From Leisingera aquaemixtae (GTDB lineage: Bacteria > Pseudomonadota > Alphaproteobacteria > Rhodobacterales > Rhodobacteraceae), in NCBI RefSeq assembly GCF_001458395.1, contig NZ_CYSR01000010.1, positions 62,001 to 126,000 on the forward strand: DNA of 64,000 nucleotides, read 5' to 3'. Positions within the stretch are counted from its first letter, which is position 1. Each line of letters opens with the position of its first letter. The notes under the pieces were generated by a model. The model saw nothing but the letters and a program-made list of their open reading frames with translations. It searched no databases and was not told the origin of the DNA. This document shows positions 1 to 64,000 of the stretch, piece by piece. Made by a program: the position numbers and the translations under genes.

Positions 1-1185
1 ATGTTCGAAACCCTGAAACCCCAGCCCGCCGATAAGATCCTGATGCTGATGCAGATGTATCGCGACGACCCGCGCGCGGACAAGATCGACCTGGGTGTCG
101 GCGTCTACAAGAACGCCGAGGGCGTCACCCCGGTAATGCGCGCCATAAAGGCGGCGGAGCACAAGCTGTGGGAAGAGCAGACCACCAAGTCCTATGTCGG
201 CCTGGCGGGCGATCCGGCCTACTCGGACGCGATGATCAAGCTGATCCTGGGCGATGCGGTTGCGCGTGAAAACATCGCGGCGGCAGCCACCCCCGGCGGC
301 ACCGGCGCGGTGCGCCAGGCGTTCGAGCTGATCCAGATGGCCAATCCCAAGGCCCGCGTCTTTGTGTCGGACCCAACCTGGCCGAACCATGTGTCGATCC
401 TGAACTACGTCGGCATTGAAACCGTGGTCTACCGGTACTTCGACCGCGACACCCGCGGCGTGAACTTCGACGGCATGATGGAAGACCTGAAGGGCGCTGA
501 GAAGGGCGACGTGGTGCTGCTGCACGGCTGCTGCCACAACCCGACCGGCGCCAACCTGAACGAGGTGCAGTGGAAAGAGGTCATCGCGCTCTTGAATGCG
601 CGCGGCCTGATCCCGATGATCGACATTGCCTATCAGGGTTTTGGCGACGGTCTGGAAGAAGACGCGGTGGGCGTGCGCCTGGTTGCCTCCAGCTGCCCCG
701 AGGTGCTGATTGCGGCCAGCTGCTCCAAGAACTTCGGTATCTACCGCGAGCGCACCGGCCTGTTGATGGCGGTCTCCAACGACGCTTCCGCGCAGGCGCT
801 GAACCAGGGCACCCTGGCGTTCCTGAACCGGCAGAACTACTCCTTCCCGCCGGACCACGGCGCGCGTCTGGTGACCATGATCCTGAACGACGACGCCCTG
901 CGCGCCGACTGGGCAGCAGAGCTGGAAGAGGTGCGCCTGGGCATGCTGGGCCTGCGCCAGAAACTGGCGAACGAGCTGCAGCGGCTGACCGGGTCCGACC
1001 GGTTCAGCTTCATCGCCCAGCACCGCGGCATGTTCTCGCTGTTGGGCACCACGCCGGAGCTGGTCGAGAAGATGCGGGTGGACAACGGCATCTACATGGT
1101 GGGCGACAGCCGCCTGAACATTGCAGGCCTCAACGCGCAGACCGTGCCGGTGCTGGCCAAGGCGATTGTCGACGCCGGCGTTTAA
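1..1185 (+). CDS. Aromatic/aspartate aminotransferase, class I
   Basis: PLP-dependent transaminase of the AspC/TyrB family (394 aa), cytoplasmic, exchanging amino groups between aromatic amino acids or aspartate and 2-oxoglutarate. Visible features are the N-terminal LGVGVYKN segment near residues 31-38, the CHNPTGA motif near 178-184 and the PLP lysine K243 in SCSKNFGIYRERTG. Length is normal for subfamily I-alpha. The ATG is the first base of the window, so its ribosome binding site lies outside. Substrate preference (Tyr/Phe versus Asp) cannot be decided by eye. Confidence 0.88.
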   Translation: MFETLKPQPADKILMLMQMYRDDPRADKIDLGVGVYKNAEGVTPVMRAIKAAEHKLWEEQTTKSYVGLAGDPAYSDAMIKLILGDAVARENIAAAATPGGTGAVRQAFELIQMANPKARVFVSDPTWPNHVSILNYVGIETVVYRYFDRDTRGVNFDGMMEDLKGAEKGDVVLLHGCCHNPTGANLNEVQWKEVIALLNARGLIPMIDIAYQGFGDGLEEDAVGVRLVASSCPEVLIAASCSKNFGIYRERTGLLMAVSNDASAQALNQGTLAFLNRQNYSFPPDHGARLVTMILNDDALRADWAAELEEVRLGMLGLRQKLANELQRLTGSDRFSFIAQHRGMFSLLGTTPELVEKMRVDNGIYMVGDSRLNIAGLNAQTVPVLAKAIVDAGV

Positions 1186-1204
1186 GCCTCAGGTCGCTAA
1201 CCAC

Positions 1205-1228
1205 GGGTTGCGCCTTGTGGCGCAGCCC
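1205..1228. terminator. Hairpin between convergent genes
   Basis: GGGTTGCGCC and GGCGCAGCCC pair across a TTGT loop (one G-U pair). It lies between the convergent aminotransferase and sulfotransferase genes. There is no T run, so it is at best a weak or factor-dependent terminator. Confidence 0.4.
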
Positions 1229-1259
1229 GCGTGCTGGCTGCACTCTCCGGCGGGGCGGA

Positions 1260-2126
1260 TTACTTCCAGTCCACATCCTGCCGGCCAATCAAGGTGAATA
1301 GTTTTTGGTTGGGCTTGGCATAGATTCCGGCGATTTGCTTCAAGACATTCTCGTCCGGAACGTATTTTTTCAGCGGTGGCCCCCTTAGGATCTTTGAGGC
1401 GAACCGCGCGCCCCGCTTGAGCGATTTCACATTCGGGAACGGATTGAGGTAGTTCAGATAGGCCTGCGAGACCCGGATGGGGTCAAAGGGATTAACCTCC
1501 TTTCCGGGGTCCATCTCCGGATGTCCGGGATCAATGTCCAGAAACCGGCAGATTTCCATTAAAGTTTTATCCGCAGCACCTTTGATGTCGGTTTCGGTAA
1601 TGATCACTTTCAAGCGGCTGCGGTCAAACAGCTGGTAATAGGCCTCGAGGTGTTTCGCATATAGCCCCATGTCGATCAGGCCGTATTTGTCACCCAGATG
1701 CGCCTTGCGGCCAAAGACAACATCTTCCAAGTCCCAATACGGTGAAAACTGCCCGCTTCTGCGGTAATGGTTGAAAGCCGAAACCAAGCGGTCTACCGGG
1801 TCGCGCAGCACAAAGATCAGCTTGACGTCCGGTAGCAGGCGATGAATGGCCTTGTGGATATCCGGAAGATGGGTGCCAAAGCGGCTTTTGTGGGGGGCCG
1901 GTGTAATCCACATGTAGTTGGGAGTTTTTTCGCCAATCGCACGCCGCCCTTTCCCAGGATCGAACTTCCCGCAGTACCAGTCAAAGCCGCGAGCGTAGTT
2001 TTCCTTGATATTGAAAAAGTGCAGCTCGCTCCGGGGCAGGTAGGTATCGGGGTGGCGCTTGAGTGCATTCACCAGCCAGGAAGTCGCGGACTTTGGAGCG
2101 CCGGCAATAATAAAATTGGGTTTCAT
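1260..2126 (-). CDS. Sulfotransferase family protein
   Basis: PAPS-dependent sulfotransferase (288 aa) transferring sulfate to a carbohydrate or other hydroxyl acceptor. The 5'-phosphosulfate loop is GAPKSATSW at residues 9-17, the 3'-phosphate site is RDPVDRLVSAF at 108-118, and GEKTPNY at 65-71 is typical of heparan-sulfate/NodH-like enzymes. The acceptor is unknown. The gene is visibly richer in A/T than its neighbours and stands alone between metabolic genes, with no glycosyltransferase nearby, which suggests acquisition by transfer. The start is preceded on the coding strand by an AAGGAGG-like site. Confidence 0.85.
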   Translation of the reverse strand: MKPNFIIAGAPKSATSWLVNALKRHPDTYLPRSELHFFNIKENYARGFDWYCGKFDPGKGRRAIGEKTPNYMWITPAPHKSRFGTHLPDIHKAIHRLLPDVKLIFVLRDPVDRLVSAFNHYRRSGQFSPYWDLEDVVFGRKAHLGDKYGLIDMGLYAKHLEAYYQLFDRSRLKVIITETDIKGAADKTLMEICRFLDIDPGHPEMDPGKEVNPFDPIRVSQAYLNYLNPFPNVKSLKRGARFASKILRGPPLKKYVPDENVLKQIAGIYAKPNQKLFTLIGRQDVDWK

Positions 2127-2213
2127 ATCCGAGCCTCCTTGACCCGCCGCGGGATCTGCCCTCTTCGGAATTGCCTGTCAGCAGCCCGCAGCAAGACCGG
2201 ATGATCCGTTCCT

Positions 2214-2255
2214 CAAAAAACAGCCGTGCCTTCGGGCAGTCGAAGGAACGGCTGT
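2214..2255 (-). terminator. Interrupted hairpin followed by T6
   Basis: ACAGCCGT/ACGGCTGT outer arms and CCTTCG/CGAAGG inner arms form a long hairpin. On the minus strand it is followed directly by TTTTTTGAGG, the pattern of an intrinsic terminator. It lies upstream of the sulfotransferase gene and well past the amtB terminator, so it may end an unrecognised transcript. Apart from this hairpin, the one at 2444 and a TATAAT box at 2299-2304, I see no gene in 2127-2490. Confidence 0.5.
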
Positions 2256-2434
2256 AGCTAACTTGTAAACCAAGGTCATCGCGCCTCTGGGCCAAAGATA
2301 TAATGCGGAGCGATTCCGTGGCAAGAAACCGGCCGCTGGATTCAAAGTCCGCCCTTATACACCGGAAACGTGCTGCCAATCCTTGGCGGAGGATCTGTCT
2401 TGGGCTTGGGCTGCTAAATAGGTGTCTACTTCCA

Positions 2435-2476
2435 AACAGAAACGCGGCGCCTGAAGCAGGCGCCGCGCTTTTGTTT
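2435..2476. terminator. Bidirectional intrinsic terminator downstream of amtB
   Basis: A perfect 10-bp stem (GCGGCGCCTG, 2444-2453; CAGGCGCCGC, 2457-2466) with an AAG loop. It is followed on the plus strand by GCTTTTGTTT and on the minus strand by GTTTCTGTTT. It sits 25 bp past the amtB stop codon. Confidence 0.75.
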
Positions 2477-2490
2477 CAAGGGCTGAAAAG

Positions 2491-3825
2491 TCAGCTCGGG
2501 GAGAACTCCGGATAGGCCTCCATGCCCAGCTCGGCCATGTCGAGGCCGTTGACCTCGTCTTCTTCCTCCACCCGGATGCCCATGGTGGCGCGCAGGATGA
2601 TCCAGACCGCGGCGGAGGCTGCGACGGTGAACACACCCACCACGGCAATGCCTGTCAGCTGCTTCAGCAGCGTGGCGTCGGGGTTCGACAGCACCACGGC
2701 GACGGTGCCCCAGATGCCGCAGATCAGATGCACCGGGATGGCGCCAACCACGTCGTCGATCCGCAGCTTGTCCAGCATCGGCACCGCAAACACCACGATC
2801 ACGCCGCCGATGGCACCGATCAGGGTGGCAAGGCCCAGACCCGGGGTCAGCGGCTCGGCGGTGATTGCGACCAGGCCCGCCAGCGCGCCGTTCAGGATCA
2901 TGGTCAGATCCGGCTTCTTGAACAGTACCTGTGTCAGCACCAGCGCCGCCACCGCACCGCCAGCCGCTGCGGCGTTGGTGTTGGCAAAGATGCGCGAGAT
3001 ATCGGCGACGTCACCGATCGACCCCATGGCCAGCTGCGAGCCGCCGTTGAAGCCGAACCATCCCATCCACAGGATAAAGCAGCCGAGCGTCGCCAGCGCC
3101 AGGTTGGAGCCGGGCATCGGGATGGTCTTGCCTTCCTTGTACTTGCCGATGCGCGGACCAAGGATCAGCGCGCCGGTCAGCGCGGCCCAGCCGCCCACCG
3201 AATGCACCACGGTGGAGCCAGCGAAATCCAGGAAGCCCATCTGCTCCAAGAAGCCGCCGCCCCACTTCCAGCTGGCCTGGAACGGGTAGATCACCGAGGT
3301 CAGCACGATGGTGAAGATCAGGAACGGCCACAGCTTGATGCGCTCGGCCAGGGTGCCCGACACGATCGAGGCGGTGGCGGCGCAGAACATCAGCTGAAAG
3401 AAGAAATCCGAGCCGGTGGACGCGTAGGAATAATCATCCGCCCCTTCTGCGGTGATCCCCACGGCTTCCAGCACGCCGGGGCCGAAGACACCGGACAGGA
3501 CGCCGTCAACCGCCCAATTGCCCAGCGGATACATTAGGTTATAGCCGATCAGCCAGTAGAAGACGGCGGCCAGCGAAAACAGCGCCATGTTCTTGGTCAG
3601 CTGCATCGTGACGTTCTTGGAGCGCACCAGCCCCGCTTCCAGCATGGCAAAGCCTGCGGCCATCCAGAACACCAGGCAGCCGCCGATCAGGAACAGGAGC
3701 GAGTTCAGGATGAAAACGGTATCGGTTGCGGGGTTCACGCCCGGGGCGGGGCCGTCCTGGGCCAGCGCCAGGCCCGGCAGCGCGGTCAGCGCCAAGGCTG
3801 CCAAGGGGAGTTTCAGTTGCTTCAT
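2491..3825 (-). CDS. amtB: Ammonium transporter AmtB
   Basis: Inner-membrane ammonium channel (444 aa) with a cleavable signal peptide (ends near LALAQ) and about 11 transmembrane helices. The twin pore histidines are visible in TVVHSVGGW and AIPVHLICG, and FGFNGGS is the family signature. It is the downstream gene of a glnK-amtB operon, 26 bp after glnK, with GGAGGAAAG before its ATG. The known control is PII binding to the cytoplasmic face when nitrogen is plentiful. A terminator follows. Confidence 0.95.
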   Translation of the reverse strand: MKQLKLPLAALALTALPGLALAQDGPAPGVNPATDTVFILNSLLFLIGGCLVFWMAAGFAMLEAGLVRSKNVTMQLTKNMALFSLAAVFYWLIGYNLMYPLGNWAVDGVLSGVFGPGVLEAVGITAEGADDYSYASTGSDFFFQLMFCAATASIVSGTLAERIKLWPFLIFTIVLTSVIYPFQASWKWGGGFLEQMGFLDFAGSTVVHSVGGWAALTGALILGPRIGKYKEGKTIPMPGSNLALATLGCFILWMGWFGFNGGSQLAMGSIGDVADISRIFANTNAAAAGGAVAALVLTQVLFKKPDLTMILNGALAGLVAITAEPLTPGLGLATLIGAIGGVIVVFAVPMLDKLRIDDVVGAIPVHLICGIWGTVAVVLSNPDATLLKQLTGIAVVGVFTVAASAAVWIILRATMGIRVEEEDEVNGLDMAELGMEAYPEFSPS

Positions 3826-3851
3826 ATGTCTTTCCTCCGTGCCGGGCGCGC

Positions 3852-4190
3852 CTACAGCGCCTCGAGGTTGGTTTCGCCGGTGCGCACCCGCACCGCCTGT
3901 TCCACATCCAGAACAAAAATCTTTCCGTCACCGATCTTGCCGGTGCGGGCGGTCTCGGCGATGGCGCTGACGGCCTGCTCGGCCTGATCCGCGGGCACCA
4001 CCAGCTCCAGCTTCAGCTTCGGCACGAAATTCACTTCGTATTCTGCGCCGCGGTAAATTTCCGTGTGCCCGGCCTGCGCGCCAAAGCCCTTGATTTCGGT
4101 GACCATCAGCCCGCTCACACCCAGCGAGGTCAGCGCTTCGCGGACCTCGTCCAGCTTGAAGGGCTTGATGGCAGCTATGATCAGTTTCAT
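3852..4190 (-). CDS. glnK: Nitrogen regulatory protein P-II (GlnK)
   Basis: PII signal protein of the normal 112 aa starting MKLIIAAIKP. The open frame extends further upstream, but this start matches the family and follows an AGGGGATG site. T-loop Tyr51 (RGAEYEV), the residue uridylylated by GlnD, is present, as is the C-terminal signature TGKIGDGKIFV. It senses ATP/ADP and 2-oxoglutarate and gates AmtB, encoded immediately downstream. The operon is probably NtrC-controlled, but I could not find a convincing sigma-54 promoter in the 269-bp gap before the divergent PBP gene. Confidence 0.95.
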   Translation of the reverse strand: MKLIIAAIKPFKLDEVREALTSLGVSGLMVTEIKGFGAQAGHTEIYRGAEYEVNFVPKLKLELVVPADQAEQAVSAIAETARTGKIGDGKIFVLDVEQAVRVRTGETNLEAL

Positions 4191-4459
4191 CTCAGCATCC
4201 CCTGCATTTGCTTCACGCCGGCCCCATGCCGATGCATTTCGCACTTGCAGCAAAACCGGCGATGCGAGTCGTGCAAAGAAACGGCCAGCAAGTTTCCGCG
4301 CGTCTTTCTGCGAGCGCACAATAATTTTGCGCCTTTTGCCCGCTTCGCTTAAAAACCGGCCATCTGGCAAAGCGGGAAAGGTCCGGATTCTGCCCCTCTA
4401 CAAACCGCGTCAGGCAGAGTATTGTCGCGGCAAACGGGCAAACCGGGCAGGAAACGACG

Positions 4460-6673
4460 ATGGCTCAAGGATCCGGGCGCAAGCCTCTGGTGGCAGAAAA
4501 ACGTTATACCGCAGGCGGCAAGGGGAAGCCCTCTGCCGCCAAGACGTCTGCGCGCAAGACACCCGCGCGCAAGGCAAAGAAGTCCGGGCTGTTTGGCCTG
4601 TTCTTCCGCAAGAAGACGCGCGCCAGGCCCGCGCCCAAGAAGAAGGGCGTCATCGGTCTGCTGCTGGCGCCCTTTGCCTGGGCGTTCCGGCTGGCCTGGG
4701 GGTTCACCTGGCGCATCGGCATGGTGGTCTGCCTGCTGGTCGGCCTGGCGGTGGCCTTTCAGTACCTGAAGCTGCCGGATGTGTCTGCCTATCTGGACGG
4801 GCGCGCGCGCGGCTCGGTCACGCTGCTGGACCGCGAGGGCGAGGTGTTTGCCTGGCGCGGCGACCAGTTCGGCGGCGTGGTGACGGCGGACACCGTCTCG
4901 CCGCATCTGAAGAACGCGATTGTCGCGACCGAGGACAAGCGGTTTTACCGCCATTTCGGCATCTCGCCCCGCGGCGTTGCCAGCGCCGTGCGCATCAACC
5001 TGAGCGAGGGGCGCGGGCCGCTGTCCGGCCATGGCGGCTCCACCATCACCCAGCAGACCGCCAAGCTTTTGTGCCTGGGCCGCCAGTACGATCCGGCGGA
5101 GTGGAAAAGCGAAAGCGCCTATGAGGCCGACTGCCGCAAAAGCTCGCTGTGGCGCAAGGCGACCGAAGCGGTCTTTGCGCTGGCGCTGGAGGCCAAGTAC
5201 ACCAAGGATGAGATCCTCTCGATCTACATGAACCGCGCCTATATGGGCGGCGGCGCCTATGGGGCTGAGGCCGCGGCGCAGCGCTATTTCGGCAAATCCG
5301 CCAACCAGCTGAACCCGGCCGAGGGCGCGATGCTGGCCGGGCTGCTGACCGCGCCCTCGACGCTGGCGCCGACCAACAGCCTGGAGCGCTCGCAGGACCG
5401 GGCCGCGACTGTGCTGCGGCTGATGCAGGAGCAGGGGTATCTGACCACGGCGGAGATGAAGCGCAACCAGGACAACCCGGCAGAGCTGAGCGAGGCCGCT
5501 GCGGCACGGGCTGGCGGGTATTTTGCCGACTGGGTCATGGACACCATCCCGGATTTCCTGGGCGATCAGACCACCGAGGACGTGGTGATCCGCTCTACCC
5601 TGGACCAGCGGCTGCAGGCGGCGGCAGAGGACGCGCTGAAATATATCTTTGAGAACAAGGTCCGCGAAGGCTCCAAGGCGCAGGCGGCGATTGTAGTGAT
5701 GAGCGCCGACGGCGCTGTGCGTGCGATGGTGGGCGGGCGCAAGACAAAGGTCTCGGGCGTGTTCAACCGCGCCACCCAGGCCAAGCGGCAGACCGGCTCG
5801 GCCTTCAAGCCCTTTGTCTATGCCACCGCGCTTGAACTGGGCTATTCGCCTTATGACCGGGTGCTGGACGCGAAATACTGCATGAGCATTCCAGGCTCCG
5901 GCCAGTGGTGCCCGGAGAACTACACCCGCAAGTTTTATGGCGAGGTGACGCTGGCGCGCGCGCTGCGGGATTCCCTCAACGTGCCGGCGGTCAAGATCTC
6001 CGAAGCGGTGGGCCGCGACAAGGTAAGCCGGGTGGCCAAGGACTTCGGCATCGACAGCGACCTGGCTGCGGGGCCTGCGCTGGCGCTGGGCGCCTCGGAA
6101 AGCAGCCTGCTGGAGATGACCGGGGCCTATGCCGGTATCCTCAACGGCGGCTCCTCGGTGACGCCTTACGGGGTGACCGAGCTGAAGCTGGTCGAGGACA
6201 GCGACGCGCTGATGGGCGCCAGCGGCGGCATTGGCGAGCGGGTGATCCGCACCGAGGCGGCGCAGCAGCTGGTCTGGATGATGGAGAAAGTGATTGCCGG
6301 CGGCACCGGCCAGCGGGCGCAGATCCCGGGCTGGCAGGCGGCGGGCAAATCCGGCACCACCTCTGCGGCCAAGGATGCCTGGTTCATCGGCTTTACCGCC
6401 AATTACGTGGCCGGTGTCTGGATGGGCTATGACGACAACACGCCGCTTTCGGGTGTGACCGGCGGCGGCCTGCCTGCCGAGATCTGGCGCGAGACCATGG
6501 TGCGGGTGCATGAGGGGCTGGAGCCCAAGCCGCTGCCGATGCTGGAGCCCGCCCCGATCGCCCCGCCGCCGCAGGAGACCCGCCGCGAGCGCCGCCGCCG
6601 CCAGGGGCCGAACCTTGGCAAGGAGCTGGGCCGCGCGGTCGACAATATCCTGCGTGACATTCTGGGCAACTGA
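4460..6673 (+). CDS. Class A penicillin-binding protein (transglycosylase/transpeptidase)
   Basis: Bifunctional peptidoglycan synthase (737 aa). A long Lys/Arg-rich cytoplasmic tail (1-65) precedes one transmembrane helix (about 84-102). The GT51 transglycosylase domain has catalytic E158 in EDKRFYRH and GGSTITQQ at 192-199. The transpeptidase domain has the SxxK motif at S447-K450 (TGSAFK), SLN at 505-507 and KSGT at 630-633. A Pro/Arg-rich C-terminal tail follows. It resembles PBP1A-like proteins of Rhodobacteraceae rather than full-length E. coli MrcA, which is longer. Monocistronic and divergent from glnK. Confidence 0.92.
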   Translation: MAQGSGRKPLVAEKRYTAGGKGKPSAAKTSARKTPARKAKKSGLFGLFFRKKTRARPAPKKKGVIGLLLAPFAWAFRLAWGFTWRIGMVVCLLVGLAVAFQYLKLPDVSAYLDGRARGSVTLLDREGEVFAWRGDQFGGVVTADTVSPHLKNAIVATEDKRFYRHFGISPRGVASAVRINLSEGRGPLSGHGGSTITQQTAKLLCLGRQYDPAEWKSESAYEADCRKSSLWRKATEAVFALALEAKYTKDEILSIYMNRAYMGGGAYGAEAAAQRYFGKSANQLNPAEGAMLAGLLTAPSTLAPTNSLERSQDRAATVLRLMQEQGYLTTAEMKRNQDNPAELSEAAAARAGGYFADWVMDTIPDFLGDQTTEDVVIRSTLDQRLQAAAEDALKYIFENKVREGSKAQAAIVVMSADGAVRAMVGGRKTKVSGVFNRATQAKRQTGSAFKPFVYATALELGYSPYDRVLDAKYCMSIPGSGQWCPENYTRKFYGEVTLARALRDSLNVPAVKISEAVGRDKVSRVAKDFGIDSDLAAGPALALGASESSLLEMTGAYAGILNGGSSVTPYGVTELKLVEDSDALMGASGGIGERVIRTEAAQQLVWMMEKVIAGGTGQRAQIPGWQAAGKSGTTSAAKDAWFIGFTANYVAGVWMGYDDNTPLSGVTGGGLPAEIWRETMVRVHEGLEPKPLPMLEPAPIAPPPQETRRERRRRQGPNLGKELGRAVDNILRDILGN

Positions 6674-6733
6674 CGCGGGCGCTTTCGCAGGCGCTCCCGC
6701 CTGGCTCAGACCCCCTTGCGGGGGCCATCGCCA

Positions 6734-6843
6734 GTTGGGCCCGGCGCCGCGCCCCGGGGGCGCGGCGCACGCCCTGCCCGTGGGGCAGGGCGCCCGGCCC
6801 AACGGGCGCAAGGCATCTTTGATGCTGCCGCGACGGGCGGGAG
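6734..6843. repeat. Two-hairpin intergenic repeat, copy A
   Basis: Outer arms GTTGGGCC (6734-6741) and GGCCCAAC (6796-6803) enclose two GC-rich hairpins. A small hairpin GCATC-TTT-GATGC (6813-6825) and the tail GCGACGGGCGGGAG (6830-6843) follow. The same architecture recurs near 24.2, 32.4, 37.8, 54.7 and 57.9 kb. It lies between the convergent PBP and mlaC genes. Confidence 0.7.
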
Positions 6844-6898
6844 GGCCGCGCTGAAGGCGCAGCCGCACGCGGACCGGCACCGCGCGGGGGCCAAAGAA

Positions 6899-6925
6899 AA
6901 AGGCCCCCCGAAGGGAGCCTTTCTT
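6899..6925. terminator. Intrinsic terminator between PBP and mlaC
   Basis: AAAGGC (6899-6904) pairs with GCCTTT (6917-6922) around an inner CCC/GGG pairing, with A-rich and T-rich flanks on the two sides. It would serve the convergent PBP and mlaA-mlaC units. Confidence 0.6.
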
Positions 6926-6953
6926 AAATCCGGATACCGGATACTGCGCGGCC

Positions 6954-7541
6954 TTAGCTCAGCCGGTGCAGCTCGGCAATCAGCGCGTCGATGTCGCCCC
7001 GCTTGCTGTCCAGGATCGAGCCGATCTCGGTGCGTTCGGTCAGGAGCAGGTTCACGCCTTCGATGAACATGTTGAAGAACAGGTCGCGGCCGGAGCGGTC
7101 CGACACCAGGAACGTCACCTCAAACGGCGACTGGCCCTTGAGGTAGGCAATGGTGCTCACCTCATACCATTTTTTCACCTTCTTGACGCCGGTCACTTCC
7201 AGCTTGCCGCCGATGAATTCGCGGAAGCGCTTGCCGTATTTGCGCGAGATGTAGCCCTGGAAGGCCTGGGAGAACGCCCGTTTCTGGGCGGAGGACGCCC
7301 GGCGCCCGTCCGCGCCCAGAGCGTAGGCGGCGATATAGGAGGTGTCGCTGTAGCGCTGGAAGATCCGCTCAAAGTCGCGGTACATCGCGCTCTCGCCCTT
7401 GCCGGAGGCGATCACCCGGTTGATGTCGGTCACCAGGCTGTTGATCAGCGAGCTGGCGCGGCTTTCGTTCAGCGCCCACAGGGCTTGCGGCGCGGTGGCC
7501 AGCACGGCGCCGGCACCAATGATAAATTTGCGGCGGTCCAT
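6954..7541 (-). CDS. mlaC: MlaC/Ttg2D family phospholipid-binding protein
   Basis: Periplasmic lipid carrier of the MlaC family (195 aa) that ferries phospholipid between outer-membrane MlaA and an inner-membrane MlaFEDB transporter. It begins MDRRKFIIGAGAVLATAP, a twin-arginine-like or Sec signal peptide (RR at residues 3-4). The body carries the family pattern AYALGADGR...YISRKYGKRF and the conserved VSYLV-like FEVTFLVSDRSG segment. It starts 2 bp after the mlaA stop codon, so the two are cotranscribed. No mlaFED genes are in the window. Confidence 0.82.
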   Translation of the reverse strand: MDRRKFIIGAGAVLATAPQALWALNESRASSLINSLVTDINRVIASGKGESAMYRDFERIFQRYSDTSYIAAYALGADGRRASSAQKRAFSQAFQGYISRKYGKRFREFIGGKLEVTGVKKVKKWYEVSTIAYLKGQSPFEVTFLVSDRSGRDLFFNMFIEGVNLLLTERTEIGSILDSKRGDIDALIAELHRLS

Positions 7542-7543
7542 CT

Positions 7544-8353
7544 TCAGAATCCTTCGGTGTTCAGTTCGAACGGGTCGATTTCGGTGATCTCTTCGCCTTC
7601 GCCCAGCTCGAACCGGCGGTTCTGCAGGTAGATCAGCCGCGATTGCGCATAGCTGTCGGCGCTCTCGTAGAGAATCGAATCGATCGTATCGGAATAGTTG
7701 CCACGATCACCCATGCGTCGCACGATTTCCGCATAGATGCTGATGTTGTCGGCAGTATTCTGCTCGACATAACCCAGCGGGTTGGTGAAGAAATCCACTG
7801 CGATCCCCGCTGCATCGCGGGAGGTGGAGGGGCCAAAGAACGGCAGCTCGACATAGGCGCCTTCGCCAACGCCCCAAACATGCAGCGTCTCGCCGAAATC
7901 GGTATCGACCGGCGGCACGTTAAATTCGCTGGCCGGGTCGGCCAGACCCGCAAAACCCACCGTCGAGTTGATCACGAAGCGCGAAAACGCATTGCCGGCC
8001 ATCTTCAGATCGCCCTGCAGCAGCGCGTTGATCATTTGCCCCGGCATCGACAGGTTCTCGGCAAAGTGGGAGAAGCTGGTCACCATCGGCGCGGGCACGA
8101 TCGCCACGTAGCCCTTGGACGCAGGCCGGAACGCCAGACGGTCCACGCCGCGGTTGAAGGCGTGCACGGTGCGGTTGGTTTTCTCGTAAGGGTCGAACAC
8201 TTCGCCGGCGGCCCGCGCGACCGGATCCTGGTTGGCGCAGCCCGCGGCAAAGGCGGCAAAAATCAGCGCAAATAGAAATTTATGCGGTCGCAACATGTAG
8301 GCCATTCGGTTAAGTGTCCAATTGAAACTGGCGCCGGCGCGTGTGGAGGGCAC
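7544..8353 (-). CDS. mlaA: MlaA (VacJ) outer-membrane lipoprotein
   Basis: Outer-membrane lipoprotein (269 aa) that removes mislocalised phospholipid from the outer leaflet. It has a lipoprotein signal with lipobox FAAGC (Cys39) and the family segments DPYEKTNRTVHAFNRGVD, INALLQGD and FGETLHVWGVGEGAYVELPFFGPS. I chose the ATG at 8353 because GGGAGAA lies just upstream. ATG codons at 8305 and 8296 would give a shorter signal peptide and remain possible. First gene of the mlaA-mlaC unit. Confidence 0.88.
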   Translation of the reverse strand: MPSTRAGASFNWTLNRMAYMLRPHKFLFALIFAAFAAGCANQDPVARAAGEVFDPYEKTNRTVHAFNRGVDRLAFRPASKGYVAIVPAPMVTSFSHFAENLSMPGQMINALLQGDLKMAGNAFSRFVINSTVGFAGLADPASEFNVPPVDTDFGETLHVWGVGEGAYVELPFFGPSTSRDAAGIAVDFFTNPLGYVEQNTADNISIYAEIVRRMGDRGNYSDTIDSILYESADSYAQSRLIYLQNRRFELGEGEEITEIDPFELNTEGF

Positions 8354-8402
8354 ATAAGGGTTCTCCCGCCGTTTTCCAGTCTGATTGCATTTTTTTACCT
8401 GC

Positions 8403-8422
8403 TTGTGTCACAAGTGATACAA
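8403..8422. promoter_or_regulatory. Near-perfect inverted repeat upstream of the T1SS genes
   Basis: TTGTGTCAC and GTGATACAA form 9-bp arms around AA with one mismatch, 62 bp before the secretion ABC gene and 50 bp from mlaA on the other side. This is a plausible regulator site; the binding protein is unknown. Confidence 0.4.
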
Positions 8423-8484
8423 CCCAGGCCATGATGCAACCCAGCCCTGACCCGAAGCCAAGGAACCACTAGTGCAGTCTGCCC

Positions 8485-10218
8485 ATGAGTAAAAGCGTTT
8501 ATAAGAATGGTTATGAGGAACTGCGCGCCGTGCGGCAGCAGAGCCGGGGCCTGTACTGGTTCACCGGGATCTTCAGTTTCTTCGTGAACCTGCTGATGCT
8601 GACCGGCCCCCTTTACATGATGCAGGTCTATGACCGGGTGCTGGGCAGCCGTTCCGAGGCGACGCTGCTGGCGCTGTCGCTGCTGGTGGTGTTCCTTTAC
8701 GGCATGATGGGGCTCTTGGATTACGCCCGCGGCCGGATCATGGCACGGGTGGGGGCGCGGTTCCAGGCGGCGCTGGACAAGCGGGTGTTTGACGCGATGA
8801 TCCGCCGCTCCGCCGTGGCGCAGGACCCGGCCGCGCAAACCGGCCTCAGCGATCTGGAGTCGGTGCAGCGGCTGATTTCCTCGCCGGTGCTGACCGCCGC
8901 CTTCGACCTGCCCTGGACGCCGGTGTTCCTGGCGGGCATTGCCCTCTTCCATCCTTGGCTCGGCCTGCTGGCGCTGGCCGGCGGGGCGGTGCTGGTGGTT
9001 ATTGCTGTCTTCAACCAGCTGTTCACCCGGCTGCCGATGCAAAAGGCCAACATGACCGGCCACAAGGCCAATCTGATGTCCGAGGAGATCCGCAACGAGG
9101 CGGAGATGATCCAGTCGATGGGCATGCGCGGCGCCTCCTTCGAGCGCTGGAAACAGGCCCGTGATGCGGCGCTGGCCGACAGCGTCACGGCCAATGACAC
9201 TGGCGGCGGCTTCACCACGCTGACCAAGACGCTGCGGCTGTTCCTGCAGTCGGCGATGCTGGGCCTGGGCGCCTATCTGGTGCTGCAGGGCGAGGTGACG
9301 CCGGGTGCGATGATTGCGGGCTCGATCCTGATGGGCCGGGCGCTGGCGCCCATCGAACTGGGCCTGGGGCAATGGCCGATGGTGCAGCGGGCGCTGAAGG
9401 GCTGGCACAGCCTGGCGGAGCTGCTGGACAAGGTGCCCGAGGAGGCCGCGCGCACCGCGCTGCCCAAGCCCAAGGCGCTTTTGGAGGTGCAGGGGCTGGC
9501 GGTGGTGCCGCCGGGCAGCACCGCGCCACTGCTGCGCAATGTGAACTTCCGGGTGCAGCCGGGCCAGGCAATCGGGGTGATCGGCCCCTCCGGCTCCGGC
9601 AAGTCCACCCTGGCGCGGTCGCTGACCGGTGTGTGGCGGCCTGCGGCCGGATCGGTGCGGCTGGATGGCGCCTCGCTGGATCAATACGCGCCGGACGTGC
9701 TGGGCGGGCACATCGGGTATCTGCCGCAGCGGGTGCAGGTGTTTGACGGCACCATCGCCCAGAACATCGCCCGTCTGGAGCAGCAGCCCGATGCCGAAAA
9801 GGTGGTGGAGGCCGCCCGCAAGGCGGCTGCGCATGAAATGATCCTGAAGCTGCCCGAAGGCTATGACACGCGGGTGACGGCCTCCGGCGGGCGGCTGTCG
9901 GGCGGCCAGATGCAGCGGGTCGGGCTGGCGCGGGCGCTGTTTGACGATCCGGTGATCGTGATCCTGGATGAGCCGAACTCGAACCTCGACAACGAAGGCT
10001 CCATCGCGCTGAACCAGGCGATCAAGCAGATCAAGGCGGAGGGGCGCTCGGTGCTGATCATGGCGCACCGCCCGGCGGCGATTCAGGAGTGCGACATGCT
10101 GCTGGTGATCGACAAGGGAACCCAGACGGCCTTCGGGCCCAAGGACAAGGTGCTGCAGGAAATGGTTGCGAACCATCAGAACATCCGCCAGGCCACCGGT
10201 GCGGGAGGCGTGCGATGA
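8485..10218 (+). CDS. Type I secretion ABC transporter (PrtD/HasD-like)
   Basis: Inner-membrane ATPase/permease of a type I secretion system (577 aa). An exporter membrane domain covers about residues 25-310 and lacks the N-terminal peptidase domain of bacteriocin exporters. The nucleotide-binding domain carries Walker A GPSGSGKS (367-374), signature LSGGQ (471-475) and Walker B IVILDEP near 491-497. It is coupled by an ATGA overlap to the membrane fusion protein. No RTX substrate or TolC gene is adjacent, so the cargo is unknown. Confidence 0.88.
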
Positions 10219-11519
10219 GCAGCGATGGCAACTGGTCCGCGCGGCGGCCGCTGATTATCGGGCTGATCACGCTTGTTGTGCTGGTGGGCGGCTTTGGCTC
10301 CTGGTCGGTGCTGTCGTCGATTTCCGGCGCGGTGGTGGCAACTGGCCGCATCGAGGTCGACCGCAACCGTCAGGTTGTGCAGCATCTGGACGGCGGCATC
10401 GTCGCGGAAATCCTGGTGGATGAGGGCGACACCGTGCAGGAGGGCGACACGCTGATCCGGCTCGACGCCAATGAGCTGACCTCGCAGCTGGTGATCACCG
10501 AAGGCCAGCTGTTTGAGCTGATGGCGCGCCGCGGGCGGCTGGAGGCAGAGCGGGACGAGGCGGCGGACATCACCTTTGACGCGGAGCTGCTGAAAGCGTC
10601 TGAAACCCAGCCGGACGTTCAGGATCTGGTGGAGGGCCAGCAGCGCCTGTTCCAGGCCCGCAGGGCCACCACCGGCCGCGAGATCGAGCAGCTGGAGAAG
10701 CGCCGGGTGCAGATCGAAGAGCAGATCCGCGGCGTCCAGGCGCAGCAGCAGTCGATGAAAGTTCAGCTGGAGCTGATCAACGAGGAGCTGAGCAACCAGC
10801 AATCGCTGCTCGACCGCGGGCTGGCGCAGGCGGCGACTGTGCTGAACCTGCGCCGCACCCAGGCCAACCTCGAAGGCCAGCTGGGCGAGCTGGTGGCGGC
10901 GGAGGCGCAGGCGGAGGGGCGGATCACCGAAATCGACATCGAGATTTTGAAACTGGCCACCGGCCAGCGCGAGGAGGCGATCACCCGCCTGCGCGACCTG
11001 CGCACGCAGGAGGTGGAGCTGGCCGAAACCCGCCGCTCGCTGCGGCAGCGGCTGGAGCGGCTGGATATCACTGCGCCGGTGTCCGGGATCGTCTACGGGA
11101 TGCAGGTGCAGACGCCGCGTTCGGTGATCCGCCCGGCGGATCCGGTGCTTTACCTGGTGCCGCAGGACCGGCCGCTGGTGATTGCGGCGCAGGTGGCGCC
11201 GACCGACATCGACCAGCTGCATATGGGCCAGGAAGTGACCCTGCGCTTCTCCGCGCTGGACCAGCGCAGCACGCCGGAGCTCTTCGGCCGTGTCACCCAG
11301 GTTTCGGCGGATTCGTTTGAGGATCAGGGCAGCGGAGTGTCTTACTACCGCGCCGAGATCGAGCTCAATCCGGGCGAGCGCGAACGCCTGCCGGCCGGCA
11401 CGGTGCTGATTCCGGGGATGCCGGTGGAAAGCTACATCCGCACCGCCGACCGCTCGCCCTTGGCCTATCTGGTCAAGCCGCTGTCCGATTATTTCGTGAA
11501 AGCCTTCCGCGAAAGCTGA
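10215..11519 (+). CDS. HlyD family type I secretion membrane fusion protein
   Basis: Periplasmic adaptor (434 aa) linking the ABC exporter to an outer-membrane TolC channel. One transmembrane helix lies near residues 12-34. A lipoyl/barrel half begins [17 protein letters not shown], followed by a long coiled coil (about 95-280, heptad-rich E/Q/L) and the HlyD signature [21 protein letters not shown]. The start ATG overlaps the stop of the ABC gene (ATGA). An in-frame upstream extension is rejected because it would lie inside the ABC gene. Confidence 0.88.
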
Positions 11520-11535
11520 CGGCGGCCGGAAACGG

Positions 11536-11560
11536 GCCGGTTTCATTGCATGAAACCGGC
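11536..11560 (+). terminator. Hairpin after the T1SS operon
   Basis: An 11-bp perfect stem (GCCGGTTTCAT / ATGAAACCGGC) with a TGC loop, 17 bp past the fusion-protein stop. It lacks a T run, so termination strength is uncertain. Confidence 0.45.
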
Positions 11561-11679
11561 GACCTCCGCCTGCTGCCCCCGCAGGGCGGAAAGCGGCGCG
11601 GGGGCTTCGCATTTGCTCTTTCCGAAAGCCGCCGCGCCGGGTAGCGTCCCGGCCAGCAAAGACTCGGAGGAACACGGCC

Positions 11680-12138
11680 ATGAGCATCGAAGCGAAACTG
11701 AAAGAGCTGGGGGTGACCCTGCCGGACGCGCCGGCTCCGGCCGCCAACTATGTGCCGTATGTGGTCGCGGGCGATATGGTCTATATCTCTGGCCAGATCC
11801 CGTCCGATGAAAACGGGCTGATCACCGGCATCCTGGGCAAAGACATGGATGTGGAGGCCGGCCAGGCCGCGGCCAAGCGCTGCGCCATTGCGCTGCTGGC
11901 ACAGCTGAAGGCGGCTTGCGGCGGCGATCTGGAGCGGCTGGTCCGCGTCGTCAAGCTGGGGGCCTTTGTCAGTTCGACCGCTGACTTCACTCAGCAGCCG
12001 CAGGTGGTGAACGGCGCCTCCGATTTCCTGGTCGAAGTGCTGGGCGAGATTGGCCGCCACGCACGCTCTGCCGTCAGCGCACCCTCGCTGCCGCTGGGCG
12101 TTGCAGTCGAAATCGACGGCGTCTTCCAGATCAAATGA
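11680..12138 (+). CDS. RidA/YjgF family protein
   Basis: Small cytoplasmic enamine/imine deaminase-fold protein (152 aa). It belongs to the longer RidA group with the pattern APAANYVPYVVAGDMVYISGQIP near residues 19-41 and RSAVSAPSLPLGVAVEID near the C-terminus, where the arginine corresponds to the substrate-binding residue. The ATG follows CGGAGGAACACGGCC. Its stop overlaps the start of the phosphodiesterase gene (ATGA), so the two are translationally coupled; the metabolic link is unknown. Confidence 0.87.
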   Translation: MSIEAKLKELGVTLPDAPAPAANYVPYVVAGDMVYISGQIPSDENGLITGILGKDMDVEAGQAAAKRCAIALLAQLKAACGGDLERLVRVVKLGAFVSSTADFTQQPQVVNGASDFLVEVLGEIGRHARSAVSAPSLPLGVAVEIDGVFQIK

Positions 12139-12908
12139 GACCTGACCTGCCTGCAGCCTTCCTGAGCGTGCCGCTGGCCCACCGGGCGCTGCATGATGTC
12201 GCGGACGGGCGGCCGGAAAACAGCCGCGCGGCAGTCCGCGCGGCGGTGGCCGCGGGCTATGGCATCGAGATCGACCTGCAATTGTCCAGCGACGGCTGCG
12301 CCATGGTCTTTCACGACGGCGTCCTGGACCGGCTGGCCGAGGCCAGCGGCCCGGTCCGGGCGCGCACCCGTGCGGAGCTGCGCGCCATCCCGCTGAAGGG
12401 CGGCGATGGCGAGGGCATCCCGGATCTGGATGAAGTTTTGGAGCTGGTGGGCGGCCGGGTGCCGCTGCTGATCGAGCTGAAAGACCAGCACGGCGGAATG
12501 GGTATCACCGATGGCGCGCTGGAGCGGGCCGCGGCCAAGGCGCTGGACGGCTATAGCGGGCCGGTGGCGCTGATGTCGTTCAACCCGCATATGGTCGCCG
12601 AACTGGCCCGCCTGGCGCCGGAGCGTCCGCGCGGCCTGACCACCAGCGCCTATGATCCGGCGGACTGGCCGGAACTGTCCCGGGCGGTCTGCGACGACCT
12701 GCGCGCGATCCCGGATTTTGAACGCACTGGCTCAAGCTTCATCAGCCACGAGGCCGGCGATCTGGCCCGGCCGCGGGTGCAGGCACTGCGCAGCGAAGGG
12801 GTGCCGCTGCTGTGCTGGACCGTCACCTCCCCGGCGGAGGAGGCCGCGGCCCGCGCCTTTGCCGTCAATGTGACCTTTGAACAGTACCTGCCGCCGCTAA
12901 CATCTTGA
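12135..12908 (+). CDS. Glycerophosphodiester phosphodiesterase (UgpQ-like)
   Basis: GDPD-family TIM-barrel hydrolase (257 aa) releasing glycerol-3-phosphate and an alcohol from phosphodiesters. Expected metal and catalytic residues are present: HRALHD near 18, PENS near 30, EIDLQLS near 47-53, FHDG near 60 and LIELK near 116. There is no signal peptide, so it is cytoplasmic like UgpQ. It starts within the RidA stop codon. Next to it is an acyltransferase gene with its own strong ribosome binding site. Confidence 0.87.
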   Translation: MRPDLPAAFLSVPLAHRALHDVADGRPENSRAAVRAAVAAGYGIEIDLQLSSDGCAMVFHDGVLDRLAEASGPVRARTRAELRAIPLKGGDGEGIPDLDEVLELVGGRVPLLIELKDQHGGMGITDGALERAAAKALDGYSGPVALMSFNPHMVAELARLAPERPRGLTTSAYDPADWPELSRAVCDDLRAIPDFERTGSSFISHEAGDLARPRVQALRSEGVPLLCWTVTSPAEEAAARAFAVNVTFEQYLPPLTS

Positions 12909-12956
12909 TCAGGCTGGACCGCACCCCACATCTGAGAAGTGGTGCGGAGGAAAGGC

Positions 12957-14144
12957 ATGTCCCAGGCGCAAATCGAAATCCGGGTGCTGGCGTCGCTGTC
13001 GCAGATCGCGGCGGCGGAGTGGGATGCCTGTGCCTGTCCCGAAGCGGCGGACGGGGGCCGTCCATACGACCCTTTTACCACCCATAGGTTTCTGAGCGCG
13101 CTGGAGGACAGCGGCTCTGTCGGACCCGGCACAGGCTGGCAGCCGCAGTATCTGACCGCCTATCAAAACGGCCGCCTGATCGCCTGCGCGCCGCTTTATG
13201 CCAAGGGGCACAGCCAGGGCGAGTACATCTTTGACCACAATTGGGCCCACGCCTATGAGCAGGCGGGCGGGCATTATTACCCCAAGCTGCAGATTGCGGT
13301 GCCTTTCACGCCGGTAACCGGGCGGCGGTTCCTGGTGCGCCCCGGGTTTGACGGCATCGGCCATTCGGCGCTGCTGCAGGGCGCGGTGCAGCTGGCGGCG
13401 GACAACAGCCTGTCGTCGCTGCATGTGACCTTCTGCACCGCGGACGAGGCGCGGCTGGGCGAGGAAATGGGGCTGATGCTGCGCACCACCCAGCAGTTCC
13501 ATTGGCAGAACCAGAGCTATGGCGATTTCGAGGACTTCATGCGGGCGCTGTCGTCGCGCAAGCGCAAGAACATCCGCAAGGAGCGGATGCAGGCGCAGTG
13601 CTTTGGCGGCGAAATCCAGATCTTTCAGGGCAGCAGCCTGCGCCCTGAGCATTGGGACGCCTTCTGGGAGTTCTATCAGGATACCGGCGCGCGCAAGTGG
13701 GGCTCGCCGTATCTGACCCGGCAGTTCTTCGATATCGCCCACCGCACGCTGGCGCAGGACATGGCGCTGATTCTGGCGTGGCGCAACGGGCGCTATGTGG
13801 CCGGAGCGCTGAATTTCATAGGCCGGGATACGCTTTACGGGCGCTACTGGGGCTGCGTGGAGCACCACCCGTGCCTGCATTTCGAACTGTGTTATTATCA
13901 GGCCATAGAATTGGCCATCGCCCTGGGGCTTGACCGGATCGAAGCCGGCGCGCAGGGTGAGCACAAGCTGGCGCGCGGCTATTTACCGTGCCAAACCTAT
14001 AGCTTGCACTGGATCGGCGATCCCGGGTTTGCCGGGGCCGTCGGACGCTACCTAGAAGCTGAGCGGGCCGCCACCGAGGAAGAAATCGAAATCCTGACCG
14101 ATTACGGCCCGTTCCGCAAAGCGCATGTGGAGGAGCAAGAATGA
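12957..14144 (+). CDS. GNAT/FemAB-like N-acyltransferase (COG3146 family)
   Basis: Protein of 395 aa from the family annotated as predicted N-acyltransferase or peptidogalycan-biosynthesis protein (DUF482). Family blocks visible are [24 protein letters not shown] (here [19 protein letters not shown]), [24 protein letters not shown] and [17 protein letters not shown]. The ATG at 12957 is chosen because GGAGGAAAGGC lies directly upstream. The biochemical substrate is not established for the family. The stop overlaps the pterin dehydratase start (ATGA). Confidence 0.82.
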
Positions 14145-14449
14145 CGGAAAAACTGTCCGACGCCACCCGCGGCCCGCTGCTGGAGCCGCTGTTCGCCACC
14201 GGCTGGGAAATGGTGGAAGGCCGCGATGCCATCACCAAGACCTTCAAGTTCAGCAATTTCGCCGATGCCTTCGGCTGGATGACCCGTGCCGCGATCTGGG
14301 CGGAGAAATGGAACCACCATCCCGAATGGAGCAATGTCTACAACAAAGTGACAGTGGTGCTGACCACGCATGACGTGGATGGCATCAGCTCCCAGGATGC
14401 CAAGCTGGCGCGCAAGATGGACGGCCTGTACGGCGAGCCGCAGACTTGA
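14141..14449 (+). CDS. phhB: 4a-hydroxytetrahydrobiopterin dehydratase (PCD/PhhB)
   Basis: Pterin-4a-carbinolamine dehydratase (102 aa), which recycles the oxidised pterin cofactor of aromatic amino acid hydroxylases. The active-site pattern [24 protein letters not shown] (starting near residue 54) carries the catalytic HHP motif, and [13 protein letters not shown] is typical. No phenylalanine hydroxylase is nearby, so it may have another pterin or a moonlighting role. Fourth gene of a tightly coupled group and followed by a terminator. Confidence 0.9.
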
Positions 14450-14469
14450 GCCGCAGGGCTTGACAGAAA

Positions 14470-14536
14470 AGGTCAGCAGCCCTGTCCAAATGTTTCGCGC
14501 GCGAAACATTGCGGCAGAGCTGCTGACCTGATTTTT
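14470..14536 (+). terminator. Terminator with a nested 22-bp perfect palindrome
   Basis: Outer arms AGGTCAGCAGC (14470-14480) and GCTGCTGACCT (14519-14529) are followed by GATTTTTT. Inside the loop lies a perfect 22-bp palindrome (14489-14510) with core TTTCGCGCGCGAAA. It ends the RidA-to-PhhB group and faces the peroxiredoxin gene. Confidence 0.75.
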
Positions 14537-14598
14537 TAAAGTTTGTTAAGGGTTTGCGCCTGCGGCCGCCAGCACTGGCAGCCGCAGAAATCCAGGCC

Positions 14599-15087
14599 TT
14601 AGCCCATCGACTCGAGCAGGCCTTCGCCGGCCGACAGTTCGCACTTGCCGGGGTTGTCTTCCTTGTTGAGGATTTTCACTTCGCCATCCTCCACCAGCAT
14701 CGCATAGCGCAGCGAGCGGCCGATCAAACCGGCCGGAGGCGCGTCGAACCGCATGCCGAGCGCCTCGGTAAAGGTGCATTCGGCGTCCGACAGCATGGTG
14801 ATCCCGGCCTCGGTGGCGCCGGTGTTGTCGCCCCAGATCGACATGACGAACGGGTCGTTGCCGGCCAGGCAGATGATTTCATCAACGCCTTTTTCGGCAA
14901 ACTGGTCTTTGGTGCGGATGAAGCTGGGCACATGGGCTGAATGGCAGGTGCTGGTAAACGCGCCGGGAACCGCAAATATCACCACTTTCCGCCCCTTCAG
15001 CTTGCTTGACAGCTGAACTTGCTCCGGCCCGTCGTCTCCGATCCGCGTCAGCACGGCGTCGGGCAACTGGTCTCCAACAGAAATCAT
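14599..15087 (-). CDS. Peroxiredoxin, Prx5/AhpE-like
   Basis: Thiol peroxidase (162 aa) reducing H2O2 and organic hydroperoxides in the cytoplasm. The peroxidatic cysteine is C48 in PGAFTSTCHSAHVP, and C149 in NPGKCELS is a candidate resolving residue. GLIGRSLRYAMLVEDGEV matches the Prx5 group. The start at 15087 fits the family N-terminus and follows GAAAGAGGAACGTGCA. An upstream in-frame extension has no homology-like sequence and is left out. Divergent from the FAD oxidoreductase gene, perhaps sharing a redox-responsive promoter region (inference). Confidence 0.92.
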   Translation of the reverse strand: MISVGDQLPDAVLTRIGDDGPEQVQLSSKLKGRKVVIFAVPGAFTSTCHSAHVPSFIRTKDQFAEKGVDEIICLAGNDPFVMSIWGDNTGATEAGITMLSDAECTFTEALGMRFDAPPAGLIGRSLRYAMLVEDGEVKILNKEDNPGKCELSAGEGLLESMG

Positions 15088-15182
15088 TGCACGTTCCTCT
15101 TTCTCGTGATTGCGTTTTGGGGCCCCCGGTATATAGGGTCCGTTGGAAGCGTGACGGGAACTATTGCGGGAGGCAAGCGGAG

Positions 15183-16394
15183 ATGTCCCACATCGTCGTG
15201 ATTGGAGCGGGGCAGGCGGGGTCCTCGCTGGTGGCAAAGCTGCGCAAAGACGGGTTTGAGGGGGAGATTACCCTGATCGGCGCGGAAGCAGCACTGCCCT
15301 ATCAGCGGCCGCCTCTGTCCAAGGCCTACCTGCTGGGCGAGATGGAGGTCGAGCGGCTGTTCCTGCGCCCCGAAAGCTTTTACGCCGAAAACAACATCAC
15401 CTTGAAACTGGGAAAGCGTGTCACCGGCATTGATCCGGCGGCGAAGACCGTTTCGCTGGGGGATGAAGTGATCTCCTATGACCAGCTGGCGCTGACCACC
15501 GGCTCCGACCCGCGCCGCCTGCCAGCTGCAATCGGCGGCGATCTGGACGGTGTCTTTGTGGTGCGCGGCCTGACCGACGCTGACGCGATGGCGCCGCATG
15601 TGACCGAGGGCAAGCGCGCGCTGATCGTCGGCGGCGGCTATATCGGGCTGGAGGCGGCCGCGGTCTGCGCCAAGCGCGGCGTCAAGGTCACGCTGGTCGA
15701 GATGGCTGACCGCATCCTGCAGCGCGTCGCAGCGCCGGAGACGTCGGATTTCTTCCGCAACCTGCATACCTCCCACGGTGTCGATATCCGCGAAGGCGTC
15801 GGCTTGGAGCGGCTGGAAGGCGAGGGCGGCCAGGTCACCCGCGCGGTGCTGAGCGGCGGCGAGGTTCTGGACGTGGATTTTGTTGTTGTTGGTGTCGGTA
15901 TCACCCCGTCTTCGCAGCTGGCGGAGATGGCCGGGCTGGAGCTGGACAACGGCATCAAGGCGGACGCCAAGGGGCGCACCTCGGATGCGTCCATCTGGGC
16001 GGCGGGCGATTGCGCCTCCTTTCCGTTCCAGGGCAACCGCATCCGTCTGGAAAGCGTGCCGAACGCCATCGACCAGGCTGAGACGGTGGCGCAGAACATG
16101 CTGGGCGCGGACAAAGACTATGTGGCGCAGCCCTGGTTCTGGTCAGACCAGTATGACGTCAAGCTGCAGATCGCGGGTCTCAACACAGGCTATGACAATG
16201 TTGTCACTCGTCAGGGCGACGGCCGGCAGGTCGCGTTCTGGTACTATGCCGGCGACCGGCTGGTGGCGGTTGACGCGATGAACGATCCGCGCGCCTATAT
16301 GGTGGCCAAGCGGCTGATCGACATGGGCAAGACCGCAGACAAAACCGTGGTTGCCGATCCCTCCGCCGATCTGAAGCCGCTGCTGAAGGCGTGA
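15183..16394 (+). CDS. FAD-dependent ferredoxin/rubredoxin reductase-like oxidoreductase
   Basis: NAD(P)H:ferredoxin-reductase type flavoprotein (403 aa), as found with P450 and Rieske oxygenase systems. The FAD Rossmann motif is GAGQAG near residues 8-13, YQRPPLSKAYL follows, the NAD site is GGGYIGLEAA near 150, and the FAD-ribityl motif is WAAGDCASF. The C-terminal WFWSDQYDVKLQIAG block is characteristic. The ATG at 15183 follows GGGAGGCAAGCGGAG. No ferredoxin or oxygenase is adjacent, so the partner is unknown. rsmD overlaps its stop (GTGA). Confidence 0.87.
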   Translation: MSHIVVIGAGQAGSSLVAKLRKDGFEGEITLIGAEAALPYQRPPLSKAYLLGEMEVERLFLRPESFYAENNITLKLGKRVTGIDPAAKTVSLGDEVISYDQLALTTGSDPRRLPAAIGGDLDGVFVVRGLTDADAMAPHVTEGKRALIVGGGYIGLEAAAVCAKRGVKVTLVEMADRILQRVAAPETSDFFRNLHTSHGVDIREGVGLERLEGEGGQVTRAVLSGGEVLDVDFVVVGVGITPSSQLAEMAGLELDNGIKADAKGRTSDASIWAAGDCASFPFQGNRIRLESVPNAIDQAETVAQNMLGADKDYVAQPWFWSDQYDVKLQIAGLNTGYDNVVTRQGDGRQVAFWYYAGDRLVAVDAMNDPRAYMVAKRLIDMGKTADKTVVADPSADLKPLLKA

Positions 16395-16942
16395 GGATCA
16401 TCGCAGGAGAATTCCGCGGCCGCGCGCTGGCCGCGGTGGGCAAGGGGGATGCAGGCGCGCACCTGCGCCCCACCACCGACCGCGTGCGCGAAAGCCTGTT
16501 CAACGTGCTGATGCACACTGGCGCCATCCCCGGCGCCCGGGTGCTGGACCTGTTTGCAGGCACCGGCGCGCTGGGGCTTGAGGCGCTGTCACGCGGCGCG
16601 GCAGAGGTGGTGTTCGTGGACGACGGCCGCGTCTCTACCGGTTTGATCCGTAAGAACATCGCCATCTGCCGGGCGGAGGACCGCTGCACCCTGATGCGCC
16701 GCGATGCGCTGAAGCTGGGGCAGAACCCGGGGGCACCGTTTGACCTGGTCTTCCTCGATCCGCCCTACGGCAAGGGGCTGGGAGAAAAGGCCCTGGCCGC
16801 TGCCGTAACTGGCGGCTGGGTGGCGGAGGGAGCCTTGGCGGTCTGGGAGGAAAGCGCGCCGATGGCCGCCCCGGAAGGGTTCGAACTGGAGGACTGCCGC
16901 AAGTACGGCGATACCCATATCTCGCTGATGTGGCGGCAGTAA
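16391..16942 (+). CDS. rsmD: 16S rRNA (guanine966-N2)-methyltransferase RsmD
   Basis: SAM-dependent methyltransferase (183 aa) that modifies G966 of 16S rRNA during 30S maturation. The N-terminus MRIIAGEFRGR, the substrate segment LRPTTDRVRESLFN, the SAM site LDLFAGTGALGLEALSRG and the catalytic DPPYG near 126 are all canonical. It uses a GTG start overlapping the preceding TGA, so its expression is coupled to the FAD oxidoreductase gene. Confidence 0.93.
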   Translation: MRIIAGEFRGRALAAVGKGDAGAHLRPTTDRVRESLFNVLMHTGAIPGARVLDLFAGTGALGLEALSRGAAEVVFVDDGRVSTGLIRKNIAICRAEDRCTLMRRDALKLGQNPGAPFDLVFLDPPYGKGLGEKALAAAVTGGWVAEGALAVWEESAPMAAPEGFELEDCRKYGDTHISLMWRQ

Positions 16943-17075
16943 AACAGGTGCGGACCTGAACCGGCGCTTTCTCCGAATAATTGACTTTCTATTTGCAAAA
17001 GTAATCCTCTGGATGTAACGAGCCCGTGATTTTAATCAAAAGCCCGTCAATTCTGGCGGTTTCAGAGGGTTTCAT

Positions 17076-17402
17076 ATGAAAACTGCAAAATTCCTTGGCC
17101 TGCTGGCCGCTGGCTCGCTGTTCCTGGCCGGCTGCGTGTCTCCTGAGGTTGTCACCACCAACAATATCGACGACGCCTCGCTGACCTGCGACGAGATCAA
17201 GACCCAGATGGGCCAGTTGGACGAGATCCGCGCCGAGGCCAAGAAAGGCAAGACCGCATCGGGCGCCAATGTGGCGGCGGCGATCCTGTTCTGGCCGGCG
17301 GTCATCGGCAATTACTCCAACGCAAACGAGGCCATGAACGCGGCAAATAAGCGCCATGAAGTGCTGGTTGAACTGGCCAAGAAAAAGCGCTGCAAGTTCT
17401 GA
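17076..17402 (+). CDS. Small putative lipoprotein
   Basis: A 108-aa secreted protein with a lipoprotein signal: hydrophobic stretch 6-18 and lipobox LAGC (Cys20). Two further cysteines (CDEIKTQ and the near-terminal KKRCKF) flank a central Gly/Ala-rich hydrophobic segment AAAILFWPAVIGNYSNANEAMNAAN, a pattern seen in several alphaproteobacterial lipoproteins of unknown function. A TTGACT box with a poor -10 (TAATCC) lies near 16981-17007. It ends with a strong terminator, so it is a stand-alone unit. Confidence 0.75.
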   Translation: MKTAKFLGLLAAGSLFLAGCVSPEVVTTNNIDDASLTCDEIKTQMGQLDEIRAEAKKGKTASGANVAAAILFWPAVIGNYSNANEAMNAANKRHEVLVELAKKKRCKF

Positions 17403-17429
17403 GCCTCGCCAGACAAATGCACGATATGA

Positions 17430-17460
17430 AATGCAGGGGCCTCCCCTGCATTTTTTGTTT
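17430..17460 (+). terminator. Intrinsic terminator after the small lipoprotein gene
   Basis: ATGCAGGGG (17431-17439) and CCCCTGCAT (17443-17451) pair across a CCT loop and are followed by TTTTTGTTT. Classical rho-independent terminator. Confidence 0.85.
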
Positions 17461-17591
17461 CCGGCTATTTCAAGCCCGGCCGGTATTGTGACTCTGCCGG
17501 CGAAAAACCGCGGTGCCGGGTTTGCCGGGGGCCTGATTGCCGCATAAACCTGTGACCCAGAACAGGATTATTCTCGCAAAGGCGCGTTTCC

Positions 17592-18254
17592 ATGCCCAAG
17601 ACATTTCCAACTCCGAAACTGGTGATCTTCGATTGCGACGGCGTGCTGGTCGACAGCGAGACGGCCTCCAACCAGGCGCTGATCGAAAACTTGGCCCAGC
17701 ACGGGCTGGAGCTGACCATGGAGCAGTCGATGGCGTATTTCGTCGGCTGCACCATGGCCGGGGTGATGGAAAAGGCCCGCAGCCTGGGGGCCGCGCTGCC
17801 GGAGGACTGGATCCGCGACGTCTATGCCGAGACTTATGCGCGGCTGAAGCAGGGGGTTCCTCTGACACCGGGCATTCCGCACCTGCTGGCGCGGCTTGAT
17901 GCCAAGGGCATTCCGGTCTGCGTCGCCTCCAACGGCAGCGAGGAGAAGATGCGCATCACCCTGGGCCAGCACGGCCTTTGGGAACGGTTCCATCCGCAGG
18001 CGATGTTCTCGGCGCAGTCCCTGGGCGTGGCCAAGCCGGAGCCGGGGCTGTTTCTGGCGGCAGCCAGCCATTTCGCGGTGCAGGCGCGCGACTGCCTGGT
18101 GATCGAGGACAGCGGCAGCGGCGTCACCGCCGCGGTGCGCGCCGGCATGCGCTGCCTCGGCTATGCGCCGCAGGGCGGCGGCCAAAAGCTTGCAGCACTG
18201 GGGGCGGAGGTGTTCCGCGATATGGCTGAGGTGCCCGCGCTTTTGTCGGTCTAA
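17592..18254 (+). CDS. HAD family hydrolase (phosphatase/beta-phosphoglucomutase-like)
   Basis: Haloacid-dehalogenase superfamily hydrolase (220 aa), subfamily IA with a helical cap. Motif I is FDCDGVLVDSE near residues 14-24 (nucleophile and acid/base aspartates), motif II is VCVASNGS near 110-117, the motif III lysine is in GVAKPEPGLF and motif IV is VIEDSGSGV. The DCDGVLVDSE form is shared by sugar-phosphate phosphatases and beta-PGM; the substrate cannot be assigned. Confidence 0.88.
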   Translation: MPKTFPTPKLVIFDCDGVLVDSETASNQALIENLAQHGLELTMEQSMAYFVGCTMAGVMEKARSLGAALPEDWIRDVYAETYARLKQGVPLTPGIPHLLARLDAKGIPVCVASNGSEEKMRITLGQHGLWERFHPQAMFSAQSLGVAKPEPGLFLAAASHFAVQARDCLVIEDSGSGVTAAVRAGMRCLGYAPQGGGQKLAALGAEVFRDMAEVPALLSV

Positions 18255-18278
18255 GCCGGATGTGCTATTGTTCCGGGC

Positions 18279-18470
18279 ATGGAACAGACACTGCGTATAC
18301 CGTTCCTGCCGCCTGTAACCAAGGCCGAAGCCGGGACAAAACCCAAACCGAAATCCGCTCGATCACCGCTGTTCATCCAGGATGCGGTGACACCTTGGGC
18401 CGATGGCACCCTGCTGCTGGCCTTGTGGCGGATGCAGGAAGCAAAGGGGCAGGACGGTACCGGCACCTGA
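18279..18470 (+). CDS. Possible small protein of unknown function
   Basis: A 63-aa frame beginning MEQTLRIPFLPPVTKAEAG, with a Pro/Lys-rich middle and the C-terminal helix-like segment ADGTLLLALWRMQEAKGQ. It has an ATG but only a poor ribosome binding site. It lies just after the HAD gene on the same strand. Amino-acid use looks protein-like rather than random, but I have no family for it. Low confidence. Confidence 0.35.
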   Translation: MEQTLRIPFLPPVTKAEAGTKPKPKSARSPLFIQDAVTPWADGTLLLALWRMQEAKGQDGTGT

Positions 18471-18488
18471 CCAGATCCGTCCTTCTTC

Positions 18489-18528
18489 TGGCTGAAAATA
18501 TCCCGGGGGTGCGGGGGCCGGCCCCCGC
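18489..18528. repeat. Short repeat TGGCTGAAAATATCCCGGGG plus GC palindrome (copy 1)
   Basis: TGGCTGAAAATATCCCGGGG at 18489-18508 recurs exactly at 43589-43608. Here it is followed by an 18-bp perfect palindrome GCGGGGGCCGGCCCCCGC (18511-18528). It lies just past the map stop codon, in a gap between convergent genes. Confidence 0.7.
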
Positions 18529-18543
18529 CTGCGCCGGGCGGGC

Positions 18544-19353
18544 TTAGCCGTAGGTCGGGTGGAATTTCCCGGCCGGCGACAGGGTGAAAATCTCGGCCCC
18601 GCCAGCAGTTACCCCGATTGAATGCTCGAACTGCGCCGACAGCGACTTGTCGCGGGTCACGGCTGTCCACTCATCAGCCAGGATCTTGGTTTCCGGGCGT
18701 CCCAGGTTGATCATCGGCTCGATGGTGAAGAACATGCCTTCTTCCAGCACCGGGCCGGTGCCGGGGCGGCCGTAGTGCAGCACGTTGGGCGGCGCGTGGA
18801 ACACGGTGCCCAGGCCATGGCCGCAGAAGTCGCGCACCACGCTCATCCGCTGGCTTTCGGCATAGGTTTGGATCGCGTGGCCGATGTCGCCGAAGGTATT
18901 GCCGGGCTTCACCGCTTCAATCCCCTTCATCAGGGAATCGTGGGTGACCTGGATCAGCCGCTCTGCCTTGCGGCTGAGTTTGCCCGCCACGAACATCCGC
19001 GAGGTATCGCCGAACCAGCCGTCGACAATCACGGTCACGTCGATGTTGAGGATATCGCCGTCCTTCAGCTTCTTGTCGCCGGGGATGCCGTGGCAGACCA
19101 CGTGGTTCACCGAGATGCAGCTGGCGTGCTGATAGCCCTTGTAGCCTATGGTCGCCGAGGTGGCGCCCGCGTCCTCGACCATTTTGGTGATCAGCCGGTC
19201 AATCTCGCCAGTGGTCTGGCCGGGGAACACATGGCCTGCGATATCGTCCAGAATGCGCGCGGCAAGCGCCCCCGCTTTGTGCATGCCCGCGAAATCGCCG
19301 GGCTCATGAATGCGGATGCCGTCCTTGGTCGTGCGGCCGTCTTTCGATCTCAT
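18544..19353 (-). CDS. map: Methionine aminopeptidase type I
   Basis: Metalloprotease (269 aa) removing N-terminal methionine from nascent proteins. Metal ligands are visible in NIDVTVIVDGWFGDTSRMF (two Asp), FCGHGLGTVFH (His), FTIEPMIN (Glu) and the C-terminal FEHSIGVT (Glu). HASCISVNHVVCHGIP contains the conserved His. I chose the ATG at 19353 because GGAG lies 9 bp upstream; an ATG at 19368 is possible. Divergent from the MscS gene. Confidence 0.93.
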   Translation of the reverse strand: MRSKDGRTTKDGIRIHEPGDFAGMHKAGALAARILDDIAGHVFPGQTTGEIDRLITKMVEDAGATSATIGYKGYQHASCISVNHVVCHGIPGDKKLKDGDILNIDVTVIVDGWFGDTSRMFVAGKLSRKAERLIQVTHDSLMKGIEAVKPGNTFGDIGHAIQTYAESQRMSVVRDFCGHGLGTVFHAPPNVLHYGRPGTGPVLEEGMFFTIEPMINLGRPETKILADEWTAVTRDKSLSAQFEHSIGVTAGGAEIFTLSPAGKFHPTYG

Positions 19354-19507
19354 CAGGCGGAGCTCCATCGGGTGTCTTTGCGTAGCTATGTAAGGGGTTC
19401 CCGGCAAAAGGGCCAGAGGGGGCAGGGGCGGCATCCGGGAACTTTTTCCACTGCGCCGCGTTACCGGTGGTGAGGGAAACTGCGGCGAAACGGAAAGAGG
19501 CAGCGGC

Positions 19508-20395
19508 ATGGAAAGCTTCAACAACCTGATGCAGACTGAAATTTATGGCGGCAAGTCACTCTCTGACCTGGTGACCCTGGAATTCCTGGCCGAGGTGCTG
19601 GGCAGCGTTGTGGCCGCAGTGGTCATCCTGCTGGCGGGCTTTATCGTGGCAAGCTGGGTCAAGCGGCGGATCGTGGCGCTGGGGGACACCCATGCCAGCT
19701 TCGACGTGACCCTGTTCCACTTTCTGGGCAACCTTGCCCGCTATGTCATCCTCGCCTTTGCGGTTCTGTTCGTGCTGAACACCTTCGGGGTTAAGACCAC
19801 CTCGATTATCGCCGCTATAGGTGCTGCAGGCCTGGCGATTGGCCTGGCGATGCAAGGGGCGCTGTCCAATGTCGCGGCCGGGGTGATGATCATCCTGTTC
19901 CGCCCCTTCAAGCTGGGCGATTTCATCGAGGTGGATGGCGAGATGGGCACGGTGAAGGACATCAACCTGAACAACACCGTCATTGCCAGCCTCAGCAACC
20001 TGAAGGTCATCATCCCCAACTCCGAGGTCTGGGGCAACACCATCACCAACTACTCGTCATTCGATACCCGCCGGGCCGAATGGACCTTTGGTGTCGGCTA
20101 CGGCGCAAATCTGGCAGTGGCTGAGCGGGTGATCCGCGAAACCATCATGAGCGACAGCCGCTCGCACAGCGACCCGGAGCCGTTCATCCAGGTCAATGAG
20201 CTGAACAGCAGCTCGGTCGATTTCCTGGTGCGTGTCTGGGTCGATGCGGCGGAGTACTTCCAGTATCAGGCCGACATGAAGCGCAAGGTGAAAGAGGCGC
20301 TGGACGCGGCCGGGGTCGATATTCCGTTCCCGACCCGCACTATCGTGCAGGCCGAACCCGGCGCGGAGGAGAACGAGGCCAGCCAGGCCGCCTGA
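19508..20395 (+). CDS. Small-conductance mechanosensitive channel (MscS family)
   Basis: Inner-membrane osmotic release channel (295 aa). TM1 lies near 30-50, TM2 near 75-95 and the pore-lining TM3 contains AAIGAAGLAIGLAMQGALSNVAAG, the glycine/alanine-packed MscS signature. The beta domain starts RPFKLGDFIEVDGEMGTVKDI, and NTVIASLSNLKVIIPNSEVWG is conserved. Its C-terminal cytoplasmic domain is of ordinary size and ends in an acidic tail. Monocistronic, with sfsA convergent 24 bp away. Confidence 0.92.
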   Translation: MESFNNLMQTEIYGGKSLSDLVTLEFLAEVLGSVVAAVVILLAGFIVASWVKRRIVALGDTHASFDVTLFHFLGNLARYVILAFAVLFVLNTFGVKTTSIIAAIGAAGLAIGLAMQGALSNVAAGVMIILFRPFKLGDFIEVDGEMGTVKDINLNNTVIASLSNLKVIIPNSEVWGNTITNYSSFDTRRAEWTFGVGYGANLAVAERVIRETIMSDSRSHSDPEPFIQVNELNSSSVDFLVRVWVDAAEYFQYQADMKRKVKEALDAAGVDIPFPTRTIVQAEPGAEENEASQAA

Positions 20396-20419
20396 GCGGA
20401 CGCGCCGGCGCCTGCGCCG

Positions 20420-21121
20420 CTACTGCGCGGCGATGGGGGCGCCGGCCTCGACGCCTTGGGGTGAGATCTTTGTGCCCAGCACCAGCCGCTCCACTCCCGC
20501 GGCATGGGCGCTCGCAAAGGCGTCTGCATAGGCCGGGTCGATATCCGCCGCCAGCTGGAACCGGTCGCAATCGGTGCGCTGCACCAGATACAGCATCACC
20601 GCCCGGTGGCCCTGCGCAGCCATGTTTGCCAGTTCCCCCAGATGCTTGGTGCCGCGCGCGGTGACGCTGTCGGGAAACTCCGCAAGGCCCGGCTGGCGCG
20701 AGAGCGTTACGCTTTTCACCTCGACATAGCAATCGGGCAGGCCGTCCTGCTGCAGCAGAAAGTCGATGCGGCTGTTCCCGCCGTATTTCACCTCCGCCCG
20801 CACGGTTTTGTAGGCCGCAAGCTCCGCGACGTCCCCGTTTTCGAGCGCGGCGCGCAGGGCGCGGTTCGGCACCGAGGTGTCGACGCCGGTGAAATGGCCG
20901 CCCTCCTGCTCGACCAGCCGCCAGCCGTATTTCAGCTTTTTCTTCGGATCGTCGTTGGGCTCCAGCCAGATCTTCATGCCGGGCTCCGCCAGCCCCATCA
21001 TGCTGCCGGGGTTGGCGCAATGGGCTGTGACTTCCCGCCCGTCCTCCAGCCGGCAATCGGCGAGGAAGCGTTTGTAGCGGCGGATCAGCACGGCGGGGAT
21101 CAGAGGGGTTTCAAAGCGCAT
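20420..21121 (-). CDS. sfsA: SfsA DNA/RNA nuclease-like protein
   Basis: SfsA family protein (233 aa) with an N-terminal OB-like domain and a C-terminal PD-(D/E)xK nuclease-like fold. Family landmarks are RRYKRFLADCRL, HCANPGSMMGL, EVKYGGNSRIDFLLQ and YVEVKSVTL (the ExK motif). The E. coli protein was named for sugar fermentation stimulation, and its cellular role is still unclear. Start at 21121 matches the family N-terminus MRFETPLIPAVL. Divergent from the CinA-like gene. Confidence 0.92.
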   Translation of the reverse strand: MRFETPLIPAVLIRRYKRFLADCRLEDGREVTAHCANPGSMMGLAEPGMKIWLEPNDDPKKKLKYGWRLVEQEGGHFTGVDTSVPNRALRAALENGDVAELAAYKTVRAEVKYGGNSRIDFLLQQDGLPDCYVEVKSVTLSRQPGLAEFPDSVTARGTKHLGELANMAAQGHRAVMLYLVQRTDCDRFQLAADIDPAYADAFASAHAAGVERLVLGTKISPQGVEAGAPIAAQ

Positions 21122-21169
21122 GACAACGGGCCTATACCTGCGGAGACGAGGTATCAAGGGAGGACAACC

Positions 21170-21892
21170 ATGGCCAATCCGACGGCTGCCATGCTGGTGA
21201 TCGGGGACGAGATTTTGTCGGGCCGCACCCGGGATGCCAACATGCATTACCTGGCCGGGGAGCTGGCCAAGCATGGCATCGACCTGAAGGAAGTCCGCAT
21301 CGTCAGCGACGAGGAGAAGGCGATCATCGCAGCGGTCAAGGTGCTGGCAGGCACCTATGATCACATCTTCACCAGCGGCGGCATCGGCCCGACCCATGAT
21401 GACATCACCGCCGATTGCATCGCCAAGGCTTTTGACGCGCATCTGGGCGTGCGCGACGATGCCCGGGCGATCCTGCAGGCGCATTACGACACCCAGGGGA
21501 TTGAGCTGAACGAGGCCCGGCTGCGCATGGCGCGGATCCCGGATGGTGCGGCGCTGATCGACAATCCGGTCTCTGCGGCGCCGGGGTTCACCCTTGGCAA
21601 CGTGCATGTGATGGCCGGTGTGCCGATGATCTTTCAGGCGATGGTGGCCAGTGTGATCCCAACGCTCACCGGCGGCCAGCCGATGCTGTCGCAGACCCTG
21701 CGGGTGTTGCGCGGCGAGGGCGAGATTGCCGGTCCGCTGCGCCTGCTGGCTGAGGCATATGAGGATTTGTCCGTGGGCTGCTACCCGTTTCAAAAAGACG
21801 GCGTGTTTGGCGCCAACGTGGTGATCCGCGGCACCGATGGCGCCCGGATCGACGCGGCGATGACCGAGCTGGCAAAGGAGCTGGAGCAGTGA
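21170..21892 (+). CDS. CinA N-terminal / molybdopterin-binding domain protein
   Basis: A 240-aa protein with the MoaB/MogA-like fold found at the N-terminus of competence/damage-inducible CinA. It has GDEILSGRTRDAN near 12-24 and FTSGGIGPTHDDIT near 67-80, but lacks the C-terminal nicotinamide-nucleotide deamidase domain of full CinA. Stand-alone versions are common in alphaproteobacteria and may act as ADP-ribose or NMN-related hydrolases. AGGGAGGACAACC precedes the ATG. Coupled by overlap to the following GNAT gene. Confidence 0.87.
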   Translation: MANPTAAMLVIGDEILSGRTRDANMHYLAGELAKHGIDLKEVRIVSDEEKAIIAAVKVLAGTYDHIFTSGGIGPTHDDITADCIAKAFDAHLGVRDDARAILQAHYDTQGIELNEARLRMARIPDGAALIDNPVSAAPGFTLGNVHVMAGVPMIFQAMVASVIPTLTGGQPMLSQTLRVLRGEGEIAGPLRLLAEAYEDLSVGCYPFQKDGVFGANVVIRGTDGARIDAAMTELAKELEQ

Positions 21893-22614
21893 CCACCGAC
21901 CCCCGGTATTACGCCGTGACAGAAGCGACCTGGCCGCCCGCATCGGTGCGCACGCTTGGCCCCGTGACCCTGCGCGAGGGGCAGGGCGGCGGCAGCCGGG
22001 TGTCGGCGGCAATGGTGAACGGCCCTGCGTCAGACGCGCAGATCGCTGCGGCGGAAGCGGCGATGCGCGCGATGGGGCAGGACTGTCTGTTCATGATCCG
22101 CGACGGCGAGGCGGATCTGGACGCACAGCTGGAAGCCCGCGGCTATGCGGTGAAGGATCCGGTCAACCTTTGGACCTGTCCGGCGGAGCGGCTGACGGAT
22201 ATTCCGGTGCCGCGTGTCACCGCCTTTTGTGTGTGGGAGCCGCTGGCGATCCAGCGCGAAATCTGGGAGCAGGCGGGCATCGGGCCGGAGCGCCTGGCGG
22301 TGATGCAGCGGGTACAGGGGGCCAAGACCGGGCTGCTTGGGCGTCACAGAGACAAGCCCGCAGGCGCGGGCTTTGTGGCCATCCATGACGGTGTGGCGAT
22401 GGTGCATGCACTGGAGATCCTGCCGCACCAGCGCCGGGCCGGCATGGGCGCCTGGATGATGCGCCAAGCCGCGTTCTGGGCGCTGGAGAACGGTGCCAGC
22501 GAACTTGCGGTGCTCTGTACGAAACGTAACGAGGGCGCAAACGGGCTTTATGCTTCCCTCGGCATGGATTGCACCGGACAGTACCACTACCGGATTTTGA
22601 AGGAAGGCGATTGA
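21889..22614 (+). CDS. GNAT family N-acetyltransferase
   Basis: Acetyl-CoA-dependent N-acetyltransferase (241 aa). The C-terminal half carries the GNAT core: VAMVHALEILPHQRRAGMGAWMMRQAA (acetyl-CoA loop RRAGMGAW) and ELAVLCTKRNEGANGLYASLGM. The N-terminal half is unassigned. It starts with GTG overlapping the CinA-like stop (GTGA), so the two are coupled. Acceptor unknown. Confidence 0.8.
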   Translation: MTTDPRYYAVTEATWPPASVRTLGPVTLREGQGGGSRVSAAMVNGPASDAQIAAAEAAMRAMGQDCLFMIRDGEADLDAQLEARGYAVKDPVNLWTCPAERLTDIPVPRVTAFCVWEPLAIQREIWEQAGIGPERLAVMQRVQGAKTGLLGRHRDKPAGAGFVAIHDGVAMVHALEILPHQRRAGMGAWMMRQAAFWALENGASELAVLCTKRNEGANGLYASLGMDCTGQYHYRILKEGD

Positions 22615-22619
22615 CCGCG

Positions 22620-23192
22620 ATGACTGACCAGACCCAGCCCACAGCCCTTGACCTGCCGATGGCGGACCCGCTGCCGCCCGAGACGCAGAAGTATTTCGAC
22701 ATCTGCCAGGAAAAACTGGGGATGGTGCCGAATGTGCTGAAGGCCAATGCGTTCGACATTGATAAGCTGAATGCCTTCACGGGGATGTATAATGATCTGA
22801 TGCTGGCCGACAGCGGCCTCAGCAAGCTGGAGCGGGAGATGATCGCGGTCGTGGTCTCTTCGATCAACCGCTGTTTCTATTGCCTGGTGGCGCATGGCGC
22901 GGCGGTGCGGCAGCTGTCGGGCGACCCGCAGCTGGGCGAGATGCTGGTGATGAATTACCGGGTGGCACCGCTGGACGCGCGCCAGCGGGCGATGCTGGAT
23001 TTTGCCGCCAAGATGACAACGGCGAGTGCGGAAATCGAGGAGGCGGACCGCCAGGGCTTGCGCAAGGCGGGATTCAGTGACCGCGACATCTGGGACATCG
23101 CCAATGTCACCGGCTTTTTCAACATGTCCAACCGGGTGGCCAGCGCAACCGCCATGGTGCCCAATCCGGAATATCACAGCCAGTGCCGCTAG
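22620..23192 (+). CDS. AhpD-like peroxidase-related protein
   Basis: Carboxymuconolactone-decarboxylase/AhpD-fold protein (190 aa). The redox motif is CFYCLVAHG (CxxC plus His), and the segments KLGMVPNVLKANAF and WDIANVTGFFNMSNRVAS match the uncharacterised peroxidase-related group. It likely reduces hydroperoxides with an external thiol donor. Start at 22620 (ATG) is assumed; an in-frame TTG at 22611 is possible. It follows the GNAT gene by a few bases, and its 3' end overlaps the OmpA-like gene. Confidence 0.85.
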   Translation: MTDQTQPTALDLPMADPLPPETQKYFDICQEKLGMVPNVLKANAFDIDKLNAFTGMYNDLMLADSGLSKLEREMIAVVVSSINRCFYCLVAHGAAVRQLSGDPQLGEMLVMNYRVAPLDARQRAMLDFAAKMTTASAEIEEADRQGLRKAGFSDRDIWDIANVTGFFNMSNRVASATAMVPNPEYHSQCR

Positions 23193-24106
23193 GGCGGCTG
23201 ACGGCCCTTGCTGTCCTGGCCGCGGCGGCACTGCTGGCCGGGCGGGCCGGGGCGGTGGAGATAACCCTGCCGCCCGGCGCGGAAGCTGTGTCCGAACGGG
23301 TGACGGCGCTGGGCGTCTACCAGCTGCCGGTGGGACCTGAGGTTTCGGACAAGGTGCCGTCGAAGCGGTTCGAGGGCCGGATTTCGCGCCGCACCTGGCG
23401 GCTGGAGGGCAGCGGCACGGTGCTGGAGATCCTGGCGCCGCTGCGCGGGCAGCTGCAGTCGCAGGGCTATGAGGTGCTGCTTGATTGCGCGGCCCGCGAT
23501 TGCGGCGGCTTCGGCTTCCGCTTCGGAACCGAGGTGGTGCCGGCGCCGGATATGATGGTGGATATCTCCCGCTATCACTTCCTGTCGGCGGCCAAGGACG
23601 GCCGGGCGGTCTCGATCCTGGTGTCGCGGGCGGGCGGCACGGCCTATGTGCAGATGATCACCGTGCAGCCGCCCGAGGTTGCGGCGCCGGTGGTGAAGCC
23701 CGCCGCAGAGGGGAAGGCCCCGGAGCGCCCGGTGGAGCTGGCCAAGGTGCTGGACGTGCGCGGCCATGCGGTGCTGACCGATCTGGTGTTCGAGAGCGGC
23801 TCCACCCGGCTGCGGGAGGGGCGCTATGACAGCCTGATGCAGCTGGCGGAATACCTGGCCGCCAATCCGGAATACAGGCTGCTGCTGGTGGGCCATACCG
23901 ACACGGTCGGCTCGCAGGAGCAGAACGCCGGCATCTCAGAGCGCCGGGCGCAATCGGTGAAGGAGCGGCTGATTGAGGCTTACGGCGCTGAAGAGGCGCG
24001 TATCAGCGTGGCCGGTGCCGGTTTCCTGGCGCCGATTGCCAGCAACCTCACCCCGGAGGGCCGTGAGGCCAACAGACGGGTGGAGGCGGTGCTGCTCGCT
24101 GACTGA
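23183..24106 (+). CDS. OmpA family outer-membrane protein
   Basis: Secreted protein (307 aa) with a signal peptide (residues 1-24, ending AGA), a middle domain containing a Cys pair (LLDCAARDCGG), and a C-terminal OmpA-like peptidoglycan-binding domain: LVFESGSTRLREG, LLLVGHTDTVGSQEQNAGISERRAQSVKERL and LTPEGREANRRVE. The N-terminal part looks like the DUF4892-type region. It uses GTG and overlaps the 3' end of the AhpD-like gene by 10 bp, so it is the last gene of that operon. Confidence 0.82.
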   Translation: MPLGRLTALAVLAAAALLAGRAGAVEITLPPGAEAVSERVTALGVYQLPVGPEVSDKVPSKRFEGRISRRTWRLEGSGTVLEILAPLRGQLQSQGYEVLLDCAARDCGGFGFRFGTEVVPAPDMMVDISRYHFLSAAKDGRAVSILVSRAGGTAYVQMITVQPPEVAAPVVKPAAEGKAPERPVELAKVLDVRGHAVLTDLVFESGSTRLREGRYDSLMQLAEYLAANPEYRLLLVGHTDTVGSQEQNAGISERRAQSVKERLIEAYGAEEARISVAGAGFLAPIASNLTPEGREANRRVEAVLLAD

Positions 24107-24181
24107 CGTTCTGCGGACGGGACATGGCGAGGGGCTCCCGCCCCCGCAGGCGCCTTGGCGCCGCCAAGACCCCTTGGCGGG

Positions 24182-24263
24182 GTTGGGCCAGGCTCGGCGC
24201 AGAGCGCCGAGCCTGGCCCAACGGACGCGGGAGCATGGAACATGCTCTTGCGGCGGGCGGGAG
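24182..24263. repeat. Two-hairpin intergenic repeat, copy B
   Basis: A 19-bp perfect stem with arms 24182-24200 and 24204-24222 begins GTTGGGCC and ends GGCCCAAC. Next come a 7-bp hairpin GAGCATG-GAA-CATGCTC (24231-24247) and the tail GCGGCGGGCGGGAG (24250-24263). It is the cleanest copy. It occupies the 362-bp gap between the convergent OmpA-like and LysR genes, where I see no coding sequence. Confidence 0.8.
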
Positions 24264-24396
24264 ACGCTGGGAAAAGCGCACACCCTCCGGCCGGCGACGC
24301 CATGCCTGCAGGCCCAACTGGATGAGCGCCCCGGCGCAAAAAATGGCGGCCTGCTGCGGCTATGCGGCCCCCCTCGGGGGGAAATAGAAGCGGCCG

Positions 24397-24424
24397 AAAA
24401 AAGCCCCCGCGCGGGCGCGGGGGC
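24397..24424 (-). terminator. Intrinsic terminator of the LysR gene
   Basis: GCCCCCGC (24403-24410) pairs with GCGGGGGC (24417-24424) and is followed on the minus strand by TTTTTT. It lies 45 bp past the LysR stop codon. Confidence 0.75.
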
Positions 24425-24468
24425 AGGTCTTCGAGGGAGGTTTTGGCCCGGTTTTCCGTCAAACCGGT

Positions 24469-25380
24469 TCAGGTTTTCCATTCGGACGGGTCGCGGTCGG
24501 CAAAGGCTGCGACCAGGAAGTCGATGAACGCCCGCACCTTGGGCTGGGTGAACTTGCCCGGCGGGTAGACCGCGTAGATGCCCTGGGTCTCGACCGGAAG
24601 ACTGGGCATCACATCCTCGACCAGCCCTTCTTCCATGGCTGCGGCGTAGAGGTAGCTGGGCAGATAGGCGATGCCGAGGCCGGATATGGCCGCGGTCAGC
24701 AGTGACTGGCCGTCATTCACAGACAGCCAGCCGGAGGTGCGCACCTGGCGCTTTTCGCCGGAGGGCGCGGTGATCTTCCAGACATTGCCGCTGGACTGGC
24801 TGGAGTAATGCAGCAGCTTGTGATTGTTCAGCTCGTCGATCTTCTGCGGGCGGCCGAATTTCTCCAGATAGGCGGGGGAGGCGATCATCCGCTTTGTGGT
24901 TTCGGTCAGCTTGCGGGCGCGCAAAGAGCTGTCCTCCAGCTCGCCGATCCGCACCGCCATGTCGAACCCTTCGGAGATCAGCTCCACATAACGGTTGTTC
25001 AGCACCATGTTGACGGTGATGTCCGGGAAGTCGCGCAGGAAGTCGGACAGCACCGGCGACAGATGATTGACGCCGAAATCGGTGGCGACAGAAATCCGCA
25101 GAAGGCCCGAGGGCGCCGATTGCATCGAGGTGACCAGCGCATCCGCTTCGCCTGCGTCGTTCAGCACCCGGCGGGCGCGGTCGTAATAGGCCAGCCCGAT
25201 TTCGGTCGGCGACACCCGGCGGGTGGTGCGGTTCAAAAGCCGCGCGCCCAGGCGGGCTTCCAGGCTGGAGACATGTTTGGAGACCGCCGACTTGGAAATC
25301 CCCATTTTGCGCGCCGCATCGGTGAAGCCGCCCTGGTCCACCACATTTGCAAAGGCCTCCATCTCGGTCAGTCGGTCCAT
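24469..25380 (-). CDS. LysR family transcriptional regulator
   Basis: LTTR of 303 aa. The N-terminal winged helix is FANVVDQGGFTDAARKMGISKSAVSKHVSSLEARLGARLLNRTTRRVSPTEIG in outline, followed by a substrate-binding domain with VATDFGVNHLSPVLSDFLRDFPDI. This resembles the DsdC/AaeR-type group that often regulates quinone or efflux genes. The ATG at 25380 is preferred; a GTG two codons upstream is possible. The 283-bp gap to the divergent DUF4399 gene is where its operator should be, but I saw no clear T-N11-A palindrome. Confidence 0.88.
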   Translation of the reverse strand: MDRLTEMEAFANVVDQGGFTDAARKMGISKSAVSKHVSSLEARLGARLLNRTTRRVSPTEIGLAYYDRARRVLNDAGEADALVTSMQSAPSGLLRISVATDFGVNHLSPVLSDFLRDFPDITVNMVLNNRYVELISEGFDMAVRIGELEDSSLRARKLTETTKRMIASPAYLEKFGRPQKIDELNNHKLLHYSSQSSGNVWKITAPSGEKRQVRTSGWLSVNDGQSLLTAAISGLGIAYLPSYLYAAAMEEGLVEDVMPSLPVETQGIYAVYPPGKFTQPKVRAFIDFLVAAFADRDPSEWKT

Positions 25381-25663
25381 GTTCACCCATCCTCGTTAAG
25401 CTGTGTTGCCGTCAGGTTTGCCGGGGAAATCGGGCAAGATCGGGGCGGGGGTGGGATAATTGCAGGGTTTTGCAGGGATCGTTTGCGCAGTGGAAACGGC
25501 ACCTTGCAGTTCGGCGTGCCGGGCGCCTGCCAGACCTGCGGCGCCCGCCGCTTACCGGCGGCTGCCGCATTTTTGTGGATTCGTTATGGGCGGCAGGATT
25601 GCCAGGACCGGGGCAGCCGCTAGCTTTGTCTTGCTGGTTTAGCAATTTTCTGGAGGACCTGAT

Positions 25664-26104
25664 ATGAAACTGCTGATTGCGGCTGCCTTGTCTGCCTGCC
25701 TGGCGGCCCCGCTGTGGGCTGGCGGCGAAACGGTCTCGAACCCTGAGGCCAAGGTTTATTTCGCCAATGTCCAGGACGGGGACACGGTCGCGTCGCCGGT
25801 AACGCTGGTCTTTGGCCTGTCGGGGATGGGCGTGGCGCCGTCGGGGATCGAGAAGGAGAACACCGGCCACCATCACCTGCTGATCGACCGCCCGCCGCTG
25901 GGTCAGGGCGAGGATGGCGCAGATGAGCTGGCCTTTGGCCTGCCGTCGGATGACAACCACCTGCATTTCGGCGGCGGTCAGACCGAGGTGACGCTGGAGC
26001 TGTCCCCGGGCCGCCACACCCTGCAGCTGGTGCTGGGCGATGCAGGCCATGTGCCGCATGCCACGCCGATTGTTTCGGAACAGATCACCATCACGGTGGA
26101 GTGA
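25664..26104 (+). CDS. DUF4399 domain secreted protein
   Basis: Exported protein (146 aa) with a signal peptide (MKLLIAAALSACLAAPLWA). The domain holds histidine-rich conserved blocks: FGLSGMGVAPSG, NTGHHHLLID, DDNHLHFGGGQTEVTLEL and GDAGHVPHATPIVSEQITITV. Its His clusters suggest metal binding in the periplasm, but no function is established for the family. GGAGGACCTGAT precedes the ATG. Confidence 0.82.
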   Translation: MKLLIAAALSACLAAPLWAGGETVSNPEAKVYFANVQDGDTVASPVTLVFGLSGMGVAPSGIEKENTGHHHLLIDRPPLGQGEDGADELAFGLPSDDNHLHFGGGQTEVTLELSPGRHTLQLVLGDAGHVPHATPIVSEQITITVE

Positions 26105-26180
26105 CGGTTCGGCCTGCGCCGAAGCTTCCGGCTGGTGGGGCAGGTTAGGGATGTGGTCCTGAACACCCAAAGGACATGAC

Positions 26181-26504
26181 ATGCTGACCTGCATCATCCG
26201 TTACCGCATCGACCCCGCCAAGAAGGCGCAGTTTGAAAAATACGCCCGCAACTGGGGCCAAGCGATTCCGCGCTGCGGGGCGGATCTGGTGGGGTATTAC
26301 GCGCCGCATGAGGGGTCCTCGACGCTGGCCTACGGGATCTACAACGTGGAGAGCCTGGCGGAGTATGAGGCCTACCGCGCGCGGCTGGCGCAGGATCCGC
26401 TGGGGCGCGAGAACTATGAGTTTGCGCAGCGCGAGCGGTTCCTGCTGCGCGAGGACCGGACCTGGCTGACGCTGGCCTCGGCGCCGCAGGGGCGGGCCGG
26501 ATAG
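26181..26504 (+). CDS. NIPSNAP family protein
   Basis: Small ferredoxin-like (dimeric alpha/beta barrel) protein of 107 aa. It has the NIPSNAP pattern IIRYRIDPAKKAQFEKYARNW, GADLVGYYAPHEG and YEAYRARLAQDPLGREN. These proteins are structurally related to ABM monooxygenases, and their function in bacteria is unknown. It is 11 bp upstream of an ABM-domain gene with the same strand and fold class, suggesting a paired operon. Confidence 0.83.
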   Translation: MLTCIIRYRIDPAKKAQFEKYARNWGQAIPRCGADLVGYYAPHEGSSTLAYGIYNVESLAEYEAYRARLAQDPLGRENYEFAQRERFLLREDRTWLTLASAPQGRAG

Positions 26505-26515
26505 GGGAGACGCAG

Positions 26516-26860
26516 ATGATTGCCGTGATTTTCGAGGTGGAGACCGCCGCAGGGCAGAAAGAGGCCTATCTGGAAACCGCCGCGGAACTGCGGCCCTTGC
26601 TGGAGCAGGTGGACGGATTTCTGTCGGTGGAACGGTTTCAGAGCCTGAGCGCACCGGGCAAGCTCTTGTCGCTGTCTTTCTGGCGCGATGAAGCAGCGGT
26701 TCAGCGCTGGCGGCAGCTGGCGGAGCACCGGGCCGCACAGGCCAAGGGGCGGGCCGGGGTCTTTGCGGACTACCGGCTGCGGGTGGCGGGTGTGATCCGG
26801 GACTACGGGATGACCGCGCGGGACGCGGCGCCGCCGGACAGCCGCGCCGTTCACGGCTGA
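26516..26860 (+). CDS. Antibiotic biosynthesis monooxygenase (ABM) domain protein
   Basis: ABM-fold protein (114 aa): IFEVETAAGQKEAYLETAAELRPLLEQVDGFLSVERFQS, then LSLSFWRDEAAVQRWRQLAEHRAAQ. The family includes quinol monooxygenases and haem-degrading enzymes, but many members lack a known activity. No haem-binding motif is obvious. It follows the NIPSNAP gene closely; a GC-only hairpin (GCCCCGCGCC/GGCGCGGGGC, about 26884-26906) lies downstream. Confidence 0.83.
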   Translation: MIAVIFEVETAAGQKEAYLETAAELRPLLEQVDGFLSVERFQSLSAPGKLLSLSFWRDEAAVQRWRQLAEHRAAQAKGRAGVFADYRLRVAGVIRDYGMTARDAAPPDSRAVHG

Positions 26861-26921
26861 GCACGCCGGCGGCGTGGTGACAGCGCCCCGCGCCGCGGGC
26901 GCGGGGCGGGGCTGAAACCGG

Positions 26922-27482
26922 TCAGGCTGCGGCGCGCGGGTGCGTGCCTTCCTCAATCTCCTCGGCGATTTTCGACACAAACGCCTTCAGGTCTTCGGGC
27001 TGGCGGCTGGTCACGATGCCCTGATCCGTAACGACCTCGGTGTCTTTCCAGTTGGCGCCGGCATTGGCGATGTCGGTCTTGATCGAGTGATAGGACGTCA
27101 TGTCGCGGCCCTTGGCAACACCGGCCTCCGCCAGCACCCAGGGCGCGTGGCAAACGGCGGCGATCACCTTGCCGCTGTCATGGAAGGCCTTGACCAGATT
27201 GATAACATCCTCCTCGACCCGCAGCAGATCGGGATTGATCTGTCCGCCGGGAATCACCAGCGCGTCGTATCCATCGGCCTTGGCATCAGCGATTTTCAGA
27301 TCGGCCTCGGCCTCGCGGCCCCAGTCGCTGCCTTCCCAGCCCTTGGCCGGCTTGCCGTCGAGTGTGGCGACATGGACCTCGGCGCCCTTCACACGCAATT
27401 GGTCGCGCGGGAATTCCAGTTCCGACTGTTCGAACCCATGGGTGGCAATGATCAGGATTTTTGCATCTGCGATTTTGGGCAT
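26922..27482 (-). CDS. DJ-1/PfpI family protein
   Basis: Type 1 glutamine-amidotransferase-like protein of 186 aa. The nucleophile is C111 followed by His112 (AAVCHAPWVLAEAG), E18/E21 lie in HGFEQSELEFP, and IPGGQINPDLLR is typical of the PfpI/YhbO branch. These act as stress-protective glyoxalase III or deglycase enzymes. The start at 27482 matches the family N-terminus and follows a GAAAGGAGCCCGTA-like site. The longer upstream frame is rejected. Confidence 0.9.
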   Translation of the reverse strand: MPKIADAKILIIATHGFEQSELEFPRDQLRVKGAEVHVATLDGKPAKGWEGSDWGREAEADLKIADAKADGYDALVIPGGQINPDLLRVEEDVINLVKAFHDSGKVIAAVCHAPWVLAEAGVAKGRDMTSYHSIKTDIANAGANWKDTEVVTDQGIVTSRQPEDLKAFVSKIAEEIEEGTHPRAAA

Positions 27483-27545
27483 TACGGGCTCCTTTCCTGT
27501 TCTGAAATGCCAAACCGCCCTGCCGGGCGGTGCTGCAGAACAAAC

Positions 27546-27580
27546 GCGCCCCCGCCCGGAGCTGTTCCGGACGGGGGCGC
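27546..27580. terminator. Strong hairpin after fadH
   Basis: GCGCCCCCG (27546-27554) pairs with CGGGGGCGC (27572-27580), with an inner CCGGA/TCCGG pairing. On the minus strand GTTTGTT follows. It lies between fadH and the PfpI gene and probably ends fadH transcription. Confidence 0.55.
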
Positions 27581-27613
27581 AGGGACTGGAGCGTCGCGGC
27601 GTTTGGCCGCAGG

Positions 27614-29665
<2,052 letters not shown>

Positions 29666-29779
29666 CTACAGGATCGGGCGCGCAGGCCGCCTTGTCACGT
29701 GCAAACGCCGCGTCATGCCCTTGCATGCCCCGGCGGCAAGCGGTCTAAGGTTCTGTAAAAGCATTTCGAGGAGAGCCGG

Positions 29780-30262
29780 ATGACACCGGAAGACATTGCC
29801 AAGCTGCCTTACCGCCCCAACGTGGGCGTGATGCTGATCAATGCCGAGGGTGCGGTGTTCGTCGGCCAGCGCAAGGACCGGTACAAGGACGCCTGGCAGA
29901 TGCCGCAGGGCGGGATCGACAAGGGCGAGGACCCGCGGATCGCGGCCCTGCGCGAGCTGGAGGAAGAAACCGGAGTGGGGCCGGAACTGGTGGAGATCAT
30001 CGCAGAGAGCGATGGCTGGCTGCTTTATGACCTGCCGCATGACGTGGTGCCCGGGTTCTGGGGCGGCAAATACCGCGGCCAGGAGCAGAAGTGGTATTTG
30101 ATGCGGTTCCTGGGAACAGATGACCAAGTGAACATCGAGACCGACCACCCGGAATTCTCCGCTTGGTGCTGGCAGCCGGTGGAGACCCTGGTGGAGAAGA
30201 TCGTGCCCTTCAAGCGCGAGGTCTATGCGCGGGTGGTGGCAGAGTTCCGGGAGTATTTGTGA
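29780..30262 (+). CDS. rppH: RNA pyrophosphohydrolase (RppH, Nudix)
   Basis: Nudix hydrolase (160 aa) that removes pyrophosphate from mRNA 5' ends and triggers decay. The N-terminus [16 protein letters not shown] and the Nudix box [23 protein letters not shown] (starting near residue 46) are canonical, as is [22 protein letters not shown] precedes the ATG. The hypothetical secreted-protein gene begins 1 bp after its stop. Confidence 0.93.
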
Positions 30263-30263
30263 G

Positions 30264-30863
30264 ATGCGTTTGCCGCGGTTCTTGTCCGGATGTTTCGCCC
30301 GGCCGGCACGCCGGCCAGCACCTGGCTTTCCCCCTGGAAAGGCGCTTTGCACCTCCCCAAGGTCAAGCGCTGCCCTAGGCGTATTCGCCGCAGCGGTGTT
30401 GCCGGTTATTTCTGTAACTCCCGCCGCGGCCCTCAGCTGCCTGCCTTGGGGCCCTGCGGACGCCTATGTGCAAGCCGCTGCATCAGAGCGCGCCTATAAC
30501 GTCATCGCGGGCGAACTGCGGTTCGACGAAAACCTGCTGCCGCAATCGCATGCGGACAATCCCAATGACACCCCGCCGCTGACCGAAATCCCGGCACAGC
30601 TTTCCGGCAAGATGCTGGAGGGCAAGTATTTCTCAGGGCGGGTCGATGTGCCCGCGGTGCTGGAGGTGGAATGCCTTGGCCCCTGGTGCGGCGGGATGAA
30701 GTCCGGTGCGGATTATGTGTTCTTTGCGGAGCAGCGGGGGCAGGATCTGGTGATCCGGGCGGGTGCCTGCGGCGGCTTCGCCTTTGACGATACGCCAGAG
30801 GTGCGGCGGCAGGTGCTGGATTGCCACCACGGCGCAGCGTGCGAGCCGGCCATGCCGCGGTGA
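30264..30863 (+). CDS. Hypothetical exported Cys-rich protein
   Basis: Up to 199 aa. A basic, Pro-rich leader precedes a hydrophobic segment (AALGVFAAAVLPVISVTPAAALS) that looks like a signal peptide. The mature part has a Cys pattern (SCLPWGP, VECLGPWCGGM, GACGGFAF, DCHHGAACEP) suggesting disulfides. The FSGRVDVPAVLEVE and DYVFFAEQ segments suggest a beta-rich fold, reminiscent of TIMP/netrin-like folds, but that is a guess. The start is uncertain: a GTG or ATG nearer the hydrophobic stretch would give a normal signal peptide. Confidence 0.6.
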   Translation: MRLPRFLSGCFARPARRPAPGFPPGKALCTSPRSSAALGVFAAAVLPVISVTPAAALSCLPWGPADAYVQAAASERAYNVIAGELRFDENLLPQSHADNPNDTPPLTEIPAQLSGKMLEGKYFSGRVDVPAVLEVECLGPWCGGMKSGADYVFFAEQRGQDLVIRAGACGGFAFDDTPEVRRQVLDCHHGAACEPAMPR

Positions 30864-30869
30864 CAGGCG

Positions 30870-31745
30870 TCATTCTGCCGGGGCTGAGGATCGGGCCGTG
30901 CGCAGCCGCAGCCGGGACTGGCCGAGCCACAGGCTGAACAGGGCCAGCAGCGCCCCCAGCATCTGATTGGCCGTCAGCGTCTCGCCCAGCAGCAGCCAGC
31001 CCAGGATTACCGCCGACAGCGGGCTGAGCACGCCCAGCAGCGAAACCTGCGAGGGGTCGATCCGGGCGAGGCCGCGGAACCACAGGATGTAGGTCAGCGC
31101 ACCGCCGATCAGGCTCATATAGGCCAGGCCCAGGACATTTGCCGCGGTGAAGACGGGCAGCTCCTGCACCGACCAGAGCGCGGCTGGAATCAGCAGCAGC
31201 CCGCCTGCGCTCAGTTGCCAGGCGGTGAAGGTGAGGGGCGGCACCGGCGGCTGCCATTTGCGCGTCAGCACCACGCCAGCCGCCATCGACACCGCCCCGC
31301 CGAGGCCCGCCAGCACGCCCAGCGTGTCAAGCTTGGCGGCAGGGGTCAGCACCAGCAGGGCAACGCCCGCGATGCTCAGCAGGGCGGCAGCGACGGCAGC
31401 GGCGCGGATCGGCGTCTTGAGCAGCACGGCCGACAGAAACACCACGATCAGCGGCTGCACCGCGCCCAGCGTGGCGGCGACCCCTCCCGGCAGGCGGTAG
31501 GCGGACAGGAACAGAAGCACCCAGAACAGCGAGAAGTTCAGCGCGCCCAGCACCATAAGCCGCGGCAGCCAGTCCAGCGGCGGCAGCTGGCGCACCAGAA
31601 GCAACAGCAGCAAACCCGCAGGCAATGCCCGCAGCAGGGCCACTACAATGGGCGAATGGCCGGGCAGCAGAGTTGTCGTCACGATATAGCTGCTGCCCCA
31701 GATGGCAGGGGCCAGCGCCGTCAGCAAAAGGGTCCGGATGGGCAT
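30870..31745 (-). CDS. EamA (DMT) family transporter
   Basis: Ten-TM drug/metabolite exporter (291 aa) with two EamA repeats. It starts MPIRTLLLTALAPAIWGSSYIVTT and has YMSLIGGALTYILWFRGLARIDPSQVSLLGVLSPLSAVILGW in the second repeat. The ATG at 31745 follows AAGGAGAAACAG. It is divergent from a MarR regulator across twin palindromes, so it is very likely that regulator's target. Substrate unknown (an amino acid or metabolite exporter is likely). Confidence 0.87.
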   Translation of the reverse strand: MPIRTLLLTALAPAIWGSSYIVTTTLLPGHSPIVVALLRALPAGLLLLLLVRQLPPLDWLPRLMVLGALNFSLFWVLLFLSAYRLPGGVAATLGAVQPLIVVFLSAVLLKTPIRAAAVAAALLSIAGVALLVLTPAAKLDTLGVLAGLGGAVSMAAGVVLTRKWQPPVPPLTFTAWQLSAGGLLLIPAALWSVQELPVFTAANVLGLAYMSLIGGALTYILWFRGLARIDPSQVSLLGVLSPLSAVILGWLLLGETLTANQMLGALLALFSLWLGQSRLRLRTARSSAPAE

Positions 31746-31756
31746 CTGTTTCTCCT

Positions 31757-31799
31757 TATCTTGATATCGAGATAACACATTTTATCTTGACGTCAAGAT
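31757..31799. promoter_or_regulatory. Twin MarR-type operator palindromes
   Basis: ATCTTGACGTCAAGAT (31784-31799) is a perfect 16-bp palindrome. TATCTTGATATCGAGATA (31757-31774) is the same motif with one mismatch. Centres are 26 bp apart in the 76-bp gap between the divergent EamA and MarR genes. Confidence 0.75.
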
Positions 31800-31821
31800 G
31801 TAAGACCCTAAACCAGTTGCC

Positions 31822-32328
31822 ATGGATCATGTGGATTTTATTACCCAGCAATGGGGGAAAGAGCGGCCGGACTTGGATGTCACGGCCATGGGGGTGATCG
31901 GCCGGGTGGCGCGGCTGTACCTGGCCTATCAGCGCGAGATGCATAAGACCTTTGCGGAATTCGGGCTGAATGCGGCCAAGTTCGACGTGCTGGCCACCTT
32001 GCGCCGGTCTGGGGCGCCCTACACGCTGTCACCGGGCGAGCTGCTGAAGGCAACGATGGTGGCCTCCGGCACCATGACCAACCGGATCGACCGGCTGGAG
32101 GCGGACGGGCTGGTCAAGCGGGAGGTGAACCCGCAGGACAGCCGCAGTTTCCTGGTCGGTCTGACAGAGGAGGGGTTTGCCCTGATCGACCGGGCGGTGA
32201 CGGCGCATGTGCAGACCCAGACCCGGCTGCTGGCAGGGCTGAACGCGGCGGAGGCGGAGGCTTTGACCACCCTTCTGAGCAAGGCTCAGGCGGCAGCCGA
32301 CCAATCTGATACAAAAGCCCCCGGCTGA
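31822..32328 (+). CDS. MarR family transcriptional regulator
   Basis: Winged-helix dimeric regulator (168 aa). DNA-binding segment: LSPGELLKATMVASGTMTNRIDRLEADGLVKREVNPQDSRSFLVGLTEEG in outline, with the wing residues DSRS. The leader MDHVDFITQQWGKERPDLDVTAMGVIGRVARL is typical of the group controlling DMT exporters. Divergent from the EamA gene; twin palindromes between them suggest it represses both. Confidence 0.88.
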   Translation: MDHVDFITQQWGKERPDLDVTAMGVIGRVARLYLAYQREMHKTFAEFGLNAAKFDVLATLRRSGAPYTLSPGELLKATMVASGTMTNRIDRLEADGLVKREVNPQDSRSFLVGLTEEGFALIDRAVTAHVQTQTRLLAGLNAAEAEALTTLLSKAQAAADQSDTKAPG

Positions 32329-32379
32329 ACCGGTGAAGCTGCGCGGGCTGGCGCCCTTGCGTCCTGCGGACGGCGGGCG

Positions 32380-32465
32380 GGGCGTGGCGCGGAGCGGCTT
32401 TGCCGCTCCGCGCCACGCCCAACTGGAGAGATTGCACCGTCAGGTGCGGTTTCGACGGGCGGGAG
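32380..32465. repeat. Two-hairpin intergenic repeat, copy C
   Basis: A 19-bp perfect stem (32380-32398 and 32402-32420, TTT loop) ends CCACGCCCAAC. A small hairpin GCACC-GTCA-GGTGC (32434-32447) and the tail CGACGGGCGGGAG (32453-32465) follow. It fills the gap between the convergent MarR and adenosine kinase genes. Confidence 0.75.
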
Positions 32466-32478
32466 TGCCGCGACGCAC

Positions 32479-33471
32479 TTAGACCAAACCGGCCTCTTCC
32501 AGCAGGTGCAGCACGTGGGTTTCCGGGCGCGGGCCGATGTGGCGGATCACCTCGCCGGCGCAGATGCAGCCCATCCGGGCGCAGATTTCCATGCTGCGGC
32601 CGTTGGCCATGCCGAACAGGAAACCGGCAGCAAACTGGTCGCCCGCACCGGTGGCATCCACCGGCACAATCGTCTCGACCGGCACGTCGATGCGCTCACC
32701 GTTGTTCAGCACCGTAACCCCGTCTCCGGAGCGGGTGCAGACCACCAGCGGGCAGATCGCAGCGGTCTTGGCAATTGCGTCTTCCAGGTCGCTGGTTTCG
32801 AACAGGGCGCAGATTTCGTCCTGGTTGCCGATCACGAAATCCAGCTCGTTGCCGATCAGATTGAGGAAATCGGCCCGGTGGCGTTCGACGCAGAACGGAT
32901 CGGAGATCGAGATGCCAACCTTGCCGCCGCCCTCGCGGCAGTCGCGGGCGGCCTCCAGAAAGGCGGTCTTGCCCTTGTCCTTATCAAACAGGTAGCCCTC
33001 CAGGAACATGATCTGCGCGTTGCCGGCCACCTCTTGCGGCACGTCCGCCGAACTCAGCTCGGAAGAAATGCCCAGATATGTGTTCATCGAGCGTTCGCCG
33101 TCCGGCGAGACAAAGATCATCGACCGCGAGGTCGGCAGCTCGCCGTCGGCAACCGGCGGGTTCACGAAAGCCACGCCTTCATTGTTCATCGCATCGGCGT
33201 AGAATTTACCCAGCGCATCGTCGCGGACCCGGCCGATGAACGCCGCCTCCAGCCCCAGCGCGCCGGCGCCCGCGATGGTGTTGGCCACTGAGCCGCCGGG
33301 GGTCAGCACCCGGTTGCTCATCGCCGCGTAAAGATCCTCGCAGCGGTCGCGTTCGATCAGCTGCATGATGCCTTTTTCGATGCCCTGCTCGGCAAGGAAG
33401 CTGTCCTCGCACTGCGCAATCACGTCGACGACAGCGTTGCCGATACCGACGAGATGATAGGTTTTGGTCAT
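32479..33471 (-). CDS. PfkB family adenosine kinase
   Basis: Ribokinase-family kinase (330 aa), of the group annotated as adenosine kinase in Rhodobacteraceae: ATP plus adenosine gives AMP. It has GNAVVDVIA near the N-terminus, the substrate segment TPGGSVANTIAGAGALGLEAAFIGRV and the C-terminal PfkB signature VDATGAGDQFAAGFL with the catalytic Asp. The ATG at 33471 follows GAGGAGGGCAGTTT. A nucleoside or sugar substrate other than adenosine cannot be excluded. Confidence 0.88.
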   Translation of the reverse strand: MTKTYHLVGIGNAVVDVIAQCEDSFLAEQGIEKGIMQLIERDRCEDLYAAMSNRVLTPGGSVANTIAGAGALGLEAAFIGRVRDDALGKFYADAMNNEGVAFVNPPVADGELPTSRSMIFVSPDGERSMNTYLGISSELSSADVPQEVAGNAQIMFLEGYLFDKDKGKTAFLEAARDCREGGGKVGISISDPFCVERHRADFLNLIGNELDFVIGNQDEICALFETSDLEDAIAKTAAICPLVVCTRSGDGVTVLNNGERIDVPVETIVPVDATGAGDQFAAGFLFGMANGRSMEICARMGCICAGEVIRHIGPRPETHVLHLLEEAGLV

Positions 33472-33598
33472 AAACTGCCCTCCTCGGGGATGTTCGTGCC
33501 GGGTCCGGGACCGGCGTGTCTCTTTCGATAGTTGCAATGGCCGGGGCCGGCCAGGCGGCGCGCCGCCCGCGCATGGGCTGCGTCACAGCGCCCGCGCC

Positions 33599-34243
33599 TC
33601 AAAGGTTCTTGTCCTCATACATGCAGAGGTCGCGGATCAGGCAGCTGCCGCACAACGGTTTGCGCGCCTTGCAGTGGTAGCGGCCGTGCAGGATCAGCCA
33701 GTGATGGGCGTGCTGCTGGAAATCCACCGGGATGTTGTCTTCGATGGCGCGTTCCACCGCATCGACATCCTTGCCCGGGCAGATGCCGGAGCGGTTGCCG
33801 ACCCGGAAGATATGGGTATCGACCGCCTGGGCCGGGTAACGCCACCACATGTTCAGGACCACGTTGGCGGTCTTGCGGCCGACGCCGGGCAGCGACTGCA
33901 GTGCGGCGCGGGAATTCGGGACCTCGCCGCCGTACTCCTCGACCAGGATCCGCGACAGCTTGATCACGTTCTTGGCCTTGTTGCGGTAAAGGCCGATGGT
34001 CTTGATATGCTCGATCAGGCGCTCCTCGCCCAGGTCCAGCATCTTTTGCGGGGTGTCCGCGATTTTGAACAATTCATGGGTTGCCTTGTTCACGCCGGCA
34101 TCGGTTGCCTGCGCGGACAGCGCCACCGCCACCACCAGCGTGTAGGCGTTGACGTGATCCAGCTCGCCCTTGGGTTCGGGCTCCGCCGCCTGAAACCGGG
34201 TAAAGATCTCGCGGAGGGTATGATAATCGAGTTGCTTGGCCAT
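33599..34243 (-). CDS. nth: Endonuclease III
   Basis: DNA glycosylase/AP lyase (214 aa) repairing oxidised pyrimidines. The helix-hairpin-helix is LPGVGRKTANVVLN with the catalytic lysine, VDTHIFRVGNR holds the catalytic aspartate, and the C-terminal 4Fe-4S cluster is CKARKPLCGSCLIRDLC (C-x6-C-x2-C-x5-C). All key residues are intact. It lies upstream of the kinase gene on the same strand, 127 bp away, so it is probably a separate unit. Confidence 0.95.
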   Translation of the reverse strand: MAKQLDYHTLREIFTRFQAAEPEPKGELDHVNAYTLVVAVALSAQATDAGVNKATHELFKIADTPQKMLDLGEERLIEHIKTIGLYRNKAKNVIKLSRILVEEYGGEVPNSRAALQSLPGVGRKTANVVLNMWWRYPAQAVDTHIFRVGNRSGICPGKDVDAVERAIEDNIPVDFQQHAHHWLILHGRYHCKARKPLCGSCLIRDLCMYEDKNL

Positions 34244-34442
34244 CGCGCGCCATATGTACAGGTCAGACCTTAAAGCGCAATTTATTTTGCGCCCCGGAAC
34301 CCGCTAGACGGGCGTTTCACGGCGGCACTCCGGCCAGCCTGCACAACGCGGTTGCGCCGGGCGATGGATTTCGCATGTTCCGGGTCGAATGGCGGGCCTG
34401 CGCGCGGTAACCTGGCTTGCATGACTGCCGAAGGACAGAGCG

Positions 34443-35312
34443 ATGAATATTGAAGCACGGGAAAGCACCTATCACTACGGCGTCATGCGGCGGGCGATTG
34501 AGCTGATCGACGATGGCGGAGAGGATCTGACGCTGGAACAGCTGGCCGCCCGCATGGACATGAGCGCGGCGCACTTCCAGCGCCTGTTTTCGGCCTGGGT
34601 CGGCGTCTCGCCCAAGCGCTATCAGCAGTATCTGCGCCTGGGCCATGCCAAGGCGCTGCTGCGCGACCGGTTCACCACGCTGCAGGCCTCGCACGCGGTG
34701 GGGCTGTCCGGGTCCGGGCGGCTGCACGACCTGTTCCTGCGCTGGGAGGCGATGAGCCCGGGCGAATATGCCCGTAAGGGGGACGGGTTGCGGATATTCT
34801 GGGGCTGGTTCGACAGCCCCTTTGGTCTGGCGCTGGTGATGGGCACGGAAAAGGGCATCTGCGGGCTGGCCTTTGCCGCCGAGACCGGGGCGGAGCCCGC
34901 CATGGCCGACATGCGCGCCCGTTGGCCGCAGGCGGAATTTACCGAGGACCCCGCGGCCCTGCGCCCGCTGGCAGAGGCGGCCTTTGCCCAGAAGGGCGAG
35001 ACCGCCCTGCACATGATCGGCGCGCCGTTGCAGATCAAGGTCTGGGAAGCGCTGCTGCGGATCCCCTCGGGCCATGTCTCCACCTATTCCGAACTGGCCC
35101 AGGCGATCGGCTCTCCGCGGGCGGTCCGGGCTGTCGGCACTGCAGTGGGGCGCAACCCGGTCAGCTGGCTGATCCCCTGCCACCGTGCGCTGCGCAAGTC
35201 CGGCGCGCTGGGCGGCTACCATTGGGGGCTGCCGGTCAAGCGCGCGATGCTCGCTTATGAGGCCGCCCGGGACGAGGACAACCCGGCGCAGGACGCGCGC
35301 GCCGCCGGCTGA
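34443..35312 (+). CDS. AraC-type HTH / O6-methylguanine-DNA methyltransferase fusion
   Basis: Ada-like protein (289 aa) with an AraC-type DNA-binding domain (about 12-110: LTLEQLAARMDMSAAHFQRLFSAWVGVSPKRY) fused to an Ogt domain with acceptor cysteine C246 in IPCHRALRKSGALGGY. It lacks the N-terminal zinc/methylphosphotriester Cys domain that makes E. coli Ada a methylation sensor. It may therefore repair DNA and regulate by a different signal. The 3' end overlaps a possible antisense small gene. Confidence 0.9.
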   Translation: MNIEARESTYHYGVMRRAIELIDDGGEDLTLEQLAARMDMSAAHFQRLFSAWVGVSPKRYQQYLRLGHAKALLRDRFTTLQASHAVGLSGSGRLHDLFLRWEAMSPGEYARKGDGLRIFWGWFDSPFGLALVMGTEKGICGLAFAAETGAEPAMADMRARWPQAEFTEDPAALRPLAEAAFAQKGETALHMIGAPLQIKVWEALLRIPSGHVSTYSELAQAIGSPRAVRAVGTAVGRNPVSWLIPCHRALRKSGALGGYHWGLPVKRAMLAYEAARDEDNPAQDARAAG

Positions 35313-35478
35313 ACAGGCGCTTCAGCAGTCCGGAACGGGCGGGTTTTGCCGCCTGTTGCGCCGTGTGACGCCTGCGCGCTGCCTCAAGTTCGATTTCATG
35401 CGGGGCGAGGGGGCGGCGCTGGTGTTCCCAGCGGTCCAGGCCCAGGGTGATCAGCACGATCCAGTCATAACTCAGCAT
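35236..35478 (-). CDS. Possible small basic protein
   Basis: An 80-aa frame starting MLSYDWIVLITLGLDRWEHQ with a good AAGGAGAACACAG site. A short hydrophobic N-terminus precedes a charged helix (HEIELEAARRRHTAQQA) and an Arg/Pro-rich tail. It is divergent from the WYL regulator and runs 77 bp into the 3' end of the Ogt-fusion gene on the other strand. No family recognised; the site and divergent setting make it plausible. Confidence 0.45.
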   Translation of the reverse strand: MLSYDWIVLITLGLDRWEHQRRPLAPHEIELEAARRRHTAQQAAKPARSGLLKRLFSRRRARPAPGCPRPGRPHKRASRA

Positions 35479-35520
35479 CTGTGTTCTCCTTCTTGCGGAG
35501 GCCAGAAAACAAGAGCACTG

Positions 35521-35538
35521 CTGACAGGCTGTTGTCAG
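35521..35538. promoter_or_regulatory. CTGACA-N6-TGTCAG inverted repeat upstream of the WYL regulator
   Basis: A perfect 6-bp-arm inverted repeat. Two further TGTCA units follow at 35554-35558 and 35565-35569. They lie between the small gene and the WYL regulator gene, so they are good candidates for its operator. Confidence 0.5.
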
Positions 35539-35582
35539 TGGCATGTGCTAGAGTGTCAGCAGACTGTCATTGGAGCCTGCCC

Positions 35583-36272
35583 ATGCCGCGCACCGGCCGC
35601 CTGTTTGAAATCATCCAGATCCTGCGCACCGCCACGGCCCCGGTGCGGGCGGAGGATCTTGCCGGGACGCTGGAGGTCAGCAAGCGGACGATCTACCGCG
35701 ACATCGCAGCGCTGCAGGCGATGCGCACACCGGTGGAGGGCGAGGCCGGTATCGGCTACATGCTGCGCAAGGGGTACGACCTGCCGCCGCTCAATTTCGA
35801 CGAGGAGGAGCTGGAGGCGCTGCATGTCGGGCTGGCGATGCTGATGCGCACAGGCGACGGTGCCCTGCAAAAGGCGGCCGCGCGGGTGAGCCACAAGATC
35901 AAGGATGTGCATGCCACCGCCGACTGGCTGCAAGTGGCCCCCTGGGGCGCGCCGCTGGACGATCCGGAGCAGGGCTGTGTCTCCAAGGCGCTGCTGCGCC
36001 AGGCGGTGCGGGAAAGCCGCAAGCTGCAACTCACCTACCTCAGCCCGGATAGCGGCGAGAGCTGCCGCACCCTGCGGCCGCTGGCGCTGATCTACCATAT
36101 CGACTGCACCATGCTCGCGGCCTGGTGCGAGCTGCGCGGCGGTTTCCGCCACTTCCGCACCGACCGGATGCTGGCAGCGGACGTGCTGGAAGACGGGTTT
36201 GCGCCTGAGGCCGGGGCCTTGCGCAAACTGTGGATGGAACAGGAAGGCTGGAACTTCGCCTTTGCGCCGTAA
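35583..36272 (+). CDS. HTH/WYL-domain transcriptional regulator (YafY family)
   Basis: DeoR-like winged helix (RLFEIIQILRTATAPVRAEDLAGTLEVSKRTIYRDIAALQ, residues 6-45) followed by a WYL ligand-binding domain (QLTYLSPDSGESCRTLRPLALIYHIDCTMLAAWCELRGGFRHFRTDRM). 229 aa. In this protein the WYL triplet is altered (LIYHIDC). Such regulators sense nucleic-acid or nucleotide ligands in some cases. The start at 35583 fits the HTH. TGTCA repeats upstream suggest autoregulation. Confidence 0.86.
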   Translation: MPRTGRLFEIIQILRTATAPVRAEDLAGTLEVSKRTIYRDIAALQAMRTPVEGEAGIGYMLRKGYDLPPLNFDEEELEALHVGLAMLMRTGDGALQKAAARVSHKIKDVHATADWLQVAPWGAPLDDPEQGCVSKALLRQAVRESRKLQLTYLSPDSGESCRTLRPLALIYHIDCTMLAAWCELRGGFRHFRTDRMLAADVLEDGFAPEAGALRKLWMEQEGWNFAFAP

Positions 36273-36409
36273 AATGCGGTGTTAACGCGGGTTTTGCGCG
36301 GTATTTCGCCGAAACTGCAAGACCGTGTCTTGAGTAGCCGCGGCACCGGCACGATATTCGTGCGGACCGCCGGGCATCGCCCGGACCTTAGAAAGCAGAA
36401 GGCAATTTG

Positions 36410-37069
36410 ATGATGCAGATGAAACTCACCACGGCTGGTATTGTCGCCGCAGCACTGGGCCTGAGCGCCTGTACCGATCCCGCAAACGTCGGCACGCCGG
36501 GCAGCAACACCCAGAAGGGCGCAGTCCTGGGCGGCATCATCGGCGCGGGCGTCGGTGCGATTGCCAATGATTCCGACCGCGGCCTTGGGGCTGCAACCGG
36601 GGCGCTGGTCGGTGCAGCGGCCGGAAGCGTGATCGGCAACCAGCTCGATGCGCAGGAGCGCGAGCTGCGCCAGACGCTGGCCAATGACTCGATCACCATC
36701 GTCAACACCGGCGACCGGCTGATCCTGTCCTTCCCGAACGATCTGACCTTTGCCACCGACAGCGCCGCGGTTGCGCCGGCGGTGCAGGCCGACCTGCGCC
36801 GGGTCGCCGACAGCCTTGTGCGCTACCCCAACAGCGCCATCCAGGTGATCGGCCACACCGACAGCGATGGCGATGCCGGTTACAATCAGGGCCTGTCGGA
36901 GCGCCGCGCCAACGCAGTGGCCAGCCATATCCAGGCGGGCGGCGTGCCCTATCACCGGATGCGGATCATCGGCCGCGGCGAGTCGCAGCCGGTGGCCTCC
37001 AACCTGACGCCGGAGGGCAAGGCCCGCAACCGCCGCGTCGAAGTTGTGGTCATCCCGCAGGCGGCCTGA
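36410..37069 (+). CDS. OmpA family lipoprotein (YiaD-like)
   Basis: Outer-membrane lipoprotein (219 aa). The lipobox is LSAC, then a glycine-zipper region (GAVLGGIIGAGVGAIANDSDRGLGAATGALVGAAAG), then an OmpA domain binding peptidoglycan: LTFATDSAAV, IQVIGHTDSDGDAGYNQGLSERRANAV and LTPEGKARNRRVEVVV. The start is ambiguous among TTG-ATG-ATG-N3-ATG; I took the first ATG. A terminator follows. Confidence 0.9.
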   Translation: MMQMKLTTAGIVAAALGLSACTDPANVGTPGSNTQKGAVLGGIIGAGVGAIANDSDRGLGAATGALVGAAAGSVIGNQLDAQERELRQTLANDSITIVNTGDRLILSFPNDLTFATDSAAVAPAVQADLRRVADSLVRYPNSAIQVIGHTDSDGDAGYNQGLSERRANAVASHIQAGGVPYHRMRIIGRGESQPVASNLTPEGKARNRRVEVVVIPQAA

Positions 37070-37093
37070 TCCGGCTGCCGGCGGCAAAATGCG

Positions 37094-37125
37094 CAGCCCG
37101 TCCCCCAGCGGGGCGGGCTGTTTTT
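37094..37125 (+). terminator. Intrinsic terminator after the OmpA lipoprotein gene
   Basis: CAGCCCG (37094-37100) and CGGGCTG (37114-37120) with inner CCCC/GGGG pairing, followed by TTTTTG. Confidence 0.85.
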
Positions 37126-37248
37126 GTGTCTGCGGCCGCGCCGGTTCGCGTAACGCTGCACATTGCCTGCGCGGCCATTGCTGTTTCATGCTGCGGGCCG
37201 ACGCATACATGATGGGTGAAACACAGACGCGAACAGAAGGATTTCCCC

Positions 37249-37791
37249 ATGGCTGACCCTGTACTGCTCACCATTTCCGGATCGCTGCGCCGCGAGGCCA
37301 CCAACCGCAAGCTGCTGGCGGAGGCGGTCCGGGTGTTCGGACCCGCGTCGGTGGTAGAGGCGGACCTGAGCCTGCCGCTCTATGATGGCGACGCCGAGGC
37401 GGCGGACGGCATTCCCCCCGCGGTGCAAAAGCTGGCCGATCAGATCGCGGCGTCGGATGCGGTGGTGATCTCCACCCCGGAATACAACAAGGGGCCGTCC
37501 GGCGTGCTGAAGAACGCGCTTGACTGGGTGAGCCGCACCGAAGGCAATCCTTGGGCGGATAAGCCTGTTGCAGTGATGTCGGCCGCAGCCGGACGGGCCG
37601 GCGGCGAGCAGGCGCAGGCGCTGCTGCGCAGCTTCCTGGTGCCGTTCCAGCCGCGGGTGCTGTCGGGTCCAGCGGTCCATCTGGCAGGCTCCAGCAAGGA
37701 ATTCGATGAAGCCGGGCGGCTGACAAGCGAGCAGTATGAGGCTACGCTGACCAAGCTTATGCAGAAGCTGCTTTCGGAACTGACCCGCTGA
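37249..37791 (+). CDS. NADPH-dependent FMN reductase
   Basis: Flavodoxin-like quinone/FMN reductase (180 aa) of the ChrR/SsuE-like superfamily. The FMN phosphate loop is SGSLRREATNRKLL near 9-22, the mid motif is VVISTPEYNKGPSGVLKNALDWVSR (PEYN near 81), and the C-terminal part is helical. It reduces flavins, quinones or metals. The ATG at 37249 follows AGAAGGATTTCCCC. No sulfonate monooxygenase partner is adjacent. Confidence 0.9.
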   Translation: MADPVLLTISGSLRREATNRKLLAEAVRVFGPASVVEADLSLPLYDGDAEAADGIPPAVQKLADQIAASDAVVISTPEYNKGPSGVLKNALDWVSRTEGNPWADKPVAVMSAAAGRAGGEQAQALLRSFLVPFQPRVLSGPAVHLAGSSKEFDEAGRLTSEQYEATLTKLMQKLLSELTR

Positions 37792-37814
37792 GGCCGGGGG
37801 CGGGCGGCGGCGTG

Positions 37815-37881
37815 CTCCCGCGCCCCAAGCTGCCCTGGCGGGCAGATTAGGGGCTTGGGCCTGGCGCCGCTGCGCGGCGCA
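37815..37881. repeat. Two-hairpin intergenic repeat, divergent copy F
   Basis: CTCCCG tail, then nested stems CCCAAGC/GCTTGGG enclosing CTGCCC-TGGC-GGGCAG (37830-37845), then GCGCCGC-TGC-GCGGCGC (37864-37880). Same layout as copies A-E in reverse orientation, but with sequence differences. Located between the convergent FMN reductase and FAD oxidoreductase genes. Confidence 0.5.
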
Positions 37882-37892
37882 GGGTGGTGGTG

Positions 37893-38933
37893 TCAGAGGT
37901 TGTCTTCGACCCGGAAGCCCTCGGGGATGCTGTCCCTGCCTTCGAGAAGCAGATCCGCCATCACATGGGCCGCTTTGGGGGCCATGCCGAAGCCGATCTT
38001 GAAGCCGCCGTTGGCAATATAGTGGCCGGCGCGGCCGGGCCAGGCGCCCAGCATCGGGGCGCGCGACTTGGCGCGGGGGCGCACGCCGGCCCAGCGTTCA
38101 ATGACCTCCGCACCGTGCAGCACCGGCACCGCGGCGCGGGCGCGCTCGATCACGTCATCAAGCTGGGCATCTGTCGCCGTGCCGTCCTCGAAATCGCGCT
38201 CCGATGTGGAGCCGATGGCGAGAGTGCCGTCCGCATGCGGGATGATGTGCAGGCCGCCGGCATAAAGCTGCGACACCTCGCCTTCGTGGAACCTCAGCAG
38301 CGCGGCCTGGCCTTTGACGCCGCCGCCGATGGTCTTGCCGAAGGCCGCGTTCAGCTCCAAAAGGCCTGCGTAGCCCTTGGCGTGGACCACCTTGCCTTGG
38401 TCCGGAGCCTCGGCCTGGATCTCCACTCCCATCACCGCCAGGGCAGAGACCAGCGCGGCGCAGGCGCGGCGCGGGTGCATGCGGGCGCTGAGGGTGTCGT
38501 GGATGACATATCCGGTGGCGCTGGGCGGCACCCAGGGGCCAAGGCTGTCCGCCTTGCAGACGCGCCATTCGGCCTCGTCCTTCCACAGCGTGCGGGCGGA
38601 GATTTCGCGCTGGCGGGCAAGGTCCAGCGTGCGCGCGTCATTGACGGGCTGCAGGCGCCCGGTGCGGCCATAGCCGGAAGAGACGCCGCCGGTGGCCTCG
38701 ACCTCTGCCCAAAAGGATTCTGCCATCAGCAGGCTTTCCAGCTGGAACTGCTTCTTGGGGTTCCAGTTCTCCGGCACATGCGGGGCAAGGGCACCAACGA
38801 GGCCGCCGCTGGAGCCTGCCCCGGCGCCGAAGGGGTCCACCACCTGCACACGCGCACCGCGCCGGGCGCAGACCCAGGCGGTAGACAGGCCGAAGATGCC
38901 CGCCCCGCGCACCGTCACATCTGCCATTGCCAT
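37893..38933 (-). CDS. FAD-dependent DAO-family oxidoreductase (MnmC C-domain/glycine-oxidase-like)
   Basis: D-amino-acid-oxidase-fold flavoprotein (346 aa). The FAD motif GAGIFG is near residue 10 (VTVRGAGIFGLSTAWVCARRGARVQVVD), and GVRPRAKSRAPMLG and YIANGGFKIGFGMAPKAAHVMADLL are in the C-terminal FAD-binding part. It is divergent from mnmD, 58 bp away. In E. coli the MnmC enzyme fuses just such a FAD domain to the MnmD methyltransferase, so this may be the oxidase half. A free glycine/D-amino-acid oxidase is the alternative. Confidence 0.8.
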   Translation of the reverse strand: MAMADVTVRGAGIFGLSTAWVCARRGARVQVVDPFGAGAGSSGGLVGALAPHVPENWNPKKQFQLESLLMAESFWAEVEATGGVSSGYGRTGRLQPVNDARTLDLARQREISARTLWKDEAEWRVCKADSLGPWVPPSATGYVIHDTLSARMHPRRACAALVSALAVMGVEIQAEAPDQGKVVHAKGYAGLLELNAAFGKTIGGGVKGQAALLRFHEGEVSQLYAGGLHIIPHADGTLAIGSTSERDFEDGTATDAQLDDVIERARAAVPVLHGAEVIERWAGVRPRAKSRAPMLGAWPGRAGHYIANGGFKIGFGMAPKAAHVMADLLLEGRDSIPEGFRVEDNL

Positions 38934-38991
38934 TTGATATTCCTTTCGCCAGTGTCGCGCCGTTCCAGACACTCACTTAGGGGATTATAGC

Positions 38992-39660
38992 ATGGCAGAC
39001 CAGCAGGCCCGCCTCAGCTGGCGCGATGGCACCGTTCCGGTGTCGGATCAGTTCGATGATCCCTATTTCTCGATCCAGGGCGGGCTGGCGGAGACGGAGC
39101 ATGTGTTTCTGGCCGGCAATGATCTGCCGGCGCGGTTTGCGCCGGGATTCCGGGTTGCCGAGCTGGGCTTTGGCACCGGTCTCAATATGCTGGCGGCCTG
39201 GCGCGCCTGGGAAGCGGCGGGGCACGAGGGGCCGCTGCGCTTCACCAGTTTCGAGGCCTTTCCGATGGTGCCCGCTGACATGGCCAAGGCGCTGGAGGCC
39301 TTTCCGGCCATTGCCCCCTGGGCGGAGCGGTTTCTGGCGGAATGGAGCGGCACGGGCCGGTGCGATCTGGGCAGCCTGCAACTGGAGGTCATTGCCGGCG
39401 ACGCGCGGATGTCGCTGCCGGAGTGGACAGGGCAGGCGGATGCCTGGTTTCTGGACGGGTTCTCTCCGGCCAAGAACCCCGAGCTGTGGGGGGAGGCGGT
39501 GATGGAGGAAGTTGCCGCGCATACCGCGCCGGGCGGGACGGCTGCGACATACACCGCGGCGGGCTTCGTGCGCCGCGGGCTGGAGGCGGCAGGATTTGAA
39601 GTGACCCGCATTCCCGGCTACGGGCGCAAGCGGCATATGACAAGGGCGGTACTGCCATGA
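38992..39660 (+). CDS. mnmD: tRNA 5-methylaminomethyl-2-thiouridine methyltransferase (MnmD)
   Basis: SAM-dependent tRNA wobble-uridine methyltransferase (222 aa), corresponding to the N-terminal half of MnmC. SAM motif ELGFGTGLNMLAAW near residues 57-70, EAFPMVPADMAKALEAFP, and the family signature DAWFLDGFSPAKNPELW near 149-165. It converts nm5s2U to mnm5s2U in the anticodon of several tRNAs. ATGA overlap with the following EamA gene. Confidence 0.9.
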   Translation: MADQQARLSWRDGTVPVSDQFDDPYFSIQGGLAETEHVFLAGNDLPARFAPGFRVAELGFGTGLNMLAAWRAWEAAGHEGPLRFTSFEAFPMVPADMAKALEAFPAIAPWAERFLAEWSGTGRCDLGSLQLEVIAGDARMSLPEWTGQADAWFLDGFSPAKNPELWGEAVMEEVAAHTAPGGTAATYTAAGFVRRGLEAAGFEVTRIPGYGRKRHMTRAVLP

Positions 39661-40565
39661 GCACGGTTCCACAGGCCAAGAGCTTGCCCCCGCCCCGGGT
39701 GCAGCAGAACAATGTGCCGCTCGGCATCCTGCTGATGATCGGCGCCACCGTCGTCTTTGCGCTGCAGGACGGTATCTCGCGACATCTGGCGGGCACTTAC
39801 AACACCTATATGGTCGTCATGGTCCGCTACTGGTTCTTTGCCGCCTTTGTCGTGTTCCTTGCGGCACGGGCTAAAGGCGGGATCAAGGAGGCTGCCCGTA
39901 CCGATCAATTATGGCTGCAGATCTTCCGCGGTGTGCTGCTGGTCGGGGAAATCTGCGTGGCGGTTTACGGTTTCACCGTGCTGGGCCTCATCGAAAGCCA
40001 GGCGGTGTTCATCTGCTACCCGCTGCTGGTGGCGGCCCTCAGCGGCCCGGTGCTGGGCGAAAGCGTGGGCTGGCGGCGCTGGGCGGCGATCGGTGTCGGC
40101 CTCGTTGGCGTGCTGATCATCCTGCAGCCGGGCATGGGCGTGTTCAATCCGGCGGCGGTGATCCCCTTCATCTCAGCGCTGATGTTTGCGGTCTACGGAC
40201 TGCTCACCCGCTATGCCGCGCGCCGGGACAGCACCGCAACCAGCTTCTTCTGGACCGGGGTCGCCGGCATGGTCTTCATGACCGCCATCGGCATCTGGTT
40301 CTGGGAGCCGATGAGCCAGGGCGACTGGTTCTGGATGGCGCTTTTGTGCGTTTCCGGCGTCACGGGCCACTGGCTGCTGATCAAATGCTACGAGATGGCC
40401 GAGGCCAGCGCCGTGCAGCCCTTTGCCTATTTCCACCTGGTCTGGGCGGCGATGCTGGGCGTGGCGGTGTTTGGCGAGGTGATCCGCACCAATGTTGCCA
40501 TCGGTGCGGGGGTCATCATCGCGGCGGGGCTGTTCACCCTATGGCGCGAACGCATGAAGGGTTGA
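39657..40565 (+). CDS. EamA (DMT) family transporter
   Basis: Ten-TM drug/metabolite transporter (302 aa) of the RhaT/S-adenosylmethionine-uptake-like branch. LGILLMIGATVVFALQDGISRHLAGTYNTYMVVMVRYWFF is the first helix pair, and RYAARRDSTATSFFWTG and ASAVQPFAYFHLVWAAMLGVAVFGEV are the second-repeat features. Its start overlaps the mnmD stop (ATGA). Its 3' end overlaps the convergent transglycosylase gene by 27 bp. Confidence 0.87.
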   Translation: MSTVPQAKSLPPPRVQQNNVPLGILLMIGATVVFALQDGISRHLAGTYNTYMVVMVRYWFFAAFVVFLAARAKGGIKEAARTDQLWLQIFRGVLLVGEICVAVYGFTVLGLIESQAVFICYPLLVAALSGPVLGESVGWRRWAAIGVGLVGVLIILQPGMGVFNPAAVIPFISALMFAVYGLLTRYAARRDSTATSFFWTGVAGMVFMTAIGIWFWEPMSQGDWFWMALLCVSGVTGHWLLIKCYEMAEASAVQPFAYFHLVWAAMLGVAVFGEVIRTNVAIGAGVIIAAGLFTLWRERMKG

Positions 40566-42506
40566 GCCGCTCAGCTCCTGCGAGAACGGGACCGGCAGCG
40601 GGGCCTTGCCCAGCCGGGCACGGTAGACCGGCAGGCTTTCGGTGACCCGCATCACGTAGTTGCGGGTCTCGTTGAAGGGGATGTGCTCGATCCAGTCGAC
40701 GATGTCCGGGCTGCCGCCGCGCGGGTCGCCATAGCGCTCCATCCAGGTCGTGGGGCGGTGCGGCCCGGCATTATAGCCCGCTGCCATCATCACCACGTTG
40801 CCGCGGAACTTGCCCGCCAGCCCGGCCAGGTAATTGGCTCCCAGCTTGGCGTTGTAATCCCACTCCGCCGTCAGGCGGGAGGTGTTATGGCCCGCCAGGA
40901 TGCCCAGCTCGGTCGCCACCAGTTTGGCGGTGGCCGGCATCACCTGCATCAGCCCGCGCGCGCCGGCGTGGCTGATCACTGCCGGGTCGAATTCGCTTTC
41001 GCGCCGGGCAATGGCCAGGGTCATTTCCTCAGCCATCGGCAGTTGCCGCTTGGCAACCGGATGCAGCGGATAATAGGCGCCCTCCAGCTCCACCCCGCCG
41101 CGGGCGGCGCGTTTGGAGATCATGACCGCCAGATGCGGCTGGTTCAGTTCCACCGCCATCTGCCCCAGCTGGCGCGCCTGCACCGGCGGCAGGTCCTCGA
41201 CCAGATGGGTGAGGAAACGCTCGGCCAGTGCCAGATCGCCCGCTTTCAGCAGCATCAGGCCGGCCTCCGCAACGGAGGACTGCATGAAATCCGCCGTCCG
41301 CCAGTCCGGCAGCTCCGCGGGTTTCACCAAGGCAGGGTCAAAGGGGCGGCCCAGTTTTTCCGCCGCCAGCAGCCCATAGAACGACGTCTGATATTCCGCC
41401 CCCTTGGCATAGGCCTCATGCGCCTTGTCGGCTTCGCCCATCGCCGCATAGGCGCGGCCCAGCCAATAACCGCCGCGGCCGATCGAGATCGGGGTTGCCA
41501 CCGAGTCCAGGAAACGCTGGAAGTGTACGGCGGCCAGTTCCGGGTCGCGCAGCTTCTGCAGGGCGATGTAACCCGCCAGCCATTCGCAATCGGAGTATCC
41601 ATAGCCGTCCGCGGGGGTGGAAAAGTGATAGGCGGCCAGCTGATAGGCGCGCTCATGATCGCCGTCGCGCATCAGTTGCCGGGCCAGATCACGGCGGCGG
41701 CGCAGCCATTTTCCGGGTTCGCCCAGGTTTTCGGCGCTGGTGCTGCGGTCCATCATCATGGCGATGGCGCCGTCCTGCAGCCGCTTGCGGTCACGCCAGG
41801 CAAAACGGTCATAGGCGAGGCCTGCGGCTCCTTTCAGCCGGTCCGGAACCGCCTCAATCTTTGCGTCCACGCCGGGCGCGCGCTCGTGCAAGGCAATGCG
41901 CGCCTCAGCCAGCTTGCGCTCGTCCTCGGGCACCAGCGGCAGCATCCGTTTGGCGCTGACCAGATGATCCTCCCACAGCAGCCGGTCCAGTCTGGCAGTG
42001 TGATGCGGCTTCAGCAGCTTGGCGAAATCGCGCAGGTAAAGATCCTGGATAGCGCTGCCCATTGCCATGGTGCGCCAGGCCAGCACGATCTCCGCCTCGC
42101 CATCGCCCTGCTGTCCGCGGTCAATCAGCGCCTTGCCCAGGCTCAGCGCGCCTTCGGCGGTTTGGGGCCGCTCGTTTGCATAAAACACCAGGATGGTCTC
42201 GCGGCCGGTTGCGGCAATCACATCCTCGTTTTCGCGCCGCAGATAGTCCAGTCCCGGCCAGTCGGGGCGGCGCTGCAGAAACGCCATCACATCGCCCGCC
42301 GACCCCAGCCCGGCCCGCAGCCGGTGCCATTCGATAATGTCGCGGGCAGCGCTTTGCTGCGCCCCGGCCTCACGCGCGGCCTGATCCCATTTTTGCGCCC
42401 GCATGAGCTCCAGCGCGGTGCCCAGATCGCGCGCCTGCGCCGGTGCCCCAGGCAGGGCCGCGGATATCAGCAGAATAAGGGCCAGGATGCGTGTCATCTC
42501 TTGCAT
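40539..42506 (-). CDS. Soluble lytic murein transglycosylase (Slt-like)
   Basis: Periplasmic lytic transglycosylase (655 aa) cleaving peptidoglycan to 1,6-anhydro products. Signal peptide 1-25, then a long helical superhelix of TPR-like repeats (about 30-480), and a C-terminal SLT domain with the catalytic Glu in AIARRESEFDPAVISHAGARGLMQVMPATAK, plus AGYNAGPHRPTTW and WIEHIPFNETRNYVMRV. Full family length. A second ATG three codons in is a possible start. Divergent from dapA. Confidence 0.92.
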   Translation of the reverse strand: MQEMTRILALILLISAALPGAPAQARDLGTALELMRAQKWDQAAREAGAQQSAARDIIEWHRLRAGLGSAGDVMAFLQRRPDWPGLDYLRRENEDVIAATGRETILVFYANERPQTAEGALSLGKALIDRGQQGDGEAEIVLAWRTMAMGSAIQDLYLRDFAKLLKPHHTARLDRLLWEDHLVSAKRMLPLVPEDERKLAEARIALHERAPGVDAKIEAVPDRLKGAAGLAYDRFAWRDRKRLQDGAIAMMMDRSTSAENLGEPGKWLRRRRDLARQLMRDGDHERAYQLAAYHFSTPADGYGYSDCEWLAGYIALQKLRDPELAAVHFQRFLDSVATPISIGRGGYWLGRAYAAMGEADKAHEAYAKGAEYQTSFYGLLAAEKLGRPFDPALVKPAELPDWRTADFMQSSVAEAGLMLLKAGDLALAERFLTHLVEDLPPVQARQLGQMAVELNQPHLAVMISKRAARGGVELEGAYYPLHPVAKRQLPMAEEMTLAIARRESEFDPAVISHAGARGLMQVMPATAKLVATELGILAGHNTSRLTAEWDYNAKLGANYLAGLAGKFRGNVVMMAAGYNAGPHRPTTWMERYGDPRGGSPDIVDWIEHIPFNETRNYVMRVTESLPVYRARLGKAPLPVPFSQELSGSTLHAFAP

Positions 42507-42637
42507 TTTCCAGCAGTCCGGGGATAGAGGCTTGAACGTTACTCATTGGCGTGCCGGTATCAACTCAAATCACTGGCATTCCGTATCTTGACGGCGGCGG
42601 ATTGCCGCCTGCACCTGCAGCAAAAGGGAGCGTGCCC

Positions 42638-43510
42638 ATGTTCAAAGGCTCTATGCCAGCACTCGTCACCCCGTTTTCGAACGGCGAGCTGGATCTGGAT
42701 GCGCTCAAACGCTTGGTGGAATGGCAGATTGCCGAAGGCTCCAGCGCCCTGGTGCCGGTCGGCACGACCGGCGAAAGCCCGACGCTGACCCACGAAGAGC
42801 ATGAAACCGTCATCGCCGAAGTGGTCAAGGCTGCGGCAGGCCGGGTGCCGGTGATTGCAGGTGCTGGCTCCAACAACACCGTTGAGATGATTCGATTCGT
42901 CGAGTTTGCCGAGAAGGTCGGCGCCGATGCCGCCCTGGTTGTGACGCCCTATTACAACAAGCCGACTCAGCGCGGCATGGTGCAGCATTTCACGGCAGCG
43001 CATGACTGCGCCGGCATCCCAATCATCATTTACAACATTCCCGGCCGCTCGGTTGTCGACATGACGCCTGCAACCATGGGTGAGCTGGCCAAGCTGCCGC
43101 GCATCGTGGGTGTGAAGGACGCCACCGGCGATCTGGCCCGCGTCAGCCAGCAGCGCGCGTCCTGCGGTGCGGACTTCATCCAGCTGTCCGGCGAAGATGC
43201 CACTGCGCTGGGCTTTAACGCCCACGGCGGCGTCGGCTGCATCTCGGTGACCGCCAACGTGGCGCCGAAGCTCTGCGCCGAGTTCCAGGCGGCAACCCTG
43301 GCGGGCGATTTTGCCAAGGCGCTGGAGTATCAGGACAAGCTGATGCCGCTGCATGAAGCGATCTTCATCGAGCCGGGCCTGGCAGGCGCAAAATACGGTC
43401 TCAGCAAGCTGGGCATGTGCAGCGAAGAAGTGCGCTCGCCGCTGACCACGCTGGAAGACAGCACCAAGGCGGCCATTGATGCTGCCATGGCCCACGCGGG
43501 CCTGCTCTGA
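42638..43510 (+). CDS. dapA: 4-hydroxy-tetrahydrodipicolinate synthase
   Basis: DapA (290 aa): condenses pyruvate with aspartate semialdehyde in lysine and diaminopimelate synthesis. Schiff-base lysine K160 in GVKDATGD, Tyr132 in IIIYNIPGR, the GTTGESPTL loop at 42-50 and the VVTPYYNKP segment are all present. The ATG at 42638 follows AAAAGGGAGCGTGCCC; an in-frame upstream extension looks non-homologous. Its position next to a murein transglycosylase gene fits a cell-wall precursor role. Confidence 0.95.
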
Positions 43511-43588
43511 CCCCGGATCCAGTCAGGCAATGCCGGGCGGCCTCCTCACGGAGCGCCGCCCATTCTCAATCCAGGCCCCCTGTTCACC

Positions 43589-43608
43589 TGGCTGAAAATA
43601 TCCCGGGG
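43589..43608. repeat. Short repeat TGGCTGAAAATATCCCGGGG (copy 2)
   Basis: Exact copy of 18489-18508, again in a gap between convergent genes (dapA and the ECF41 sigma gene). A 14-bp palindrome AGGGGCCGGCCCCT (43632-43645) follows, now lying inside the last codons of the sigma gene. Confidence 0.7.
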
Positions 43609-43620
43609 TGAATTGCCCCG

Positions 43621-44532
43621 TCAGGGGCAAGAGGGGCCGGCCCCTTCTGACTGCATCAGCGGCTCCGCCAGATGCCGCATCTTGTCCGGGTTGCGGGTCA
43701 CGTAGATACGGGCAATCCGCCCGTTCCAGACTTCCAGCGCGATGGCCTGAAGGATGCCGTCCGGTTCACGGCTCAAAATGGCGGGCAGGCCGTTCAGCTG
43801 GCACAGCCGCCAGTGCTCCGGCAGACCGCGCCCGGCCTTGCGGGCCAGCCCCTCGCACAGCCGCAGCACGCGCTCAAGCCCGTAAATCGGGTTCAGCGTG
43901 GCCATTGCCTTGCCGCCGCCATCGGAGATCAGCTGAACCTCCTGCGCCAGTATCTGCGTCAGAGCCGCGGTGTCGCCCGTTCTGGACGCGCGGAAAAACG
44001 CCTCGGCCAGATCCCGCCCCTGATCGGGATTTGCCGGCGCCTGCGGGCGCAGCCGCTGCACCTTGCGCCGGGCGCGTGCGGCCAGCTGGCGGCAGGCTGC
44101 GGAAGACCGGTTCAGCGCGGCGGAAACATCGTCATACGAGCTGTCGAAGATGTCGTGCAGCAGAAAGGCTGCGCGCTCCAGCGGCGACAGGGTCTCCAGC
44201 GCCAGCAGCAGCGCAACGGAGACGTCATGGTCCAGATGCTCAGCCGGGTCGTCGGTCAGCAAGGGTTCGGGCAGCCATTCGCCGGGATAGGTTTCCCGCC
44301 TGGCGCGGGCCGATTTCAGCTGGTCCAGGCACAGCCTTGTGGTGATCCGCATCAGATACCCGGTCGCGTCTTGCACCTGTGCCTGCGGTGCCGCCTGCCA
44401 GCGCAGATAGGCGTCCTGCAGGATGTCTTCGGCGTCGCTGACGGTGCCCAGCATCCGGTAGGCGGCCGCAAACAATCGCGGCCGCGCGGTCAGGAACGCA
44501 TTGGTTCCGTCCTTTTCTTGCTGAGCTGTCAC
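43621..44532 (-). CDS. ECF41-type RNA polymerase sigma factor
   Basis: Extracytoplasmic-function sigma factor (303 aa). The sigma2 region is RLFAAAYRMLGTVSDAEDILQDAYLRW, the linker carries WLPEPLL, the sigma4 region is LSPLERAAFLLHDIFDSSYDDVSAALNRSSAACRQLAARARRKV, and a SnoaL-like C-terminal domain ends near NPDKMRHL. This layout identifies the ECF41 group, whose C-terminal domain controls activity instead of an anti-sigma factor. It has a GTG start overlapping the AhpD-like stop. The upstream promoter matches the ECF41 consensus. Confidence 0.92.
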   Translation of the reverse strand: MTAQQEKDGTNAFLTARPRLFAAAYRMLGTVSDAEDILQDAYLRWQAAPQAQVQDATGYLMRITTRLCLDQLKSARARRETYPGEWLPEPLLTDDPAEHLDHDVSVALLLALETLSPLERAAFLLHDIFDSSYDDVSAALNRSSAACRQLAARARRKVQRLRPQAPANPDQGRDLAEAFFRASRTGDTAALTQILAQEVQLISDGGGKAMATLNPIYGLERVLRLCEGLARKAGRGLPEHWRLCQLNGLPAILSREPDGILQAIALEVWNGRIARIYVTRNPDKMRHLAEPLMQSEGAGPSCP

Positions 44533-44990
44533 GCGGCATTGGCCTCCTGCGCGGCAGGATGCGGGGTGCGGAAACCGATTGCAATCCGGTTCCAGGCGTT
44601 GATGGCACTGATCAGCAGTGTCAGCAGCACCTGCTCGCGCGGGGAAAACAGCTGCGCAACGTTCTCGTAAATTGCATCCGGTGCGCCGCTGGCCTCCACC
44701 CGGGTCAGCGCCTCGGTCCAGGCCAGGGCGGCCCGCTCGCGGTCCGAATACAGCGAGGACTCGCGCCAGGCGTTCAGCAGCTGCATCCGGTCCTCGCTTT
44801 CGCCATGGGCGCGCAGGTCGCGGCTGTGCATGTGGATGCAGAAGGCGCAGCCGTTGATTTGCGAGGCGCGCAGTTTCACCAGTTCCACCAGGCTGTGCTC
44901 AAGGGTGCTGTCCTTGAACAGCTTTTCCTGCTCCAGCATCGGCTGAAACAGGTCAGGCGCGGCGGCGAAATGGTCAAGGCGTTGGGTCAT
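44529..44990 (-). CDS. Carboxymuconolactone decarboxylase/AhpD family protein (ECF41 partner)
   Basis: AhpD-fold alkylhydroperoxidase-like protein (153 aa) with the redox motif CAFCIHMHSRDLR (CxxC plus His) near residues 48-60. Genes of this type are the usual partners and targets of ECF41 sigma factors. The ATG at 44990 fits the family (MTQRLDHFAAAPDL); an upstream extension is rejected. First gene of a two-gene operon with the sigma factor (GTGA overlap) and preceded by an ECF41-like promoter. Confidence 0.9.
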   Translation of the reverse strand: MTQRLDHFAAAPDLFQPMLEQEKLFKDSTLEHSLVELVKLRASQINGCAFCIHMHSRDLRAHGESEDRMQLLNAWRESSLYSDRERAALAWTEALTRVEASGAPDAIYENVAQLFSPREQVLLTLLISAINAWNRIAIGFRTPHPAAQEANAA

Positions 44991-45023
44991 CAATCTGTTC
45001 CTTTCTGATGGCTTCAGGAACAG

Positions 45024-45050
45024 GACGAGGCAGCCGGGCGGTTTGTGACA
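45024..45050 (-). promoter_or_regulatory. ECF41-type promoter upstream of the AhpD-sigma operon
   Basis: On the minus strand TGTCACA (45050-45044) is followed after exactly 16 bp by CGTC (45027-45024), 34 bp before the AhpD start. This equals the -35/-10 pair I recall for ECF41 factors (TGTCACA-N16-CGTC), implying autoregulation. Confidence 0.75.
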
Positions 45051-45111
45051 TGCCGTCAGGAAAATGCTGAAAAAAAATCCGGGGCACCTCGTTCGGGCGC
45101 CCCGGCGTGTG

Positions 45112-45999
45112 TCAGCGCTTGCCGTAATATAGGCCGACCACATGTTCGGCCTGGGCAAAGAACAGCCAGCGCGAGACCGCGACGCCTGCGAGATGCGACA
45201 GCACCGCGAGGGCTGCAAGCAGATGCTTGACCGCAAAGCCCTGCACCGGTGTCAGGATCAGCAGCAGAGGCAGCGCAAAACCGAGGACAAAGGCAATGAT
45301 CCGCAGCTTTTGCGCGTGCTTGCGGCCCACCACATGCACAAACTCCCGCAACAGATAGTTGGAACCGGTGTGCGGCGGCTCAAAGGCCCGCACAGCGCCG
45401 CGGCCGCCCAGGCCGGTGGCGGTGCCCAGATTGGTGCCGGAGGTTTCCAGCGCCCGGTCCCCTTTGGCCCAATAGGCCAGCTGCACCGCGCCTGCGATGG
45501 CCAGCAGCCAGGGTGCCAAATCTTCTGCCCCGGCCAGCAGCGCACCGCCAGCCAGGCTGAAGGACAGAAACACTGCGGGCGTCAGTTCCATGTTCCAGCG
45601 CGGGATGGCTTTAAGCTGGGTGTAGATCATTGAGGTGGTGAAGACGGTTGCGAGGCTCAGGCCCGCGCCGGTCCAGCCCAAAAGCGTCCAGTGGCTGTCC
45701 AGGAACACCGCGCCAAAAGCGTAGAGCGCCATGACGATCAGGGCAGCGACGGCGCAGACGCCCTCCCGCGACAGCCAGCTGGTTTTCCATTGCGTGAGGG
45801 CTCGCCAGGCCCGCTCCGGGCGGCCGAGGTGGAAGGTCGAGGCCAGCAGCCCGCCAACCGCGAGCGCATAGGCGATGGCGTAGAATACAAAGGCCACGGT
45901 GCCGGTCACCGCGGGCAGGCCGAGGCCCAGGAAGACCAGCAGTCCAAAGCCCAGGCCGGAGAATGTGGTGAACAGGATGACGGATGGTGCGGGATGCAT
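45112..45999 (-). CDS. soeC: Sulfite dehydrogenase membrane subunit SoeC (DmsC-like)
   Basis: Membrane anchor and quinone-reducing subunit (295 aa, eight or so transmembrane helices) of the DmsC/NrfD class. Helical segments: VILFTTFSGLGFGLLVFLGLGL, TVAFVFYAIAYALAVGGLLAS, the STFHLGRPERAWRALTQWKTSWLSREG loop, and C-terminal helices. The HLGRPERAWRA motif is characteristic of DmsC-like anchors. It starts in an ATGA overlap with soeB and is the last gene of the Soe set. Confidence 0.88.
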   Translation of the reverse strand: MHPAPSVILFTTFSGLGFGLLVFLGLGLPAVTGTVAFVFYAIAYALAVGGLLASTFHLGRPERAWRALTQWKTSWLSREGVCAVAALIVMALYAFGAVFLDSHWTLLGWTGAGLSLATVFTTSMIYTQLKAIPRWNMELTPAVFLSFSLAGGALLAGAEDLAPWLLAIAGAVQLAYWAKGDRALETSGTNLGTATGLGGRGAVRAFEPPHTGSNYLLREFVHVVGRKHAQKLRIIAFVLGFALPLLLILTPVQGFAVKHLLAALAVLSHLAGVAVSRWLFFAQAEHVVGLYYGKR

Positions 46000-46775
46000 C
46001 AGTTCGCCCCCCCCGAAGACTGGCCCGGAAGTTTGTCGAGTGCCTTGTCCAGCCATGCGAGGAAGCCTTGCGGCTCTTCGGCGACCGGTGCCAGCAGCGG
46101 GGCGAGGATATCGATCTGATCCTCGATCCGGTCTTTGGGCCGGGGCGGCAGGTATTTGTTCACCGGCTTGGTGCCCATTTCCGGCATCAGGTCCATGCCG
46201 CCGCGCTCCGCCACCAGTTTGGAGACATCGCTGTCCGGATCGCCCAGATCGCCAAAATGGCGCGCGCCTGCGGGACAGGTCCGCACGCAGGACGGGGTGC
46301 GGTCTATCTCCGGCAGGTTCTCATTATAGATCCGGTCCACGCAAAGGGTGCATTTCTTCATCACGCCCTCGGCCAGGTCCAGTTCGCGCGCGCCATAGGG
46401 GCAGGACCAGGCACACAGTCCGCAGCCGATGCAGTGGTCCTCGTTCACCAGAACGATGCCGTCCTCCACGCGCTTGTAGCTGGCACCGGTCGGACAGACA
46501 GTGACGCACGGCGCGTCCTCGCAGTGCAGGCAGGATTTGGGGAAGTGGATCAACTGCGCGTGGCCGTGCTCGGGCTGGACTTCATAGGAATGCACCCGGT
46601 TCAGAAAAGTCCCCGACGGATCGCCGCCGTAGGGCTCTTGATCCGACAGCGGAGCACCGTAGTTTTCCGTGTTCCAGCCTTTGCAGGAGATCACGCAGGC
46701 ATGGCAGCCGACGCAGGTGTCCAGGTCGATGACCAGGCCCATCTTGCGGTCTGTCTTGGCGGGAAGCTCAGTCAT
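45999..46775 (-). CDS. soeB: Sulfite dehydrogenase iron-sulfur subunit SoeB
   Basis: Electron-transfer subunit (258 aa) with four [4Fe-4S]-type cysteine groups: CVGCHACVISCKGW, CLHCEDAPCVTVCPTG, CIGCGLCAWSCPYG and CTLCVDRI...CVRTCPAG. It passes electrons from the molybdopterin subunit to the membrane anchor. There is no Tat signal, so the complex faces the cytoplasm as in known SoeABC. The ATG at 46775 follows GGAGGTGCCCGGA. Two AT-rich hairpins lie between soeA and this gene. Confidence 0.92.
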   Translation of the reverse strand: MTELPAKTDRKMGLVIDLDTCVGCHACVISCKGWNTENYGAPLSDQEPYGGDPSGTFLNRVHSYEVQPEHGHAQLIHFPKSCLHCEDAPCVTVCPTGASYKRVEDGIVLVNEDHCIGCGLCAWSCPYGARELDLAEGVMKKCTLCVDRIYNENLPEIDRTPSCVRTCPAGARHFGDLGDPDSDVSKLVAERGGMDLMPEMGTKPVNKYLPPRPKDRIEDQIDILAPLLAPVAEEPQGFLAWLDKALDKLPGQSSGGAN

Positions 46776-46804
46776 TCCGGGCACCTCCGTTGCGGGGTTG
46801 CGGA

Positions 46805-46853
46805 CCAAGACTTTTCAGAAAAGTCTTGGCAAAATTTTTCGCAAAAATTTTGC
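46805..46853. promoter_or_regulatory. Two tandem AT-rich hairpins between soeA and soeB
   Basis: Hairpin 1: CCAAGACTTTT/AAAAGTCTTGG (46805-46829, CAG loop). Hairpin 2: GCAAAATTTTT/AAAAATTTTGC (46829-46853, CGC loop). Each stem is 11 bp and perfect, and they abut. They fill most of the 82-bp gap inside the operon and could attenuate, process or stabilise the transcript. Confidence 0.75.
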
Positions 46854-46857
46854 ACTG

Positions 46858-49680
46858 TCATTTGCCGACCTTCCATTTCAGTTCTTCCGGGCCGGTGCCG
46901 ACGGGCGACTGCTGCGCCGGGAAGGCTGGCTGGCTTTCCTGCAGGCCGTCCGGGGCGGCGGCCTTTTCGATTTTGACCTTGAGGTCGAACCAGGCCGCCT
47001 GGCCGGTGATGGGATCGGAGTTGGCCCACCGCATACCGTCGCCTTTGGGCGGCAGCAGCTCGTGGATCAGATGGTTCAAAAGAAAACCCTTGGTGGCCTC
47101 GGGCGCGTCCTGTTCCAGCGCCCAGGCGCCCTTGCGCTTGCCGATGGCATTCCAGGTCCAGACAGTGTTTTCGTTCAGCGCCGCCATTTCCATCACCGGC
47201 ACGGTGATCGACCCGTGCGGCGACGAAACCTTGGCCCAGTCGCCGTCTTGCAGCCCGTGCTCGCGCATCAGCCTCGTCGGGACATAAAGCGGATTACGGC
47301 CGTGCAGCTGGCGCAGCCAGGCGTTCTGGGTGCCCCAGGAGTGATACATCGCCATCGGCCGCTGGGTCAGCGCGTTGACGGTGAAGCCCTCATTGCCCTG
47401 CTGATCCGTCTCATACCAGATCGGCAGCGGGTCCATCACCGCCTTCAGCCGCTGGCGCAGGTGATCCGGCGGCTGGCGGTTGCCGTGGCCTTCGGCGGCC
47501 AGCTGGAACTTGCGCATCGGCTCCACATAGAGCTGGAACAGATAGGGCTGCGGGCTGTCATAAATCCCCATGCCCACCGCCCAGTCCTGATAGGCCGCAT
47601 TCCAGGGTTTGTAGTAATCCGCGCCTTGCGGGATGTGCGCCACGTAAAAGCCGCCGTTTTCGATGTAGCGGTTCAGCTGATCCGGGTTCACCTCGCCGCG
47701 GCCTTCCTTGTCGCCGTTCTCCCCGCGGAAGCCTGCGAGCGGCCCGATGCCGGGTTTGCGTTCGTGGTTGACGATATAGTCGGCGTAATCCTTCCACTTG
47801 GGGCTGCCATCGGCGTTGGTGAATCCCGGCAGGCTCATCCGGTTGGCCAGCTCGATCAGCACCGACTGGAAGCCGCGCACATCGCGGTCGGGCTCAATCA
47901 CCGGCCAGCGGATCGCATCGGCCGCCGCATCCGCCTCGCAGATCGGACGGTCCAGCAGCGAAATGCAATCGTGGCGTTCCAGATAGGTGGTGTCGGGCAG
48001 GATCAGGTCCGCATAGGCCACCATCTCCGACGAATAGGCGTCGGAATAGATGATGTGCGGGATCATATAGCCGCCGTCGTCGTTGCGGGCGCTCAGCATC
48101 TCCATCACGCCCTTGGTGTTCATGGAAGAGTTCCACGACATGTTGGCCATGTACATGAACAAGGTGTCGATCTTGTAGGGATCGCCCGCATGGGCGTTGG
48201 AGATCACCATGTGCATCAGCCCGTGGGCCGACATCGGGTTTTCCCAGGTGAACGCCTTGTCGATGCGCTGGGGATTGCCGTTTTCGTCCAGCAGCAGATC
48301 GTCGGGGCCGCGCGGGAAGCCGAGGTGCGGTCCATCCAGAGGGCGGCCGGGACGGCGGTCGCCGTGCGGGGTAGGGTGCGCCTCGACGGGTTTGGGGTAG
48401 GGCGGCTTGAAACGGAAGCCGCCGGGCACCTCCACGGTGCCCAGAAGGATCTGCAGCACATGCAGCGCGCGGCAGGTCTGGAAGCCGTTGGCATGCGCCG
48501 ACACCCCGCGCATCGCGTGCATCGACACCGGGCGGCCGGTCATCTTGCTGTGGGTTTCACCGCGGAAGTCGGTCCATTCCACATCCAGCTCAAACGCCTC
48601 GTCAAAGGCGACGCGGGCCAGCTCGCCGGCAATGGCGCGGATGCGCGTGGCCGGGATGCCGCATTTGTCCGCAATCGCCTCTGGCGCGTAGTCCGGCGAC
48701 AGATAGCGCTCCGCCATCAGGTGGAAGACAGGGCGGTGGGTGACGCCGTCCCGTTCGTAAACCGCTGTCAGGTCCGGGCGCACGCCGGGCTGGTCGAAGG
48801 GGGTGAGCTTGCCGGTGTTGCGGTCGATCACCAGCATTTTGCCGTCATCATCGCGCAGGAACAGGCCGTTGTCCGGGCCTTCGGCGGCGTTGATCAGCAC
48901 CGGCGCGTTGGTGTAGCGGCTGAGATAATCGAGGTCGATCTTCCCCGCCTTCATCAGCACGTGGACCAGCGACAGGATGAACAGCCCGTCGGTGCCGGGT
49001 GTGATGCCGACCCAGTCATCCGCCACCGCGTTATAGCCGGAGCGGATCGGGTTCACGCCGATCACCCGCGCGCCGCGCTTCTTGATCTTGCCGATGCCCA
49101 TCTTGATCGGGTTGGAGTCATGGTCCTCGGCGACGCCGAACAGCATGAACAGCTTGGTGTGCTCCCAGTCGGGCTGGCCGAATTCCCAGAACGCTCCGCC
49201 CATCGTGTAGATGCCGGCGGTCGCCATGTTGACCGAGCAGAAGCCGCCGTGCGCGGCGTAGTTCGGGGTGCCGAAGTTCTGGGCCCAGAAGCTTGTGAAG
49301 CTCTGGCTCTGGTCGCGCCCGGTGAAGAAGGCCAGTTTCTGCGGCGCGGTCTCGTGCAGCTCGTTCAGCCATCCGACGGCGGTGCTGATCGCTTCGTCCC
49401 AGGAAATCTCCCGGAACTCGCCCGATCCGCGCGGCCCCACCCGCTTGAGCGGGGCGCGCAGCCGCGACGGGGCGTTCACCTGCATGATCCCCGCAGACCC
49501 CTTGGCGCACAGAACACCCTTGTTCACCGGGTGGTCGCGGTTGCCCTCGATATAGGCGACCTTACCGTCCTTCATGTGCACGTTGATGCCGCAGCGGCAG
49601 GCGCACATGTAGCAGGTGGTTTTCCGCACCTCGTCGGATACAGGGGGGGACGTGTCCACCCGGGGTTGCTGGAATTTCAT
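46858..49680 (-). CDS. soeA: Sulfite dehydrogenase molybdopterin subunit SoeA
   Basis: Catalytic subunit (940 aa) of the DMSO-reductase family, oxidising sulfite to sulfate. The N-terminal 4Fe-4S motif is C23-x2-C26-x3-C30-x27-C58. Mo-bisMGD segments include FTGRDQSQSFTSFWAQNFGTPNYAAHGGFCSVNMATAG and MRGVSAHANGF. It lacks a twin-arginine leader (it starts MKFQQPRVDTSP), consistent with a cytoplasmic enzyme like SoeABC of Allochromatium. Position beside xsc supports removal of taurine-derived sulfite. Thiosulfate or other Mo substrates are less likely. Confidence 0.9.
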   Translation of the reverse strand: MKFQQPRVDTSPPVSDEVRKTTCYMCACRCGINVHMKDGKVAYIEGNRDHPVNKGVLCAKGSAGIMQVNAPSRLRAPLKRVGPRGSGEFREISWDEAISTAVGWLNELHETAPQKLAFFTGRDQSQSFTSFWAQNFGTPNYAAHGGFCSVNMATAGIYTMGGAFWEFGQPDWEHTKLFMLFGVAEDHDSNPIKMGIGKIKKRGARVIGVNPIRSGYNAVADDWVGITPGTDGLFILSLVHVLMKAGKIDLDYLSRYTNAPVLINAAEGPDNGLFLRDDDGKMLVIDRNTGKLTPFDQPGVRPDLTAVYERDGVTHRPVFHLMAERYLSPDYAPEAIADKCGIPATRIRAIAGELARVAFDEAFELDVEWTDFRGETHSKMTGRPVSMHAMRGVSAHANGFQTCRALHVLQILLGTVEVPGGFRFKPPYPKPVEAHPTPHGDRRPGRPLDGPHLGFPRGPDDLLLDENGNPQRIDKAFTWENPMSAHGLMHMVISNAHAGDPYKIDTLFMYMANMSWNSSMNTKGVMEMLSARNDDGGYMIPHIIYSDAYSSEMVAYADLILPDTTYLERHDCISLLDRPICEADAAADAIRWPVIEPDRDVRGFQSVLIELANRMSLPGFTNADGSPKWKDYADYIVNHERKPGIGPLAGFRGENGDKEGRGEVNPDQLNRYIENGGFYVAHIPQGADYYKPWNAAYQDWAVGMGIYDSPQPYLFQLYVEPMRKFQLAAEGHGNRQPPDHLRQRLKAVMDPLPIWYETDQQGNEGFTVNALTQRPMAMYHSWGTQNAWLRQLHGRNPLYVPTRLMREHGLQDGDWAKVSSPHGSITVPVMEMAALNENTVWTWNAIGKRKGAWALEQDAPEATKGFLLNHLIHELLPPKGDGMRWANSDPITGQAAWFDLKVKIEKAAAPDGLQESQPAFPAQQSPVGTGPEELKWKVGK

Positions 49681-49705
49681 CTGGCCTCCCTTCTGGTCTC
49701 CCCGA

Positions 49706-50737
49706 TCAGGTCAACAGCTCAATCCCCGCCAGGATCAGCCCGGCAATGAACAGAGTTTCGACGATGATCAGGGCAATGGCCGCGCCTCCTACGGCCAGGA
49801 CCTGTTTCAGATTTGTCTTCATTCCCACCGCGGCAATCGCGGTGAGCAGCAGCCAGCGCGAAGCCTGGCTGAGGAATTCGGTAAGGGCCGGCGGGATCAG
49901 GCCAAAGGAGTTAATCCCGGCCAGCACCAGAAAGGCTATCACAAAGCCCGGCAGGATTGGCGGCCGCTTGCCGTCGCCGGGCAGCTCGGCAAAGGAGCGG
50001 ATCATCAGCGAGGCCGCCAGCACGATAGGGGCCAGCATGGCCACCCGCATCAGCTTGACCAGGGTGGCGGTGTCGCCGGTCTGCTCGGAGATTGAGAAGC
50101 CCGCGCCGACCACCTGCGCCACGTCGTGAATGGTGCCGCCCAGGAACACCCCGGCCTGAAGGGAGTTCAGCTCCAGCACATTCACCAGGATCGGATAGGC
50201 GATCATCGCCACCGTCGACAGCACCGTCACGCCCATCACCGTGAAGATCAGCCGCTCCTCGGAGCGGTCGTCACGGGGCAGGATGGCACTGATGGCCATC
50301 GCCGCCGACGCCCCGCAGATTGCCACGGAGCCTGCGGTCAGAAGCGCAAAGCGCCACTTGTGGCCAAAGAACCGCGCCACGGCGAGGCCGAAGGCAATGG
50401 TGGCGATCACGCCGCCAACAACCAGCGCGATCAGGTCCCAGCCAAGCCCCATCATCAGCACCATCGACACCCGCACCCCCAGCAAGGCCACCCCCAGCCG
50501 CAGCAGGGAGCGGGCGGAAAAGGCGATGCCCGGCACGGCCTTGCCCTCTTCGCCCAGAAAGCTGACGGCTATCCCCAGCAGCAGCGCAAGCAGCATGGCA
50601 GGGGTTGCGTAATGCTCGGCAAGGAACTGTGCGGTGATGGCGACCAGGACCGAAACCGCCACGCCCGGCAGCAGCCGGCGCAGCTTGTCTTGCAACTCAC
50701 CCGATTGCAGCGAAGAGATGGGTGTCAGGATGGACAT
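49706..50737 (-). CDS. YeiH family putative sulfate/sulfite exporter
   Basis: Integral membrane protein (343 aa, about ten helices) of the UPF0324/YeiH family: PGVAVSVLVAITAQFLAEHYATPAMLLALLLGIAVSFLGEEGK, LLRLGVALLGVRVSM, AGSVAICGASAAMAISAIL and FLGGTIHDVAQVVGAGFSIS. The family is annotated as a putative sulfate exporter and is often near taurine or sulfonate genes. Its location between soeA and ackA makes export of sulfate or sulfite from sulfonate breakdown the most sensible role; not proven. Confidence 0.85.
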   Translation of the reverse strand: MSILTPISSLQSGELQDKLRRLLPGVAVSVLVAITAQFLAEHYATPAMLLALLLGIAVSFLGEEGKAVPGIAFSARSLLRLGVALLGVRVSMVLMMGLGWDLIALVVGGVIATIAFGLAVARFFGHKWRFALLTAGSVAICGASAAMAISAILPRDDRSEERLIFTVMGVTVLSTVAMIAYPILVNVLELNSLQAGVFLGGTIHDVAQVVGAGFSISEQTGDTATLVKLMRVAMLAPIVLAASLMIRSFAELPGDGKRPPILPGFVIAFLVLAGINSFGLIPPALTEFLSQASRWLLLTAIAAVGMKTNLKQVLAVGGAAIALIIVETLFIAGLILAGIELLT

Positions 50738-50869
50738 GGAAGGAAACCTTGGGCATGTGGTGGAGGATGGGCTGCTGGAGACGGGGGCCGGTCGGCTGCG
50801 GGTGTATTCAGTCTGTCGCGCTGCACCTGGGATAGTTTTCCAAATCAGGCGCAAATGGAAGGAAAATGT

Positions 50870-51958
50870 TTACTCCAGGTGGAGCAGTTTTCCTGTATGC
50901 AGGGCGATCTGCCGCTCTTCATCTGCCGGAATGACATGGACGGCGCTTTCCGGCACTCCCGTCCAGGACAGCCGCTGCAAGACCCTGGTGCGGATGGCTT
51001 CGGAGTTTTCGCCAATGCCGCCGGTAAAGGCGATGGCGTCGATGCCTTCCATCGCAGCAATCATCGAGCCTGCGTGGCGCGCGCACCAATAGCAGAAATG
51101 CTCGACCGCAAAGCTGGCAGCTTCGCCGCCGTCCTCCAGCAGCGCACGCATGTCGTTGGAGAGGCCGGATAGGCCAAGCAGACCGGACTGCTGTTGCAAG
51201 TCCCTGCGCACCTCGGCAATGCTGGTTTGCTCTGCCCGGTCCAGCACGGCGCCGGCGTCAATGCTTCCGGACCGTGTGCCCATCGTCAGCCCCTCCAGCG
51301 GAGAATAGCCCATTGTGGTTGCAACGCTTTGGCCATCGGCAATGGCGCACAGGCTGGCGCCGTTGCCGAGATGGCACGCCAGCAGCCGGGGCGGCGGCGC
51401 TGTGCCGGTGGTGTCCGCCAGCCGGCGCAGCAAAGCCTCGTAGCTGAGGCCGTGAAACCCATAGCGGCGGATCCCGGCCTGCTGCCAGGACTGCGGCACG
51501 GCGTAGCGGACGGCGGTCTCCGGGTTGGTTGCGTGGAACGCGGTGTCGAAACAGGCAACCTGCGGCAGGTCCGGCAGCAGGTCCGTCAGCGTGCGTATTG
51601 CCGCTGCATTGTGCGGGTTATGCAGCGGTGCCAGCGGGCTGCAGGCGTCGATCCGGTCCAGCAGCGCCGCTGTCACACGCTCCGGACGCGTCAGGCTTGC
51701 GCCTCCGTGGACAACGCGGTGGCCTGCTGCGTCGAAACCGGCAGCGGGATAGCCCTGGGCGGCGAGCCCCTCAAGAAGCCGTTCGAATGCGTCTGCGTGG
51801 TCTGCAAGAGCGGCAGGCTGGCGGCTGCCGCCGATCCGCAGCTCGCCGCTGTCACCGATGCCCGCTGCTTCGGCCGTCAGCAGCGATTTCAGCCTCTCGC
51901 CAAAGACGGCCAGCTTGATCGAGGAGGAACCTGCGTTCACGATAAGTATCCGGGACAT
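50870..51958 (-). CDS. ackA: Acetate kinase
   Basis: Acetyl phosphate plus ADP gives acetate plus ATP (362 aa, shorter than the usual 400). It has VNAGSSSIKLAVF at the N-terminus, GHRVVHGG near 80-87, VACFDTAFH, RYGFHGLSYEALL, LLACHLGNGASL and FTGGIGENSEAIR. It fits with Xsc, which makes acetyl phosphate. No phosphotransacetylase is in the cluster, where pta is the common roseobacter partner of xsc. The ATG at 51958 follows GAGGTGAATAAG. Confidence 0.92.
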   Translation of the reverse strand: MSRILIVNAGSSSIKLAVFGERLKSLLTAEAAGIGDSGELRIGGSRQPAALADHADAFERLLEGLAAQGYPAAGFDAAGHRVVHGGASLTRPERVTAALLDRIDACSPLAPLHNPHNAAAIRTLTDLLPDLPQVACFDTAFHATNPETAVRYAVPQSWQQAGIRRYGFHGLSYEALLRRLADTTGTAPPPRLLACHLGNGASLCAIADGQSVATTMGYSPLEGLTMGTRSGSIDAGAVLDRAEQTSIAEVRRDLQQQSGLLGLSGLSNDMRALLEDGGEAASFAVEHFCYWCARHAGSMIAAMEGIDAIAFTGGIGENSEAIRTRVLQRLSWTGVPESAVHVIPADEERQIALHTGKLLHLE

Positions 51959-51972
51959 CTTATTCACCTCGT

Positions 51973-52719
51973 TCAGACGGCAAGCTTAGCGATATTGATC
52001 AGCGACAGCGCGGTCAGCATCAGCATAACCGCGCGGCGGAACAGGCTTTGAGAGACCGCCTGGAAACCGCGGGACCCGGCCCAGATGCCGAGGCCCAGAA
52101 TGGGAAAGGCCAGCAGAATGCCGGTCAGGGTTTCCGGCCCCACCAGCCCGTTTGCGGCCATCACCGGCAGCGCCATCACGTCGATGCCAGTCAGGAACAC
52201 GATCATGGTGGCGCGGAACACCGCGGGCGGCACCGGCTGCGCGGTCAGGAAGGCCGCGACCGGCAGGCCGCCGACACCGGCGCTGTTGGCGATGCCTGCG
52301 ATGGCGCCCACGCCCAGATTGCCGTTGCGCCCCACCGGGCGCGCCAGTTGCCAGCCGCTCAGCAGCACCAGGCTCAGCCCCAGGATCAGGCTGGAAACCG
52401 CCAGCCGCGCCTCCTGTTCGCCCAGCCGTGCCATGATGGCGATGGCGGGAACGGTGGCGACTGCGGCCCCGCCCAGCAGGGCAATCGCCCGGGGCCAGTC
52501 GATATGCGGGCGGATGCCCCGCGCCTGAAAGGCGGTCATGGCGATTTCGCAGGAAAACACCACCGGGATCAGCGGCAGCGGGTTGGTGGTCAGCGCCGCC
52601 AGGATGATGAAGATCGCGGAGAACCCGAAGCCGGAAAAGCCCCGGATCAAGGCCGCCGCGAACAACGCGGCGGCCAAGTAGGCCCCCTGGCCCGGAGAGA
52701 GGTCAAAGGGCAGGGGCAC
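51973..52719 (-). CDS. TauE/SafE family sulfite exporter
   Basis: Eight-TM permease (248 aa) of the TauE/SafE (TSUP) family, related to exporters of sulfite or sulfoacetate produced from taurine. Segments: AAALFAAALIRGFSGFGFSAIFIILAAL, ARLAVSSLILGLSLVLLSGWQL and GAIAGIANSAGVGGLPVAAFLTAQPV (second family repeat). It uses a GTG start, 5 bp after the xsc stop, so it is cotranscribed with xsc. Function as the sulfite exporter is inferred from family and position. Confidence 0.87.
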   Translation of the reverse strand: MPLPFDLSPGQGAYLAAALFAAALIRGFSGFGFSAIFIILAALTTNPLPLIPVVFSCEIAMTAFQARGIRPHIDWPRAIALLGGAAVATVPAIAIMARLGEQEARLAVSSLILGLSLVLLSGWQLARPVGRNGNLGVGAIAGIANSAGVGGLPVAAFLTAQPVPPAVFRATMIVFLTGIDVMALPVMAANGLVGPETLTGILLAFPILGLGIWAGSRGFQAVSQSLFRRAVMLMLTALSLINIAKLAV

Positions 52720-52724
52720 GTGCG

Positions 52725-54500
52725 TCAGACCTGCTGTTCGCGCATGTCGGCCTTGTCGATGCCTGCCACGCGGACCGGCTTCTTCATGGCGTCACGGCGG
52801 AACGGCTCGCCCAGCTCCTGGTTGATCATCGCTTCGATCAATGTGGTGGTGCCGTTCTTTTGGTCTTCGATTGCCTGGGCCAGCGCCGAGGTCAGCTCGT
52901 CCATGGTGCGGGCAACCACGCCCTTCAGGCCGCAGGCCTTGGCGATGCCGGCATAAGACACCTGCTGGTCCAGCTCGGTGCCGACGAAGTTGTCATCGAA
53001 CCACAGGGTGGAGTTCCGCTTCTCCGCGCCCCATTGGTAGTTGCGGAAGACGATCTGGGTGACGGCGGGCCATTCGCCGCGGCCGATGGCGGTCAGCTCG
53101 TTCACCGCGATGCCAAAGGCACCGTCGCCGGAGAAGCCTACAACCGGGGTGTCCGGATTGCCGATCTTGGCGCCGACAACCGCCGGCAGGCCATAGCCGC
53201 ACGGGCCGAACAGGCCGGGGGCCAGGTACTTGCGGCCGGCCTCGAAGGACGGGTAGGCGTTGCCGATTGCGCAGTTGTTGCCAATGTCGGAGGAGATGAT
53301 TGCCTCTTTCGGCAGCGCGGCCTGAATGGCGCGCCAGGCCATGCGGGGGCTCATCCAGTCCGGCTTGTCGGCCCGGGCGCGCTCGTTCCAGGTGGTGCCC
53401 GGATCGTCGTCCTCGTGGGTCATCTCTGTCAGCTGCTGCGCCCAGCGGGATTTGGTTTCCGCGATACGGTTCTTGCGCTCGGCGCGGCCCTCGTCGCCGG
53501 CGGTGTCAGACAGCTGCGCCAGGATGCCCTGCGCCACCTTGGCGGCGTCGCCGATGATGCCGACGGAGACTTTCTTGGTCAGGCCGATGCGGTCCGGGTT
53601 GATGTCGACCTGGATGATCTTGGCATTGGCGGGCCAGTACTCCATGCCGTAACCCGGCAGGGTGGAGAACGGGTTCAGGCGGGTGCCGAGGCAGAGGACG
53701 ACGTCGGCGTCCTTGATCAGCTCCATGCCTGCCTTGGAGCCGTTGTAGCCCAGCGGGCCTGCAAACAGCGGGTGCGAGCCGGGGAAGGCGTCATTGTGCT
53801 GGTAGCCGACGCAGACCGGGGCATCCAGGCGCTCGGCCAGTTCCTTGGACGCCTCAATGCCCCCCTTGGACAGGACAACACCTGCACCGTTCAGGATCAC
53901 CGGGTTCTTGGCCCCGGACAGCAGCTTGGCGGCTTCGGCCACCGCGGTCTCGCCGCCGGCGGGGCGCTCGAACTCGACGATGGCTGGCAGTTCGATGTCG
54001 ATGACCTGGGTCCACATGTCCCGCGGGATGTTCAGCTGGGCCGGGGCGGAGGCGCGCTTGGCGTTCATGATCACCCGGTTCAGCACTTCGGCCACGCGGG
54101 AGGGATCGCGCACTTCTTCCTGGTAGCAGACGCAGTCGGCGAACATGCGCATCTGCTCCATCTCCTGGAAGCCGCCTTGGCCGATGGTCTTGTTGGCCGC
54201 CTGCGGGGTGACCAGCAGCAGCGGGGTGTGGTTCCAGTAGGCGGTCTTGACGGCGGTCACGAAGTTGGTGATGCCGGGGCCGTTCTGGGCGATCATCATC
54301 GACATCTTGCCGGTGGCGCGGGTGTAGCCGTCAGCCATCATGCCGCCGGAGCCTTCGTGGGCGCAGTCCCAGAAGGTGATGCCTGCGGCGGGGAAGATGT
54401 CGGAAATCGGCATCATGGCAGAGCCGATGATGCCAAACGCGTGCTGGATGCCATGCATCTGCAGCGTTTTGACGAAGGCTTCTTCGGTGGTCATTTTCAT
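52725..54500 (-). CDS. xsc: Sulfoacetaldehyde acetyltransferase
   Basis: ThDP enzyme (591 aa) converting sulfoacetaldehyde and phosphate to acetyl phosphate and sulfite, the key desulfonation step. The activating Glu is E49 in DCAHEGSGGMMADGYTRATG. The ThDP motif is GDGAFGIAVNELTAIGRGEWPAVTQIVFRN. The RNYQWGAEKRN segment and C-terminal LGEPFRRDAMKKPVRVAGI are typical of Xsc. It leads the xsc-tauE-ackA-yeiH-soeABC strand order and has TauR-like repeats upstream. Confidence 0.95.
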   Translation of the reverse strand: MKMTTEEAFVKTLQMHGIQHAFGIIGSAMMPISDIFPAAGITFWDCAHEGSGGMMADGYTRATGKMSMMIAQNGPGITNFVTAVKTAYWNHTPLLLVTPQAANKTIGQGGFQEMEQMRMFADCVCYQEEVRDPSRVAEVLNRVIMNAKRASAPAQLNIPRDMWTQVIDIELPAIVEFERPAGGETAVAEAAKLLSGAKNPVILNGAGVVLSKGGIEASKELAERLDAPVCVGYQHNDAFPGSHPLFAGPLGYNGSKAGMELIKDADVVLCLGTRLNPFSTLPGYGMEYWPANAKIIQVDINPDRIGLTKKVSVGIIGDAAKVAQGILAQLSDTAGDEGRAERKNRIAETKSRWAQQLTEMTHEDDDPGTTWNERARADKPDWMSPRMAWRAIQAALPKEAIISSDIGNNCAIGNAYPSFEAGRKYLAPGLFGPCGYGLPAVVGAKIGNPDTPVVGFSGDGAFGIAVNELTAIGRGEWPAVTQIVFRNYQWGAEKRNSTLWFDDNFVGTELDQQVSYAGIAKACGLKGVVARTMDELTSALAQAIEDQKNGTTTLIEAMINQELGEPFRRDAMKKPVRVAGIDKADMREQQV

Positions 54501-54564
54501 GGCGGGTGCTCCTGAGTGAGACGCAGAATTCCTCCGGGCGCGGAGGCCGGGAATTGACTCCGGT

Positions 54565-54597
54565 TTAGGGGGCGGCGCAGGACCGGGTTAGGGCCAG
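54565..54597. promoter_or_regulatory. TauR-like direct repeat upstream of xsc
   Basis: On the minus strand CTGGCCCTAA (54597-54588) and a degraded CGCCCCCTAA (54574-54565) lie 23 bp apart, 65-97 bp before the xsc start. Same motif and spacing as upstream of tpa. Confidence 0.55.
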
Positions 54598-54626
54598 TTT
54601 TCCCGGCTGGTAAGGCCAGAGGCACC

Positions 54627-54805
54627 CTCCCGCCCGGCGTCGCTCATCCGCAGGATGCGCTGTGCCCGTTGGGCCCGGCGCCGCCCGTGCCGGGCGGCGG
54701 GCGCCTGCGGCGCCAGCTGCTGTGATCCGCCCCCCCGTTTCCTCAAGTGCCGGCGCAAGCTGAAGGGACCGCGCCGTGCCGCAAGGCGCGGCGCCCGGCC
54801 CAAGG
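54627..54805. repeat. Two-hairpin intergenic repeat, copy E
   Basis: CTCCCGCCC (54628-54636), a small hairpin CATCC-GCA-GGATG near 54645-54657, then GTTGGGCCCGGCGCC (from 54669), complex GC hairpins, and GGCGCCCGGCCCAA near 54790-54803. It fills most of the 373-bp gap between tauR and xsc, where no gene is seen besides the xsc promoter. Confidence 0.6.
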
Positions 54806-54873
54806 CCGCCAGCCTGCGCCGGCGCAGCCGGTGCTGGCGCGGGCGCGGGAGCCGCCCGGATGCGTGCGGGGGC

Positions 54874-56334
54874 TCAGCCTTTCTTCAGCGCGCTTGCAAG
54901 CAGCGCGAGACCGGGTTCGATCCGGGTTGCGGGGATCGAGGAATACCCCAGCCGGTAGTAATTCTGCTTGCGGTTTCCGGCGGCAAAGAACGGCGCACCG
55001 GGTTCGATGATGACGCTTTTCTCCTTCAGCCGCTCTGCCACCGCCGAAGTGTCCACCCCTTCCGGCGCGCGCATCCACAAGGCGGAGCCGCCATAGCCGC
55101 CGACGCCTGCGATCTGAAGGCCATGTTTGCGAATGGCGTCCTCGATCACCGCGCGGCGGTCGTGCAGCACCTTGGCGGTGCGGCGGATCTGAGCATCATA
55201 ATGCCCCAGCGACAGGAAATAGGCCACCGTGCGCTGCACATGGCCTGGCGGATGCCTCAGCACGCTGGCGCGCAAGGCCCTTGCCTGGCGGATAAACGGT
55301 TCCGATCCAACCAGATAGCCCAGACGCAGCCCGGGAAACAGCGACTTGGAGAAGCTGCCCGCATAGATCACCCGCCCTTCGGTATCGAGCGATTTCAAGG
55401 ACGGCGAGGGGGCCCCGAGGAACGACATCTCGAACTCGTAGTCATCCTCGACGATCACTGCGTCGATGCTGCTGGCCCGCCGCAACAGCTCCTTGCGGCG
55501 TTCCATCGGCATGGTGAAGGTGGTCGGGCTCTGGTGGCTGGGGGTGCAGAAGATCACATCGGTGCCTTCCGGGATCTGTTCCGGCGGCAGCCCGCCTGCG
55601 TCCACCGGGATGCAATCCATCTGGCAGCGGGTCTGCACCACCTGGTCGCGCAGGGTGTAATAGGCCGGGTCCTCCACCGTGGCGCGGCGCTTGCGGTTCA
55701 GCAGCAGCTGGCAGGTGATCCACAGCGCGTTCTGCGCCCCGAGCGTGATCAGGATCTCCTGCGGCCGCGCGGTGATGCCGCGCCGCGGCAGCGTGTGGCG
55801 GGCAATGTACTCGATCAAGAGCGGGTCGTCCTGGTCGAAATAGTCGTTTGCCAGCGCCGAGAAATCTTTCTGCCCCAGCGCCCTGAGCGCGCACAGCCGC
55901 CAGTTGGCGTGGTCGAACAGCGACGCATCGGCCTGCCCGTAAATGAACGGATAGCGGTAGTCGCGCCAGTCCTGCGGCTTGCGCGGCGTGTCGCCGCCGG
56001 TAAAGCTGCGTGCCAGCACTTTTTCCCAGTCCATCGCATCGCCGGCCTTCTGCTGCGGCGTGTAGGAGGGGGGCACCGGGGCGTTTTCTGACACGAAATA
56101 CCCCGACCGCCCGCGCGAGGTGAGGTAGTCATTGGCCAGCAGTTCGGTATAGGCCAGCGTCACGGTGATCCGGCTGATGCCAAGATGCGCCGCCAGCTTG
56201 CGCGAGGACGGCAGCTTCTCCCCAACGCGGAACCGCCCGGACAGGATGCCCTCGGCAATCATTTCCTGGATTTGCGCCTGCAGGGTGCCCTGGGCGTCCC
56301 GGTTGAGGAAGAAAGTGTCGACGGAAATGGCCAT
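54874..56334 (-). CDS. tauR: TauR, MocR-type taurine regulator
   Basis: GntR/MocR-family regulator (486 aa): an N-terminal GntR winged helix (AQIQEMIAEGILSGRFRVGEKLPSSRKLAAHLGISRITVTLAYTEL) fused to an aminotransferase-like domain with the PLP lysine in YAGSFSKSLFPGLRLGYL. The TauR of Rhodobacter capsulatus, in a similar tpa-tauR-xsc locus, activates tpa in response to taurine. ATG at 56334 follows AAGGTGG. Its promoter contains TauR-like repeats, so autoregulation is likely. Confidence 0.9.
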   Translation of the reverse strand: MAISVDTFFLNRDAQGTLQAQIQEMIAEGILSGRFRVGEKLPSSRKLAAHLGISRITVTLAYTELLANDYLTSRGRSGYFVSENAPVPPSYTPQQKAGDAMDWEKVLARSFTGGDTPRKPQDWRDYRYPFIYGQADASLFDHANWRLCALRALGQKDFSALANDYFDQDDPLLIEYIARHTLPRRGITARPQEILITLGAQNALWITCQLLLNRKRRATVEDPAYYTLRDQVVQTRCQMDCIPVDAGGLPPEQIPEGTDVIFCTPSHQSPTTFTMPMERRKELLRRASSIDAVIVEDDYEFEMSFLGAPSPSLKSLDTEGRVIYAGSFSKSLFPGLRLGYLVGSEPFIRQARALRASVLRHPPGHVQRTVAYFLSLGHYDAQIRRTAKVLHDRRAVIEDAIRKHGLQIAGVGGYGGSALWMRAPEGVDTSAVAERLKEKSVIIEPGAPFFAAGNRKQNYYRLGYSSIPATRIEPGLALLASALKKG

Positions 56335-56349
56335 GCGCGCCACCTTAGG

Positions 56350-56381
56350 GTGGACTTAAACGCGGTGCAATCTGGACTTAG
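56350..56381. promoter_or_regulatory. TauR-like direct repeat upstream of tauR
   Basis: GTGGACTTAA (56350-56359) and CTGGACTTAG (56372-56381) lie 22 bp apart, 16-47 bp before the tauR start, in the opposite strand sense to the tpa and xsc boxes. Confidence 0.65.
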
Positions 56382-56498
56382 GGCCGGTTTGGCGAATTCT
56401 GCGCCTTGGACTGGGTCCGGCGGCACGCCAGCCGACGGCTGTGATCAGATGGTGGTTCCTGCGGTCCCGCCCGGCTCTTGCAAAACGCAAAATAAACT

Positions 56499-56514
56499 AT
56501 AAAACTAGTTTTAT
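56499..56514. promoter_or_regulatory. Perfect 16-bp palindrome, candidate ArsR-family operator
   Basis: ATAAAACTAGTTTTAT ends 21 bp before the ArsR-family start codon. An AT-rich perfect dyad here is typical for autoregulated ArsR/SmtB operators. Confidence 0.7.
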
Positions 56515-56535
56515 CGAATCAAGTGGAGCAGCATC

Positions 56536-56847
56536 ATGCAATGGGAAGAAGCCGCACAGGGATTTGCCGCGATGGGATCGGAGGCGCGGCTGCAGGTGCT
56601 GCGCTGCCTGATCCGGGCGGGCGGGGCCGGGCTGACAGTCGGGGACATTCAGGAACGCACCGGCATTGCGCCCTCAACCCTGGCGCATCATCTGAAATTC
56701 CTTACCGGCGCCGGTGTGGTGGCGCAGGAACGGGTGGGGCGGTCGACCATCAGCCGCGCCGAATTCACCCGGCTGGAGGCACTGGCCGGTTTCATTCTCA
56801 GCGAATGCTGTGCGGATGCGGGCAAAGGGGCGGCGAACGATGGCTGA
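56536..56847 (+). CDS. ArsR/SmtB family transcriptional regulator
   Basis: Metal- or stress-responsive winged-helix repressor (103 aa). The DNA-binding region is LTVGDIQERTGIAPSTLAHHLKFLTGAGVVAQERVGRSTISR, with the C-terminal Cys pair SECCADAGKG as a plausible metal ligand. It has AAGTGGAGCAGC upstream and a palindromic operator. Overlaps the permease start by 8 bp, so they form a repressor-transporter unit. Confidence 0.88.
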   Translation: MQWEEAAQGFAAMGSEARLQVLRCLIRAGGAGLTVGDIQERTGIAPSTLAHHLKFLTGAGVVAQERVGRSTISRAEFTRLEALAGFILSECCADAGKGAANDG

Positions 56848-57871
56848 ACTGACACTAACCCCCGGTAAGGCAAAAACACTGGGCAGCTGGCTGAAGACAC
56901 CCTGGGCGCTGAGCCTTGCGCTGCTGGCAGGCGCTGCTGTCCTTGACCCCGGCAACTTCCGGTCTGTCGTGGAATTCACCCTGGCCGCGCTGGGCAGCAC
57001 GGCCCGCTACATCTTGCTTGCCGTTCTGCTGCTCGCCTATCTCAAGGCGACGGGCGCCGAGGCCATGGTGGCGCGCGCTTTTGAGGGGCGGGAGACGCGA
57101 ATGATCCTGCTGGCGGCGCTGTTCGGCGGGCTGGCACCGTTCTGCTCCTGCGAGGTGATCCCGTTCATTGCGGGCCTGCTGGCGCTGGGTGCGCCGCTGT
57201 CGGCGGTGATGGCCTTCTGGCTGTCCTCGCCGCTGATCGACCCGCCGACGCTGCTGATCACCGCAGGCGCGCTGGGCTGGCCCTTTGCCATTGGCAAGGC
57301 GGTGGCGGCGGTGGCGCTGGGGCTGTTCGGTGGTTTTGCCATCAAGCTGCTGCGGGGGCAGGGCGTTTTTGCGAATCCGCTCCGTAAGCAGGAGGCCAAG
57401 AGCTGCTGCGGCTGCGGCGGGCCAAAACCGGACGCCAAGCCGAACTGGCGGTTCTGGACTGAGGCAGAGCGCAAGGTGACATTCCGCGAGGAGTTCGTCT
57501 CCAACGGTCTGTTTTTGCTGAAGTGGCTGGCGCTGGCCTATGTGCTGGAATCGCTTCTGGTCCACTATGTGCCGGCTGGTGTGATCGCCGGGCTGGTGGG
57601 CGGTGAAGGCGTGCTGCCGATTGCCATTGCAGCGCTGGTCGGGATGCCTGCATACCTCAATTCCTATGTCGCGCCGCCGCTGCTGGCGGGGCTGATGGAA
57701 CAGGGAATGAGCGCAGGCGCGGCCATGGCCTTCATGGTGGCAGGGGCGGTCAGTTCGGTTCCTGCGATGGCGGCGGTCTGGTCGCTGGTTAGACCGCAGG
57801 TATTTGCCGCTTACCTGGGACTTGGGGTGAGCGGCGCGATCCTGTCGGGCATTCTGTTCCAGCTGATCTGA
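56840..57871 (+). CDS. Permease of the DUF318/ArsP-like family (COG0701)
   Basis: Integral membrane permease (343 aa, two four-helix halves). Signatures: GGLAPFCSCEVIPFIAGLLALGAPLSAVMAFWLSSPLIDPPTLLITAG and AALVGMPAYLNSYVAPPLLAGLMEQGMSAGAAMAFMVAGAVSSVPAMAAV. A Cys-rich loop CCGCGG lies between the halves. Relatives include ArsP, an exporter of trivalent organoarsenicals. With an ArsR-type partner, metalloid or metal export is likely. A sulfonate-related role cannot be excluded because it interrupts the taurine locus. Confidence 0.85.
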   Translation: MAELTLTPGKAKTLGSWLKTPWALSLALLAGAAVLDPGNFRSVVEFTLAALGSTARYILLAVLLLAYLKATGAEAMVARAFEGRETRMILLAALFGGLAPFCSCEVIPFIAGLLALGAPLSAVMAFWLSSPLIDPPTLLITAGALGWPFAIGKAVAAVALGLFGGFAIKLLRGQGVFANPLRKQEAKSCCGCGGPKPDAKPNWRFWTEAERKVTFREEFVSNGLFLLKWLALAYVLESLLVHYVPAGVIAGLVGGEGVLPIAIAALVGMPAYLNSYVAPPLLAGLMEQGMSAGAAMAFMVAGAVSSVPAMAAVWSLVRPQVFAAYLGLGVSGAILSGILFQLI

Positions 57872-57893
57872 GACACCTGCAGCGGGCAGGGGG

Positions 57894-57974
57894 CTCCCGC
57901 CCGTCGCGAAGCAATCAGAGATTGCTCCGCTTCCGTTGGGCCCGGCGCCGCGCTGACGCGCGGCGCTGCTTTTT
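57894..57974. repeat. Two-hairpin intergenic repeat, copy D, including a terminator
   Basis: CTCCCGCCCGTCGC (57894-57907), small hairpin AGCAATC-AGA-GATTGCT (57910-57926), GTTGGGCC (57935-57942), then GCGCCGCGC-TGAC-GCGCGGCGC (57945-57966) followed by TGCTTTTT. The last hairpin is a good intrinsic terminator for the permease operon. Reverse orientation relative to copies A-C. Confidence 0.75.
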
Positions 57975-58104
57975 GCCGATAGGGCTTTGAGGGGCAGAGC
58001 TGTCTGCGCAGAGGCCCTGTCCGATTGTGTGCTGAGCAGCCGCGTCACGGAAAAGCCGCCTGGCGGCGGGGCCTTCGGCCTTGTTGACTGGCGGACTTTA
58101 TTAG

Positions 58105-58132
58105 AAAAAACGCCCCGGCAGAAACCGGGGCG
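58105..58132 (-). terminator. Intrinsic terminator of tpa
   Basis: CGCCCCGG (58111-58118) pairs with CCGGGGCG (58125-58132) and is followed on the minus strand by TTTTTT. It is 28 bp past the tpa stop codon. Confidence 0.85.
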
Positions 58133-58159
58133 CAGTTTGTTCGTCCAACAGGGAGAGCG

Positions 58160-59557
58160 TCAGCCGAATACTTTGGTCAGGGCCTTGTCGACCGCGTCGC
58201 AGATTGCGTCGATATCGTCTGCGGTGGCGATCAGCGCCGGGCTGAAGCACAGGGTGTTGTTGCGCCCCGGCAGCGAGCGGTTGGTCACGCCGATGATCAC
58301 CCCCTGCGCGCCGCATTCCGCGACCACCTGCTGGGCCAGCTTCTCGTCCACCGGCTCCTTGGTGTCGCGGTCCTGAACCAGCTCGGCACCCAGGAACAAC
58401 CCCTTGCCGCGCACGTCGCCGATCACGGCGTGCTTTTCCTGCAGCTTGCGCAGGTTGTTCAGCATCCGCTCACCCATGGCAACGCAGTTGTCCAGCAGGT
58501 TCTCGTCCTCGATGATGCGCATGTTTTCCAGCGCCGCTGCGGGGCCCGCGGTGCAGCCGCCGAAGGTGGAGATGTCGCGGAAGTAGTTCATCGGATCGCC
58601 CGCGTCGTCCTTGAACATCTCAAAGACTTCCTCGGTGGTCACCATGCAGGCAATTGCGGCATAGCCGGAGGCGACGCCCTTGGCCATGGTCACAAAGTCC
58701 GGCTTGATGCCGTACTGCTGGTAGCCGAACCATTTGCCGGTGCGGCCGACACCGCAGACCACTTCGTCGATGTGCAGCAGGATGTCATACTTCTGGCAGA
58801 TCTCCTGCACGCGCTCCCAATAGCCTTCGGGGGCTTCGATGACACCGCCGCCTGCGGTCACCGGCTCCAGGCACAGGGCGCCAACGGTTTCCGGGCCTTC
58901 GCGCAGGATCACTTCCTCGATGGCGTCTGCAGCGGCGATACCAAATTCGCGGCCGGAAAGGTGCTCCAGGCCCAGCTCATGCTTGCGGTATTCCATGCAG
59001 TGCGGCACGCGGACAAAGTCCGGCGCAAAGGGGCCGTACTGCGCGTTGCGCTCGTCCTGGCCGCCCGCCGACATGGTGGCCAGGGTGGAGCCGTGATAGT
59101 CGCGGTCGCGGTACAGGATTTTGGTCTTTTTGCCGCCGTATTTCTTGTGGGCGATCTGGCGGATCATCTTAAAGGCCTTCTCGTTGGCCTCCGATCCGGA
59201 GTTGGTGTAGTAGACGCGGGTCATGCCCGGCATCTTGGAGATCAGCTTTTCAGCAAACAGCGCGCCAGGGATGGAGCCGGCCGAGTTGGCAAAATAGCAG
59301 ACCTTCATCAGCTGGTCGTAAACGGCCTTGCAGACGCTCTCGCGGCCATAGCCGACGTTGACGGTCCAGACCCCGCCGGAAACCGCATCTAGGAATTCCT
59401 TGCCGTTCTGATCCCAGACACGCATGCCCTTGCCTTCGACAATGATGCGCGGATCCGCGCTTTCCAGCGCCTTGTGCTGGAACAGGTGGTGCCACATGTG
59501 GGCCTTGTCGGCCTCCACCACGCGGGAGAGATCGTTTTCGTTGAACGTGCCGTCCAT
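58160..59557 (-). CDS. tpa: Taurine-pyruvate aminotransferase
   Basis: Class III PLP aminotransferase (465 aa) converting taurine and pyruvate to sulfoacetaldehyde and alanine. PLP lysine K293 in VTMAKGVASGY, D264 in HIDEVVCGVGRTG, and YYTNSGSEANEKAFK near 117-131. The N-terminus MDGTFNENDLSRVVEADKAHMWHHLFQHK is specific to Tpa among omega-aminotransferases. It lies apart from xsc, separated by tauR and the ArsR-permease pair. Its promoter region contains TauR-like direct repeats. Confidence 0.95.
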   Translation of the reverse strand: MDGTFNENDLSRVVEADKAHMWHHLFQHKALESADPRIIVEGKGMRVWDQNGKEFLDAVSGGVWTVNVGYGRESVCKAVYDQLMKVCYFANSAGSIPGALFAEKLISKMPGMTRVYYTNSGSEANEKAFKMIRQIAHKKYGGKKTKILYRDRDYHGSTLATMSAGGQDERNAQYGPFAPDFVRVPHCMEYRKHELGLEHLSGREFGIAAADAIEEVILREGPETVGALCLEPVTAGGGVIEAPEGYWERVQEICQKYDILLHIDEVVCGVGRTGKWFGYQQYGIKPDFVTMAKGVASGYAAIACMVTTEEVFEMFKDDAGDPMNYFRDISTFGGCTAGPAAALENMRIIEDENLLDNCVAMGERMLNNLRKLQEKHAVIGDVRGKGLFLGAELVQDRDTKEPVDEKLAQQVVAECGAQGVIIGVTNRSLPGRNNTLCFSPALIATADDIDAICDAVDKALTKVFG

Positions 59558-59657
59558 GACATGTCCTTTCGGCGTTGGAAGTGAATCGGGCTGCCCGGCA
59601 CCCTACACGGGCTTTCAGGCGTATTGTGTACCAGAAACGTCAGTTTTGCGGAATTCG

Positions 59658-59690
59658 TTAGGGCCAGAGCATTTGCTTGCTTAGGTCCAG
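59658..59690. promoter_or_regulatory. TauR-like direct repeat between tpa and the BKACE operon
   Basis: On the minus strand CTGGACCTAA (59690-59681) and CTGGCCCTAA (59667-59658) lie 23 bp apart, about 100-130 bp before tpa and 160-190 bp before the divergent BKACE gene. The rest of the 291-bp gap shows nothing else clear. Confidence 0.7.
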
Positions 59691-59848
59691 AGGCGGCACC
59701 CGGGCGCGAGGCGGCGGCGGACCGCAGGTGCGGGCAGATAAAACAAATGTTCTGACGCTGTATCCTTGAGACCGGATGTGCCGACGGGCCAAGCTGCGGG
59801 CAGCCCGGATACGAGTCGCACCGGGTCAGGCGGCAACGGAGGAGAGCG

Positions 59849-60628
59849 GTGGAATACAGTTTGATGGTGGCGCCCAACGGGGCCCGGCGGGGGCGCGGGG
59901 ATCACCCGCAGCTGCCGGTGACGCCGCAGCAGACGGCGGAAACCGCAGCGGCCTGTTTCGCTGCAGGTGCCCACGCGCTGCATCTGCATGTGCGCGATGG
60001 TGACGGGCGGCACTCGCTGGATGCTGGGCGCTACCGCGAAGCCCTTGATGCGGTGCGCGAAAGCGCGCCGGAAATGGCGGTGCAAATCACCACGGAAAGC
60101 GCCGGCATCTATGATGTGGCGGCCCAGTTCGCCTGTCTGGAGGCGCTGCGCCCGGCAGCGGCCTCTGTCTCGGTGCGGGAAATGGCGCGGGATCCGGACC
60201 TGGCCGCGCGCGCCTACGCCTTATGTGCGGAGGCAGGCACGCAGGTGCAGCATATTCTATACGGTCCGGACTGCATCGCCCGGCTGCGCGTCTGGTATCA
60301 GGACGGCATTGTCCCGGCTGCCATGCGCCATGCGATCTTTGTCTTGGGCAAATACACTCCGCCGGTTCTGGCCCGGCCCGAAGGGCTTGCTGTCTTTCAG
60401 GACGCTGCGGCGGATCTGCGCCTCAGCTGGGCTGCCTGCGCCTTTGGCCGCAATGAGCAAGCCTGCCTGCTGGCGGCGGTTGCCGCTGGAGGGGATGCGC
60501 GAATCGGATTTGAGAATAACATCGAAACACCGGATGGCGGGCTGCTGGCAGACAATGCGGCCTCTGTTACCGCCTTCGTTCAGGCCGCAAAGGCCCAGGG
60601 CCATACCCTCAAGGAGTGCCGATCATGA
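59849..60628 (+). CDS. BKACE (DUF849) family beta-keto acid cleavage enzyme
   Basis: TIM-barrel zinc enzyme (259 aa) of the beta-keto acid cleavage family, which joins a beta-keto acid with acetyl-CoA to give acetoacetate and an acyl-CoA. Zinc ligands HLHVRD near 45-50, MVAPNGARRG at the N-terminus and RIGFENNIETPDG near the C-terminus are visible. It has a GTG start after GGAGGAGAGCG. Coupled by ATGA overlap to a class III aminotransferase, suggesting a pathway that turns a beta-amino acid into a beta-keto acid and cleaves it. True substrate unknown. Confidence 0.85.
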   Translation: MEYSLMVAPNGARRGRGDHPQLPVTPQQTAETAAACFAAGAHALHLHVRDGDGRHSLDAGRYREALDAVRESAPEMAVQITTESAGIYDVAAQFACLEALRPAAASVSVREMARDPDLAARAYALCAEAGTQVQHILYGPDCIARLRVWYQDGIVPAAMRHAIFVLGKYTPPVLARPEGLAVFQDAAADLRLSWAACAFGRNEQACLLAAVAAGGDARIGFENNIETPDGGLLADNAASVTAFVQAAKAQGHTLKECRS

Positions 60629-61953
60629 GTCATGTCTTTCCCCGCCACACCAAAGCCAGCCTGCCCACCGCCGTTGCCGGTGACGGCTGCTATCTGATCG
60701 ACGCGGACGGCAAGCGCTATTTCGATGGCTCCGGCGGCGCCGCGGTCTCCTGCCTTGGCCATTCCGACGCCGATGTGATCAAGGCGGTGCAGGAGCAGGT
60801 CGGCAAGCTGGCCTTTGCTCATACCGGCTTTCTCACTTCGGAACCGGCGGAGGAACTGGCGGACCTGCTGGTGGCCAACGCGCCGGGGGACATTGACCGG
60901 GTCTATTTCGTTTCCGGCGGGTCGGAGGCGACCGAGGCTGCCATCAAACTGGCCCGCCAGTACCACCTGGAGCGCGGCGAGCCGCAGCGCCGGCACATCA
61001 TCGCCCGCAAGCAGAGCTACCACGGCAACACCCTTGGAGCGCTGGCCGCTGGCGGCAATGAATGGCGCCGCACCCAGTTTGCACCGCTGCTGATCGGCAT
61101 CTCCCACATCTCACCCTGTTACGAATACACCGGCCGGGGAGAGGGCGAGAGCAGCTATGACTACGGCCAGCGGGTGGCAAATGAGCTGGAAGCGGAAATC
61201 CTGCGCCTTGGCCCGGATTCGGTGATGGCCTTCATGGCGGAGCCGGTTGTCGGCGCCACCTCCGGTGCGGTGCCGGCAGTTGAGGGCTATTTCAAGCGCA
61301 TCCGCGAGATCTGCGACCAGTACGGCGTGCTGCTGATCCTGGATGAGGTGATGTGCGGTATGGGCCGCACCGGGCATCTGTTCGCCTGCGAGGCGGATGG
61401 CGTGGCGCCCGATATCCTGTGTATCGCCAAGGGGTTGGGGGCCGGTTACCAGCCGATCGGCGCGATGCTCTGCACCCGGCAGATTTATGAGGCGATCGAG
61501 CATGGCTCCGGTTTCTTCCAGCACGGCCACACCTATATCGGCCATCCCGTAGCGACCGCTGCGGGCCTCGCCGTGGTCAAGGCGATGCTGGAGCGCGGCC
61601 TGGTGCAGCGCTGCGCTGAGATGGGAGAGAAGTTGCAGGCGGCGCTGGAGGAGCGTTTCGGCCAGCATCCCAACGTGGGCGACATCCGCGGCCGCGGCCT
61701 GTTCCGCGGGGTGGAGCTGGTGGCCGACCGCGCCACCAAGCAGCCGTTTGATCCCGCGCTGGGACTGGCCGGGCGGATCAAGAAGGCAGCCTTTCAGGCC
61801 GGGCTGATCTGCTACCCGATGGCGGGCACCCGCGACGGCCGGAACGGCGACCACATCCTGCTGGCGCCGCCCTTCATCATCACCGAGGAGCAGATCACCG
61901 AGGTGGTGGACAAGCTGGAAACCGCGATCGCCCAGTGCCTGCCGCAGGGGTGA
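60625..61953 (+). CDS. Class III aminotransferase (beta-/omega-amino acid type)
   Basis: PLP aminotransferase (442 aa). PLP lysine K269 in LCIAKGLGAGYQPIGAM, D240 in LILDEVMCGMGRTG, and YFVSGGSEATEAAIKLARQ near 94-112. It resembles aspartate-aminotransferase-family omega-aminotransferases rather than Tpa itself. ATG at 60625 overlaps the BKACE stop. Likely donor substrate is a beta-amino acid or diamine whose keto product feeds BKACE. It could also be a second taurine or hypotaurine aminotransferase. Confidence 0.9.
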   Translation: MSHVFPRHTKASLPTAVAGDGCYLIDADGKRYFDGSGGAAVSCLGHSDADVIKAVQEQVGKLAFAHTGFLTSEPAEELADLLVANAPGDIDRVYFVSGGSEATEAAIKLARQYHLERGEPQRRHIIARKQSYHGNTLGALAAGGNEWRRTQFAPLLIGISHISPCYEYTGRGEGESSYDYGQRVANELEAEILRLGPDSVMAFMAEPVVGATSGAVPAVEGYFKRIREICDQYGVLLILDEVMCGMGRTGHLFACEADGVAPDILCIAKGLGAGYQPIGAMLCTRQIYEAIEHGSGFFQHGHTYIGHPVATAAGLAVVKAMLERGLVQRCAEMGEKLQAALEERFGQHPNVGDIRGRGLFRGVELVADRATKQPFDPALGLAGRIKKAAFQAGLICYPMAGTRDGRNGDHILLAPPFIITEEQITEVVDKLETAIAQCLPQG

Positions 61954-62098
61954 ACCTGACTGGTACAGAGTCCTTTCGCCTGTCGCGCCAGGGCAGGCAC
62001 GCGTCCGCCCGCCCCACGGCGGGCGCGTTCCGCACCCGCCCGGGCGAACGATCAGCGCACCGAACTGCGCCTAGGCGGTCTCCCGAAATCCGGGGCCG

Positions 62099-62764
62099 TC
62101 AAAACGTCTTTTCTGCCTGTCCCAGTTGCTCCAGAATGCTGGCGTAGTTCTCGACCCCTTGCGCGCCGGTCACCAGGTGGCGGCCGTTGAACACCATGGC
62201 AGGCACGCCGCGGATGCCTTGCTGCACCCAGAAGGCCTCGCGCTGTCGCACGTTGTCCGCGTGTTTGCCACTCTCCAGGGCCGCTCGCGCATCGGTACCG
62301 TCCAAGCCGAGGCTTTCGGCGGTTTGCACCAGCACATCAGTATCCGAGACATCCTTGCCATCAGTGAAATACGCGCTCAGCAGCGCCTGTTTCATCTCGT
62401 GGCCCTTGCCGTGCTCTTCGGCCCATTCGATCAGCTGATGCGCCTGAAAGGTGTTGTAGATCCGCATCCCGTCAAAGAAGCGGAAGGTGAAGCCCAGGGC
62501 CTCGCCCAGTTCCGTCAGCTGCGCCCGCACTTGGGCCGACTGCTCTGCCGTGCTGCCGTATTTCGCGGCCAGATGCTCGCGCAGGTCTTCGCCTTCGGGC
62601 GCCATATCCGGGTTCAGCTCAAACGGCTGCCAGTGGATGTCCAATGCCACCCCGGCGCGGCGGGCGGCAAAGGCCAGCTGGTTGTAGCCGACCGCGCACC
62701 ACGGGCAGACCACGTCGGAAATGATATCGACCCGCAGGGCGGGGCTGTGGGCGGTCTCTGTCAT
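62099..62764 (-). CDS. DsbA family oxidoreductase (FrnE-like)
   Basis: Thioredoxin-fold DsbA-like protein (221 aa) without a signal peptide, so cytoplasmic. Active site CPWC in DVVCPWCAVGYNQL near residues 19-32, an inserted helical domain, and cis-Pro loop GIRGVPAMVFNGRHLVTGAQ. Related to FrnE and 2-hydroxychromene-2-carboxylate isomerase. It probably takes part in oxidative-stress thiol chemistry. The start at 62764 fits the family; an upstream extension is not supported. Convergent with the aminotransferase gene. Confidence 0.88.
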   Translation of the reverse strand: MTETAHSPALRVDIISDVVCPWCAVGYNQLAFAARRAGVALDIHWQPFELNPDMAPEGEDLREHLAAKYGSTAEQSAQVRAQLTELGEALGFTFRFFDGMRIYNTFQAHQLIEWAEEHGKGHEMKQALLSAYFTDGKDVSDTDVLVQTAESLGLDGTDARAALESGKHADNVRQREAFWVQQGIRGVPAMVFNGRHLVTGAQGVENYASILEQLGQAEKTF

Positions 62765-62969
62765 GGCGCGTATCCTTGGATTTCCAGTGCTTCGCAGGGA
62801 CATGGGGGCGCAGCGCCTGGAAAGCAACCGCTGCCCCCGGGGCCTTGCCCGGCTGCGCAATCTGCGCCAACGTGATGCGGTCCGGACAGGATGCGGTCAA
62901 AAGTCCCGGTGGCCGCCTGCCTTCGGGCGGCGCCGCTTCCGCAGCTTGACCCGTAAGAAAGAGACCGCA

Positions 62970-64000
62970 ATGTCCCGCATAGACACGCTGCTTTCCCCCT
63001 TCCCCCGGGCCAGCCTGCTGTCGCAGCCGACCCCGCTGGAGCGGCTGGACCGCCTGTCGCAGGAGCTGGGCCTCGACCTCTGGATCAAGCGCGATGACCT
63101 CACGGGCCTCAGCTTTGGCGGCAACAAGACCCGGCAGCTGGAGTTCTATATCGGCGCTGCGCTGGCGGCCCGGGCGGACACCATCCTGATCACCGGCGCG
63201 GTGCAGTCGAACTTTACCCGCACCGCCGCCGCGGCGGCCGCGAAATACGGGATGCAGGCGGTATTGCAGCGGGAGGAGCGGGTGCCCGGAATGGACCCGC
63301 TCTACCACCGTTCGGGCAATGTCTTCCTGGCGGATATACTGGGTGCAGATATCATGAGTTATCCGGAAGGGGAGGACGAGGCCGGCGCGGATGCCGCATT
63401 GGAAGCGCGGGCAGAGCAGCTGCGCGCGGCAGGCCGCACTCCTTACATCATCCCGCTGGCGCTTGGCCATCCGCCGCTGGGCGCGCTGGGCTATGTTCGG
63501 GGCGGGGCGGAACTGGCGGCGCAAATTGGCGGTTTTGATGCCGCGGTGGTGCCCTCGGGGAGCGGGGCCACCCATGGCGGGTTCCTGACCGGAGTGCGCC
63601 TGGCCGGCATTACCGCGCGGGTCTATGGTATCTGCGTGCGCCGCGATGCCCGGCAGCAAAAGGCGCGGTTGGAGCAGGTGACCGCAGAGCTGGCCAGGCT
63701 GATGAACATTCCGCGGCCGTTTTCCGGCGACGGCATCCTCACCTGGGACGGCGCCTTGGCACCCGGTTACGGCCGTGCAGGCGGCACGGCACGCGCCGCG
63801 CTCCAGCGCATGGCCGCGGCTGAGGGGATCCTGCTGGACCCGGTTTATTCCGCCAAGACCTTTGCCGGGCTGCTGGGGCTGCTGGAACAGGGCATCATCC
63901 GCAAGGGGCAGAAAGTGCTGCTGCTGCACACCGGCGGGCTGCCCGCGCTGTTTGCCTATCAGAACGCGCTCGGCTTCGGCAGCGGCGCAGGCGCGCCATG
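62970..64000 (+). CDS. D-cysteine desulfhydrase / CuyA-like PLP lyase (cut by the window edge)
   Basis: Fold-type II PLP enzyme of the ACC-deaminase/D-cysteine desulfhydrase family. 343 codons are visible and the stop is probably the next base (TG at the edge). It has IKRDDLTGLSFGGNKTRQLEF with the PLP lysine, TGAVQSNFTRTAA, and LLDPVYSAKTFAGL and LLHTGGLPALF at the C-terminus. Relatives include L-cysteate sulfo-lyase CuyA, which would fit the sulfonate context. The SNH motif common in desulfhydrases is SNF here. The final ATG may also start an overlapping next gene. Confidence 0.8.
   Translation, partial: MSRIDTLLSPFPRASLLSQPTPLERLDRLSQELGLDLWIKRDDLTGLSFGGNKTRQLEFYIGAALAARADTILITGAVQSNFTRTAAAAAAKYGMQAVLQREERVPGMDPLYHRSGNVFLADILGADIMSYPEGEDEAGADAALEARAEQLRAAGRTPYIIPLALGHPPLGALGYVRGGAELAAQIGGFDAAVVPSGSGATHGGFLTGVRLAGITARVYGICVRRDARQQKARLEQVTAELARLMNIPRPFSGDGILTWDGALAPGYGRAGGTARAALQRMAAAEGILLDPVYSAKTFAGLLGLLEQGIIRKGQKVLLLHTGGLPALFAYQNALGFGSGAGAP

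Follow-up and report, generated by a model that had tools for sequence, protein, structure and literature searches.

A DUF849 and class III aminotransferase gene pair beside tpa in Leisingera aquaemixtae as the possible core of a recurring catabolic cluster for a glutamate-like beta-amino acid

The window, a stretch of 64,000 nucleotides from a contig of Leisingera aquaemixtae, holds two adjoining genes, one for a DUF849 protein and one for a class III aminotransferase, next to a tpa-type gene. This arrangement raises the question of what the pair does, and of whether its place beside tpa reflects a part in taurine or sulfonate metabolism.

The DUF849 gene (59849-60628, plus strand, GTG start) encodes 259 amino acids of a divergent, non-canonical 'BKACE' subfamily. 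Its product scores 185.6 bits against PF05853 (cut-off 24.8), which places it in the domain family, and 94.9 bits against NF052387, the equivalog for the Kce of lysine fermentation (cut-off 382). A lysine-type Kce was rejected on this score, far under the cut-off. The second gene (60625-61953, plus strand, ATG at 60625) encodes a 442-residue aminotransferase that matches PF00202 at 334.6 bits and belongs to the PRK07483/NF005685 family (773.7 bits, curated cut-off 485). The stop codon of the first gene and the start codon of the second overlap in ATGA, with AAGGAG preceding the aminotransferase start; the layout of the two genes reported in the initial annotation is confirmed.

We surveyed 295 genomes of the family, about one per genus, and found DUF849 homologues (E<=1e-20) in 78 of them, at 81 places. 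At least 555 confirmed stretches with relatives were found in a species-level genome collection. Neighbouring genes were mapped by tblastn in 120 loci, made up of stretches around 40 of the 81 places besides the window and of 80 named loci, which are the best 80 of the at least 555 confirmed stretches and are biased to window-like proteins. Of these loci, 112 carry distinct DUF849 proteins and are counted here as unique loci, the window being left out of the count.

In 93 of the 112 unique loci the aminotransferase (at least 55% identity) lies no more than 700 bp from DUF849. An RpiR regulator is present in 61/112, a TAXI gene within 8 kb in 45/112, a demethylase-like FAD/GcvT gene beside DUF849 in 23/112 and tpa in 11/112, with TAXI (45/45) and FAD/GcvT (23/23) occurring solely in aminotransferase-bearing loci. 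In the fullest layout RpiR, TAXI, a TRAP fused permease and Usp are divergent from an optional FAD/GcvT gene, DUF849 and the aminotransferase; some loci have the pair in reverse order, with the aminotransferase first. The cluster is a recurring one, mainly alphaproteobacterial. We know of no prior description of it, and none was found in the titles and abstracts of the papers listed on Kce, TRAP or TAXI plus aminotransferase or on cis-epoxysuccinate hydrolase.

The aminotransferase is absent nearby in 19/112 unique loci, among them L078, where the contig breaks off 42 bases beyond the match. In ten of 110 plasmid records that were viewed, it stands beside DUF849 in seven and not in three. A gene of the 3-hydroxy-acid dehydrogenase type is joined to DUF849 in plasmid loci L158 and L159, which lack the aminotransferase, and lies within 6 kb of DUF849 in L157, which lacks it too. 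The L158 dehydrogenase scores best as L-carnitine dehydrogenase, below the cut-off (279.4 vs 414). Such a partner fits another way to a 3-keto acid.

Three loci show particular layouts. In L053 (11426 onwards) a dehydrogenase-type gene, 59% identical to the DUF849-joined one in Microvirga, follows just after the aminotransferase, and both partner types are found in one locus. On a Skermanella plasmid (L157:2305-9810), DUF849 is surrounded by TAXI and TRAP permease genes and by genes of the 3-hydroxyacyl-CoA dehydrogenase type and the AtuA family, with no aminotransferase. Finally, a plasmid of Alloyangia pacifica (L155:7730-8982) carries short SIS-domain and hypothetical genes at the expected place of RpiR. 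DUF849 is directly preceded there by a 228-bp gene for a GcvT C-terminal part, and the layout looks like a decayed FAD/GcvT form.

The tpa-type class III aminotransferase gene (58160-59557, minus strand) is divergent from the pair, a neighbour that is probably outside the system. Among the 25 of 69 NCBIfam models listed for this gene none exceeds its cut-off, and we call it tpa because of its context, with xsc at 52725-54500 (TIGR03457, 921.2 bits), and of the conserved linkage. The gap between tpa and DUF849 measures 291 bp and contains, as the initial annotation had it, a TauR-type direct repeat. Its two copies, CTGGCCCTAA (59658-59667) and the exact CTGGACCTAA (59681-59690), match the TauR consensus CTGGACYTAA (PMC5320631) on the minus strand, that of tpa. 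The window has 6 matches to this consensus with at most one mismatch, against 2.24 expected; a count of 6 is attained by 2 of 100 shuffles. Two sites (at most two mismatches, 23 bp apart) occur in 11/12 tpa-linked gaps, the exception, L081, having one.

A repeat in the gap common to both units speaks for a side branch of taurine or sulfonate metabolism under TauR control, and so does the linkage with tpa being kept in loci of Leisingera, Phaeobacter, Pseudophaeobacter and Tritonibacter; among the best 80 of at least 555 confirmed stretches, the named loci nearest the window are Leisingera. However, both repeats are on the strand of tpa, a separate palindrome common to RpiR-linked loci precedes the pair (see below), and 101/112 unique loci have no tpa above 500 bits in the fetched stretch, some stretches being short contigs. 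The tpa linkage also has one origin on the tree of the pair (SH-aLRT 94). As for xsc (TIGR03457, E<=1e-100), it is present in 60/78 DUF849-positive and 132/217 negative genomes, a weak association in favour of such a branch (odds ratio 2.1, p=0.012, relatedness among the genomes being ignored). The co-occurrence with taurine genes that the initial annotation proposed to check is therefore weak for xsc and local for tpa, and we regard a taurine or sulfonate side branch as very improbable. That part of the earlier pathway proposal is not supported; what survives is a conserved two-gene unit, with a beta-amino acid and the matching beta-keto acid as plausible substrates.

The surroundings of tpa hold other genes as well. 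An ArsR-type regulator and an ArsP_1 permease (56536-57871) lie between tauR and tpa; the permease is SO_0444-like at 103.7 bits (cut-off 300), and relatives of both are at the same place in L034, L037, L075, L076, L081 and L083. Downstream of the pair, a PALP enzyme (62970-63998, frame open at the window end) is nearest to the D-cysteate sulfo-lyase CuyA, at 313.2 bits against a cut-off of 450. It is perhaps another sulfonate-type gene.

The DUF849 gene tracks the TAXI importer far more than taurine genes. A TAXI homologue (E<=1e-110) is found in 73/78 DUF849-positive vs 91/217 negative genomes (odds ratio 20, p=5e-17, again with relatedness ignored). As it is also common in genomes without DUF849, the TAXI class may mainly serve to take up L-glutamate. 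Across 50 loci, some of them duplicates, the TAXI proteins share 52-65% identity with VcGluP and have its key ligand residues, with S75 in 50/50, Q93 in 50/50, E125 in 49/50 and Y45 in all 29 proteins that cover it. Y45 and Q93 are decisive for L-glutamate in VcGluP (PMC11574862), and ligands of the TAXI family also include 2-oxoglutarate and orthophthalate (PMC12344293). The pocket residues indicate a glutamate-like ligand, not specifically the beta isomer.

Near the pair, the TAXI proteins are of two pocket types at positions 157/200/201, which in VcGluP touch the ligand via the main chain of 201, at the amino group, or via waters (PMC11574862). The type is T/W/A in loci with FAD/GcvT ahead of DUF849, and mostly Q/Y/T in the others. 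Among the 45 unique TAXI loci, W200/A201 is found in 20/20 with FAD/GcvT, and Y or F at 200 in 24/25 without it, the one W200 there being in L093; with duplicates included, W200 occurs in 23/23 vs 1/27. The FAD/pocket state changes seven times on the pair tree, four to five of the changes being forced by well-supported branches. The TAXI tree, some long rows aside, splits once between the pocket types (SH-aLRT 99). With respect to the pair, the importer type and FAD/GcvT move jointly, and the co-variation at position 200 is an exchange of modules from two clades, not 20 independent events.

Other importers were also seen. GlnHPQ together with a C45 hydrolase replaces TAXI in five loci (L131, L141, L145, L156 and L161), the GlnH of L156 scoring 390.9 against a cut-off of 303. 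A different ABC importer is carried by L154, whereas L162 lacks all of these importers. In 64/112 unique loci, TAXI within 8 kb and GlnHPQ are both absent.

Beside the pair in the window there is no importer, RpiR or FAD/GcvT gene. Elsewhere in this genome, and not linked to the pair, contig C30 carries a TAXI-TRAP-Usp set, whose TAXI gene (G000:C30:285747-286715) nests among the operon TAXIs of the FAD-less form. A close RpiR relative, also unlinked, is found at G000:C7:74660-75532, with 59% identity to that of the cluster. No close FAD/GcvT relative was found in this genome, the best being at 39%. By eye, the RpiR gene on C7 (L178:6637-7548) is a few kb from RepA/RepB-like plasmid genes, and this contig may be a plasmid.

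Upstream of the pair, at 59742-59751, lies AACAAATGTT, a copy of the palindrome AACANNTGTT and the sole one in the window, which the initial annotation did not mention. The 260 bp or so upstream of the operon contain the palindrome in 35/61 RpiR-linked, 9/11 tpa-linked and 3/40 other unique loci. In all 2,176,804 bases of the 120 loci there are 82 copies, operon-upstream ones included, or 0.01 per 260 bp. We take it as a candidate operator of the RpiR-type regulator. It was not found in the stretches fetched around the C30 TAXI set or the C7 RpiR gene. The simplest account of the Leisingera arrangement is a dispersed cluster that retains an old operator, with tpa as the newer neighbour.

We then come to the chemistry of the DUF849 protein, for which the initial annotation had assumed cleavage with acetyl-CoA. 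Its AlphaFold2 model is a confident TIM barrel (mean pLDDT 94.0) and has Kce (2y7e) as best fold match, with TM 0.90 by query length. Residues were counted in 41 homologues, the window protein and 40 others of the 81 places, mostly the best-scoring ones and chosen without regard to motifs. In the alignment the zinc-ligand positions His46, His48 and Glu230 (Kce numbering) are kept in 41/41, as is Arg226, and Tyr145 in 39/41. On the contrary, position 143, that of the catalytic base, is Ile in 41/41, and position 231, the Asp beside the zinc-ligand Glu, is Asn in 41/41. Asp231, following the zinc ligand, presumably has a catalytic role. Further changes are Glu14 to Arg (40/41), Gly84 to Glu (40/41) and Gly110 to Arg (38/41), and the stretch after Gly110 has 11-14 residues in the subfamily vs 18-20.

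Glu and Asp stand at positions 143 and 231 in 8/8 solved DUF849 proteins compared, those with displayed alignments (2y7d, 3no5, 3chv, 3fa5, 9zsc, 8rio, 3c6c and 3lot), a set to which 3e02, 3e49 and the cis-epoxysuccinate hydrolases do not belong. The same holds for the two further DUF849 proteins encoded in this genome. Asn231 was seen in 90/90 scanned loci, 10 plasmid loci included, a partly selected set since the scan patterns contained GFEN and APNGAR.

The base in question is E171 in BKACE15, where E171L abolishes activity; older work assigned an Arg as catalytic instead (PMC11961710), and that Arg is kept in the subfamily. We equate E171 with Kce E143 because Tyr173 corresponds to Tyr145 (PMC12871164) and the FECY motif aligns. 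An ordinary BKACE that follows the transamination and uses acetyl-CoA to cleave a beta-keto acid would agree with the PF05853 score and with the kept zinc, Arg226 and Tyr145 positions. Against it are both substitutions in 41/41, the loss of activity in E171L, the shortened stretch after Gly110 and the low Kce equivalog score, so this reading seems improbable and the acetyl-CoA step is contradicted by the residues. Judged by them, the subfamily is not an ordinary BKACE and lacks a residue needed for such cleavage. The label '3-keto-5-aminohexanoate cleavage protein', under which plasmid copies are annotated, is very probably wrong for it. Since the zinc site is kept and the base lost, we propose decarboxylation in place of acetyl-CoA cleavage. 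This proposal also draws on analogy with G6, one of two DUF849 groups (G6 and G7) outside the BKACEs; G6 acts as a decarboxylase, mostly on beta-ketoglutarate (PMC4922564).

Taken with partners that would form a 3-keto acid, the importer residues point to a glutamate- or glutamine-like compound with a 3-amine or 3-hydroxyl, which fits beta-glutamate and beta-glutamine. Our main reading, held at a probability of about 0.4, is that the pair forms the core of a cluster that catabolizes a glutamate-like beta-amino acid, with beta-glutamate (3-aminoglutarate) as the likeliest candidate, and that a decarboxylation follows the transamination. Substrate, direction, chemistry and regulation we infer as follows. 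Import would proceed by TAXI-TRAP-Usp or, in a few genomes, by GlnHPQ, under an RpiR regulator. Where present, the FAD/GcvT protein would first strip the N-methyl group from an N-methylated form brought in by the TAXI variant. The aminotransferase would then turn the beta-amino acid into a beta-keto dicarboxylate (3-oxoglutarate), and DUF849 would carry out a zinc-assisted decarboxylation of 3-oxoglutarate to acetoacetate, with no acetyl-CoA cleavage. Among Leisingera and its relatives, the pair would have come beside tpa once, with importer and regulator relatives elsewhere in the genome.

A complete pathway for beta-glutamate, beta-glutamine and N-methyl-beta-glutamate is a more speculative extension, and unlikely to hold in every part. 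It would run from TAXI-TRAP or GlnHPQ uptake through demethylation by FAD/GcvT, giving methylene-tetrahydrofolate, or amide hydrolysis by C45, and PRK07483 beta-transamination to 3-oxoglutarate, ending in acetoacetate by a DUF849 enzyme whose BKACE zinc site has become that of a decarboxylase, with RpiR acting at the operator AACANNTGTT. N-methyl-beta-glutamate is a marine natural product; a search of open-licence papers for this compound gave no match. Beta-glutamate and beta-glutamine are natural osmolytes, and osmolytes of the beta-glutamate type form nearly static pools in producing cells (PMC1224877).

The same cluster logic may well serve another substrate or another zinc chemistry, which we consider quite possible: for example a different dicarboxylic beta-amino acid or compounds of the N-methylaspartate or 3-methylaspartate type, with a hydrolytic or retro-aldol cleavage by DUF849. 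The fold family includes chemistries other than that of BKACEs, in cis-epoxysuccinate hydrolase and in BsfD (PMC12871164), group G7 was inactive on all substrates tested (PMC4922564), and the importer residues define a glutamate-like ligand and nothing narrower. There is, however, no positive evidence for any specific alternative, and the Arg at Kce position 14 (40/41) and the dehydrogenase partners fit a beta-keto dicarboxylate. Position 14, we assume, faces the far end of the substrate.

Several candidates were rejected. A homotaurine or GABA branch yields no beta-keto acid. A carnitine route would disagree with Arg in place of Glu at position 14, given the role assumed for it. Oxaloacetate or aspartate as sole substrate would not obviously call for an importer and a gene pair of its own, and is retained as a rival type.

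If beta-glutamate catabolism is indeed the role of the pair, these would be, to our knowledge, the first genes for the breakdown of beta-glutamate-type osmolytes; among the best-ranked matches in the open-licence literature, no paper on beta-glutamate catabolic genes was found. It would also offer a pocket change open to testing, in a family of importers for which few ligands are known.

Lastly, in terms of known systems, the importer compares with the TAXI-TRAP VcGluP/VcGluQM (8S4J), with which the near-pair TAXIs share their 52-65% identity, the key ligand residues and a Usp gene alongside. They differ from VcGluP at 157/200/201, fall in two clades and are linked to aminotransferase and DUF849, with none adjacent to the pair in the window. 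The canonical DUF849 cleavage enzymes Kce (2y7d-g) and BKACE15 (8rio/8rip/9hnf) are, like the DUF849 protein of the pair, TIM barrels with His46/His48/Glu230 and Arg226. The latter differs by Ile at Glu143/171, Asn at Asp231, mostly Arg14/Glu84/Arg110 and the shorter stretch after Gly110. Groups G6 and G7 (Bastard et al. 2014), compared here through their description in PMC4922564, are non-BKACE DUF849 proteins, as this one would be. BsfD of the flavophos cluster has the DUF849 fold, a chemistry that departs from that of BKACEs and a step of decarboxylation (PMC12871164), as proposed here. We take 9zsc to be BsfD because His48, His50, Glu247, Tyr251 and Lys254 of PMC12871164 fall on those letters; unlike the DUF849 protein of the pair, it keeps Glu and Asp at both positions, and it has another substrate and other partners.
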